This document shows, one piece after another, positions 1-64,000 of a stretch of DNA of 64,000 bases; position 1 is the first letter of the stretch; the number at the start of each line of letters is the position of its first letter. The position numbers were made by a program, and so were the translations under genes. Below the pieces are notes generated by a model, which saw only the letters and a list, made by a program, of their open reading frames with translations, made no database searches and had not been told where the DNA came from. This DNA comes from Protonemura montana (Eukaryota > Arthropoda > Insecta > Plecoptera > Nemouridae): NCBI GenBank assembly GCA_947568835.1, contig OX387602.1, positions 1,706,570 through 1,770,569 on the forward strand. The letters are read 5' to 3'.

Positions 1-315
1 TTATTCCGGGGAACCTTGGCTCAGAATGACTTGTTTTTGACATAAACTATTTGAACTGGGTTTTGTCTAAACTAGTGTTATGGCTAAATCATGTAGACAT
101 GAGTTTAAAAACAATAGATTTGTTTCCCATCTCTAGTGAACGAAGTTCGGAAACTTGCATTTCAATTAAAGTCACGACTGGAGATAGGAAAACCAATTTT
201 GTACACAATACAGTCAACACCTTTTTTTCTTGTGATTCCAAAAGTAAGTCATTTGGAGCCAAAGAGACAGGATACTGCAGGCTAGTTTTACAATGGAGAT
301 CTGAAGGCTGTACAA
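1..315. other. Unassigned AT-rich sequence at window edge
   Basis: I see no recognisable exon or repeat here. It is presumably AMBRA1 intron or upstream DNA, because the AMBRA1 exons that follow on the plus strand lack their 5' partners. An open frame at 51-335 has no recognisable similarity and no convincing splice context. Confidence 0.3.
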
Positions 316-412
316 CCGTTGAGTGTAGGTTATAGGTAGAGTTTCAACGTCAATGTTACAGTCTCTGCGTGAAAGATGACTACCTTACCGGCAAAAATGC
401 AGAGTACCGGTA

Positions 413-621
413 CATCACGTTAAGTGGAGCCACTGTCGTATGAAAATTAATTTAGATATTTTTCATAGGTTACTCGCTTTTTAATATCATTACGTGTTTA
501 TCAATCGTTGAGGTAAACATTGATGGAGATTTTTTAAGCATGAAAAGTCTCAAAAGCGAGTTAACCTACGAGAAATATCGAAATTAAAATTCATACGACA
601 GTGGCTCCACTTAACGTGATG
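413..621. mobile_element. P-type MITE, 209 bp, with 8-bp target duplication
   Basis: The element starts CATCACGTTAAGTGGAGCC and ends with the exact inverse. The two arms are nearly perfect inverted repeats well beyond 30 bp and continue imperfectly to the centre. It is flanked on both sides by TACCGGTA (405-412 and 622-629). Removing one copy plus the element restores the host transposon end, as judged against that transposon's other end. Eight-bp duplications and ends of the CAT...ATG type are known for the P superfamily. No coding capacity. It was inserted into the left terminal repeat of the P-like element around it. Confidence 0.75.
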
Positions 622-1631
622 TACCGGTACCTTAGAGAAAATAATACGGGTAGGGTAGAGCCGTACAGTCTGTGTTAAAGTTTCTGTCAACTTTCTGGAC
701 CTTCTTTGGCATCACACCATGATCGCAGCAGTCGTTTGGGGTGCCAGCAGCTAGCGATTGCTGGATTTTAGTGGCACTGCCTAGGAACTACATGACTACC
801 TTACCGACTCGGCTCAGGCTATGTCAGAAAATGCGGTATTTGTGAGCCTGTCGGCGGGATCGCGATTGCCAGGTAGCGAAAAGGGTGTGCTATTTTTAGA
901 AGCGGGTAGCAACCATTCTGTTCACCAGTTCCAAACTGGCAGCACAAAACCACCTGCGTGAGACGATACCAAATGGACACATGGACTCTGTGACTTGAAA
1001 CAAGGAAATCCATTTCATTCTTTTCGATGGTTACTTTTAATCTTAAGAGATATTTAACATCAGGCTCATTCAGGTTCTTTACTTGTTTGCCATAAAAGTG
1101 GAATTTAATCTTTGACTGCGGTATTTTCTTTCTGCAACTAATTGTTCAAAAAATTCTAAATCTGAAACATTTTAATAGGTTTCTGGATGACGTTTCATTT
1201 TTAAGTGTTATGCTATAAAATTGCGACTTATGAAATAAATAATCAACAGAAATAATCCGATCCCTTCAGTTGCTGTCACAAATTAGTGCGAATTTGTTTC
1301 TCAAGGTACAGGAAAAATAAAGTATGCCCGAGGCAAAGGTGAAAAAGGAATTCCTTTTGTTTCTTCCGAGCAGGTATTCGACGCGAACCAGTGTTGTTTA
1401 TCCAACTGACTTGTCAAAGCGACAGGGCAGCGTAAAACTGACTGATAAACGGCGAGAAAGAGTGAGTTGTGCACTGAACAATGCCCCCACACCGATTAGG
1501 GTTTACAAGTGGTGGACACTGACATGGACGCACGAAAGACTCACATGGACTCACGTGTGTCGTAAGTTTTTAAGTTTTTGGTTTGCCCGATCGGCTTCCG
1601 GAAGGGAAGAATGTTGCCTAGGTCGAGAGAG

Positions 1632-2680
1632 TTACTGAGAATCTATTGGTGTCTTTGCCCGAGGCGTTGGCTCGCGTAGTTTCCTTGATGTCCATCCACA
1701 CTCTTTCCTAATTTTCACTAAAATTAAGTGACGGAAAGCGAATTGTCGATGTGAAAGACAGGGACCGTCCGAGAGCCAGTCAGGGTAAAAACATTCAACC
1801 TCGTGAGTCACTGCGTCCAGTATCCTTTCCATCAGTCGTGGTTCATGAAATGTTCGTTGCGTCACATAAACGTAGGTTTGAAGTGCAAGTCTTGAAACGT
1901 CAGTCATCATGTCAGTCGGGGGGCATAATCCACCCAAGTCGTCCTTGTCTTTGTAAAATAGAATTTAGAATTTTAGAATAAATTCCAGATCTTGATTTGG
2001 TTGGACCATGTTGATTTGGCATAGATCACATTTTAACTTTTTGATGCAAATCCTTGCGACATAGCCAGAAAAGAACCTAATTGCATTTGCCTCGAGAGAC
2101 GCGGCAGGATCAGATTCAATGCCTAGCAAGTCAACAGAGCTGTAATTTTTGTCAAAAACTGACTGATGGGCCAAGTAATCCTCCTCACTTAACTCGGTCT
2201 CGTCTATCAACTCGTCAGTCTCTAGCCGAGATACCCGAGAGCTCTTGGACAGCCAGTTTCACAGACATTCTGTTAAATTTAATACGTGCAATGTGTCGAG
2301 TGCTTAACTTAACATTGTCTGTAGCCAAGTTTGATCCCTGGTCTATGACATAATCATCTCGCACATCGCGCCAAGACACTTGCTGGACAACACCGTCTAG
2401 CGCGACAAAGAAATCTTTGCTGATAAAATTGTTTCTGATGCTTTTGAACAAATGTGGCACGTCGTAAAGAGCATATATTTTACGACCAATTGGGTGTTTG
2501 AAAAATTGTTCGCCAAGCTCCAGATTTAATTTGTTCATTAGAGATTGGTAGTTCGACCCCTGGTCACATGTGAAAGCACGAACGACTGCACCCGCTTCAA
2601 GTAGGGCTATGATATTTTGTTTCACTAATTTCAACATATCATCCCCAGACACATTTGTGCCAGCCACAGAAAATGCCTAA
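1632..2680 (-). pseudogene. P-element (THAP9-like) transposase remnant
   Basis: Minus-strand pieces at 2680-2215, 2210-1965 and 1937-1632 read as consecutive parts of a P-type transposase. The first carries the family-like stretch ALYDVPHLFKSIRNNF and an RNase H-like context (FTCDQGSNYQSLM). The second has a FFSGYVA motif typical of the region after the catalytic core. The third begins GGLCPPTDMM and looks C-terminal. A good acceptor (CTTTAG) precedes the first piece at 2680, so it was once spliced. The frame breaks near 2213 and again near 1950-1965. No THAP DNA-binding domain was recognised upstream. It cannot make an intact transposase as it stands. The family call rests on motif similarity by eye. 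Confidence 0.7.
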
Positions 2681-3187
2681 AGCATCTTGTAACCAAGATT
2701 AAGGCCTTAACAAATCGCATATTCAGTTAACAGAATTCATCAAATGTTGGGAATAAGATTGAATCCAAAAATAAGTAAATATATCTGTTTTATGAATAAT
2801 ATGTGTGGAGTACGTTTTGACGCATTGTGAGTAAAGGTCGCTTTTACCGAAACCACTCTCAGCTAGTATTTGAAAACGCAGGTAAAACGGGGGCCTTATA
2901 TTTCGCTAGTCTGCTAAGCAAAAAGATTACAATTGTTTGTGATTCTGAGTTTCTAAAAATAGTAAACCTTTCGAGCCCACCAGATGTACCTGGCTCGACC
3001 CAAAGAATTTAGTTCTTAGTTAGCCTCAGGCACGTCGATAAAGTAGTCAAAAAGTTACTAGCAATCACCGTTTGGCGCTACCGTCGAATACTACGCCCTA
3101 GCGTCATACCAGAACACCAGCCTCAATCGGTCAGAAACTCGCCCTATCCTTATACAGCTCTACCCTACCGTATTATTTTCTCTAAGC
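2681..3187. other. Interior of P-like element, no recognised coding sequence
   Basis: This lies between the transposase remnant and the right inverted repeat. It should hold the upstream transposase exons if the element were complete. I recognise none, which suggests internal deletion or heavy decay. Confidence 0.35.
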
Positions 3188-3337
3188 CGGTACTCTGCAT
3201 TTTTGTCGGAATGGTGGTCATTTAGCGGCCATCTTTCACGCAGAGACTGTAACATTGACGTTGTTTCTCTACCTAGAACCTACACTCAATGGTATAACTG
3301 GACAACTTGTTGCTGACCTCGTATCCCCGACTTGCAG

Positions 3338-6300
3338 GCATTATTCCGGACGGCGACCGGGCCAGGAAGTGTCTTCGTTTCGACAGCGTCCGTGCCCTCG
3401 CACGACGACAGAGAGCAGCACACAGGCGGGCCACGAGGCTGGGTGCGAGGGTGACACGGAGGAATCTCACGTCGAGTCAAGCTCAGCTGGGCCGAGCAAC
3501 GGTGCTGCCGCCAAGCCCCTCGCGGAGGAAGGAAGCACCGCGCGGGGCGTGAAGAGGAGTCGCAGCGAGTTGGAGTCTGAGGCCCCTTCCATCGTGACCC
3601 AACCCACGGAGACTCCTGTCAACGTCGGTCCAGCCACCTCGACGGTGGTTGCAGATGCCGGTACTGCTGGTGAAGAGCAGCCAACAGCCGGCCAAGGGAG
3701 GACAACGACCCAGGTATACCTTGTCTCTAGCTGCTGGAAGTATTTGTGTATTAGTTCCATGATGATGCAATGAGATATTCATTACTTGTGAATAATTATT
3801 ATGACCAGTTGTATTATGTCTGGCCAGTTGTATTATGTCTGGCCAGTTGTATCTGTATCTGGTTGTAATTTGGAGATAAGTACCTACTGTCTTAGTTATC
3901 TAATCAATTGTCAATTTGAAAAAGGTATTTGGTCAATCTGCACCAAATCAAATAATCAAAACTGTCACCTAACGTTACCCTTGAGTGTGCATGTTCTAGG
4001 TAAAGACACGACGTTGATGTTACAGTTTCTGCGTGAAAGATGGCCGCCAAATGACTACCTTACCGACAAAAATGCAGAGTACCGGAACATCACGTTAAGT
4101 GGAGCCACTGTCGTATGAAATTTATTTTCGATATTTCTCGTAGGCTTATTGGCTTTTGAGACTTTTTATGCTCAAAAGATCTCCATCAATGTTTACCTCA
4201 ACGATTGATATACACGTAATGATTTTAAAGAGCGAGTAACCTACGATAAATATCGAAATTAAATTTTATGCGACAGTGGCTCCACTTAACGGCGTGTTCC
4301 AGTACTCTGCGTTTTGTCGGTAAAACAGTTATTTGGAGGCCATATTTCACGCAGAAAGTTTGACGTTAACGTTCTGCCTCTACCTAGAACCTGCACACTC
4401 AACGGTTTAACATTAACGTTCTGTCTCTACCTAGAACCTGCACACTCAACGGTTTAACATTAACGTTCTGCCTCTTCCTAGAACCTGCACACTCAACGGT
4501 TTAACATTAAAGTTCTGTCTCTACCTAGAACCTGCACACTCAACGGTTTAACATTAACGTTCTGTCTCTACCTAGAACCTGCACACTCAACGGTTTAACA
4601 TTAACGTTCTGCCTCTTCCTAGAACCTGCACACTCAACGGTTTAACATTAACGCTCTGTCTCTACCTAGAACCTGCACACTCAACGGTTTAACATTAACG
4701 TTCTGTCTCTACCTAGAACCTGCACACTCAACGGTTTAACATTAACGCTCTGTCTCTACCTAGAACCTGAACACTCAACGACGTTACTGTAGATTAGGCT
4801 TGATTGAAATGATTGACATGCATCCCTTAAAGCAACCGGCCCAGTGGTTGGGATTTGTAATCCTCTCGTCCCTCATCTGCCACTGGCTTTTCTTGTTTCC
4901 AGTCGCTGCGTTCGATGATAGCGCGCCTAGAATCGCTGGTTCGCGATCAGCGTGAGCTCGCTGCGTCAGTCTCCCCAGGTACTGAAGTCTAAACTTTGCA
5001 TGTTGCCACGTTGCTCATTTTCTCGAACAACTTGAAATCTTATCGCTCGCTTTTCGTTTCAGGCTTGGACCATCAGGACGTTCCTCGCCCGACGGCAGCG
5101 GCGGGGTCCACACTTTCCGCAGAAGAGCGACTGGCGTAAGTTATCACTCGGCGTTTCTTGTGGGATCGCTTGTTTTCCCGCTCATAGCGCCACCGGTCTC
5201 TGTGCCCCACGTTCAACTGCGGAGTATTTTACATTTATTTATTTATTCTTTTAATTTTTCACAATTATTTAAATATAATATAGTTTTTTTATTATTATAA
5301 ATACTATAACCGTCTCAAAAGTTGATGCCCAAACAGGGACTAAAATGGTCTCAAAGTAGCTCAATTGGTTAGAGCAACAGCCGCGACAGGTGGAGATCAG
5401 GGTTCGTGTGGGGATCAATTTTTGAGACGGTTATTGTTTTCATAATAATAATATACCCCACGCATTGCAAGCGTTTGCAATTTAAATAAGATTTCATCTA
5501 AAAATACAGTTTAGATTCATTCAAAGAAAACGATGAGAAAACGTGAAAAAAAAACTAAGAAAAAAACCATGAGCAGTGATTTGAAAATGACCTTGTTGCT
5601 GTGGACCAAACTGTAGCTGATCATTATGTATTATGTAACTTTGAAAATGTTATTTTTGGTGACAAAAACTAAATAAAGCAATGCTTGCAAGAGGTATTGT
5701 CATATTATGCCATTAAATTTAACCGACTCCTGGTTTGAAAAATAAATCCACCGATACAGAAAGGAATAACTTACAATTAACAGATGAAATTATAATCAGC
5801 TTGGTACATTTTCACTGTTTTCTTTATTTATTTTATAAGTAGCCAAAAATAATAATTTTAAATATATTCTTATATCTATATCTCGTTGAAATTATTTTCC
5901 GTAATAAAACCTTGCCAGTGTCTCGAGCTGATCACTTGTGTTTGGCGGGTGTTTGCAGGTCTGCGCTACAGAACGAGGAGTACGAAAGCGGGCGTCTGTA
6001 TCGCAGCACGCTCAGCCGTCAGTCCCGCCTCGAAGACTGGGAGTACACACGCGAGTCAACCCGGCTCCGAGCCAGGTGAGTCCAACGTACCGCCACGGTC
6101 CATCGACAAACCTGTCTCATTCTGAATCTTGTTTCCGATTTTGTCCATCAGGCAGGTGTTGAGCCTCATGGTTGAGAGTCTCACACAGTTTTTCGAAGAA
6201 AATGGACTTTCTCACAATACTCCTCATGCCGTCTTGGATGATCAAATCTACAGTAAGAATAACTGACTCGTCACAGAATTCTTAAAAAAAAAGACGATTG

Positions 6301-9300
6301 AAGTAACTGTTAACAAAACCTCTGGTTGTCTTTCAGACTTGTTTATCCTGCTCCAACTAGCACTGGAGTTGACCGACCTGTTGCTAGCGCAGTTGGCCTC
6401 CACTAGGTAAATAAAACGGTGCTGCAAATTGCTTGAAGACGTCTATCCTTCCGGCGCGATTACCAACACTCTTCTTGTCCGTCCAGGCGTGAGCTCGAGC
6501 ACCAGTGGGTGCACCGGCTCCGCAGTCCTGTCGCGCTAGAGGCGTCGTCGTTCCGCGACGAGTTCCGCGTTGGCGATCGACCCACCTCGCGGAGGGGCCG
6601 GCCCTCGGCCGCTCGTCGCCCCCTCTTCCACCCCCGCGCCCCCAGGGACGAATCCGGTTCGGCCCGGACAGCCGGCAGCCTGCCCAGCTCGGCAGGGACC
6701 GGCACCAGCCCAACCCGAACCCCCAGACCCTTACCTACGTTTACTAGCATGTTCGGTCACGATCTTCACCTCTTGCCAGTTACCAGGCCGTCCAGCTCGA
6801 GCATTTCCAGCATACTTACCCAACCCCTGACCTCCTTTGGACAAGGTATGCTACCCCAGGATACCTCCTCCGAGGGCCCACAAGCTCAAAGCAGTCCTGT
6901 AGATACAGATGTGTCCGTGGTGGACTCCCCTGTGCCCGACTCCGCGCGTCCAACCGGGCGCATGCGCGTGGCACTCCACACGGAGACCTCCGACCGCCGG
7001 CCGTGCTTTCGCCGCGTAGGTTCCACGCCGCGTGCGGAGCGGTTCCGCGCGGAAGCGTTCCGAGTTCAGACGCCGGCGGAACGGCGCAACGACGAGCGCG
7101 AGTTCATGGTGCAGGTCAGAAGCCGCGCTAGTGTTTGCTGTTTGAAGCATTTCAGAATTACTTTATTTTTGGGTTCTACGGATGTCTTTCGATAATAACA
7201 CCAAGTCTCTTAAAAAAACTCACATTTGAGTTGAAAAACTCACACTGGTACTTTCGCTAAGCGGTTGATGTTGCGAAGCGATTCCCCACCTCTCCGTTTT
7301 TCTTGCTTTCATCGAACCTTACCAATCGCCGAAAGTACAGGTAGCTAAACGATGTCTAAAATAGGTGTCTAGTCCGTGTGCCCCAATTTCCCATTAGTGA
7401 GCGAGGAACATTTTTATTGACTAACATTTAGTCATTTGTACCGATTGTCGATGATGTAGCATGGGATTAACTAACTCTGATCGTGCCTGGCGCAAATAGC
7501 CAAGGTGCAGTCACACCGTGAAAAAAAACACCAACTGATCTTGCCATTGAGTTACAATGGTTTCTAAATAACAGTGGTCACAACCGGGATTTTTAGTAAA
7601 ACCGTGCTCCGAAGAGAGTTGAAAGTCTTACATTGACTCGGCAGGTTCGTCGCTATCAGAATGCTGTGCCAGCTGTGCCTGCGGTGCGAGTCAACGACGT
7701 TCTGGTGGTGGACCCAACTGCGATGAGTCAGCCTCGGCAAGGCCCGCCATCTCCGCCCAATCCGAGGGCACCATGGGCTACCTATGGTCCCTCGGAGGCA
7801 GAGCCTGAAGGTGGACCTTGGCGACCACAGCGATTCCTGCATCCGCGCTATCGTCTCGAGCCGCCGCACGACACTCCCTACGAGATTGCTGGCGGCGGCG
7901 ACGGATTCAACATACTTCGTGGTAGAGACAGGCTTCAAATACTGATTAGTGTAGACGATTTGTGGATCTGTAATAGATTGTTAAATGTGAATCGAAATGA
8001 CGGGGAAAACTCAGAAATGTCTTCAAATATTGAAGACAATATTGAGGGGGCAAACTGATAGTAATATTATATTATATATAGTGATATTATTCTATTTCAG
8101 ATGTCCTATTATTATTAATTAATGCTTGAGCAAACTATGCTGGTGGTAATTAAGAACAAACAGATAAATGAATAATTACCTAAATACTTACATTGATGCC
8201 TGCTCTTTTTTTAGGACCAAGACTTTACAATTCTTAACTTATAAATTTTAATTCTTCAGTCATGGGGCCGGCGTTTGCTACTGAACACGTGGTACTAGCT
8301 GATTCACCAGTCATGCCCAACCATCGGATCCAAGCCTGGGACTTCACTGATATGTACATTCCAGACATTACCGATGGTCTGTACCACAATATTTAGATTC
8401 TATTACATTTAATCAACACTTGATCAATTAAATTGTCTAAAAATAATGTCATTCATGCAGTGGAAAAGAATGTGGTTGCCTCCGAGTGCAAGATACACAA
8501 CGATGCCAGCGTGGACGTCTCGAGCGATGGCAAGCTGCTGGTGACGTTGCTGCCATCGGGCCGTCTCAGCATGACCACGATGCTTGGTTTGTAGACTTTT
8601 CTAGACATTCTATTAGGTTGCGTGAATGGAGGAGGGATTTACAAGAGATTTTGGGGTGCTGCTAATAATGTATTTAATTTTGTATTTATTTTCGTTTATT
8701 TCACCCAAAAATTACAGTCGTTGATTTGTAATGTGCCAAAGGGCTGGGATAACGAGTATGTTGATTGGGAAAGTAAGGGGAGAGTGCAGAACTTACTGAA
8801 CAGGAGTGGCAGGCCGCAATAGTGGAAATTCGTTGTTTAACTTTTTGGCTGTTGCCTTTATCACTGGAGAGAAGAGGCTCATGTTTTATAAATCAGAAGT
8901 GCAAGCCATTTGTTCTAAATCCACTAAACAACCAATTATAATGTACATTAATGTTACGACATTCACATGAATGGAACGTACATAAAATGTTTGGGATAAA
9001 GTCCTTTACTGTCTTGGAATTCCTCGGGAGGTTGTACTTCTCGTTCAAAGGCAATAGATAGGTCTTCGTCCCCTTTCGCAATAGACCATTTTAACGTCGG
9101 TAAGATGCATCCCTCCTTCTCTCCTCCCTGTTCACTTATCTGAAAGTTTAGATGCTTGTCCAGGAAATCAGATGCAGAATGTTGCTAGATGTTAAGTTAA
9201 ATGTTGTCCAACCAAAGACCAAGCTGTGCAATAAAGACATTAGCAGACATTAACCAGACATCCAGTAAAAAGTAATCATTAAATTGGTGTTAAGGTAATG

Positions 9301-10283
9301 CGGCACACTCAGTAAAGTAACACAGAGAATCACATGCTTGTCGTTCAAACATAATAGGGAAATCTCTTTAAATTTGAAACTATTTTCTTTTTTTTGTGAG
9401 AAAATAATGAACACGTATTTTTTTATTTGCTTCTAAATCTAATTTTGAATAAAATATACCTGTTTAAAATGTTTGCGTTTCAATCTCGTACGAAAATAAG
9501 GGTCGCAATTTTTTATGACGTATTGTGAAATCTGACGTCAGTATGACGTCAAAAAACGTCAAGAAACAGTAGCCAACGCAAAGGAGACCCAAAATGACGT
9601 CAGAACACTACTTCTGACGTCACAGCTCGTTTTCATCCCGCCACGAGAATTTATATTTTAGCCATTCTTAAAACAAATAGAAATAGAGAAGTTATGATCG
9701 GATTGTAAAAAGAAAAAATACGTCAGATTTTATTTAAACGCGTATTTGAACACATTGATAATAATTAAATAATAATCTTAAGGAGATTTCTCTATTGTCA
9801 TATCTTTAAACACCTTTTTGTGTTAACTTTTCTGGTAAGGTTGCTCTTCACTTCTAGAATTCTCTCATGCGGCATTTTGCCACTGTAGTTACCAACAGAT
9901 GAACAAAGCATGGTTCGCTGGGTCTGGTTGCAGGTATCTACAGCTTGGAGTGGGAAACGCTCGGCCAATGCCTGTACACGACAAGGTTCGACCAGAACGC
10001 AGTGTCTGTCAGCTTGTCCCCTGTCAGCCGGCACCTACTGGTGGGGCTTGCATCGCGGCGGGTTGGTGCTATCATGACCGACTTGCACACAATGGCGCAG
10101 ATCTTTAGACTGGACAAAGCGGCAGGCCCGGGATCCTCACGTGGCAGGTTGTGTCACCTGCGCGACATCGAGCATGGCCGCGAGCAGCCGTTCATGAGCA
10201 TCAACTGTATCCGATGGGCACCAGTCGCTGGTCAGGGACTCGTGTTTGGCACCAATAACGGGCAGCTCAAGGTGCTCAGGTAG
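3338..10283 (+). CDS. AMBRA1: AMBRA1 homologue (autophagy scaffold), 5' partial, 12 exons
   Basis: Exons: 3338-3713, 4903-4978, 5063-5135, 5959-6075, 6152-6252, 6337-6406, 6487-7114, 7645-7921, 8260-8376, 8461-8586, 9934-10283. The first may hide a further boundary. All junctions keep phase, giving about 770 residues. AMBRA1 is a WD40 scaffold that links Beclin-1 and the CUL4-DDB1 ligase to autophagy and cyclin D turnover. The C-terminal exons match the family's conserved block: an [12 protein letters not shown] segment, [19 protein letters not shown], then [19 protein letters not shown] and [13 protein letters not shown]. The middle is low-complexity and Arg/Ser/Pro-rich, as in the family's disordered centre. 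A helical stretch starts at [16 protein letters not shown]. The N-terminal WD repeats are missing and should lie upstream of the window. The TAG stop falls at CAG|GTAGTC, a possible weak donor, so a further C-terminal exon like the human tail cannot be excluded. Confidence 0.88.
4008..4370. mobile_element. Foldback element related to the P-like terminal repeats
   Basis: This copy has roughly 110-bp inverted arms. The outer part (TTTCTGCGTGAAAGATGG... to CAGAGTACCGG) matches the ends of the 316-3292 transposon. The inner part (ATCACGTTAAGTGGAGCCAC) matches the MITE at 413-621, and the right arm mirrors both. So this element carries the MITE at the same site inside the transposon terminus, but with the transposase interior gone. 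It lies in an AMBRA1 intron. No coding sequence. Confidence 0.65.
4371..4780. repeat. 47-bp tandem array, about 8.7 copies
   Basis: Units begin at 4371, 4418, 4465, 4512, 4559, 4606, 4653, 4700 and 4747, an exact 47-bp period. Each contains CTACCTAGAACCTGCACACT followed by CAACGGTTTAACATTAAC. Units differ at a few positions (GTTCTGCC, GTTCTGTC, GCTCTGTC, CTTCC for CTACC). The unit is homologous to the outermost part of the P-like terminal repeat (GAGTGTAGGTTCTAGGTAGAG at about 3260-3290, inverted). The array therefore arose by amplifying a transposon end. Intronic in AMBRA1. Confidence 0.9.
5305..5520 (+). mobile_element. tRNA-derived SINE-like element, copy A
   Basis: A tRNA-like core reads AGCTCAATTGGTTAGAGCA (A box) at about 5354 and GGTTCGTGTGG (degenerate B box) about 45 bp later, on the plus strand. 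It lies between inverted flanks GTCTCAAAAGTTGATG and GATCAATTTTTGAGAC. Downstream is an A/T-rich body with GCAAGCGTTTGCAATTTAAA, shared with the copy at 28195-28420. Pol III transcription is inferred only. It lies in an AMBRA1 intron. Confidence 0.6.
9353..9796. mobile_element. MITE-like repeat with four TGACGTCA palindromes
   Basis: The ends are short inverted repeats, AATAGGGAAATCTC on the left and its near-inverse GGAGATTTCTCTATT on the right, with further weak mirror similarity inside. The left half (about 9353-9520) recurs inverted at about 27945-28145. The middle has perfect TGACGTCA at 9533, 9544, 9595 and 9614. No coding capacity. It lies in the last AMBRA1 intron, about 140 bp before the final exon. 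No clear target duplication was seen. Confidence 0.5.
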
Positions 10284-12504
10284 TCCCGATCGCTTTGTGG
10301 TTGCTGTGCTGCGTTATTTTCTTGTTTCGTTTATTTGATATTGGTGATTACGTTCTATCCGATTAAATTACTATTATCTAATTTCATCACCATTGCTGTA
10401 TGTGGCTGGCAACGTGATTTATTATACTTCCACCAAAGATACAAAGAACTAGGAGAAGGTACTTTGGTGGTAATATATTGATTTCATGACATCATACAGT
10501 TCATAGGTTTAGTAACCTAACAATCCAACGATAACACATTGCATTAGATATGTGCTATGAGTGATATGAGCATGAGAAACATAATTTCTACATGACTGCC
10601 CTGGTGTACCATGGTTGTAAACCGAGCAGTAGCTGGGTGATCAACTGCCCAAGTACCTGCCTCGATGATACTGCAGATGAAGCCAAAAATCAAGTTTAAC
10701 AAATATTTCAAGAATTTAAAAAAAAAAGCAGACAAAGCAATTTATTATCAGCTTTGCTTTGCTAGGTACTCTGTGTGTTACTGAAAAAATTTCAGTATTT
10801 CACATAATCATTTCTGAAATCAATCAGGAGACATTATATATATATATTTTTAAATAAACAACCCCCAGAAAAGTAAGGATTTACATAAATGAACCAGCAG
10901 GTTACCAGTTATGCAGTTGCCATTTAGCCAGGTTACAGAAAGCAAGCCATTAATACCTAGATAGTTACAGAATGTTTCTAACGAGGTACTGACATGAGAC
11001 AAATGTGTTGATAGTTTACTTGCGAACCCCATTTTCCACTTTTACATGGTCTTGTTTGACAGGCTCCTGTAAATAATAAATGTGGTAAAATGATCCAGAG
11101 CCCCAGTTTCAACTATAGGGATGATCCAGATTCCCAATTCAATGTTGACATCTGTAACTTTACGCCCAAGCGAAACATTGACTATAAAGCGTTGTTGACA
11201 ACAAATTATATCAAGATGTGCAGTGTGATATTTTCTAGCCAAAGGCAGTGGCTTTGCTATTCAAAATTGCTGCTCTGGGCAAAGCTTTACAACTTATCTT
11301 ACCATTAATATCTCTACTTTGCTTCTACGATAGATATCGAAAAACTAACATTTATATATGTATTTTTTTTTAATCCAGCTGGAATTGTCTGTTTCTTACT
11401 GATATTGAAGCTAGTCTTAGCTTGTTTAGAAAAATATTTCCCGCTTACACAATCTACCTTTGTTGCAAACCACCCTTATGATTATTTATTATTGTATATC
11501 AATATTTTATTATTATTAATATTATAATTAAATGATTATTATGTGAATAATTATTAATAATTACCATTATTCTTATTATGATTGAGCATTTGTTTCCCTA
11601 GAGCATTTATTAACCTTGCAAAAACCAAATACAATTCAAACTCTATCGCAGATATGTTATTGCTCATTCGATTAGTATGGATTAACCAACACCAGAAGGA
11701 ACTTAGGAACTGTTAGTATGTCTGAAAACTTTAAAGCGGGCGTATCTCTGATTGGGCTACTTAAAAAAGTGGACTCTTGGCCCCACAGGTCACACTAATA
11801 ATAAAATAGACTAAAAATAGACTATTGTGAATCAAAAACACTTTATATACCTATCAAATAGTTTTAAAAAAATTATTTGTAATGCAATGCAATTAATACT
11901 TATTCTTGATGGTAGGAACCGTTCCAAATATGTACATGTATTTTAATATCAAGCTATCTATTTTATTGGTAGCACCAGACAAAAATGGGGAAAACTTCTG
12001 TTAATTTGTAATGTAGGTACAAGTGTCATTTGCATCTCTAAAAGAGATGCAAATATATGCAACACATATATTAATTGTTGCACTGAGATCACCCTCAGGG
12101 TCATGAAACCATTGCTGGAATTGAGCAAGTATTAAATGTAGGTGAATATTTCTGTTTCTTAAACAGGTACAAACAACATACCTACTTATCAAAAGATGTA
12201 GGTGTTTTGCCATACCATGCCAGTAATTTTGATCTCAAATTATATTTTTGCCTTTGTTCTGATGATCCTATCACAAATAAACTGATCCTAATTTGAAAGT
12301 GCATGTTATTTCCTATGCCATGGCCTATCATGAAATCTCTTACCTAAGTATAAAAAATACACACATACACTATGTACCTAAGTCTGACAAATCACCATTA
12401 TTTATTGGTTTCGTTGGCCGTGAATTAACATGATGAAGCGGAAATAGTTGTGGCTTTTAAATTTGGCACCAATTCTGGTAAACAAACGGAATCCGGCCTG
12501 TACA
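10284..12504. other. AMBRA1-TMEM145 intergenic region
   Basis: AT-rich, with no recognised exon. It should hold the AMBRA1 3' UTR (AATAAA-type signals occur near 10853 and 11068) and the TMEM145 promoter and 5' UTR. A perfect 12-bp hairpin lies at 12028-12054 (arms ATTTGCATCTCT, 3-nt loop). Several short open frames lack similarity and splice context. Confidence 0.4.
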
Positions 12505-15500
12505 ATGGCGCCTGTCTGGCAGGCTAGTGGAGTGTTTAATGTCACTTTTATTCGAATATTGGCCTCTATTTGTTTTCTATCAATCTTATTTGCTGGACAA
12601 GTCGATTTGGCGAACAGTACTCATATTGAAGGAACATGGAATACGAAAGATTTCTTCAAGTTTTTAGTAAAGTTTGGGTTTCAAAAAACGGATGTACATA
12701 GACCGAAGGATACTTTAGGTTATATTTTTGGTAATATTACTTCAAAAACTAATTTTAGTCACCCAGTGACGTTCTCAGTGTTAGGAAGAGGGTATTTTTT
12801 AGAGTATTATGGAAATCGATCAGTTTTGGACAAAGAAAGTGCTTGCATCAAAATGTTTGACAAGATTAGCAAGTCTGCTTATGATGCGCAATGTAGTGAC
12901 ACAGGAGAAGACTTTCTACGGAAAATTCCCTGTGCTAAGAATGGTTTGTGTGTGGATGAAGATGCTCCTTCCAATGTGATTAAAGATCATCAGTTTACTT
13001 ACGTAATAGAAGATCTGCGACAGCCAAGGTGAGTTTGCTAAGTCCACAATATTGTATCGAAGTAATTCTGTTATGACAAAAAATTACTAGCAAATACCTA
13101 CACCTTTTTCAATACCTAAAAATGTGCTGTTCCATATCATAGAAAGTATGTCAGTATTGTTAATTAATTTTGGTAAAATTACACTGCCACTGCCACTGTA
13201 GTAGGTACCTTTATTGCACTCCAATTCTCATCGCATAAGTAAAGTATGTTTGATCAAGATATGGATAGATATGTAAAGATTTGCTTTTTAAACCCCTGTA
13301 AAGAACTCACAAAACTTTGTGAGTAATATGATATTGAAAGTGGTTATTTTTTTGCTATGGTATCTAGATATTAACATCAGTTGATGAGGAAGTCATAATA
13401 TGTTGCATACCAACACTGCAATTCCATTCTGTTAACTCTTTCGTGGTTAAATAATTTTTTAAGTTGATAATTTTTTTGAATAATATTCAATTACTATTGT
13501 AAATATAGTTCAATATCATTTTTTATTAATATTGAGCAGAATTGTGAAATAAACTGGTGGAATATAATCTACCAACTGATGCTCTGTAGCCAAAAATATG
13601 TATCCCATTAACCTTACACGTTATTGAAACGTGCAAACGTAGAAAACGTATTCTCATTAATCTCGAAAGGGTTAAATAATGTTTAAAAATTGAATTTAGA
13701 TCATGTGCTTGAATTTCCTTGGATTCACAAATTGCATTGACACTTGACAGCATTTAGGATCTCACAAATTTCAACGTAGGTACAACAGCAAATGTAGAGA
13801 AATGCATATTCGACTGACTGCCCTGGTGCGCACTAGGCACTCTAGACAAATTTTGCAAGTTCGACTAGCAGAATTGCTTGCTCCCACGTCACCTTTCTTA
13901 TAATAAGAATTTTGGCTGTGCAATTGGAAAACAGAATGGCCTAACAGCTTGTGATCATGTGTTTGGATGGGAGTGCTCTCTCAAAGTGTTGTTGCCTGAT
14001 AATCTCATGGAATAAAATAAATAAGAAAACAGCAGAGAGCCTCATTGAGCAAGTTTCAAACCTGCCCCAGAGCATACCAGTCAAATGCTCCTTTTTACTT
14101 CATGTTTTCCTGCATAATTGATAACTTGTCTTGCAGATTCATATCTAGGTTTTTCCACAGTTCAAATATACATCTTTACCTACCTACAAACTGTTCAGCT
14201 ATATACTCAACTTTATTTTCAGGTTCTGGTACATAAGCATGGTGGCATGCTACAGAAATTTAACAACGTGTACATGGCATCACTTGGCTGAAGAACTTGA
14301 CCTAGAATATAATATTTGGCTGGTTAATGGAAATCCAAACGTCAGCAGCTATAACCCGTTGCTGTACCAGTTTTCTTTCGATCGCCAGGTAATATATTTT
14401 CAAAGTATTCAACATAAACTTCAGCTAGTAAATTTCAATGAAATTTAATGAAGATGTTAAATAGGAAAATATTATTTTTTGCTTAGAGTTTACTTAAAAC
14501 ACAAATTTTTTGCTATGTAAAAATACTTTTCTGTTATGGTATGGTCATTTCTGGGCTCTGTTAAATCAAACTTGAAGTTCAGGTTGCTTTTATGTTTCAT
14601 TGGTTTTGTTTCCAATATGAAACGTACATTAGCACAAATCATTGACAGCTACATGATTAATTTTGTTTAATGTGACAGAACAATGTCTTCTAACACCACA
14701 TTTAGTTGAAAACTTTGATTTTTTTTCGAATTGCCATAATTACTAGTTCTCTACTTGTTTATGCACCAAATCCTGTACAGATTCAGTTGCTTCCATTCTT
14801 TAAATGTTATTCAGGCATTCATTTAAAATTCTCTTTGATGCAAGATCTATTTTTTCTGACAAATTTAATTATTTTTCAGGACACGGTGGAGCTTTATATC
14901 ATCTTCTTCACAACATACTTGGTGTTGGTTCCTTTCCAACTCTACGCAGCAATGCGTCAACGACATCCAGTTACGCGGCTCTTCACAGTCAGCCTTATTT
15001 TGGAGTTTTTTGCCCTTTGTTTGATTCTCGTCCATGTGCTGAAATTCTCAATCGATGGCGTAGGCGTTCATCAAGTGGCAGTTGCTGGGGACATTTTGGA
15101 TATCTTGTCTCGGGTAAGTCAAACATCTTGGTAGAACTAGTCTTCACTTTAAAACTTAACTTGGAAAAGAGGAAAGAAGTTTGCAAATTATCAAGGTAGA
15201 AATGGGCTAAAAATATTAAAGAGATGTACTATCAGGTATGTGACAGGGTACGACCAACCAGTAGTACCCGTTCATCTTTTGCTAGGCTATGTCTGGATCG
15301 GTGAGTTGCGTTTCTTTCTTTCCTCTTCTCAAATATTTTCAGCTACCTTTTGACACAACATTTTCAAGTACCTTATAAGATATTGTTAAATCATTTCATA
15401 TCAGTCGCATGAAGTTCTCTAGCCTAATAAGTTACAAAAATATGCACTTGTTTGTTGAATCACAATAAGATTGTGTTATTGTTCATTCTTTTTTAGTTTA

Positions 15501-16974
15501 GTCATTTGAATAAGTCAACAGTGCTACTTATAATTTATTATTAACTTCACTTTTTATTTTACTTTCTAGACAATATTCATGCTACTGCTCCTGCTGCTGG
15601 CTAAAGGCTGGGCAGTTACAAGACTAGAGCTCACCTGGAAACCACTTGTATTTTCAATCTGGTTCCTTTATGGTGTAGTACACATACTTCTCTACGTTTG
15701 GAATATGGTAAGCATTTTTGAGCTAGCTTCCTTAGTTACACCGCTTCTACTCTGTACTTAACTAGATGAGTTGCAGCACTGTTTGTGTCGCAAAGGAAGA
15801 TGCGTACCTACTATTTCATTTTACTAAATATGTTGTAGTTATGTGTGCCAAAAAATAGTAAATAACGGGGAAGCATAACGTACAGGAATGTCATAAGAAA
15901 TTGTTGTGTCTATTCACATTTCAGGTAAACCAGAGCACATATTAACAAGAAATGTACCTTTTTGTTACGCAAAAAGCAAAACTTTTAACTAGATACAATT
16001 CTCCTTTCTTTCCTGCTTCCCAAATTGACAGAGTAGAATCATAATTTTTTAAATGCTTGTTGTTACAGACAGAGGTCGATATCATCGAAGACATTGACGA
16101 ATACCAAACATGGCCTGGCTGGCTCATTATAGTATTCCGTACACTCATAATGATCTGGTTTTTATTTGAGCTGAGAAATACTATGATGTATGAGCACAAC
16201 ACGCAGAAGCTGAATTTCTTTCTCCACTTTGGTGCATCTGCTCTAGTTTGGTTCATCTACCTCCCGATAGTTGCACTGATTGCCCTTCAAGTTTCTGCTC
16301 TCTGGAGATTCAAGTTACTGCTAGGTAAGGAAATTATATGCTTAATTATTATAACATGGCCTAGCACTAGGATAAAAGACACAGCTGTTAGTGCAAGGAA
16401 TGGTCTGGAGTTACTTTTATTTACTATGATCCAAACCCAATACTAAAGACAAGTTACCAACCCTTCTATTAGAATCATGCAATGGTAAAGTCTGTCAAGT
16501 GAATTGACAACTTAGATATCCAATCAGCTGATAAATTTAACTTTGAATCCACTGACTATATTGTGAGAGATCAGGCACATTTTTTTTTTTATTTCATTGA
16601 TCAGTTGGGAGATGGGTCTAAACATTTAGGGTGAAGAATTTTGGTCTCTACTTACGTCTTTAATAGTTGCTGGATATGGCTTCTTGCATTCCTAGAATCA
16701 CATTCTATATCTGTACTCCAAGGTTTCATAAAAGTACTACTCTGACTCTTGTCTAGGCATTACGTACTCGGCGGATTGCCTGGCATTTTGCGTTATGACG
16801 CACCTTCTCTGGCCCACGCGCAGTGAACAGTATTTCCTGCTGGCAAACGTCCTCGACTTGGGTGATGAATTAGAAGAGTTCAACGAAGCTCCTCACGTCC
16901 TCAACAACTACACACCACTTAATCATAGCACGATAACTTCAGAGCCGTCAGATTACGCCAAAGTAATTGCATAA
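12505..16974 (+). CDS. TMEM145: TMEM145 homologue (GOLD-domain seven-transmembrane protein), complete
   Basis: Six exons: 12505-13028, 14223-14388, 14880-15113, 15570-15707, 16069-16324, 16757-16974, all phase-consistent, about 511 residues. It belongs to the GPR180/TMEM145 family (GOST proteins). An N-terminal signal segment (FIRILASICFLSILFAG) starts at about residue 15. A luminal or extracellular domain follows to about 230, with sequons NVT, NST, NIT, NFS, NRS, NLT and NVS and paired cysteines. Seven hydrophobic helices then run to about residue 460, including VELYIIFFTTYLVLVPFQLY, TIFMLLLLLLAKGWAV and ADCLAFCVMTHLLWP. A short polar tail ends DYAKVIA. FMLLLLLLAKGWAVTR is the family's hallmark. 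GPR180 is a possible alternative name, but length and tail favour TMEM145. The cellular role in invertebrates is not established by sequence. It is convergent with PTRH2. Confidence 0.92.
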
Positions 16975-18529
16975 GCAGAATCAGTTACCAAAGTGTAGCT
17001 TTGTGGTGTCTTCAATAATTACATTGGCAGTACTGGTAAGTGTCCTTACATTCTTAATCGAAAAAAATCTTAATCTCCTGCTTGAATATAAGGGTTGTGA
17101 TTGTCATAGAGACTGTTGCTGAAGCTAGCGCACATTTATGAAATGATTTGGAATAAGTACACATGGAAATACAATGTGAATACGTTTGCTATGCTAATGT
17201 GCCAATTAGATGGTGCCGACTTACGGCATACGACATTGTTAACTTAAGTTTAGTAGTACATGTGTCTATTTACCTACTCTTATTGTCCGTTTAGCATATA
17301 GATGAACCTACCAAGGAGTGGCATAAATTGTTTGATATTATATTGAGAATAAGTTTGCATTTTTATTGGTCATGTAAACTTTCGTTAGCGCTTTTTACAC
17401 TTGTGTGTTGTGATAGTGTGATAGTCCAAAAGATGTAGTATTATTGAAAACTGAAAAAGATAGCAAAAGACATCAACAATTCTAGCTCTCTTTAGCTCTC
17501 ATATCCATCAGTAGAGGTCTTGTAATGCAACTGTTCTTTGATAATTTTATATAACATATATCTTGGCCTCTACGTGATAAAGAATGCAATATGTAGCGAA
17601 TAGGTAGCTGAAAAGTCAACCAGTGTGATAAACATTAAGGCCAGATTCATCAACAGCAATTTCTTGGATGTACTTGCATTTTAACTGCCTCTATGATTCA
17701 TTATTTTAAACGATTTTGTAATAATTTAAAAAAATACCCAAAGAATTTTCTGTAATGAGAGGACATTACCTACAGAGATATGGGGCTGGCCATATTTCTC
17801 AACTATATATGAACCACCTCTTAAGAGGCAATATGCATCTAAAAAGTGTTCAGTTATTTAAATCTAGGTGCATGCATATCTTTTAAACAAGTGTGGATGT
17901 GGCCAGCTAGCGGAGTCGCTAATTGTTATCTGCTAACAATTACATAAAATTGCAATGTTCTGTAACCAAAAAAGCTGGACCAAAACAAAGGAAAAAGGTG
18001 TAACATATTCAACTGGGGAGAGGAAATGAAATACAACTTACCGTGTTGAAATGGCCGCTTGCAAAAGATGAAGAGATAGTGGTGATGTGTTGGTTGCTTC
18101 CTTGAGTGAACAAGGCAGCAGTCAAAATATTAAATTGCGTTACATCTTTCGCAACCGGTTTGTTAAACTTTGGTACATGATGCCCACTTCTTTCTCCCTT
18201 CCCAGTTCATATGCCAGTCTTTTGGCACTCATACAGCGCTTACCTTTTGAATAGCTTATTGTCTATACATGAATGCACCTGCAGCAAAGACTGGCACGTG
18301 TTTCATGTTGTGGAACTATCTTAAGAAGCTAAAATGCTAGTTATACCTGTCTGGGTATTTTATTTATCTTTGAGACTTATTTTATTGCTAGCAAAATCGT
18401 TTGACATCAAATATTATTCATTCTATTTATTAATCGGCACTTAACAGTTTGTGGGGAACACTTGATTAAATATGTTTTATGTACGGGTGTATTAAGAAAA
18501 ATATATTGTTATTGTGACTTAATTTAAAA
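16975..18529. other. TMEM145 3' UTR and convergent spacer
   Basis: Non-coding and AT-rich between the TMEM145 stop and the PTRH2 stop. It must contain both 3' ends. No repeat, RNA gene or exon recognised. Confidence 0.4.
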
Positions 18530-18916
18530 TCAAAGTAACTTAAGATTGTTTGTTAATTGATTGACTAAAGATGTTTTTCCTGGTCCTATTCCTAAGACCG
18601 TAATGCTCCCTGTTTCTACTTGCGTCCTGCCTGCATCTTTCACCAATGATGTGACTAGACCCAACTTTGTTGCTTCCTGCAAAAGTTGCAGCAAGCATTC
18701 TTCTCCATTTACATCTGACTTGAGCACAATCTTTGGTTGCCCCTGGGCTTCCCACAACCTCAAAATGCCAGGAGATTTCACGGTCGCTGTTTTGTAGCAC
18801 CCAATTGCTGCATGTGCACACTGTGAAGCAATTTTACCCTTCTTCATTCCGACGTCCATCCTTACAACCAAAACCAGTTTTGTTGCCATCTTGTCTAAAA
18901 GCATACTTTTAAGCAT
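18530..18916 (-). CDS. PTRH2: Peptidyl-tRNA hydrolase 2 (PTH2 family)
   Basis: One exon of 128 residues covers the whole PTH2 catalytic domain. The enzyme cleaves the ester bond of stalled peptidyl-tRNA, and in animals it also has mitochondrial and anoikis roles. Family motifs are in order: KLVLVVRMDVGMKKGKIASQ near residue 13, CAHAAIGCYK, GQPKIVLK, LVKDAGRTQVETGS near 95, and VLGIGPG before the C-terminus. Several in-frame Met codons are present; 18916 is the first and MATKLVLVV (18889) is also plausible. The human protein has an N-terminal membrane anchor. Here there is only a few residues, so either this form is soluble or an upstream exon is unseen. A good acceptor (TTGCAATTCCAG) sits 5 bp or less before the first ATG. 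The COA4 stop is only about 70 bp upstream on the same strand. Confidence 0.92.
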   Translation of the reverse strand: MLKSMLLDKMATKLVLVVRMDVGMKKGKIASQCAHAAIGCYKTATVKSPGILRLWEAQGQPKIVLKSDVNGEECLLQLLQEATKLGLVTSLVKDAGRTQVETGSITVLGIGPGKTSLVNQLTNNLKLL

Positions 18917-18988
18917 ACTGGAATTGCAAGTATTTACAATATTAATTAAACAAATATTTTCAAGGGTCCTACAGTCTTAACAAAACAA

Positions 18989-19486
18989 TTAAAGAGTTAT
19001 ATTTCTTTTCTTATGTTCTGTCATACAGTTACGGAACAATTTTACTTCTTCTTGACATTTCCTCCAATCTTTTGTTTCAGCTATACATTCCTGCAAGAGA
19101 GAGATGAAAAGAACGTTTAATAGGTACCTACCAAACGAAACTTAATATTTGAGAAGAAGAGAAAAGAAGGACAGACAACTCACTGAAATTTAAAAATATA
19201 GTCACAGCTTTTTCACCTTCAGTGAGTTCTTAAGTCTTCCCACTTCCTCTTTGCTCAGCCTTTTGGCACAATTTTATCTAATATAATCCAAGTGGAATGC
19301 AAAGAGGCTGGATATTAATTGTGGTTAAGAAGTAAATAGAGGAGCACAACTTGCAGTTGCTCAATATTTTGCTGGGCATACCTGGACTTGGTAGTGAAGG
19401 CTTAAGCAACCGGTTTTCTTCAACATCTGCTCGAGTGGATCTTCAATATCATCTTCTTGCTTACTCACAGTAGGTCCGTCAGGCAT
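18989..19486 (-). CDS. COA4: Cytochrome c oxidase assembly factor 4 (twin CX9C protein)
   Basis: Two coding exons, 19486-19382 and 19090-18989, joined in phase 0, give 68 residues (human about 87). It starts MPDGPTVSKQ, has the conserved DPLEQML.KTGC segment, and then the CHCH fold. One CX9C spans CLSLHYQVQEC across the exon junction and the second is CQEEVKLFRNC. Such proteins are imported into the mitochondrial intermembrane space by MIA40 oxidation. COA4 (CHCHD8) assists complex IV assembly. The ATG is chosen because an acceptor (ATATTTACAG) lies 14 nt upstream at 19501, implying a 5' UTR intron or another 5' leader junction. Exon 2 is too short for an ORF scan and was found by extending past the donor CAG|GTATGC. 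PTRH2 follows within about 70 bp on the same strand. Confidence 0.87.
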
Positions 19487-19500
19487 GTTTCTTTGTCGCT

Positions 19501-20835
19501 CTGTAAATATAATATTCATTAGATTACTGTTCGATAAATTAAATTTTGGAATCAGATCTAGTCGTAACGTTGACACTTGATTAGGGTACGGGCACTATTA
19601 AAATTTGTGTGACTCCTTAAAATTGTTCTTTACTGGCCAAGCAGCTGAACTGATTTGAAAGAAATAATCAGAAAACCATCAAAATCTCTGCATCAAACTT
19701 TTATCATTTAATTTTATGGAACTAATTTGCCAATAATTGCTATTTTTTGTCCTGGATATTTAGATTGTAACTAGAGAAAACAGGTTTTTTTCACTTTTGT
19801 TAAATCCAATGTTTAAGAGAGAACTAGTTCCCTCCAATTTATTTTAAGATGACCTGAATCTTGATGAACTTATATTGCTGTAACCCCATGTAAAGTATTT
19901 CATGCCGTTAAAATTTATAAGACCAAATTTTCCCATCAAAGATAGCAAAACAGCAAAAGGGAATTGCATTGACAATAGAGCTATGCTATGGAAATTAGAA
20001 TGCTAATAATCAAGCATGTGTGGACCAAGGATTAAATTTAGAAAGATTAGTCGGTAAAAATAGTTTTGAAGTTATGATTGCATGACGGTAATTTTACACC
20101 ATTCTGTAATCAATAAAAAAATCTACAGGCTTAAAGGCCGGTGGATGATTCCACTGGACTTTTAATATCAGTTGCCCCAAATTTTACAACTTGAAATACG
20201 TTAAAAGTATAGAAATGTTCTCCTAAGCCTGCAAATGATAAATTCACAAGATTTTGCGCTCATGTTCTATCCACATTTTTTAGGTGTTGCAATTAGCCAT
20301 AAATCCAAGTCCATTTTAAGAGTGGGGATTATTTGAAAAAGGCATCGTACGTATTTAAATCTGCACAATCTGAAGAAAAAAGGCCCACCTCCGAATTTTT
20401 ACATTTCGAGGACTAGAAAATGATGTCCTGCACTCCTCACCACATGTCAAAACACACTACAGAACAGCTGATTCGATGGATTTGACCGATGTGAAGTTGG
20501 CCCCAGATGTCGGCCCCAGATGGCCGATTGGTTATTTCAACAAGCGGCCTCAGGGTTTTAGAAAACATACCGCCGCAAAAAAATATATATATAAAAAACA
20601 AAAAATTCAACTTAGACTCGAAATTACAATGTGTAGATAGCTATCTATAGCTATCTATAGGATAAGTTTCTAGAAGTGTATTGCAATGAATGGATATCCT
20701 CTGGGTAGCAATCTATCACTTTATCCTGTAGATAGCAATTAAGTTAATATTTTTGCATTGGACTATACTATCTGCGCGTGCGCACTGCACGTTTTCTATA
20801 CCAGCTGTTTTATCTCTGAAGCACCAACATTCAAA
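19501..20835. other. Divergent spacer between COA4 and the Myb/SANT-like gene
   Basis: It should contain the COA4 5' leader exon and promoter (minus) and the promoter of the plus-strand gene. It includes a repeat at about 20488-20590 that recurs upstream of NUFIP1, and a run of GATAGCTATCTATAG repeats at about 20636-20662. No coding exon recognised. Confidence 0.4.
20488..20590 (+). repeat. Promoter-proximal repeat CCGATGTGAAGTTGG, copy 1
   Basis: It contains CCGATGTGAAGTTGGC, CAGATGTCGGCCCCAG, a GCGGCC block and then an ACCGCCGCAAAAAA stretch. The same order of blocks occurs at about 29756-29850. Both lie 250-350 bp upstream of a gene start. It may be a dispersed repeat or a shared promoter module. 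No ends or target duplication recognised. Confidence 0.55.
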
Positions 20836-21940
20836 ATGCCGAAAGATATTTTTGTGAAACGTTGCCGGGCTGTAAATTTTACACGAGAGAACATTAACGT
20901 TCTTTTGGACCTAGTGGAGGCCAGCAAGAGTGTGCTGGAGTGCAAAAAAACCGGCGTCATTACATGGCGAGACAAGGTAAGGTTTCGCCAAGTCTTTAAA
21001 TGGTGACATAACCTTAATGTCAGAAATTTGGAAATATATTTTTTATGAACAACAATGATTAGGAGATTTATATTCCACGAAAATTTCAGGAGGCAGAATG
21101 GACCCTGGTAACCCGCAAATATAACGCCCGCACTCTCCAGACAAGAACAATGAAGGAGGTGAAGGCGAAATTTGACGGCCTTAAAAAATTGGCAAGGAAG
21201 AGGGCTGCCGCAGAGAAGCAGTCGCGGCGGGCCACTGGAGGAGGCCCCTGCACACCCACAACAACCACCACGGAAGACAGTGCGGTGTTTGAAAGGGTGC
21301 ATGATATCATCCAACTGTCTGCTGATGGGATGCTGGCCCGGTTCGACAACGATTTCATGGAGTCTGTATCACAGAAAGGTTAAAATGCAAATTGTTTTGA
21401 TTTCCTATAACTTAAATTATTAGCACACATATGTACCTCCCTACACTCCATTTCACGTTAAGAAAGGGAGTGGATTTGCAGTTTCCTCGAGGACCCACTG
21501 TTGTTAGAAATAAATTAAGAGTCCCAAACCTGCCCGTAGTGGCTTTTGTCCGTCTAAAGACATGGCCCATATAAGTTTTGAAACTCTTAGCTCGTGTCTA
21601 GAAGCAGTGGGTCCTCGAGGAAGATGCAAATGTTTAGTTCCTAGGGCTAAGATAGCAGGTTGGTGGGTATTCAGGTGTTTGGGTCTTGTTCTGGTGAGCT
21701 TGTGTGGGTGGGTGGATGTCTCACACATTGATACCTCTGGCCCAAGTAGTGAGCTGCCGTAGGTAGGTACCTACATGATTATTTATTTGCCAGGATTGAA
21801 TTCCCATTTGTAATTTTCCAGAGTCTTCTGCTAACGAGGACGAGCCAGAGGAGCTCGGCTTCATCGATGAAATCGGGAACGGTGTGGTGGTGGCCGACGA
21901 CCTTGATTTTAATTGGAAGGAGCCAGAAAGTAAGCATTGA
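20836..21940 (+). CDS. Myb/SANT-like DNA-binding domain protein
   Basis: Three exons, 20836-20976, 21090-21378 and 21822-21940, phase-consistent, about 182 residues. Residues 5-80 resemble the Myb/SANT-like domain of NAIF1, FSBP and MSANTD3/4: NFTRENINVLLDLVEASK, then WRDKEAEWTLVTRKYNAR and TMKEVKAKFDGLKKLARK. This is the usual trihelix arrangement with spaced tryptophans. A low-complexity TPTTTTTED linker and an acidic C-terminal exon (NEDEPEELGFIDEIGNG) follow. It is probably a nuclear DNA-binding protein, possibly transposon-derived as many such genes are. The last coding stretch contains AGAAA|GTAAGC, a good donor just before the TGA, so an extra 3' exon is possible. Exon 2 ends at AAAG|GTTAAA, a weak donor. 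Confidence 0.78.
21474..21631. repeat. Imperfect palindrome with 27-bp arms
   Basis: ATTTGCAGTTTCCTCGAGGA... at 21474-21500 is mirrored at 21605-21631, about 25 of 27 bases, with a loop of about 104 bp. It lies in the second intron of the Myb/SANT-like gene, probably a small foldback or MITE remnant. Confidence 0.55.
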
Positions 21941-22255
21941 TTATTAAACACCAAATCACGGTCTGTTCACTTTGACTTCTTCTAAATTGTTTGTTTCAAA
22001 TGTAAATATTATTATTAAAAATTATATAAAAGTTCACAAATATAAATAAATATACTACCTAATTGTACGTAGGCTTTGTTATTGATCCTTGTGGGATGTT
22101 GAAGGAAACACACCCATCAGTGTTTTGGGCTGCTTGGGCTGGCTACTTCACCGTCATCGCGAAGGCCCTCGCGCGTTCATAACCTAAAAACACCTCAAAG
22201 TTCACCATCGAGCACCTTTATCGATGGTAATAACTAATAAGATCAATAAGATAAG

Positions 22256-24557
22256 ATGTCGTTCAAAAGAGATAGCGACGACTTTTGCATGCTGCGAAAT
22301 TTACAACATCGTCGAGTAGGTGATCTTTTAAGTAATCACATTCCAGACGAAGAGGCTAAACTTCTGAGTAATGGCAGGTTTGTTTTGTTTCCAAAATGTA
22401 CATCATGTTGATTTTATGTGGCATTACAATGCTGTAAGACCCAAAACTCGAGAGATAATTGTGACATATTCCATCTGTACCTAGGGTACTAATGGTTCTT
22501 TCTATTTAATGTTTGTTACCTATTGAGCGTTAAATTTCACTCCGTTATCTGCTTCACTTTTTAAATGAGAAGGTAGACATTTGAGTAATAACATCCGTTT
22601 GGATCAACCTAGATTAACCTTTTCCTAGTCACCAAGTTTAGTAGTCAGGGTCACAGCACTGATGTTAAATTTTTGTGGAGCTAGCAAATCTCCACGGTGT
22701 TTTCTTAATGCTTATGTATTATCTTTTGAAACTTGCAGAAATGTCACGTCAAGTTTCGTTTATTTCAGTTTAACATGTCTTGTGTGTTCACGTCGACCAA
22801 TTTTCGATACAATATCTATCCTGTCGGTTCATCGCAAAGGCAAGAAGCATCTAATCGGTAACCTTCTTTTCTTATTTAAAAGCAAAATATTGTCTGGGTG
22901 TCTATTAAAAATTATTATGGTCTATTTTTGCTACCAAACATATATTTGTTTTCAAATGCATCACATTGTTACACTTACTTTTACTATGCTTTTACCACTG
23001 AGAAAAGATGAGCATTCATTTAATAGATGGTCTTATTTGTCGATAGGTGGTCTAATGTAGATGTTAGATTAATGAAATTCAAAATGTAGCCATCTAGTCA
23101 TAGTACACTTAAAACACTGAATTAATGTCTGGTGTTCTTCCCACTTAAGTAAATATGATACATTTCTTATTTATTTTATGAATGAATTAGGTAAAAACAC
23201 TATACATACAAGTTAAGTGCGCTAATAACCTTTTTATATTTAGAGCTTAGCAAGTACTTGGCTGCCAAGCGAGAATTAGAACAACGAAAAGAAAAGAGGG
23301 AACATGAAATCACGGTCAGCACGGGCTCGTTGCCAGCTAGCGAAACATCGTTGGGAACAGGGCTCCTTCTCTCAGCACGCACTTTGCAATATAGTAGCTG
23401 TGCCAAGCGTTTTAATAAAGAAAGGGCACAACTCAGACGCACCACTCTCAACGTTGGGAGGGCCAGTAGTCCGACGTCACGTGAGTCCGATATCGTTTGC
23501 ACAGTTTACATAGCTGACTGAGACCGATACTCATACATTTTTACTGGTCAGGCAGCATGTTGTAGTTGGAGTTCCAGTTTTCTTTCACTAGGGGCTTAAA
23601 ATTCTTGCTAACATTCTTAAGATTTAAGATTAAGATTTTAAGATTATTTGTCCCACTTGATTTCACTTTTATTAGATGTTCATGATTATCAAATAGTGCA
23701 TCCTTTATAAAATACAATGGTTTTCTCCCTTCGTAAGTTGTGTTTTCTTTTTCGTCTTTATCAATTCATGTATCAGTCGTTAGGTACTCTTTATTTTTTA
23801 TAACTGGTTAATTGCATTTCTAGATGGTATGTGTCGTTAGTGCCTGAATAATTATGTTGCAAATAAAAATATTTCAGATATGATAAAAATAGTAAAAACT
23901 ACACCATCTGCCTCTTCAGATGTTCACAAATATTTGAAAGAAATAAAGAAGAAAAAAGATTTAAAACAGTGTATTGAGGAACGTAGGCTGAACAACACTG
24001 TGGAAATGGCAGCTCAGCCACAGAAGCCGATGGGCAGTTCGGAAGTTGATGGAAATAAATGTAAAACAACGCCCCGGGTAATGTCAATAGCCGAGGAAGA
24101 GATGAAAAGGCAAGCGGAAACCGAGCTAAAGTACAAAATGTGAGTTTCTTTCTTAACCTTCACACAACAGAAACCAGATGTGAAGCCATTCTAGAGTTTT
24201 TGCAATATGCCCAAATGCTATTATTATGCTTTATAGTTTATGTATATTGTTCCCAATAAATACAACGACTTTATTCAAAAATCAAATCAGATGATTACCG
24301 AGCCAGCTGGTGAGATTTTTAAGGGACAATTTAAGAAACATTTAAAAATATCAAGTCACAAAAACATAAAAATTGTCTTCTGTCTTTATCCCTTTCTTCT
24401 CTTCTCCCAAAACCTTTTAGTTCTGCTTAAAACGCATGAAATGATTCAAACAAACTTATTGTTCTTACACAGGTCTGGATGGCTCAAAGACTGCAGTGGC
24501 ACTTGGAGAAAAGATCCAGAAGCTGAATTTGATTCTGAGGACGAAGAACCTCATTGA
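22256..24557 (+). CDS. SCNM1: SCNM1 homologue (minor spliceosome zinc-finger protein), complete
   Basis: Five exons, 22256-22377, 22769-22857, 23244-23480, 23878-24139 and 24473-24557, all in phase, about 264 residues (human 230). It opens MSFKRDSDDF and continues RRVGDLLSNHIPDEEAKLLSNG, nearly the vertebrate N-terminus. A U1-type zinc finger follows at about 43-70 (CLVCSRRPIFDTISILSVHR, then GKKH). The middle is long, Lys/Glu-rich and poorly conserved. The end is SGWLKDCSGTWRKDPEAEFD plus an acidic run, matching the family's conserved tail. SCNM1 acts in splicing of U12-type introns. The ATG in AAGATGTCG is chosen because it matches the family start. AATAAA signals follow at about 24626 and 24959. 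Confidence 0.92.
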
Positions 24558-25696
24558 ATCACAAAACTCCAGGAATAATCTCTGTATCCTCATCTGGATA
24601 ACATACAGATTTAAAGATCTTCTTACAATAAACTTACTACTTAGCTGTAAGCGGATGATGTAATCAGAAATGACAGTGACGAAGAATGAAATGCAGCATT
24701 AGTTTTGTTTGTTCTGAAAGTGTAAAAACCAAATACACGAGCAATGGAGGCAGAGGAAAACACTTTCCTTGTGCTTGTAATTTTGTGCCCTTGTCAACTC
24801 ACACCCAAATTAAAACGCTAGCCTGGAACTTTGTCTTGCAAGAACATCAAAATAAAATCAAGGCAGTGGTTCTAGTGAACTAGTCAATGGCTTCACTTTC
24901 TTGACATTAATTTATGGGTCTGAGAAAGCACCAAAGATTTTCAAATGTTACATTAAATCAATAAATTTGTTCTCAAATATAACCTTCATTCAACCCTCAG
25001 TGTTTGTGTCAAGATATCGATCTCTCATAACACACAAAATTACATGTCTTGTATTGTATAGTCAATCAGGACAAATATAAAAATATATTGCTTTATTTAA
25101 ATATATATATATATATATTTAGCACTCCTAAATTACTTATTGACCCCCAGGCCTGAAATCCTAACTAGCTGTCCACTGAGATTCAAATCCCCATCTCTCA
25201 ATTATAAAGATTAAAATTCCAATTCCGAAAAAAAAGATTCCAACGCAACACATGATTTAATATTGGAGGCAAGCACCACTTTCTTGTCATCTGCAATGAT
25301 TTATAGTAAGTGAGCCAAAATTTTAGCCAAGAGTCCCAAAAGAAAGCTTCCAATCCAAACCTCTGGTCATAACATTCCAGAAAATATCTGCTAAATCTTA
25401 CCAAATAAGTTAACTATCCAATCCTGAGACTAGGAAAATGTTCAACTAGACCATGGACACACGTTTAATTTTTCATTTGTGTGATCATATGTCAGGAATG
25501 ACCTCCATAAATAATACTATATATTTTCTGCAACATTCTTTGTTGTAAATTTATTTGCTTTAAAATGTAATAATTTTTAGTAAACATAATTTTCATCAAA
25601 AACAAAATGCTTCTTATATAGTCTTGGACAAATTATTCAGTTGGCAGTTTTTTATCCTCAATGTCCAACCATGAGGACTGTCCAATCAAATTCAAT
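24558..25696. other. SCNM1-NUFIP1 convergent spacer
   Basis: Contains both 3' UTRs. A (TA)n run lies at about 25100-25120. No other gene recognised. Confidence 0.4.
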
Positions 25697-28600
25697 TCAT
25701 ACTATGGTGGTAACATCAACTGGTAAAGACAGGTTCATTTCAGTTTCACACACTGTCATTTCTGGTCCACAATCGATTTTCTGAGATTTTTCCTCCGTAG
25801 TTACTGCCAAGAAGTTGTTTTCCACAATGTACCTGATACACTGCAATACAACATTTCTCTCATGCCTTATCTCACCTGCCAACAACTGAAAGAAATAATT
25901 TGCAAATCGTTAGTCTTGTTGGTATTCTTCGAAATCGGTTATTCTGGTGCAACACTAATTGAAGTCAAACCTTTTGAAGAAGAGACACATCTTGTTTCCG
26001 TTTGTAGCGATTTATGTTCTTGTCACAGTGATTCATCTTTTGTTGTTTTGACTTTTCCTCCATTTGCTTATGTCTCTGGTTAGTTCTCTTGTTCGAAGCT
26101 TTCCTTGGACATTCAACATCACCTAAGTCTTCTTTTTCATGCGCTTCTCGGCAAATAGGCACTTCAATAGGCAAATCAGCTCCTCCAATACTGGATTCAT
26201 CAATTTGATCAGCAGTTAAATTTTCAATTTTTATTGATTTTAATGAACCTGGGGAAAAACAAAGTAGATTTTCAAAAGTAGAATTGATTATTTATCTAAT
26301 TCATTGTCTAAATGTCTAATATTATTAGATTATTAATTAGAGCATGTATTCTACACTACTATACAGTATGCAGATGCTGTTATGCATATATCAGAATTTT
26401 AAGTTTTCTAAGAACTACTTAGGAGAAACAAATTTGGTTTTGGTAGTTTCTTGTTTACCTTTTTCGCTGTCGTCGCCCGAGTCGCTATTGTACATGGAAG
26501 CCAGGGTGTTGAGAGCCGCACTCAACTTTGGAACTTCTGCAGCTGATTTACTACCTGATGTTTCGAGCTGAGGTTCCCATTCAGTGTCGCTGAATGCTCT
26601 TTCCTCCTTTACCAAATTATCCTGTATCTGCTCCTCATCTGTGGAATTTGCATTTATTTTATTTCATTTTTAACATCATAATTCTAAAATAAGTTGTCTA
26701 TAAGGTTAACACACTGGGTTTGTAATAACTAATAAGGCTGTTATATATGCAAGGGTCATTTTATGTTATATCAAACAAATTAATAAATGTTTTAATTTTT
26801 GTCACTCTCCGAATGCTCTTATTTGACAGTGCCACTGCCATTTAACCGCAGAAATAAATGATGCTGACAATTCTTTAAATTTTTGGAGCCTTCATTTCAG
26901 AGAGTAATAAATGTTTGCTGGTCTTGATTCAAACAAATATATATATATATTTTTTTTTTCGATGACTTACCAATGCTATGGGAAAAAAGCATTTTTGCGT
27001 TAATAGCCACATTAGACTTGCTGCTTTTATCTCCTTTCTTTGTATCCAAGAATGTATTAGAATTTAAATTATCTTGTGGTTTAACTTGAGCAGGGTTATG
27101 ATTCACTCCTTCCCTGATTTCCCTGAAATTTTTAGACTTTTCTCGTCTTTGATTTCGTTTAAAGTTTGCCCCTCTGGGTTTGGGAAACCGGCCACTTTCA
27201 TTTCCAATCGTTTCACCTCTCTTGACTTTTTCTGCTTGTTCTTCCTGTCGCTTAGCAATGTTTTCTTTGGATGGGTATCGCCTGTGAAACATCAGCTTGG
27301 TAAATAATCGACTGGTAATAGCTAGTACGTGCATGACAGATTGGGATCAGAGGACTGAATCTTCGAACTCCTAGTCAAACTGTCATAGGTCCAAGCATAA
27401 AAGTTGTTAGTTTCAACTTTTCTTGGTGCAACATCCAAGCCAAATTAACCAAAAGTTTGATTGAATATTTTCAATTTTGTTAATAAATTTTGAGCTATTT
27501 CCTCGTCAAAACTTGTGCGACAGAAAATGAAACTCTGTTGCAATAAAAAGCTAATTTGCCTCCATAAGACTCACAGTTTTCTTTCTGCCCTCCACTTGGC
27601 AAAGTCATTCGAGTTGACCAGGTCTTTCATCTTTAGAAAGAGCCCCGTGTCGTGCTGCATTTTGATGTGCTTTTCAACAATAACAGAGTGAGCCGTGAGT
27701 TTACAGCCGTCAATTCCACACGTTCTATGTTCGGAGATGTGCTTAGCCAACTCTTCTTCATTCTTGAACCAGCGCTCACAAGTATCGCACGCATGAGAGA
27801 GAGAGTGATTAATCTGAAATATAAAATAAAAAATAGCCATCAATTAAGAAAAAGGTCAAGTGATCAAGGATCACGAAAGGATCAAGTGTCTACTAGTAAA
27901 TGTACACTTGCACACGTTAAGCATAAATCACCTTAAAATTACTGATCACAAGACGTCATAAAAAATGGCGACCCTCGTTTTCGTACGAGATTGAAACGCA
28001 AACATTTTAAACGGGTATATTTTATTCAAAATTGGATTTAGAAGAAAATAAAAAAATACGTGTTCATTATTCTTTCACAAAAAAAAAAAAATTATTATTA
28101 TTATAAAAGGATAGTTTCAAATTTAAAGAGATTTCCCTATTTTAATAATTTAAAAAAAAAACTTCAATATCAAAATAAAATAATGCAGTTTTTTTTATTA
28201 TTATGAACACTGCTACAGTCTCAAAAATTGATGCCCAAACGGAGACTCGAACCTTGATCTCCACCTATGGCGGCTGTTGCTCTAACTCATTGAGCCAATC
28301 CACCTACTTGGACACAATTTAGTGTATTTTATGAACGATCAATTTTTGAGACAGACTCTTGAGTATACCCCGCGAATGGCAAGCGTTTGCGATTTAAATA
28401 AGATTTCAAATAAATACAACGCATCCAACGTCAAATTGGAGTTATTCGAGATTGAATGGTTGTGACGTGATATAGCGTCACTAGAATCAGAGTGACTGTG
28501 AGTACTCACAGTCTCTTGGTTCTACTCCTTGGAGATCCGTTATTCTTATCAAATACGCAATTTAAATAAGATTTGGAATAAATGGAGATTTCTTCCCCAG

Positions 28601-29491
28601 TAAATTGCGCTCCCTCTATCACTACTACTTTCTTCACTACAGCATTTTTTTTTTTTAATATTTTAAAGGACTATCTATCTATATATAGAATTACCAGCAC
28701 CCAAGTGAGAACAAGATTTAAGATGCTGATTGCATCTATTTAAATACTACTACAATAATTAAGAAGTGTCGGTAGTTATTTTTTTAAATAAAACAGGACT
28801 TTACCTCTTTAGATTTTCCATGTGATTTTGATGGTTGAGGCATCTTATTTCTTCCACGACCTCTACCTGCTCCATTGCCATTTCTCGCTCCAGTTTGTCC
28901 CCTTGCACCCCGACCACCTCTGTGGTTTGGCAGGCCACTTTCTTGTTCACGTGGTTCCAAAAAATTAGGTCTATGATTCGGAGGAGTGAATTGCAATGGC
29001 TGATATCCACCCATTGGAGTCTGAGGGCCCTGGGTTTGGTTGTGATGGAGATTATTTGAAAAGCCTCTGTCACAGTACATGTTAAATCTGCCACCGTCAT
29101 AGCTTGATGTAGGAATTGATGGCTCATTTTGGAATACAGGTGATGGCAACGCTTTTGAAGACGAGTTGTCTGGATGCCATGAGCCTTGATGTGGTACATG
29201 ACCAGATCCTTGGTTTGGCACAACATTTCTGTCCATGCAATGTTCATTGTAGTATCTGGGAGGCCCACTACTACCAAAACCATGTGATGAGGTTCCAATG
29301 CTACTGTTGTGCATTGCTGGGCTTGGTATTAACCCATCTTGAGCAGCTTGGCCCCAGCCACTGGCCTGGTGTGATTGTTGATAGCCTTGGCTTTGAGTCG
29401 TCAGGGGCTGGTGATTGTTCGGGTCGTACGAAGATACATCTCTATTATAGTAGTGGTAACTACTATTGGTAAATCTATTAGATGGCCACAT
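25697..29491 (-). CDS. NUFIP1: NUFIP1 homologue (snoRNP assembly and ribophagy factor), complete
   Basis: Six exons: 29491-28805, 27813-27575, 27281-26971, 26638-26459, 26248-25971, 25885-25697, all phase-consistent, about 627 residues (human 495). Exon 1 is Gln/Asn/Gly/Ser-rich and ends in an RGG-like GRGRGRNKMPQ tract. Exon 2 has the C2H2 zinc-finger region (CDTCERWFKNEEELAKHISE, then CGIDGCKLTAHSVIVEKH). The exon 2-3 junction makes the NUFIP1 hallmark FAKWRAERKLRYPSKENI. The last exon gives GEIRHERNVVLQCIRYIVEN, the C-terminal box II/HIT-complex contact region. NUFIP1 binds FMRP RNA partners, assembles box C/D snoRNPs with the R2TP complex and acts as a ribophagy receptor. An in-frame stop lies upstream of the ATG, which supports the start. 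An acceptor-like ATATTCTAG lies 28 nt upstream. Confidence 0.93.
27945..28145 (-). repeat. Half copy of the 9353-9796 MITE, inverted
   Basis: Read on the minus strand it matches about 9353-9520: AATAGGGAAATCTC, then TTGAAACTAT, GAACACGTATTTTTT, TGTTTGCGTTTCAATCTCG and TTTTTTATGACGT. The match ends at the first TGACGTC, so the other half is missing. It lies in the first NUFIP1 intron. Confidence 0.7.
28195..28420 (-). mobile_element. tRNA-derived SINE-like element, copy B (core inverted)
   Basis: On the minus strand the core reads GGCTCAATGAGTTAGAGCAA (A box) and GGTTCGAGTC (B box), a clean internal pol III promoter pair. Flanks on the plus strand are GTCTCAAAAATTGATG and GATCAATTTTTGAGAC. 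A body with GGCAAGCGTTTGCGATTTAAA follows. These flanks run the same way as in the copy at 5305-5520, while the tRNA-like core is reversed. It lies in the first NUFIP1 intron. Confidence 0.68.
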
Positions 29492-29755
29492 GGTGGATTG
29501 TGTGTGCTCTGTTCACGCACTAGAATATATTATAACTTTTGACCAAGTCAAACAAGCCACGATTAAAATGTTCACTTACTGTTTACAAAATTTTATGATG
29601 ATATTAATGCCATCTTTAAAAATAAATCCAGCGAACGACCACGAGGCAAAAGTAAGTTTAAAGTGTACACCACTAACCTCCTCGTGCAAAATTCAGAGCC
29701 AACGAGGTTAGGTTCGATCAAGGCTTCCACAGCCTTCTATTAAGGAATCGAATAC

Positions 29756-29850
29756 CGATGTGAAGTTGGCTCCAGATGTCGGCCCCAGGCGGCCCCAGAT
29801 TTTTTTCAACCGCCACAAAAAAGTACACACAAAAAATAACCTTTGATCTC
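29756..29850 (+). repeat. Promoter-proximal repeat CCGATGTGAAGTTGG, copy 2
   Basis: Shares CCGATGTGAAGTTGGC, CAGATGTCGGCCCCAG, a GGCCCCAG block and an ACCGCCACAAAAAA stretch with 20488-20590, same orientation. Here it is about 265 bp upstream of the NUFIP1 start, on the opposite strand to that gene. Confidence 0.55.
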
Positions 29851-30831
29851 AAAATCACGAGAACAGTTCTATGTACACCAAAGTGGTACAAGTCAACAGA
29901 CTTGTCTCAACATTATCTCGCTAATGCTTGTCTCAAGAGCTAATGATCAGTAACCGTTCTCGAAATAATTTTTTTAATAGTTCCATCTTAAAGTCAATTT
30001 TTCTTGCGAACCGTTCTATGTACACTATAGGAATATCATAACAATAAACTAACAAATAGTTCACTAGAACCAACACGAAAGTTCAGCCCTATTTTGTAAA
30101 TATGTAAACAAGTAGAAACAGTTTAAATTGTAAGTCAAGGATGAATAGAACAGGAGTTATACGATTTATCAAATTTTTTTAAAACAGATATTTGGGAAGG
30201 AAGCTAAACAGGAAAAAAAATATTTGCAGTCTAGCTTTCTTTTCATCATCCACTTACTGGATTCAGCTCCCGCGTGGAAATGCCAGAAAAACAAAAAAAA
30301 ACGGGTGTAGCTGTATCTTATTGACACGGCCGAGATTTATGCGTGACTACGTTCAACTACCGCGTAGGCACGTAGGTCAACTACCGTACTGACCGTACTT
30401 CACATGTAAGAAACCTTAAAACCATAAAAGATCTTTATCTGAGACGATTCTTCTCAAATGATCTTTCATACGGTTCTGCCGCCAAACGTAAGCTGTAGGG
30501 CTTGTTACACATTTGCCATTTTGCGCAATTTAACACTGGTCTTATGGAGAGCATTAAAAACGCCAACCCCTCTAACTCCTCCAATATTTAGTTTATCGAA
30601 AATAAAAAAATTAACTCTAGAGAATTATCTGAGCTATTGAATGATTTTAAATCGCACTCTGTCCTTTGCTTCCTGTAGGCTGTAGGGCTTGTTACACATT
30701 TGCCATTTTGGAGAGCAAATCCGTACATACCTCCCTATAAAATGCGCTTTAAGACGTAGTCACGTCAAAAAACTGTAAACATAAATTTATTTTTAAATTT
30801 TGGAGCATTTTAAAGCATCTCAGACACTTAC

Positions 30832-30937
30832 CAATAGTTTGGCTTTGTGTTCAACGACAGCAGCTCACGGGCTTCTTGAACCTTGTACCCCGGAGCCCCA
30901 TTAAGAAGTGGACGCTGCTGCGAAGAGGTCCACGAGG
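30832..30937 (-). other. Orphan exon-like segment
   Basis: On the minus strand an acceptor (AACCATAG) at 30938 is followed by 106 bp of open reading frame and a strong donor ATTG|GTAAGTG at 30832. One frame reads SQQRPLLNGAPGYKVQEARE and then LLSLNTKPNYW without stop. The composition is coding-like and unlike the AT-rich surroundings. I do not recognise the protein and found no partner exon. It could be an exon of an unseen minus-strand gene or an alternative exon. Confidence 0.35.
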
Positions 30938-31527
30938 CTATGGTTTGTTAATTTAACAAAACTGGGAGGAGTACAATGGTGCATGGTGAGAACATTGTTA
31001 AAAGAATTTTAATAATGTATGAAAATAAACATTTCGCTGAAGAAAAACATATGTTATTATTGTCAATCATGTGTAAATTGACAGCCATTTAGATATGGGT
31101 AAGTGAATGTTATCTTCAGTTTGCTAATTAACTGAACATTGTTAAACTGCCTCTCAGTGCGCCAGTAATTGGCGTAACAATGGGGCCCGGCTGTCTGTGT
31201 TTTCCCGGGCCACGCAAGTCGGGTCGGGCCGAGTCATATTTACAAACACATTGTTGTTGAAACTTTCAGAAATAGTGTTCATTTATTGTTTTTAGTTTGT
31301 CAGCTTACTCACATTTTCCAAGCCCTGGGCAGCTAGGCCATGACCGGCACACTTGAGTACAGCCTATACGTAAGACGTGACGCAGCTTCGTTGACATCGA
31401 AAAACCTCAAACCACGAAACAAACTGGCTTGAGTATCAGGCGAGGAGACAGTCAAAAGCGAATGTGCTGTTTAACCGGTTGTAATCGATTGATACCGTTG
31501 AATCAATCAGTAGGTAATCCTAATTGT

Positions 31528-31600
31528 CCCGTTAGCCGAGCGGCGAGCGTCCGCAGCTATCATCTAGGGGTTGCAGGTGCAAATCCGTGATTGAGCGCTG
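31528..31600 (+). repeat. tRNA-like segment (possible SINE head or tRNA pseudogene)
   Basis: TTAGCCGAGCGGCGAGCG fits a pol III A box and GGTGCAAATCC about 40 bp later is a degenerate B box. The acceptor-stem pairing is poor. A functional tRNA is unlikely. Confidence 0.3.
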
Positions 31601-33478
31601 TTTTTGGATATCAGATTGAGTGATAAAGATGAGCATAGTTTATTTTGTTTTCTATTCCTTTATAACTCTTTTTAGAACGTCGTTTGAAACTGTGGAATTA
31701 GTACTCCTGATGAATGCGCTGATGAATTATGCGAATGAGACAGAAGGCTTTGCGGTAGGATATAGTTTGTGGTATGTTTTTTATAGGAAAGATACATAAA
31801 CGCCTGCAGTCACTTTGAACCACTTTAATTTTGCACCACTTTGGCGTGCACTCTCAACTTTCAATTAATTGGTTTGGCTAAAAATAAGAAATTTTTGCTT
31901 AGGTATTCAACTTAACAGAGTGAATATAATTTGCATGTACAAATCAAGAAATGTACGGCAATGCACTTTGTACACCCGTTCTATTAGCGAATTGAAATGA
32001 GTGCGCTAGTCACACATCTCTTTGTCGACCACCGTGGAACGTGCATGCTATCGATCCTCATAAATGTATATTTTATTTAGCATATGTATTCTTGTGATAT
32101 CTTTAAAATATCCTTCGTGGCATTGCAGTGTAACTTAGAAGTATAGAACATTGCTTAAATTGCATTTTACCTTTACACTTATTTACACCATGATTGTATC
32201 AAAATCTTAATGGAACACAACTTTAAGCAAAAAACTATAACAACTCATAAATGGTCACTAATTACCAGTAATATATTATTTACATTTACTTTACAGGACA
32301 CAGAAATACCATGATATAGCTATCTATACGTCTATGACTATGCATTTATTTAAATAAAATACAATCTGTCTGCGACACCAACAGTCTACTTTTAGGGAAA
32401 CGCATTACCAAATAAAGGAACAAGGAGCAGGAAAGGTTTAGGTGAATGTGCAGGCACATTCATATAGTGAGGCGATTTTTGAATCTGTACTCATTTAGGT
32501 AGATAAACTGCTGTATCATTTCGCACATGCGTTTGTAATTTCCGCACATATACTCGTAACTATGGACATTTCAGTCAGTGAAAATAAACTAAGAGGTTTG
32601 AGCGTTGGCCTGCCTACGGGAGCACGCAGTTCCACGCCACATCCACGCTGCAGCCGTCCACCAAAGATCATGGCGACAATCCTCGACTACCCACGTGCTC
32701 GGTTTGGTGTAATGCTTTTTTTCTGGACATTCATTCACACTACTTTATAAAAAATGGTAGTTCTGTTAAAAAAGGCAAGCCGATTGATGAAGTTTTCTTT
32801 TGGAAATTCGTACATGATATCAATTTCAATGGACGCAGACTCCGAATTCGACTCGAGCTGCACTTTTTTTTGTAAGTGAAGTCGCTCGGTACATGTCGTC
32901 CAACTTGTCATTGTGCTTGTCGTGGTAGATGTTGTTAATTTGTAAAACACGCCACTAGGTGAATAGTCTGACACTTCTAAGCACACAGCTACATGCGGTG
33001 TTCTAAGTTTATCCAATGCTCACTATAATCAACAATATTATTTTCTAATATACAGCAATAGCGCACACATTTTTGTCACGTTATGGCATAATTTATTTGA
33101 TTATCCTAATGCCGCCCATATTCCAGATCTGACAGAAACACTCGTAACGTGAGTTTTCATAAAAAATTACTTTCCAGTTCTCATTTTTGTCATCAAATCA
33201 AATTATCACAGCCCTTGTCAGATTTCAATATCAAATAACAATATATAGTTATTATAAAATTGAAAATTGATGGTGGTGTTCACTGCCAACATCACCAGTA
33301 ATTGAATAGTGAGTGAAGTATATCACTATTTCTAAAATAAATACATTTTAATTCAGGTAAATCTTCCAATTCACCTCCCTCAACGACCACAAACAGGTGT
33401 TCGTGGTCTACGTAAGCTAATAGGTTACCTCAATTATCTAAACCTTGTCCGGACGTGGCAAGAAAATACCCGATATGC

Positions 33479-36400
33479 TCATTCCTCGGTGGCTGTCTCG
33501 GCGGCCTGGATGGCTCTTAGCTCGGCATCTGTCGCAGGAAACAGTAAATTATCATGGTGTCCCACAACTACAAAGCAGCTCACGTGATTAAACGTACCCC
33601 GCACAGCCTGATCTTTCCAAATCTTCTTGTTCTCTCCCAAACAGGTCACCCACGGCTTTTTGATCTTGAACCTTGGCGACTGGTCGGGACTCGCCGTTGA
33701 ACCTGGTGACAGAAACACGCGGTGAGTGTTGTACAGGCACTGATTCGATATACCTATACTGTAAACGAGGTCCGGTAGATCCTCGGTGAGGTCCGGTAGT
33801 ATAGTAGTAACCAAATAGTAGTCACCATTCTTTGTCAGGTCTGCTGACTCCTCGGTGATGACGGGGTCACCTTCGGCTGTAAGAGGTTTACAGGACGAAT
33901 GTATAGGTCCAAGAATTGTTTCCAGCATGTCACTACACACCGCCAGGCTTGGCTCGACGATGAACTCGATAAAACCTGCAACAGCACGATACCAATTAAC
34001 ACGATGCAGCCAAAGTGTGGGCAAAATAAATAGGACTCTAGAAAGTGTGCACCACTCGCCTATCTGCGATTCAGCGACAAGGGTGTTGTTCCTGTCGCAA
34101 AGAGGGCTGAAAGGTAGGCCTAGTTCCCTTTCCTTGTCTCCTTGAAGGAAGAACTCCTCCAACAGCGACATTGTCCATCGGTTGTGCAGGTCCCACCTCT
34201 TAGCAGGGTGGGCGATGTCGCAGCAGTGCAGGACGAGGGACATCGCCTTTGATTTTTCAACGCTAAAATATTCAGAGCACATGAGATTGGGGCTCATGGA
34301 GCTCATGAGAGCCCAAATGTGTCACGTGAAAGCAAGTGGAAGTCTGCTACATACGTAGGTTCGGCTAGGGTCAGCAAGTTTTTCATGTTCTTCAGCTGTT
34401 GGAAGTGGAAACTCATGTCTGTGGCAAGGACCATGTCGATCACTAGCGTCCTGAACTCTCGGAACTCTTCCCTCGAAAGGTTCTGCAGGATGTTGCATTC
34501 CTCATCCTTTATCACACTGGAAAATATATAAAAAAATCAATGTACAAATTGGGCAAATTAATTTAATACCAGTCGCTAATCTCTTTTATGAACGACAAAC
34601 TAAAGATGCATACAAAAAAATTAAAATACTAAAAGTTCCAAGATTCAAAACGGCTATCCTAGCCGTTTTGAAAATCTATTGTTGTAAGCTGACAGAAACT
34701 GTTCTTACAATTTTGAAAATTCAATCGATAAATTATCTATTGTTTTGTTTTGAACGCTGACCAAATTTGCAATACATTTTTTGTTGTTCTGAAAGCTTTG
34801 GTGAAACGCAACACGTTCTTAGTTTAATTATTTATTTTTACGATTAGTAAGACCAAAAATTCAAGGAAATGTTCAAGAAATCGGCTGACAATTCAGTGAT
34901 CGATGGAGATACAGTAAATAATTGGTTGCGCAAATATGCGCAACAATGGTAAATACTATAAATGCATGAAACTAATTTTAATGATAACCAAAATTAAATG
35001 TAATCCCGAACCTATGATCTTACTGAAATGGCTTTGTGGTCTGCAAGCCGGGATTCAACAAACATTTTTGGGGTTGTTTGAACTTAGGAATGTGTCTCTG
35101 CATTTTGGTGGGCCCCTAGAGTAGGGTTGCCATAATAAAAATTTCGGAAGGCGGGACAAATTTTAACAAACGAAAAGTAGTTAGGCCGGAGGCTCGGAGG
35201 ACAGACAGCCCACCCCCCCCCCCCCTAAAAAAAAATAAGGGTGTGGATGTGGGAACAGGATTTGAGGGCCATTTTCAGCAAATTTCACGCGTTTTAGGTA
35301 TATTTAGGGTTTTTCTTGACACTTGAAATCCTGAGTCATATTTATGCATCAACTTTCAGTTTATGAGCAGGCAATTTAGGTATAATTCGTATAACTATTT
35401 AAAAAAATATATATATTTAACCTTAGATAAAAAAAAATTTATGGGTGACAGTTCACGTACAATCATAACGTCATTGGCACAAATAGAGGAACAATAGCTA
35501 TTTATCAGGAACAATGCAAATGCAATGTTCGATTTCGCGATTTTTTAAAAGAAAATTACGATCGAGCGGGACATTCGTCCCGCTCCGCGGGACTCGGGAC
35601 TTTTGAGTGAAAAGCGGGACGTTTGGCAACCCTACCCTAGAGACAGAGAACGATCATGACATGCTTCAAATAAAATTCTGTATCGAGACAAAAAAAAAAA
35701 CGTACAAAAAATCACTATGGCCAAGAATATCACAATGAAAATCAATCATTTTTGCGAACAAAGTCTACCAACAAGATCCCGGAGATTGAAATATCTGCCG
35801 CCAATAGCGGAACTAACGGGCACATTTTTTTCCTCCACTTTTTTTCTTGCCTCTCCCAAATCCTCTACGCTAAAATATTATTTTTTGTCGACTCCCCCAA
35901 ACGTCGTCCTTCCCTTCGTGCTTGACGTACCTGAAGGCCGCACTGATGTGATGGTTCTCGAGCACCGCCCTGTCGTTGTAGAGGAGGGCGATCTCCGAAC
36001 CGGACATCACGTGGAAGTTGTTCGTGGTGCCCGTGTGCTCGTAGTCGTGGATTAACGCAGCCACGAGGGTCGCGAAGATCTCCAGGTCCGACAGCCAGTT
36101 CTGCAAACGATGGCGTTGCGGTCAGAAGTTACCATCGAAATGAGCCGAACCTTATCCATGTACCATGACTGGTCGGTAGTCACTGACCACCAACTCTAAG
36201 CGCAACTCATGAGCGGTTTGGCGTGTTGGAAACACCGGTTCTCATGAGATCACCGAAGTTAAGCAACACTGCGCTGGGTCAGGTATTGGATGGGTGACCA
36301 TCATACACATAACTAGTTCTGTTCGGGAGAGAGGTTAGAGGGATGAAAGTAAAGCAACACTGCGCTGGGTCAGGTATTGAATGGGTGACCATCATACACA

Positions 36401-39400
36401 TGACCAGTTCTGTTTGGGAGAGAGGTTGGAGGGATGAAAGTTAAGCAACACTGCGCTGGGTCAGGTATTGGATGGGTGACCATCATACACATAACTAGTT
36501 CTGTTCGGGAGAGAGGTTGGAGGGATGCAAGTTAGTACAGCAACTTCATTCGCCCTGCTTATCAACCTCTCGACAGCATGGATTTGTGGAGGAATCCTGT
36601 TGTTCGAGTTGTACCGTTTTTTGGAAGAGACGTTAAGCCGGTGGTCCCCTTGGTGCTCTTTGACAGGAGTAGACTACGCGCCGGTACCGGATTTTCTCTC
36701 CTCCCTTCTAGGCTAGGTTAGGTTTATCATCATCCGCTCATTTACCGGCGCCATTAGACCAGATGTCAAAATGGTGCGTCGTTAAACACCACAAATCAAT
36801 CGATCAATCTAAACTCAATGTGGCTTTCTGTGCCCAAATTAGAATCTTAAATTACGTTTCGCCTGGCCTGCATCGGAATGAAAATAAAAAATAAATATTG
36901 CTCTGCGCAAATCGGTTTTTGAGAACCAACCACGTCAACGAGAACGAAAAGTTAAAATACATTCTACCCTTATTTGGTCAATCCTCTGCTGTTCAAAGAA
37001 AAGCGAGTACCGAACCAAACTTCCAAAGAGTGTCGTACACTAGTTATTTTTTCAATTTTCCACTGAAAAAATTAGAAAAAATTCCGGATACCTTGCGCGA
37101 AAGCTATTACTTTTGTTTTAAATCTGTAAAAATTGTAATAACAAACAAAAACCAACTTTTTTGGGATCTCAAAGGCTCAGGAATTCAACGGCCCCTTCGT
37201 AGTGCGTTAACCCGGGTTGCAGACATGTAACTTCGGTTGCAAGACTTTCGGGGGAGTTATCCAGCTTGGGGTTCATTACTAGAGAATCGGTGAATGCGTA
37301 CCATGAGCCCCGTCTGACAAAGCATGTAGTGCACTGTCTGGGCGACGTCTGCAGCGTGCATGTTATTGTGGTAGGGGTTTTTGTAGCGGCAATAGCCTTC
37401 TTCTATTCGAGAGAGAAACGTTTCTAGCGTCACTGAAGGAACCTGAAACAAACGAAAACTTTCAGTTGCTTGGCAATCAAACCAAAACAAACTAACGGTG
37501 ACCATAGAGCGAACGACGGAAGATTTTGTAGCCGAATGGTTTTTTTTTTTTGCTAAAGTAGACTTTACCTTGAATTTATGGATAATCCCGTAGCGATTGA
37601 GCAGATCATATCCAATGTACTTGACTGGCTGACTGCTGCCGGTGTCATTCAGAGCGAACACGTCGAACGACCAATCGTCCAGCGTCTGGAAGTACATCGG
37701 ACAACTTTTAGAACAAAGACCAATTGCCCAATTGCCTTGATCACTTCAAGATATTGGACCGCATCTGAGCCGTGTAAGCTTTTGGATACCAATTTGAGCA
37801 ATTTACCCAATCTTTTGAACTAATTCCTGATATTGTAGCTCATTCCGGCATATTCGTCTGCAGTTGAACCACAACTATTGGATCTTTATAAGCTATTGCA
37901 CTTGTACGCGCTATTGGACCATGCTTAGAGCTGTGTACTCCCTTTGATGTATTCAACCACTGTGAGCTTGAGCTACATTTCCCAATTATTATGCAACCAA
38001 TCAGCAAGCAACCGTGAGGCGGAGAAAGGGTAAGCAGTTGAGATGGCACGGTTACTTTGAGCACCCTGACGACGTCGGCGGGGTACTGCATGAGCGCCGT
38101 GTTGGTGACGCGGCGGTAGATGCGGTCGACGAAGATGCCGGCGCGGATGGCATGAGCCACGGACCGGAACTTGGGCTTCTCGTCGCTGCGTCGCTTGGTC
38201 GTCGCCAGCTGGCGGGTGAACGTCGACGCGAGCCACTCGCGAACTTCCGGTGGCACCGCGTCCGGCTGCACCTCTGAGAGCTCGTCGTCTTCATCGGCCA
38301 GCCGCCTGCAGAGACAGGGGAGTTGGGCAACGCCGAGGTTAGCGCTAGTGCAGACTTGGCCATCGCGAGGCAAGCGACAGCATTGTGTGATTATTCACGA
38401 AGGTTATTTTTAGTTAGACGTTAGTTTCATCACAAACCACCAACACAAAGACGCTGTAAGAGCCACTTAGAGTTTAAAATGCTTACCTACAGTAATTTAA
38501 GTTTTGTCTTGCAAAAGACAATTTGATTTGAATTAAACTTTCGAATCAGAATATCCGATCAATAAACTTTCAATTCCTGTTTAAAATTTTAAAATGTTTG
38601 TACTTACAGAACCCAAACGGTTAACTTTTTTGTTGTTAACATGTAAGCATATTACTGAATTGTTTGGCGAAATCTTAAGACAGATTGACAGACCGTTGTG
38701 ATGTTGTGACGAACGGAGGCTTCTAACTACTGGCCTAAAATGTCTTGTGAATCGAGCAGCACTTTCATTACCGGACGGAGATGTCCAAGTATCGATTTCT
38801 ATACCGAACAAGTTGGAAGTTATCCGTCCCTGGAGTGCAATACTTGAGGTATTCCTCTTACAGGCCAGGGGCAAGACTCCCGTAATATCAGAATGCAATC
38901 ATCTGATTGGCTTGTTAAAATTTCCTCGACCGTGAGCGGAAGCATCAAAATAGATCTACAATAAAAAGTTGTAAATAATGACTCTTATCAATGATCTGCT
39001 TATAAAACTAGAATTCCGCTTCTTTTAAGTGATGGTTCCCGTTATAGGGTCAAAAAAAGTTGGTTTCATCGTATCAACTTACTAAAAACTTGTTCGAATA
39101 ATGTAAAAATAAAGTCATGCGACAATCGTTGAGTTTCTAGGTTAGTTTTGTTGTTAGCTCAGTTTCTGTTAGTGTTGCAAATTCTTTATTTAATCAACAG
39201 TTAATCTGCAAAAGTAAAAGTTTCTAAAGTTCTCTAACTATACCGTCATTGGTAACTAAGGCTATGGTAAACTCTACCTACCAAAGCCAAGCCAAGGCTT
39301 GCAATGCATCTATCACGGCATACAATTTAAAACCCATTACTACGTCAGCTACCAGCTACCAGCTACCTTCGCTGGAAAAAGCGGAAACATTGTTCTAGTT

Positions 39401-42400
39401 TCGGGATCTAGGTTCACACGCGTGAAACAACGATATTGATATCAAAATTCAATTTCCAAAAGTGCATTGTTCCCAATAAAGATGTCGTCCAACGTTTCGT
39501 GTATCAGCCACTAATAAGATTGTCCCCCTCCCATCTGCGACCTGGGGTGGGCATACAATTAAGGCAGGTCACGTATATAGAACTGAAAATATGATGCAAC
39601 CTGAGGAGGACGAAGTGATCCCCTAAGGAAAAGAGACAGAAAGGGCGGAGCAATACATAACCCACCCCTCGTTACCGGGCCGTGTAGTGACGTCAGGCTA
39701 TAGATATTATGTCACCGCTCTTGAGGCTTTCCGCAAATAAGCCGTTTCTCATATCAATTAGGTAAATTAGATGCAATTACAAATGAATATTGGATCGAGC
39801 AGTGGTTCTTGCGGGCTGATGCTTGAGTTCACAAAGCACACAGTTTTAGTGTGTGCTTTCCACCCCTAAGGGAGCGGGAAACGTAGCTGGGAAATTGAGT
39901 GTAAGTTACACGTTACTCGCCGAAGCCAGACTAGAACTCCCTTGAAGTGAGATCTTAATGAATAGGTACATCTTCCTCTGGTTTACTGAGTTATTCGAAT
40001 TAAATTACTTGTTGTTAGTCCGCTTATTGTGTAATAGCATCCCACAAAAATAAATAAAATAAGGTTGACGTCGAACGATCAGCAAAAAAGATGATATGCA
40101 CGAGCAAGCAAAATGCTTCTAAAGAAAGCACACTGATAGGGAAAACGTAGTGTAAACACACACCTATACACAACGGTAGAGAGAACCTTTGGTCTTGGTT
40201 CTTGTACGGATCTAGAAGAACACAGAAAAATAATAAAAATAAAGGGTACAAAGTGGAAAATCCAGCAAAATGGGTGGGTACGTGATAAAAACAGCTCTGT
40301 GGTTGCTAGAAAAGTCTAGAACTTGTATAAGATGCACTTCCATCGAACAGATCAACACACACAGACGCAACGCAACGAGAGCTAGACAGACAAGCAGTTG
40401 TGTAAACATTAAGCAATTCGTTGTTGGTGGAACATGGTGGTCAAGACTGAAGAACTAGGAAATGTGTGAGAAGAAATTATTTCGTGGCAAATCGTGGCGA
40501 ACATGTCAAGAAATCTAGGAATTGGTTTCAAATCAGAATCAAAGATCAACGCTTAATTTCAGGTCACCAGGATTTGCTTTCGAATAGTATTGTGAAGTCA
40601 TATAGAATGTGGCGTGTAACGTGTTGCATATTGTGAGGATCTAACAGTGAACACAGAAAGTCTAGGTAGACCCACCGGGGTCCATGCTGCACAATTAGTG
40701 TTGTCACGTTCGCTTATAGTTACAAGAAAAACGGAAAAACAATAGAAGAGCCGCGGAGGAGCACCACCAATCTTCGTGCAGCTGCAAGAAGTAACATGAT
40801 CAAGAAACGAATCTGCATCCCCTCGGTGTCTATAACGGTCTATAGACACGGTAGGTAGGGTCCAGCCGAGGAACATAAGAGCACACGAAACAACAACAGG
40901 CATTCTCTTGTGGGAAAGGCGACAGACAGTCTACTCTCAGCGATAGAATCTATCGATGCTAGGTATCCTATTAGAAGAAGAGGTAGAGAGAGATACATGC
41001 ACAAACATTGCAAGAAGAAATTTGTGAAGAGGACATGCCTATAAATCATTCGTAGTTGATTATTTAGTCGTGAATTTAAACTCATCTCTTATTTAGCATT
41101 AGTTTTTTTTTTTTTTTTTTTAGAAAATCATAGTACGCCAGTACCTTGGGATTCGACCCAATTGTGGACATATTGTTATAGGCTAACTATGATAAAAAAA
41201 ATCGACGCATTCCCTGGCGTTCGCAAGACCGGTTCGAAATTTGTGCTGCGTGGTCAAACTATCATTGGTGGTTGTTGATGACCTAATTAATGTGTGATTG
41301 ACCTGGCCCAGACCGGCGTGCGCAGGCGTCGTCTCTGATGCGTGGCCACTGGTTTCGTGGCACCGATCGGTCCCCGGAGGGGCGACACTGGCGTGGGGCC
41401 TGTCCTGTGTTCCGGCTCACTCTCTGTCCGCTCCCTGTCCGAATAGCATGGTAACATACATACGTTACGAGAGGCATGGGGCGACGAGGGACCTTACGGT
41501 CGGCATACTCATGCCGTCGGAGGACTGCGGTGTCAGCAAAGGGTGCGGGGAGGGCGACAGACTGGGTCCCGGGAGAAGTGGCTGGTTGGGGTGAGATGTT
41601 TCACCAGTCCGTCCCCGGGAAAATACTTGAGAAATAAGGGGAGGATTGTTTAACAAGTGGAAATTGTAAATGACCTAAAAGAAGATATAAAAAAATAAAA
41701 AAATAAAACAGGTTTGAAAAGGGGATCAACGGGCGGAAATTTTGAAATATTAGTCACAATTAGATATTTTTCCGTTCCAAGAACTAGCGACTGTAGTGGG
41801 TTAAATTACGTTAATGAGCGAATCAATGGGATTTCTGGGTAAAGATTTCGCCATTTCAAATGACTGATTGTCTACGGGTAATACTGATTGGAAGGTGAAC
41901 AGCACGACTAGAAGATGTCAATGCAGACAGAGTGCCAAAGCGAGTGTTCACGTTCACACGATGACTACCAAATCAAGAGTGCTCGTGGTGGTATATACAC
42001 ACATGACGCACACACACACACACACACACAATGATGCAAGGTCTGTCAAAGATGTGGGCGACAAGCTAAAATGTGATCTGCTCCGAACACCGATCTGGAA
42101 ACAATCAGCAAGAAACGCCCGACAGAAATTCCCTCATTAGACAATTGAATTAGTATGTACAAAGTTCAAAAAACAAAAATATTTCAAAGACGATCACATG
42201 TTTTGAGCTGTTCAAAGATCAAAATAATGTTCAAGTCGCAAAATCGTCGTTTTTGCATGTATTTCTCTCAGTTTTCCAAAATATTGGATTTGAGATAAGA
42301 TATTTTTTGGGGAAAATCCATTTTCCCTGCTTTCAAAAAGTCATTTTTTTGAGCAACGTTAGTCTCATTGTCTGAAATATGTATTAAAGCTAAGCGAACA

Positions 42401-43810
42401 CAACTCCATTCTGTTCATCTTCAAGAACAAGGAATTGATTGCGAATGGACTTACTTGGTTTCGTCAATGAAAACAGCTTCCAGCACTTTAGCGGCATAGT
42501 TGAGATTTTTCTGTAGCAACTCTGCGGAGATCTCGCCGCGTTGCAGCTGTCTGAGCAGACATCGCAGCCTGTAGAACGAACCAAAGAAGAACTCGTTGAA
42601 ACAGTGAACGATTCAAAGGCGCGGGAAGCGTGAGTATAGTTGTGAAGTCAACCCCCGAGGGTAACAAATACACACCCCGTGCTCATACACAATCACAGCA
42701 TGAACTCTGTCAGAGTTTGGCTTGCGCCCCTCTCTCAACTGCGAGCACAAATAGGAAACTGTTGAGGTCTGTTTTGCAAAACGTATAGTCGGTTCCCTTG
42801 AAATTCGTTCCCTTTGAGCGTTTGCAAACAAACAAGCAGGTGGATGTGCCGGGTTGGCTCGCTCAAGGCCATTGCGTGAACGACTCGGTATTGGCTGGGA
42901 GGGTAAACGAACCGTCCAATGAAGAGCGCTTCCAGTGTTGCGCTTCAAAGAAGGAACAATATATTTGTTTTTTTCATTCGAATTCGTGATTTCACAAAAT
43001 GGTTTATACATCAAGTCGACTGTAGTATTTCATTTCTATTTGCTGTTGACCCAGCGTTGACTGCCATTGCCAATAATGCCGTCGTCTGCTTGCGTTTATT
43101 TGCTCGCTAGTTGCAATAATCAACATCAAAAGCACTGACGCTTGAAAAAAAAAAACACATCGAATTTTTCACTGGTCTGATCGTGCAATTCATGCCTTCA
43201 GAGTTGGAAGAATTGGACCAGCGCAATGTGGAACGAGCTGGTAGTATGCATGCAACATTTGCTTTGGGACGTCAATTATCTGTGCTGGGACTTCCGCCGC
43301 AAAATTTTTCTTTCCTGACTCGACGCAATCCATAATACGTTTATTGGATTCGTGCCAACGAAAATAACGATAAGAGGTAAAACTCACCCTTTTAAAGACT
43401 TTCCAGACCTTTTCCCCTGCATTAGAGACATATAACCTACTACATATAGCATTTCTTTTCGACCCAGTAAAAAACCAGGGGCCGAAACCAAAAAGGGGAT
43501 TGAAAAGATCCAGTTGCCCACATTTAGACTAGTCACGGACGGCGTTTATCTAATTCCCGTGACCAGTGACTCTAAGAGGCTCCCCAGCAATGATCCCGGT
43601 TTTGCATTCCTTAGGGAACGGTGAATCACCTGATGGCAGCCTTGTCGCAGGCATCGGGCGTGTCGACGGCAGGTAAGTTCTCTGTGGCGAGATCGACGGC
43701 GTCGAGGGCGTCGTCGTCGGCTAGCGTGGACGATGTGTCCGAAGCAAGTGCGCCGCGGTGCGTTGACTTCTTCGTGCTGCTGCGACGGACGATCGTCAGT
43801 GAGCCTTGCT
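33479..43810 (-). CDS. PDE1: PDE1 (Ca2+/calmodulin-dependent cyclic nucleotide phosphodiesterase), 5' partial
   Basis: Eleven exons: 43810-43630, 42568-42455, 38305-38056, 37685-37569, 37442-37302, 36100-35931, 34516-34355, 34262-34060, 33975-33826, 33702-33598, 33528-33479, phases continuous, about 547 residues. It hydrolyses cAMP and cGMP and is activated by Ca2+/calmodulin. Seen in order: LRCLLRQLQRGEISAELLQK, the PDE1 pre-catalytic block PEVREWLASTFTRQL, metal ligands in YHNNMHAADV and HDYEHTGTTNN, then CCDIAHPAKRW. GDKERELGLPFSPLCDRNN follows, and SQIGFIEFIVEP with the purine-clamping Gln. The C-terminus ends ENKKIWKDQAVR plus a short tail. The calmodulin-binding N-terminus and start codon are not identified. 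The first exon listed is inferred from its splice sites and its AG|G phase match. The 34060 junction uses a GC donor (TAG|GCGAGT). Confidence 0.94.
34644..34672. repeat. Perfect 13-bp hairpin in a PDE1 intron
   Basis: TTCAAAACGGCTA and its exact inverse are separated by TCC. It stands out from the flanking AT-rich DNA. Probably a small foldback remnant. Confidence 0.6.
35122..35634. mobile_element. Non-autonomous hAT element, 513 bp
   Basis: Ends are TAGGGTTGCCA on the left and TTGGCAACCCTA on the right. A GCGGGAC or CGTCCCGC block just inside each end is typical of hAT MITEs. The 8-bp duplication CCCTAGAG flanks both ends exactly (35114-35121, 35635-35642). A 13-14 base poly-C tract lies inside at about 35212. 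No coding sequence. It sits in the PDE1 intron between the 36100-35931 and 34516-34355 exons. Confidence 0.88.
36195..36805 (+). mobile_element. 5S rRNA-derived SINE with triplicated promoter region
   Basis: The head resembles 5S rRNA: ACCGGTTCTCATGAGATCAC, GAAGTTAAGCAACACTGCG, then GGTATTGGATGGGTGACCA, covering the A box, intermediate element and C box. From AAGCAACACTGCG the sequence repeats three times, at 36261, 36352 and 36443 (period about 91). A body with GACGTTAAGCCGGTGGTCC and a tail GTCGTTAAACACCACAAATC AATC repeats follow. A second, unexpanded copy is split at 53747-57075. It lies in a PDE1 intron, antisense to the gene. Confidence 0.82.
42009..42030. repeat. (CA)n microsatellite
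   Basis: About eleven CA units in the PDE1 intron between the exons at 42455 and 38305. Confidence 0.9.
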
Positions 43811-45221
43811 CTGGAATATAAGGACGACGTTGTAAGGGACTGGACCCAGTCGGGGGGTGACGGCGGTAACAGTGCACGAATAACCTACATGCAAGACGAT
43901 CAAAGCACGATTTCACATTCAAATGTCAGGTTTTGTTCATGGTGTTTCAGTGTAGTATCTTTATTTATAAAAATAGGTAATATATCATTAATTATTTTTC
44001 GACAAAAGGCACCTTATTCGCCGATTTTATTAGAAAATGTCTATTGCTGGTAAGCAGCAGATCTCATGGCTATATATCTTCACTAGATTGGTGCCAGCGC
44101 CCGATCTCACTTCACTGCTTTATGCTGCCTCAAAAAGTCAATACCAATGCAAGGAAAAACGAGACAAAATTAATTTATCTCAATTGCTAGAACGCGCGAC
44201 TCAATTCTTGAAAATAATAACATTCAACAAAAATCAACAAGTTTGCTAACCTAAAATGAATTCTTAAGTAACGTTTTTTTACATTATACAGATTTCAAAA
44301 TACATTTCCATGCATTGTTATAAATATACTTACATTACGGTAACTAAAGTTTTAGCACAGGTCGCGTTTTGTCCTAGGGTATTTTTCAAACTACCTTGAG
44401 GGTCATAAAAAGCTAGCAGCAAATTGCAGTTGAACTCTCTCTCTCTCAGGACAATTGATTGCTTACAATATTTTACGAACCCCCCTGCTCGATAAAATAT
44501 CGAATTTCAGAAACCAATTTCTTTAATGCCAAATTGGTGTAGGAAACAAGCGAACAAGAACTGTACTCGAAGGAATTATTTCGTGCGTCCGGAGCGCGTA
44601 TGTCCTTCAATTGCTTGTGATTACAGCAAGACTCGGGGAGGTGATCTGGAATCAACCCCAAACGTTCCAAAGGCTTGTCCTGAAGGCGGATGAAAATAAC
44701 GGCTTACCAAATTTCGTTCCTAAATTGATAATTAAAGCCGCTGAACTGTTGACATGATTTATTTAAATTAATGTGGTTTTTAACGATTATATGCAACTCG
44801 TCATTTCACAGGGGCAGCCCGGTTAGGTTCCTCTTACCGATGTCCCTGTTTAATGTGCATCTTTCATGAAGCTAATGTCCAAACCAATTAGTTCGATGAT
44901 GATCCTCAAAGTTATGGAATGTACATTGATAATTGATGTGCATCGCTTCAGCGCTAGAGCGAGGTGCCACGTTATAGCACCGGGCGTGGATATCGGGCGA
45001 CGTCGGACGTCGGATCAAACGGACGCTCACCTTCAATGACTGTCATCGGGGTCGCTAGGCGTCCCTTGGAGACATGACGTCACTGATGATAGCCGCCACG
45101 ATCACATCAAGCTAACAAGCACCCATAGCCAACCTTTCACCTTTGTAAGTGCACTAAACTAGATAATACCCACCCATGGTAAACACAGAGTATTATGTTA
45201 GTTTCCATTATTCAGGATCAG

Positions 45222-45254
45222 CAGTGTGTGTGTGTGTGTGTGAGAGTGTGTGTT
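45222..45254. repeat. (TG)n microsatellite
   Basis: Interrupted TG/GA repeat. Confidence 0.9.
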
Positions 45255-48200
45255 TTTGTTTAGTACAGCTGGTTCGGTTGAGAGTCGACCACATGTATAG
45301 TGGTCGATGAGCGTGGAGGTAATTAGCTAAAATGCACAGCAAAAATACTTGCATGCGAATGATTTCTGCATGAGATACATTTCACACATAAAGCCAAGGC
45401 ACATGACCAATCACGAAAGCACACACACACAGACTCACATGCATTTACTTGATTAGCGTTCTTCGTTGCCCGGAAACAGCGATGGAACTTTCTTTACCAT
45501 GTACCAGCCATAAAGCTACGGCGACTACGTAATACATAACATTGTTTTCGCATAACAGTTCGTTCGGGATTCACCCGCCGAAGAAGCTTTGTGTTGTTTG
45601 TGTGCATACCACTTCTCGCGAATGAACCAAGTTTTCTTCTTGATGAGCTCGCAGTTTTGGTGCAGATTACCGCTGTGGAAAATGTGGTGCTCTGCAGCGT
45701 GAGTTCTCTAACAGCGAGCAACGAACGAGGCAGCAAGGCAAACAGCAACAACAGCGAGCTTGTGATCGACACGGGACGACACACGAACACAAATATTAAA
45801 ACTTACTGGCGGACTGACCGTTGCGAGCAGTCGCCTGTGTGGGGTGCGTTAGAGTACTATCATCTTTGGTCCCCTTCCTATCAGGCGGGCTGGCAACTGC
45901 AAGGAAAAACAACACGCCAATAAGATCTCCTGGCCCCCACGATCCAACTATCGCTCGACTGGGGTTCAACAGGTGGGCCGCTTGTCAATTTCTAGGTTAA
46001 CACTAAAAACCTTGGACATCTGTGTTTTCATAGTGTTTTCCGTGTGGATGTGACAGCGGCTGACACCAACAGGAGATGATTTTATTTCCAACGAAGTTGT
46101 CGATGGAGAAAACACGCCAGACGCGTTCTCGGCGTCATCGCGGTCGACCACTGATTAATTAAATGGTTTTGTTAAAGCAGCGGATCCTCGAGAGAAACAC
46201 CAAACAATGTAAAATGCTGGCGAAGAAGTGCGCCTAGAATACGAATTGGCGTCTTATAATGACAACGCCGACGTGCTAGGAATGCCGACGCCGACACCGA
46301 CGCCGACGCCCTACCAATATCACGCTTGATGGAATGCAGTGCGCGCTCCAGCACGATATCCCGCTCTTAAAAGAATTATTCAGAATGAAATATTTTTCTA
46401 CATTCTTGAGATGCTTAGTTTCCCGAAATTGCATCGACGTTCATTGGAAGTCGATCGCCTGTATTGATATTGAAGATATTTTGGGGTATATATATTTTTT
46501 TTTTCAGAGTAGTATTCTCAAATTGGCAGTTTTGGTCGTATAGAAATTCTGCCACATCAAAGGAGCATGTCTTTGGCATTTCAGTGCTTGAGGTTGAAAC
46601 GTGCGTTTTATTTTCCTATATAATATGATGCCAGATGCTTGTTATTCCTCCGTCTCTATTCCGGCAAAGGTTTTCACGAAGCGGCTCCTCTTTATTTTCT
46701 CAGCCTTGTCAATAGAAGTGATGCGATATTTTCTGCTAATGGCCGCTGTACCAATAGCACGGTAATGTATCCCAACTAAACACGATTTACGAGCACGGCC
46801 ATCGGTCGGGGTTATCTTTTTCTAAACCCGACCAGAAAGCAAGGTCAAGTCGAACTTCCCGAGGAAATCACATTTCCCGTCTTCAAACAGTTTGATGGGA
46901 GTTTTGAATAGACGCACGAAATTCAATTCTCAAGCAGTTTAAATATTTTTGAGTTCTATATTTCTGAAACTCCTTTTTTTTTGTATAGTTATTGAATCAA
47001 ATCAAATATTTTTTCAGATGCTCTTTCACATGCCTAAAGTTCAGCAAGGTGAACTCTTTGTGATGGGGACGGGAACCAGGCAGGGGGGAGTGAGGCGAGC
47101 AGCAGACTGTGATCAAAGCTGAACGACACTAGTAAATAATTCACACTATCCAGGCCAGTTAGTTGTCCGGACGCGAGGTTCCTTGGCATAGCTCACAAAG
47201 CGGGACCGACCCACCCTCTCTAGGCACGCGTGCGATCCTTCCCGCACGCTGGCACGCGTGACGCAGACAGGGTTGGAGCGGTCCTCCACGGAGCGAATTC
47301 CGACTTTTACCTACGGATTATCCCGGAAAATGTCAACTAGGCGTGTCCCCTTTAACTCGAATAAATACCTGAGCGAGTAGCATGAATTAACCATCGATTA
47401 AAAGCGTGGTTAGATGGAATTAGTAATTTTTACTCTGGTCCGCAATTGCAACATCGATTTTCATGTGAGTTAAAGCGGAAAGCAATTTAATTTTCTAATT
47501 TCGTCCAGCAACAGCGAGTGAGCTTCAAAGGGTGGTTTCATGTGACGTGAATTTATAAACAATTTTGCTCGGCATAAAAACAGAGCCTTGAGCATTTGAC
47601 CCAAAACTTCTGGGTTCGGAATATTGAAGCTCGCCTAAATTGTTAAAACCGATAGCTAGCGCTTGCTGCGCCGGGAAAGGCCAACTTGCAACCTTATAAT
47701 TAGTCGTGTTGGTTCTCTTTGATCGTAATTTGTATACGAGGCGACAAGAGCGACACACGTAGGTAGCGAAATAAACGGTTGGAAATTCTCAGCCGAATGT
47801 TTCGCATATTTTCATTTGGAACTACCTCTTGCGTAACTGGCAGCGGCACACTCTATATAGATACATGCTCTTCGCTGGAGCTCAAAATGAGGGGTCTCTT
47901 AATTTTTCCGCTGTTCTCGTTGACGACTAGACGAGAGTTGGAAAACTTTGTTCGAAGCTTTTCCAGCTGGGTAATTTTCCGCGCACTAAATCATTGGGCG
48001 CGACAAAATATCGCAGCTGAGACTGTGGCGACTTCTAGCGTCTTGCAAGATGAATCTAACACCTCTGACGACGGTTAGTTTAGTAGACTTTGCCGTACTA
48101 CAATAGCGACATTATTTATGCTTCTTGAGGTGTTTATTTTACTGAGAGAAATTGAAATTTTAGACAATATCGGAGATGTGTGGGATGACGAAGAATGAAA

Positions 48201-51200
48201 AGCATAGGAAAACGAGGATACGACTTTTTCATTTGGTTCCGTGAGATAGTTCGGAGAGGAAATGCCGGTCACTGTTTATGGTTTTACAAGGGTCTGGTAA
48301 AAATGTTACTGCCGGTTACCAAGGAAACAGATCCTCTTATTGGCTGTATTCCTAAGAGTAAGATGAGTTTTGACATAAGATGCATTTTTATCGACTAAAA
48401 TACTGTTCTGTCAATAGAGGAAAGTTCAAATAAAATACCGTATCAAATACAGATTTCCAGTTGTTTTAAAAGCTTCTCTGAAATAATACGGTGTTTCTTT
48501 ATTATCGCTCCACGAATTTTCAGCTCAAAATCTATTATCTTCATTATTTTTTAAGTTGGATAAACATATTTTTGTATGAATAATTCTGACACTGTGCAGA
48601 TCATTTTTTCGATAAATACCACTCGAAGATGAATCCTAAAAAGGGTTTTCTTTCTAGTTCTTTCATCACAACACCGCGGAGTACTTGCGAGAATGATATC
48701 GCCTCGAGCAAATGGCGCAGACGAGCAGACACGTTGCTGAAACGGGGTACTAAAAACAAAGGTACTAACCTAGAACAGACGGTATTGATTCCAGAGATTT
48801 CCTCTGGTTCCAGTATTTATAAGCTCATGGACAGAGAATTCCAGGTTTACTAGGGAACATAAATAAAGGGCACGGGAGAGAGGCAAGCACAAATTAATAC
48901 CGATACTGAAATCTGCGTCCTAGTTGAACGGGATTACATCAATTGTTTTCCTCCTTCAAGCACCGACCGTCTTTAGCATGATATTCTTTAACATAAATCG
49001 CATTAACACATTTCTACACGCGTTTATTAAAAGCAAATAGGCACGCTTTTAGGCTGAGTTTCGCAGGAATATCTTGACTTGCTTCTAAACATTACACTGT
49101 TTGTTCTCTTTAGGAAATTCACCAAGATCTTTAGAGTTTCAAATGGGTATTTTCTTTTCGTAAAACTTACTCTTCTCTTAGCGCTTGCGGTATATTATGT
49201 TGTCTAATTAACACAACTAATTATTGCTTCGCAAAAACGGAGTGGCTGGGACTAAAACACTCTTGAAATAAGTATAAAAACATTGTTGCGATGACTGAAA
49301 GATTTCAAAACACATTTAGCACTTTCATTTCCTGTAAGTACATAAATGCATGTGATAGGTTAATTTCTGTCGGCTCCAATGTATAAGTATTTGACTTACT
49401 GGCGTAGAATCCTCTAGCTCTAGCACGTGCATTTTCTGATTTAAAAAGTAATCTACCTTCTTTCGATGATGATTGTATTTTGGAAGACGAGCGTGAGATC
49501 GTATCGACTATCGAGGATCACAAATTGATGGATCGCGGTCGGACTCGTCCAATTCCCATCACAATCCGATCTTAATTGAAAATATCTCAGTGAATTGAGT
49601 GATCGAATGATAAGCGATCTTCGTCCTTATTGGACTTATTGGAGTTAAAGGAGGTGCTTTCAAATTGGTACAGAAATACAGTCAAATCAACCGGAAAGGG
49701 AACGCACCATGAAAAAAAATATATTAAAAAAATGGATTTTGAATGCTAAATAAAAGGAATAATTTTCCTGACGATTCGCAACTTATCTTTGCTACTTCAT
49801 CAAGGATGAAAGCAGTAGTGACTTTCCTCCGAAATCAAAATAACAGTCTTTAGGGTGGTTCTCTTCTCAACTTCCCACGTCTCTCCTCATAGAGATGCGT
49901 TATTATGGTATCTGGACTCATGTCTACTTTATCTAACATTAGCAATTTAGCTTTGATTCATTTTTAAACTGGATTTTTGAATACCAAGTAAAATAATTAA
50001 TTTTTCTGACTTTCCGCGACTTATGCCTGTTACTCCACCAAAGTGAGTCAAAAAGCATTAGACAACTTCCTTGCTGGTACTAGCAATGTTCATACTATGA
50101 TGCTATTCTCTGCAAAGTTAAGATTTTAATTAGTCTTTTACTTATTTGCTCAGAATTCGCAATCTTATTCCCTTGCTAACAAAATAACACAAAAATAAAA
50201 ACGTACTCCAGATTTTACAATAATTAAGCAGTGTTATGCGTTTCTAGGTAAACACTAACAACCATAATGCACCGAGTTTACTGTACCACCGCATGTACCA
50301 CCCTGGGGGCAGGGCAATGTACATGTTCGTCAACTTTGCTTACGTTGTTTGATTTTGGCGGGCAAACTGTATACACAATAGCAAAAGCTTAGAGATGTTT
50401 CAGAGCGAAACATAGGATCCGTAAAGCCGCACACGGGGGTCGGCATCGCCGGGCCAGCATCAAAACCAAAATGAGCTGAAATTGATAACGGTATCGTTAC
50501 AAGCAACCCGCGACGACCGATAGTCCCAAGACTTCTGACAAGCAATCAAAGACTTTGAAAAAAACCCCGCAAAACGTCGGAAAAGCCCCGCGTTAGAACG
50601 ACGACATCGAAGTTTCAGCCATTTTTCTGCTGCCAAAATGAATGGAATTAGTGATATCCGGTTGCACGGGCCTGTCGGTGGCGTTGTGTGTGTTTCGAGC
50701 GCAAAAATAATAACAATGGCAGCGATATTCGCAGAAAAAGTCACGATAATTAAGCACTGACAACAATAGAGCAAGGCTCAATCTCAGCTCTATGATAAAA
50801 CATCGAGTATTGCAGCCGAACAATACTTGGTTAGAATACGCTTTACGATGGAAATGTTATATACCTGTCACGAACATGAAGTTACACAATTTTGACATGA
50901 GAAAAATCGACCAGTCCCAGTCTGGTCGCCAGCTTAAGTCCGTTAAGAATAAAGAAAGATGGCGAGAAGATATTTATTTTAAAAATAATTGAACAGCTGA
51001 CTTTGGCGGGAATCGGAACTGTTCCCTCATAAAGTGTAGTCATGTTCTTTGTCAATATCAGGCGAAAATCATACACACCAATACACATTTATACACAATT
51101 AATACGTCTCTGATTGAATTCTACTTTAGTAAATCGAATTACTGAGAGAAAATTCCGCTCCGGCCGCTGCTGTCCGGAAAATGAGGGGGAACTCCAGGAA

Positions 51201-53625
51201 AACGTTCGAGCTCACGCCCTTCACAGTGTTTTATTACCTGCCAGATCATCACTCCGAGCTTGGCCGAGAATAACTCGATTAGTGGCGCGAATGGACGCTA
51301 AAACGAAGATACGCAAGGAACCGTAATTCGTTTATCTTTTAATAAAGCCAAGCGACACTCGGCGTAAGGATACTTCGTGGCAAAATATTGCCTCTTGCAG
51401 ACAACCGATGGCAACTTTGCCCGTCAAGAAGTCCAAGAAATCTGGGCGACAACAAAGACTTGGTATGCTATCGCCACGATGAGTACAAAAATGAGACAAC
51501 GTGCATGGACTGCGTAAAATAAATCTGATGGAAACAAGACGAGATGAAATCTCTGCAAGTGGCGAGAGAAGTGCGCTCATGGGAGGGGGTGGAGCTGAGA
51601 TGTTTCCTCGAACACTCTTGTCTCCTTTCCACGAGCAGCAAAGCCATCTCGACAGAATGCTCGGCTCACTAGCACAAGAAAACGTGATGCGGATATAACT
51701 CCTGCTCGTCGTGCTCCCAGCGAACCAGCGTAGATTGGACCCGTGTGAGACACAATGGCAAAAAAACTGTGCGAACGCCAGTGGAAAATTACGCGCAAGA
51801 ACGCGTTCAATAAAAGTATATCAGCGGCAATATTAACAGTGCTTTGGGAGGAGCCATAAGCAGCTGAAGGCACTTCTCTGAAAGTGTCAGCGTGAAAATA
51901 TGGGCAGGTATCGATGCTTCAGCCAAGGTGGAAGGGAAATTTTTTCCGAATTTTCTTCAGTTTCCCGCCCGAATCGATTAGGATGCAGAAATGAGACGGT
52001 GCTCAGAGCACAGCGACGCTCTTTAGAGTGTCGGAAAGCGCTGAGGCGGTAAATTTACCTCTGACAGGAAGGCAAGGAGCGTCCTGACACTTCATCCTCG
52101 TTCTCACATAAAGCACTAGCGAGCAATGTCTAACCCACACGTTCTTCTCACTACTTGTTATTAATTTTCACATGCTTGTTTTTCAACTTTTCACAACAGC
52201 ACTTCCTTATTTGCAGTCGATAGTGTTGTGTTTCTTTTTCGCGAAAAGTCGACTGAATTTGCAAATCGGATTTCCACCGTGGATACGATTTGTGCTGACG
52301 CGTATACGATCGCGCCTCGAAGCGAGCTAGCGTACCTCTTGTTGGTTTATTCATTCCGGCTGAAATGTTAAGGCGAAGGCATGCAAATTTCACGCCATTT
52401 TCACACGTCTACTAAGAGTATAGCGCATAATGAAGTTGTAGAAAATATTAGCATTTGGCACTATTTCGCAAGCATACAAGTGTATAGGTATAGACATCAT
52501 TGCTTGAAATTTGCATACCAAGTGCACCAATAATAAAACAAAGCTGACACAGTTTTAGTTGAATTTAAATTAATTTTACTAACGAGCAACAAAACAGTCA
52601 ACTAGCTTTCTTATTTTCAATGAACTAGTTCTTAATTCGCTTTATGACACACATTATAACGTTCTTGTTTGAGCTGGAAATCTTTGCTATTTGTGGTTTC
52701 GGATAGGTATCTCATGAACCCCTTACAAACATTATCAACCCTAGTCGCTGTTTAATGACGGAATGGTATTATCTTCTGCTGGCAACTCTAACGCTCCACG
52801 TTTATTAGAATCAGTCTTGATCTTATTTGGTAACAGTGAAGCCCCGCAAAAGAGGTGCTACACACCAATTACCCTGAAAGCCATCGCCGGCAGAGCTCGC
52901 AAATTTCAATCCCATTAATTGGTCCCGAGTGGTTCCGATTCCCAATCCTGATTGTAAAAAAAAAAACCAGTGCCTCTCGGTCGGCGGGCCTCGTGACATT
53001 CTGCAGGCTCAAAAGGGCAGAACATTCACGTGTTGCTACTACATTGAACCATATCAAACCTTTGAGAGCGTTTCTCGTCAAATAAAGTTGAAAAACTGGG
53101 GACGGGAGCCGCCCACGTTATTTTTGTTGGCAAAATGATTTATAAATATGTTGGAAATAATTCCAATTCTGTGCCGTGTAGTCCCTGTTATGTCTACTAT
53201 GCCGTTAATTTGGCACAGAAAGAATTGTCTGGCGTTACCGGAGAGATTATGTCAGGAGAGATGATTTTTGTTCTTGGAACCTGCTCTAGATTTTTGAATT
53301 CCAGATAACTGGAGTTTTCAGTATTTAACCCAAAAGAAACCGGAAGAAGAAAGAGCCCCGTCGTTGACGTGGCAACTCAACCATACTAACATTGTAGCTA
53401 GCAGCAGAGAATTCAATTATTGCCAGTTGTACAAAAAAAAAAATGAAAACTCGTAAGCCACAAGGACTTGACGAATTTATTGAAATTTAATAGAACTATT
53501 GTAAGAAATAGAGGAAGTTATTGCAGTAGATTGCTAGTTTTTTTTATAAGGAAATTCGTACGGCTAAGCAGGCAAAGCAAACGATATATGTTTATAATAG
53601 TCAAGACTCAAGATACACCATAAAA

Positions 53626-53671
53626 GTGCAGAAGTTCTGCATAAGTTCTGCATAAGTTCTGCACAAGTTCT
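53626..53671. repeat. 11-bp tandem repeat, about 4 copies
   Basis: AAGTTCTGCAT units with a final AAGTTCTGCAC variant, just before the split SINE. Confidence 0.85.
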
Positions 53672-54116
53672 GAAGAACCATTACAAGAGGATATCTTGGC
53701 TTATTATAAACATAATTACCAGGGCTGTGATAATTTATATATTGATTTATTTGTGGTGTTTAACGACGCACTGTTTTGACATCTGACCCTGTGGCACTGG
53801 TCTAATGGCGTCGGTGAACGAGAGATTGATGACGAGGATGATGATGAATATAACATCGTCTAGAAGGGAGGAGGGGAAACCCGGTGCCGGTGTAACAGAA
53901 TATTCGTACTGCCATAATATTATTACCCCCAGTAATCTCAGTTCATAATATGATTACTGGCCAGTAAACAAGAATTGTAATGAGATTACTGGCTGAGAAA
54001 ACCTAGCGTTTGAGAACATATTATTTGTACTGTACCAGTAAAACAAAAACAGTGAAATAATATTACTCCCAAAACAAAAGCATCACCTGCAGGGTACAGG
54101 GTGTCTTAAAGCAAAT

Positions 54117-55208
54117 GCAGGGGAGTAATCTGATAATAGCCTGAAGGTATAATGCTATTACTCCCCAACATAATGAAATGTGAACTTACCTGTGCATTTT
54201 GATGCAATCGAACTAGATGCACTACAGGGTGTGTACAAAACAATGCAGGGGAGTAATCTGATAATAGCCTGAAGGTATAATGCTATTACTCCCCAACATA
54301 ATGAAATGTGAACTTACCTGTGCATTTTGATGCAATCGAACTAGATGCACTACAGGGTGTGTACAAAACAATGCAGGGGAGTAATCTGATAATAGCCTGA
54401 AGGTATAATGCTATTACTCCCCAACATTATGAAATGTGAATTAACCTGTGCATTTTGATGCAATCGAACTAGATGCACTACAGGGTGTGTACAAAACAAT
54501 GCAGGGGAGTAATCTGATAATAGCCTGAAGGTATAATGCTATTACTCCCCAACATAATGAAATGTGAATTAACCTGTGCATTTTGATGCGATCGAACTAG
54601 ATGCACTACAGGGTGTGTACAAATCAATGCAGGGGAGTAATCTGATAATAGCCTGAAGGTATAATGCTATTACTCCCCAACATTATGAAATGTGAACTTA
54701 CCTGTGCATTTTGATGCAATCGAACTAGATGCACTACAGGGTGTGTACAAAACAATGCAGGGGAGTAATCTGATAATAGCCTGAAGGTATAATGCTATTA
54801 CTCCCCAACATTATGAAATGTGAACTTACCTGTGCATTTTGATGCAATCGAACTAGATGCACTACAGGGTGTGTACAAATCAATGCAGGGGAGTAATCTG
54901 ATAATAGCCTGAAGGTATAATGCTATTACTCCCCAACATTATGAAATGTGAACTTACCTGTGCATTTTGATGCAATCGAACTAGATGCACTACAGGGTGT
55001 GTACAAAGCAAATGCAGGGGAGTAATCTGATAATAGCCTGAAGGTATAATGCTATTACTCCCCAACATTATGAAATGTGAACTTACCTGTGCATTTTGAT
55101 GCAATCGAACTAGATGCACTACAGGGTGTGTACAAAACAATGCAGGGGAGTAATCTGATAATAGCCTGAAGGTATAATGCTATTACTCCCCAACATTATG
55201 AAATGTGA
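54117..55208 (+). repeat. 128-bp tandem array, left arm, about 8.6 copies
   Basis: Units start (GCAGGGGAGTAATCTG) at 54117, 54245, 54373, 54501, 54629, 54757, 54885, 55014 and 55142. Each holds an inner palindrome GGGGAGTAAT...ATTACTCCCC and a GATGCAATCGAACTAGATGC block. Unit variants (AAAAC, AAATC or AAAGCAAATG before the unit; GCGATCG; GAATTAACC) mark individual copies. Confidence 0.95.
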
Positions 55209-55300
55209 ACTGCAGGATGAGCGAGTTTCAAAAACATTGCTGGTATCCATAATGAAGCCAACCAAGGTCTCGATACTGATATTAACAAGGTCTTGATATT
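55209..55300. other. Unique centre of the palindrome
   Basis: About 90 bp separate the two arrays (CTGCAGGATGAGCGAGTTTC onward). It is not repeated in the window and contains two near-copies of CAAGGTCTCGATACTGATAT. Confidence 0.8.
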
Positions 55301-56373
55301 GAGTTCGATTGCATCAAAATGCACAGGTAAGTTCACATTTCATAATGTTGGGGAGTAATAGCATTATACCTTCAGGCTATTATCAGATTACTCCCCTGCA
55401 TTGTTTTGTACACACCCTGTAGTGCATCTAGTTCGATTGCATCAAAATGCACAGGTAAGTTCACATTTCATAATGTTGGGGAGTAATAGCATTATACCTT
55501 CAGGCTATTATCAGATTACTCCCCTGCATTTGCTTTGTACACACCCTGTAGTGCATCTAGTTCGATTGCATCAAAATGCACAGGTAAGTTCACATTTCAT
55601 TATGTTGGGGAGTAATAGCATTATACCTTCAGGCTATTATCAGATTACTCCCCTGCATTGTTTTGTACACACCCTGTAGTGCATCTAGTTCGATTGCATC
55701 AAAATGCACAGGTAAGTTCACATTTCATAATGTTGGGGAGTAATAGCATTATACCTTCAGGCTATTATCAGATTACTCCCCTGCATTGATTTGTACACAC
55801 CCTGTAGTGCATCTAGTTCGATTGCATCAAAATGCACAGGTAAGTTCACATTTCATAATGTTGGGGAGTAATAGCATTATACCTTCAGGCTATTATCAGA
55901 TTACTCCCCTGCATTGTTTTGTACACACCCTGTAGTGCATCTAGTTCGATTGCATCAAAATGCACAGGTAAGTTCACATTTCATAATGTTGGGGAGTAAT
56001 AGCATTATACCTGCAGGCTATTATCAGATTACTCCCCTGCATTGATTTGTACACACCCTGTAGTGCATCTAGTTCGATCGCATCAAAATGCACAGGTTAA
56101 TTCACATTTCATTATGTTGGGGAGTAATAGCATTATACCTTCAGGCTATTATCAGATTACTCCCCTGCATTGTTTTGTACACACCCTGTAGTGCATCTAG
56201 TTCGATTGCATCAAAATGCACAGGTTAATTCACATTTCATAATGTTGGGGAGTAATAGCATTATACCTTCAGGCTATTATCAGATTACTCCCCTGCATTG
56301 TTTTGTACACACCCTGTAGTGCATCTAGTTCGATTGCATCAAAATGCACAGGTAAGTTCACATTTCATTATGT
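55301..56373 (-). repeat. 128-bp tandem array, right arm, inverted
   Basis: The same 128-bp unit in reverse orientation, about 8 copies. Marker variants occur in nearly the same order from the centre outward as in the left arm, including the AAAGCAAATG unit second from centre and the GCGATCG unit tied to an AAATC unit. Confidence 0.95.
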
Positions 56374-57075
56374 TTGCAAGGGGTGTTGTTGCATTTCTAT
56401 CGAAAGTTATGGGGCGTATTCCATATGAAGTCCCCACAGCAAGTAGCCTGGCTAATTTTTAAGCTAAACAGTACGCTAATCCCTGCAATGTGTTTGGTCA
56501 CCCTGTGATTTGATTGATGTGATTTATTTGTGCATAGTCAGTAATACTATTATAGTGATGTTTTGAAATTTTGTATTACTGTATATGTAATAATATGTAT
56601 TATTTTTACTGGGCCAGTAATCTCAAATCGTCTTTAGTTTACTGGTACAGTAATCTCAAAACGTTTCTAGTTTACTGGTACAGTAATCGTAGATCATATT
56701 GAGTTTACTGGCCAGTAAAACTAGCATATGCTGTGTTTACTGGGGGGTAATGTTAGTGGACAGTATAAATATTATGCGACACCGGCACGTAGTCTACTCC
56801 TGTCAAAGAGCACCAAGCGGACCATCGGCTTAACGTCCCTTCCGAAGGACGGTACAACGCGAAAATCAGGATACCCCCACAAATCCAAGCTGTAGAGAGG
56901 TTGATAAGCAAGACGAATGAAATTGTTCTAACTTTCATCCCTCCAACCTCTCTCCCGAACAGAACTGGTCATGGGTTTGATGGTCACCCATCCAATACCT
57001 GACTCAACGCAGTGTTGCTTAACTTCGGTGATCTCACGAGAACCGGTGTTTCTAACGCGCCAAACCGTTCGGTGA

Positions 57076-60000
57076 TCATTTATACCATTGCAGCTACATT
57101 ATTGTCGATGCAAATACACCAACGTCAATTGCATTGATGATCTCAGCAATCGTCAAAATGTCTACAAAAAAAAGCTTTCGTCAGAACTCGTAGACTTGTT
57201 ATTAATATAATTTTTTGTTGGTTTACATCCTTTAGCTTTATTAGCACGACAGCATGATGCATGAGCTCATTAGAGCCTTTACAACAGAAAGGTGGGCAGG
57301 TTATCAATTTCAGGATTTAAAGCTTACCCATACAGACTATGGTTCACCTCACCAGGACCTCTAGAGTATAGGCTGAAGCTCCCATACTGGTCACCTAAAT
57401 AATAAGAAGCTATCCATCTTAAAGATGGATTTATCTTGCATCGACAGCAGACCGTTTTTCACCGCATGAAAATAACGAATCCTGTAGGAGTAGGCATTGC
57501 ATGCTCTTCGGTTGCTGGGATAAAGAAACAATATGCCCTGGATGTGCAATGATCATTCATCCTCTAAATAACGACGTCTCATTCTCATGATTAACTGCCT
57601 GGCCGAACACGCGCACGCGTTCACATGCACATGCGCCAACACGTCGATAAATAATGAAGGTAATTGCTGTTTCCCTTGCTCGTGTAATGTTACCTGGACT
57701 GCATGTTATTCGACGACAACTATTCCCTTTCAATTGAGTTTTCGTTGCATAGCATTAGCAAAGAAAACATGTCCAAAGCTGCGAGTTTTTGGCTACCGAT
57801 GTCAAAATACAGTTCCATAATGTAAGAAAGATGTGTTTCCATTTGGTTCTGTCACAAGCTTTTCGCAGTCATAATATACGGTCCTGGAGGCGTATGAATA
57901 AATATCAACTGGTATTGTATGATTTCGTAGTTCTCGTTCCTGTTTGGTTTGTGTAACGCCCGACTGGAGTCACCTGGGACCACACCGTCGCGTCCGTCGC
58001 GTCCGTCGCGTCCAAGCTCGGCAAATACGTCGCAACTTTTTAACAGCACAGGAAAAATGGATGTGTGCTTGCCCGACTGCACGACTGCACGACGGGGAAA
58101 AATTGACCCTGATTATCACAACACATTTAATCTCACAGTCATCTCGTTCTCGCGAATATTTAGCTCAAAATCAATTGTTTGCCTGCAGAAACAATTTGTC
58201 TCATTTGATAGATAGATAAGCGTAAGTAATTAATAACTTCTGTAATACCAATGGACTCGGAAAAGAAACACAAGGCTAATTTGAATTTCCTTGGTAAATC
58301 ATTTCAAATCCTAATATGCCAACAAGCGTTCTAACTGCTGACAGCTAAATTTATCTGGCAAGCTCAAACAAGCTTTTCATTAGTAATAAAATTACAATAA
58401 ATTACTAGGTAAATGTTGTCTGTGTTATGTGTTATAATATGTTAGCATTTAAATGTCGTGTGTTAAATTCTGTAACACATCTCTGAAAGTTCAGATACAA
58501 ATGTGGCGAGCGAATGAAACGTGATTTTGTAATACCGATTTCTAATTGACATGTGTACGTGAACGGGGTATACGCTCGAATGAAATGTAATTTAAATGTA
58601 TGTAACAAACAAAGGGGTCAGTTCGGCGCTGAAATAAATCATTAACTAATTCTATGAAAGTTCAAATGTGTAAAGGAGGGATCTTTGAAATCTGGATCAA
58701 CCGACACGCGAGGCCAGCTGACATTTTTATGGAATAAACGTACCTATTCAACCTGATAGTGTTTATAGCAAAATGTCTTCTTTTCCCTTTTCAGTTCAGA
58801 GCTGCGGCACGCGAATTCACAGCTGTTTTGTCCTTTCTAATTCAACTGGCAATAAACTGTGAGATTATCAAACACGCGTGATATTTTCAACAAGCCACGA
58901 GGATTTTAGTAGTGTCTTAATGGCTTTCAATGCTCGTGGAAATGCATCCAATACAGATTAGTACGATAGGTCGATAATTTCATATGAAAAGCATGATTTA
59001 TCAGAGATTGGTTCGGCATATTTCATCTCTGAATGATGATTTTAACGTATGTCCAAAAACTATTAATCGACAATTGAATTAATAAAATAAAATAATTTTC
59101 ATCCACTGCATGGACACGAGTGTCATGCATGCGTGTGGAAGAAAATACTAACATGTGATTACGACAACTCCCGAGGCGAACAACGCGCGTCCACATTTAC
59201 TTAGATTAATTTGATAATGTGATGCAACTAAAGCAATTAGGATACGAATTCTTGTCTTCGTTCGTACAAGACGTTTCACCCAGCTCGCGTGCTGTTGAGA
59301 TAAAAGGCTAGCAAAAGACCTCGCTTAAATTATAGAGCTATAACGGTTTTAATGAATTCACATGGCTGTCAGTAATTTCAAAGTGAGGTAGCATATTTCT
59401 GTGACACGAAATTAAATTAGATTTTTACCGTTGAGCCTAAGAATAAGAAAAACTTGAAATGACCGATTGTTTTAGATTGTCTCTCGTCGGCCAGGATTTA
59501 CCAGCTGCTAAGGACGACGTTGGTAAGAACGAAGGAGACTTGAACATCGTGTTTCTGTTTTTAGCCTCCTTGGACAGAAGGATCGAGCGACATTGAGGTG
59601 TGCACCACCAGTCGCTTCGGTCAACTGACTTATAATAAGCTTAGCGGGCCGACAGGAGTTTTTTTTGTGTAGATGCACTTCTCTACCAAAAAAAACACCG
59701 AAAAAACAAGAAAACACCGACAAGCGCGGTGTTTATCTTTAAATTAGATTTCACCTGTTATCGTTCATGTCCATGTATAAACTGATATTGACAGGAGCGT
59801 CACTTGCTGATTGTATCCATGGCACTTTCAACGCGACTCGAGTGCTGATATCAGCTTCATTACAGCATAATCAATATATGAGTCCAAACAATAAATATTT
59901 GAAATTCTTATTACCAGCACTGCGAAGTTGTACCCACTGGATGCAATGAGCAAGTCCGACTGAAATTGTGCGGCATGTAATGGTGTTTTATGGCACACAT

Positions 60001-63000
60001 TGTTAAAACATCTGACCACAATGATTTGCATCAGCATTGTACAAATGGATGGATACGAAAATAAAAAACATGGAAATTACTCGCCGTACAGGAGATAATA
60101 CCTTTCACAAGCCACAGAGCGCTGAGTGCATTTGATAAAGTCGCAATGCTATTTCATTCCAACCCGATTGGAAGGCTTACAGCAAAATTCTCAGTGCTGA
60201 GTGATAATTAGCTGTTTTTGGAAAATACAAATATTACTGGAACGATGGATATGTGTACTTTGGCATTGCAAAAAAAGGTATGTTACATTCAGCAGTTGAT
60301 CTCTTCTCTAAAAATCTGTGTTGATTTCGTGACCTAGACCCATAAAGGCGCTGAATTTCGCTGACGCGCACAGTTGAAAACTTAATGAGCTTCCGACAGG
60401 GAAGCTGGTTCGTTTATAGGTGAAGTGGACATGAAATCCATTACGAATCTTACCGGCGTTGGGCTATAGCAGTCCAACAAAGTTAAGCTCCCGGGAGGGA
60501 AAGAGGCCGGTGTGATCCCAAGGGCTACTAGCAGGCAACCGCTGGTTGACGAGGCAGGGGCACAAGCCACGCGGAAACACCGGCTACAGAACGGTTTACA
60601 GGCCAGAATTACTTTGCGAACCTGCCCAGCGGAACGTGCAACTGAGGATTAACCCTTTATATGAAGAAGGATCCATAATGATTTCAGGCCAATTTCCGTA
60701 CACAAATCACGGTCGCATCGCGTTTACAGTTAAACTGAGGTAGTTCGAGTAATCGAGTATTTTAATGGATTGACCGCGGTCCTTTATGCAAATTTAATCT
60801 CCACTTATCTCCAACCTCCAACCTCCCAAAATGGACACTATTACACAACTTTATGAAAATAAGCAAGACCAAGACCATTGCGAAGAAGTTCACAAAATAC
60901 TTGAATCATATTTTTTATTTGCCACAATTTTCCTGCAAAATTTTGCTTTTTCCCGGTTTTCTCCCAACAAAGTTGCTTTCATAAACAGTAAAATTAAAAA
61001 TATTTATTTGATACTATATATTTGGGACACCCTGTATAAATTCACAATACCCAGCATCTTACAACCATATGAACAGGGGTAGTTATATACTACAGGAGTC
61101 AACCATGAGGCAGATTTTCTTGAAAATCGGCAATTGGAACGGATAATTCCCCTTAGACCCTCCAATGATGCAGAAATAACCCGGAGTGGGTGGATTCAAC
61201 GACAAGGAAAGTCTTACTTGTCAGCTAGCATTCCCAAGTGCCGTTAGTAGAATGTCAAGAAAATTTAAAATGCTTGGTCTCCGCGTTATGTGCGTCTATT
61301 CGAGTCCATAACGAGTCTCTCTAAAACCAACGTAACTGGCAGCATTTCTATGGAGGTTCAATTTATGCCCACAAAAATTGTCCCTGTAACTGGCCGTATT
61401 TCCATTGATGCCATAAAAAATTGGAAAAGACGTTATTCAAATCATCGTTAACACTACCAGTACCAGTATCACGCTTCTGGTTGGGTTGTATCGTCGAGAT
61501 GTATTGTAATTTCTGTTCATGCCGCGTCGAACACGAATGTAAAACAGGTCTGCAGTAAAACACCGAAGATTTGAATATCAAAGCAGTACATGGCGACCAT
61601 AATGTTCTGGAGATGCTGAGAGCTTTCATATCAATCAACATAACCTATGATGGCGGCGTGCAATCCAATTTGCATTACCCCATGCGAAACCATGACCATA
61701 ACCATGTTGAGACAGCAATTGCCAGCCCGCGCGAATCATCAACACACTGAGACAATCACGGGGCAAAGATATTCCTCAACCGCGTTCTGCAGTCCGAGAT
61801 GCCAAGCGCAACTCTGCGGAAGGACAACTCATTGCTTTTGCAAAGTTTCGAACAGAAAGAAAATAACTTAATTAGAATAATAGAAAAAAGTAGCTATAGT
61901 TCTTGGAACGCTCATGAAACTTGGGCGACTTGAAAGTAAACGAGCAGTGACGCAAAGTGCACCGAAAGTAATCTAAGATATTTCTGATAAATATTCATCT
62001 ATCAGAAATATCTTATTCACGTGTTAATATTCACGTGTAACTGTGATTCATTGCTTCTGTATGATAAACCTATAATTATTGATTGAGTTACAGTCATAGA
62101 TTACTCTTGTATCCGTTGTATTTTCTACAGAAACCGCTAACCAGAGCCCACAAAAGCCGCTAAGTAAGTTAAACAATAATATGAAATGAAGAGGATGCAA
62201 TTCATTCCATAGCTGGATGTGTTTAAACACTTTTAAACTATTTCTTTAACCAAATACCCTAAAATCCTGATGCCACCTTGCAGACTGGACCACTATGTAA
62301 GACACCGAACAATTACACGAAGGCATGGCACGGAATTCTAATGGCATGCAAAGTCAGTGCAACATTATTCAGGTATCTGTAATTGGTTCGCCTTACAGCA
62401 GCTTGCTGTCACCAGGCCGTAGATCAGCACTACGCCAGGTGAGTCGTCGACCCAGCCAGTCCATGCATCACGTCCCGTCGTCGAATCGATACAGGCTCGA
62501 GCTCATCCGAGCCGCGATTATCTGAGATCAGTGTTTACCTCGTGATAACCATGAGGAAGTCGCTCTTAAGATGTACCGTTGTTAAGAAAAGCCAATTCAC
62601 AAGTAAATCGGGGTGGAGCGGGGTCAAGCCGCGCCGTGAAACAACGAATTATGTAAATGCCTTGCGATGTTTCGATATACGTCTGACACGTTACCTTGCA
62701 CACATCTGGAAAAAAACGGCGAACGAGATTCGTTGCTAGTTTTTTATGACTATTGAACAGTATTGGCATAATATTATATTGCAGTAAAGAGATATCGAAA
62801 CGGCGATTTTTATGATTTTGTCTCCCCGGGTGTAATACCGATTTGAGATGAACCCCTTTTTATGTGCAGCAATACAAACTCGGGTATATGGTGCTCGGTC
62901 GTAATAATATCATAACGTGACTTCCATAAATCGATGGGCCGGAGCTCTCTTTTGCCTGCCACGCAAACGCAATTGCGTGGTCCGTGCGCCGTCCGTGGGT

Positions 63001-64000
63001 ACGGGGGCGAAAGAAATACGGTTTTGCAAAGTAAAATCGCGTTTTCTTCAACGAGCTTCGCGCAGCTCTGCTCGGTCGACGTAGAGTGGGTAACTTGAGC
63101 ATGGTCGAGTGAGAAATTTCCTGTAACAATCAACAACGTGTGCTAGTTTTGTAGACCGAAGTCAATATTACCAATTATTTAAATCCAAATAAGGAATGTT
63201 TTGAAAGAATGGCAGACACATGGACGTGGTAATGGAGACATCTACTCTCTCGAAGGGAAATATTATAATCAGCTGTGCAGCCGTTTGAATTTGCAATACC
63301 TTCTTATTGACCCAAATCAAAAGACGTGGTCATCGCAAATTTGAATAACTGAAACAGAATCCTCGCGGTCTGAAGTGACCACTTCCACAACTTCGCAAGG
63401 CATTCGCAACAGTAGCTCAAAGTTACCACAAAGTCAGGACAAATTGTTTCGAAAAAAAAATAAGAAATCTAATTTGCAAAGATGATGAGATCTCCAGGAC
63501 TTGACAATGTGCTTGTTCTCTTCTACTTAGCCACACACAAATAAGGAAAGATGTGAAAGGGGAGTGACAGCCAGAAATAAATAATTATCCTCCAGTTTCG
63601 AACTATCTTTGATCAGCAGGGTGACGGCGCTGTGGTCTAATGGTGAAGAAGCACTCAGGGGAGACAGAAAACTCACAGCCCTTTAATGTTCCCCAATTTG
63701 TATTCCTTCATGTAGACTCTCCTCATTAGGTTCGAAAACAAACCTTCAACCTTTGCAGTTAAAGACGGTGTCTTAAATTTACCACGAGTTGCAATCCTGG
63801 GCAAATTGAACACACAAATTGTACAAATCGTGTATGATAAACTCTCTATTATGTCTTTCATAAAACTCTTATTGAGAAGGCCCTTTCTTTCAACTGAGGG
63901 CCAATCAAGTTTAGGAAAAGACCGAGAATGTTCCTGCAGGACGTGAATGCGGGCAAATTGCTTTTGGTAACTCGAGCCGTGCGAGCTCAACCCCTACAAA
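57076..64000. other. Distal gene-poor stretch
   Basis: I recognise no gene. Present are a (CGTCCGTCG)n-like triplet at about 57986-58013, a perfect 16-bp-arm hairpin at 61974-62015, a small hairpin in a CpG-rich patch at about 62960-62985, and an A-box-like TGGTCTAATGGTGAAG at about 63632 without a B box. A 105-codon minus-strand frame at 63990-63673 has no recognised similarity. Confidence 0.4.
61974..62015. repeat. Perfect hairpin, 16-bp arms
   Basis: TAAGATATTTCTGATA and its exact inverse are separated by 10 nt. No repeat family recognised, and the stem is short for a microRNA precursor. Confidence 0.6.

Follow-up and report, generated by a model that had tools for sequence, protein, structure and literature searches.

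Inverted tandem arrays in a foldback-like family of transposons assigned to Ginger1 in Protonemura montana

The insertion and its surroundings

The window, that is, the whole stretch of 64,000 nucleotides of Protonemura montana DNA that was analysed, contains a palindromic insertion of 2,891 bp, which starts with TGTAAC, ends with GCGACA and has CCGG on either side (Table 1). These ends and this duplication, described in the original prediction, were seen directly, and the two inverted arrays of 128-bp units around a centre of about 90 bp were borne out by TRF and by the alignment of the arms. The left array comprises 8.7 copies of the unit and the right array 8.4 copies, each with 97% matches, as determined by TRF, which additionally detected 33-bp subrepeats at positions 56605–56718, within the 3' subterminal region.

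Table 1. Positions, in the window, of the parts of the insertion and of its host sequence
Feature	Positions	Strand	Basis
CCGG target duplication, left copy	53887–53890	.	Flank sequence
5' TIR, imperfect, starting with TGTAA (TGTNR)	53891–54030	+	Local alignment with the reverse-complemented 3' end
Left array, 9 units of 128/129 bp	54095–55211	+	TRF
Unit K' of the left arm, private variant at 54590	54504–54631	+	Unit comparison
Centre, leftover of the 3' end of the L018 interior	55212–55301	+	Comparison with the transposase-bearing copy L018
Right array, 8 units of 128/129 bp, inverted	55302–56374	-	TRF
Unit K' of the right arm, identical private variant at 56079	56038–56165	-	Unit comparison
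3' subterminal region and imperfect TIR, ending with ACA	56375–56781	+	TRF, end alignment
CCGG target duplication, right copy	56782–56785	.	Flank sequence
Head of the 5S rRNA-derived SINE	56958–57073	-	Rfam RF00001, 51.1 bits

The host sequence is a SINE derived from 5S rRNA, which the insertion interrupts. An empty site had been predicted in a sister SINE, and it is real: the sister at 36636–36720 (minus strand) and the joined flanks of the insertion are alike at 75 of 85 positions, and a 5S rRNA match adjoins each of the two SINEs. In taking the locus for a transposed element bounded by this duplication and these ends, the original prediction was right. A 5S-derived SINE is also found at 36208–36534, where 3.1 tandem copies of a 91-bp unit overlap the 5S part.

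Elsewhere in the window, TRF revealed an array of nine copies of a 47-bp unit at 4358–4780 (95% matches). The sequences at 14706–15134, 18530–18976 and 33479–38394, which correspond to GPR180/TMEM145, peptidyl-tRNA hydrolase 2 and a cyclic nucleotide phosphodiesterase, respectively, are likely exons of host genes. A transposase fragment on the minus strand at 2215–2676, both Pfam matches of which (TNP-like domains) lie just below the curated cut-off, presumably resembles transposases of the P-element/THAP9 type.

Copies of the element and assignment of the family

Sequence searches of the assembly from which the window comes (258 Mb in 34 contigs) found the first 100 bp of the element in 37 places, the last 100 bp in 26 and the centre in 14, whereas a single 128-bp unit gave at least 464 matches. 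Further copies with the same ends, the absence of which the original prediction had named as telling against it, do exist: 18 of the 37 places, the window's own included, are 100% identical to the 5' end over 100 bp. We retrieved 36 loci, which jointly cover all the 5'-end and 3'-end places, and found among them 22 near-identical full copies, as well as older relatives (L030 and L031, which are two halves of one element, L032–L035, L037 and L038–L044).

All 22 full copies have TGTAAC..GCGACA ends and the same order of parts: 5' end, array, middle, inverted array and 3' end. The left array consists of 3–20 units in each of them, and the right array of 3–15 units in all but L019, which has a single unit there. 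The CCGG duplication is present in 21 of the copies, the exception being the 3' side of L018; the base preceding it is G in 16/22 copies, and the base following it is C in 18/22. Outside the array cores, over 717 bp, 81 bp of which belong to the outer part of the last unit, the copies differ little, the exceptions being a small block in L011 and a 5' stretch in L036 that is rearranged. When these two rearranged stretches are omitted, 30 cells of the 22 x 717 deviate from the majority, which corresponds to an end divergence of about 0.2%. On sequence grounds, the family is very young. In the older relatives L030–L039 the ends match at about 82–98%, and each end mostly has just one or two units beside it, whole or partial (on one side of L033 there are four, with part of a fifth). 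This suggests that the inverted ends originally had the unit as a single subterminal segment, which was amplified afterwards.

Several copies had peculiarities of their own. Twelve of the 22 young copies are located on contigs C14 and C15, which account for 10.1% of the assembly (binomial tail 2.7e-7, with the contigs picked after the counts had been seen); local hopping, a special chromosome or the density of sites are candidate causes. In the older L032 and L033, on contig C4, both termini are 5' ends and the flanks match in opposite orientation; the two elements may represent one insertion within two copies of a larger repeat. An insert of about 3.2 kb within the left array of L019, with apparent inverted ends of its own (ACACGCTAAAAA...), is probably a nested element.

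One full copy, L018 (C14:1980994–1989984), is 8 kb long and retains a 5-kb middle, in which a gene is flanked by the arrays. The first open frame (355 aa) gave matches to Integrase_H2C2 (PF17921, 1.8e-12) and rve (PF00665, 7.8e-8), and the second (399 aa), a separate frame downstream of the interrupted stretch, to OTU (PF02338, 2.7e-7). Among solved structures, those closest to the protein by sequence include the integrases of foamy virus and Ty3. Inspection by eye revealed a GT-AG intron of about 1.2 kb between the frames, a D-35-E spacing counted across this intron, a GPY motif and, in exon 2, a break of the frame in an A-run shortly after the third catalytic residue. The flanks of L018 are CCGG at the 5' side and TTTG at the 3' side, and one of them may be rearranged.

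A genome search with the first frame of L018 gave 114 scored matches (270 candidates), of which L018 itself was the only one of full length. Four others are short stretches of the same exon in the deleted copies L011, L031, L032 and L033, and one, on contig C13, is a 121-bp fragment, in the 8-kb surroundings of which no family ends were found. The remaining matches, with 23–36% identity and mostly in long frames, resemble Gypsy-type integrases as judged by eye. In the 11.8-kb element L030/L031 we saw, by eye, no transposase gene in the lists of open reading frames, but only a fragment of exon 1. As the sole full-length match has an interrupted frame and lacks CCGG at its 3' side, any working source is putative.

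The centre of the window copy is the final 139 bp of the L018 interior, and this 3' remnant identifies the window copy as an internal-deletion derivative. Its deletion junction is common to L010 and L017; L015, L023, L024 and L025 have a different junction and a 3' marker in common, and L016 and L028 a third junction and a further marker. Among the 21 full copies other than L018, a clear piece of the L018 interior is present in 15 and a very short one in L029; L012, L013, L019, L022 and L036 contain none beyond unit sequence. The existence of different shared junctions indicates that the family consists of deletion derivatives that multiplied.

As described in parts of PMC2836005 (Bao, Kapitonov and Jurka 2010), Ginger1 transposons have CCGG or CCGT duplications, TGTNR ends, TIRs of 40–270 bp, and a Gypsy-like integrase with a GPY/F motif and an OTU or Ulp1 domain. 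The present family resembles them in its 4-bp CCGG duplication (21/22 full copies), in its TGTNR ends (TGTAA and, read inward from the 3' end, TGTCG, in 22/22), in the Gypsy-like integrase transposase (H2C2 and DDE core), carried by the sister copy L018 only and absent from the window copy, and in the C-terminal protease domain of L018, OTU. The single intron of L018 is likewise a feature of several hydra Ginger1 families in the same parts of PMC2836005. By its ends, duplication, and integrase and OTU domains, the family is placed in Ginger1. Unlike published Ginger1 elements, it has long inverted tandem arrays inside its ends: the inverted match of the ends is imperfect over all the 140 bp given, which is the length of the stretch tested and thus a lower bound, and with the arrays counted it extends over more than 1 kb, exceeding published Ginger1 TIRs. 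It differs from Ginger2 in that its target is CCGG, not the AT-rich RTATAY. IS481EU, with discrete duplications of 4, ~15 and ~25 bp and a parabasalid transposase (parts of PMC10045372), was set beside the family by its description; the only duplications seen here are the 4-bp CCGG. We are highly confident that the window copy belongs to a very young foldback family of Ginger1, as a non-autonomous member with an internal deletion.

Origin of the arrays and exchange between the arms

One of the two readings in the original prediction was that the palindrome is younger than the variation within the array. It is very improbable that the window copy or its parent underwent such an event, with a single, already varied array being duplicated in inverted form. 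Aligned with a shift, 717 nt of the arms of the window copy differ at only two positions (in register, there are 15 mismatches in 1045 nt), as such a duplication would leave them, but the arms differ outside the shared block, and the older relatives L030/L031, L032 and L033 already carry inverted units at both ends. Moreover, multi-unit arrays occupy both arms in 21 of the 22 full copies, including the gene-bearing L018, which indicates that the layout was inherited and not made in the window copy. Inverted duplication in the window copy as the origin of the layout is refuted, and a partial arm-to-arm copy remains. Nor is the palindrome at all likely to be an artefact, even though long inverted arrays are difficult to assemble: 22 copies at separate places, 21 of them with the CCGG duplication, have a layout of this kind while differing in unit order. 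It is scarcely credible, too, that the element is a foldback of Mutator/FB, P/Galileo or some other superfamily. The layout of long inverted tandem arrays flanking a variable middle is identical, but the duplication is the 4-bp CCGG, against 8–10 bp for the Mutator type, the ends are TGT..ACA, and the integrase–OTU gene of L018, by its content, rules such an element out.

Selection might keep the arrays as extra putative transposase-binding sites, as was proposed for Galileo, the THAP domain of which binds sites inside its tandem repeats (parts of PMC3688188). In favour of this, the 8-mer AGTAATCT (or its complement) is shared by both ends of the element and the unit consensus. However, the sharing of words was not above that in shuffled sequences, as 54 of 1000 shuffles reached it at k=7 and 178 of 1000 at k=8. 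The palindromic stem with the motif was no better conserved than the rest of the unit, either in older units (47/408 versus 144/1445 mismatches, p 0.36) or in young ones (p 0.41). Conserved binding sites in the array units are thus unsupported by the word-sharing and stem-conservation tests, and we regard such selection as possible but rather doubtful. As single-stranded DNA, a single unit folds better than shuffles do (z -3.35).

Tests on young units included 382 of 426 units, with the 44 innermost ones (one per arm) left out. Only three sites in the unit are widely informative, and they define twelve main unit types, the commonest represented by 105 units and the rarest by one; 21 rarer variants occur in 2–5 units each. 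With two divergent units dropped, 53 pairs of units had a rare variant in common: 9 pairs from opposite arms of one element, 13 from the same arm and 31 from different elements. Shuffling of labels gave 1.25, 1.35 and 50.4 such pairs, respectively, and none of 5000 shuffles reached either of the first two counts. The nine opposite-arm pairs are not independent, as they represent five variants in four elements (L013, L017, L022 and L026), L013 accounting for five of them, and only two of the five variants, in L022 and L026, are absent from all other elements.

In the window copy, the unit types read from the outside inward, with the innermost unit omitted, are G G D K' A B C A in the left arm and D K' A' B A I A in the right arm. 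The predicted offset of one unit between the arms, counted from the centre, is correct by this order, and the block D-K'-A-B is present in both arms. The K' variant is absent from all other units among the 382. Since plain inversion moves a unit without doubling it, the presence of K' in both arms needs copying between them. No other copy makes as strong a case for it. The longest arm-to-arm match among the 22 copies is that of the window copy (632 bp with at most one mismatch), and only 1 of 462 between-element pairs of arms equals it. The claim that the arms convert each other was therefore upheld, both by this private variant and by the excess of rare variants shared across arms.

The order of units as such is less informative. 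The agreement of order between arms exceeded that of shuffled orders in the window copy only, one of 19 testable elements (60 shuffles each), which is about the chance expectation at 5%; thus, it is the private variant that carries the case for copying of whole blocks, which is clear in the window copy and not general. By another statistic, none of 10000 permutations reached the matching of unit order in 21 elements. As the two order statistics disagree, we base inter-arm copying on rare variants and not on order alone, and we dropped a general matching of unit order between arms, for which shuffled orders support the window copy only. The arms use the same unit types at somewhat different frequencies (chi-square p 0.0009), indicating that exchange between them is not free.

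Changes in the arrays and in the interior can also be followed between related copies. L010 and L017 have no differences in the 717 bp of their ends and the same deletion junction, yet L010 has 16/8 units and L017 13/15, and their left arms are alignable only in part. The interior of L016 is inverted relative to that of L028, its 3'-marker partner, the interior fragment of L014 is inverted relative to its ends, and the very short remnant in L029 likewise reads as inverted. Read from these sequences, interior inversion is clear in two copies, L016 and L014. L015, L024 and L025 have 18 units each, with the centre of L025 shifted by three units, either through a pair of inversions or by coincidence.

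We propose that an integrase-type transposase, provided by a full copy as the putative source, would cut the TGT...ACA ends and join them to a CCGG site, and that unequal exchange would have expanded one subterminal segment per inverted end into an array. With two homologous arrays in inverted orientation, separated by about 50 bp to 5 kb, repair could copy units from arm to arm, by conversion or template switching, and crossovers between the arrays could flip the interior. As a conjecture that we think unlikely to hold in full, a Ginger1 lineage may have turned foldback, with repair that folds arm onto arm rewriting the arrays, possibly at each transposition, far faster than mutation does; L010 and L017, alike in their ends and unlike in their arrays, are the case in point.

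Comparison with known foldback elements

The element has long inverted ends of tandem units, variable in number, around a middle, as foldback elements have, which is a likeness of layout and not of lineage. The foldback element FB shares this layout of inverted tandem units. According to the original prediction, no family with such a layout had been described, but the foldback-type Tetris, Galileo and Tm1 have it. Overall, that interpretation held for transposition and for conversion between arms, and failed on the timing of the palindrome and on the novelty of the layout.

A foldback Ginger1 was not found in the parts consulted of PMC8268682, PMC6431247, PMC12863088, PMC10294476 and PMC10045372, nor elsewhere in the literature searched, the scope of which left subscription papers and Repbase reports outside. 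The words 'palindrom' and 'tandem repeat' are absent from the main text of PMC2836005, and passages of PMC9659126 mention foldback and not Ginger. The layout is already known, and its occurrence in Ginger1 appears to be undescribed in the literature searched. In Drosophila, inversions have been linked to Galileo and new satellites to Tetris, both of them foldback-type elements, and Ginger1 would add a further origin of foldback, in a transposon group near the integrases of LTR elements. As the family is very young, deletions, arm-to-arm copying and interior inversions are readable copy by copy, which makes the growth and homogeneity of the arrays a testable question.

Separate lineages may acquire foldback structure independently, Mutator providing most of the cases, though not all (parts of PMC4079207); Galileo (P) is among the exceptions. 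Tetris and Tm1 were assigned to Mutator, with duplications of 8–10 bp and 9 bp, respectively (parts of PMC4079207 and PMC3169594). The present family resembles both in its inverted repeats of tandem units, variable in number, with a variable middle, and it resembles Tm1 in having transposase-bearing and deleted forms, but it differs from them in its integrase-type transposase and 4-bp CCGG. Galileo, of the P superfamily, has a P-type transposase with a THAP domain, unlike the family described here; as in that family, however, its layout is foldback-like, both gene copies and 'two-TIR' copies exist, and the number of tandem units varies independently at each end (parts of PMC3573991 and PMC3688188).
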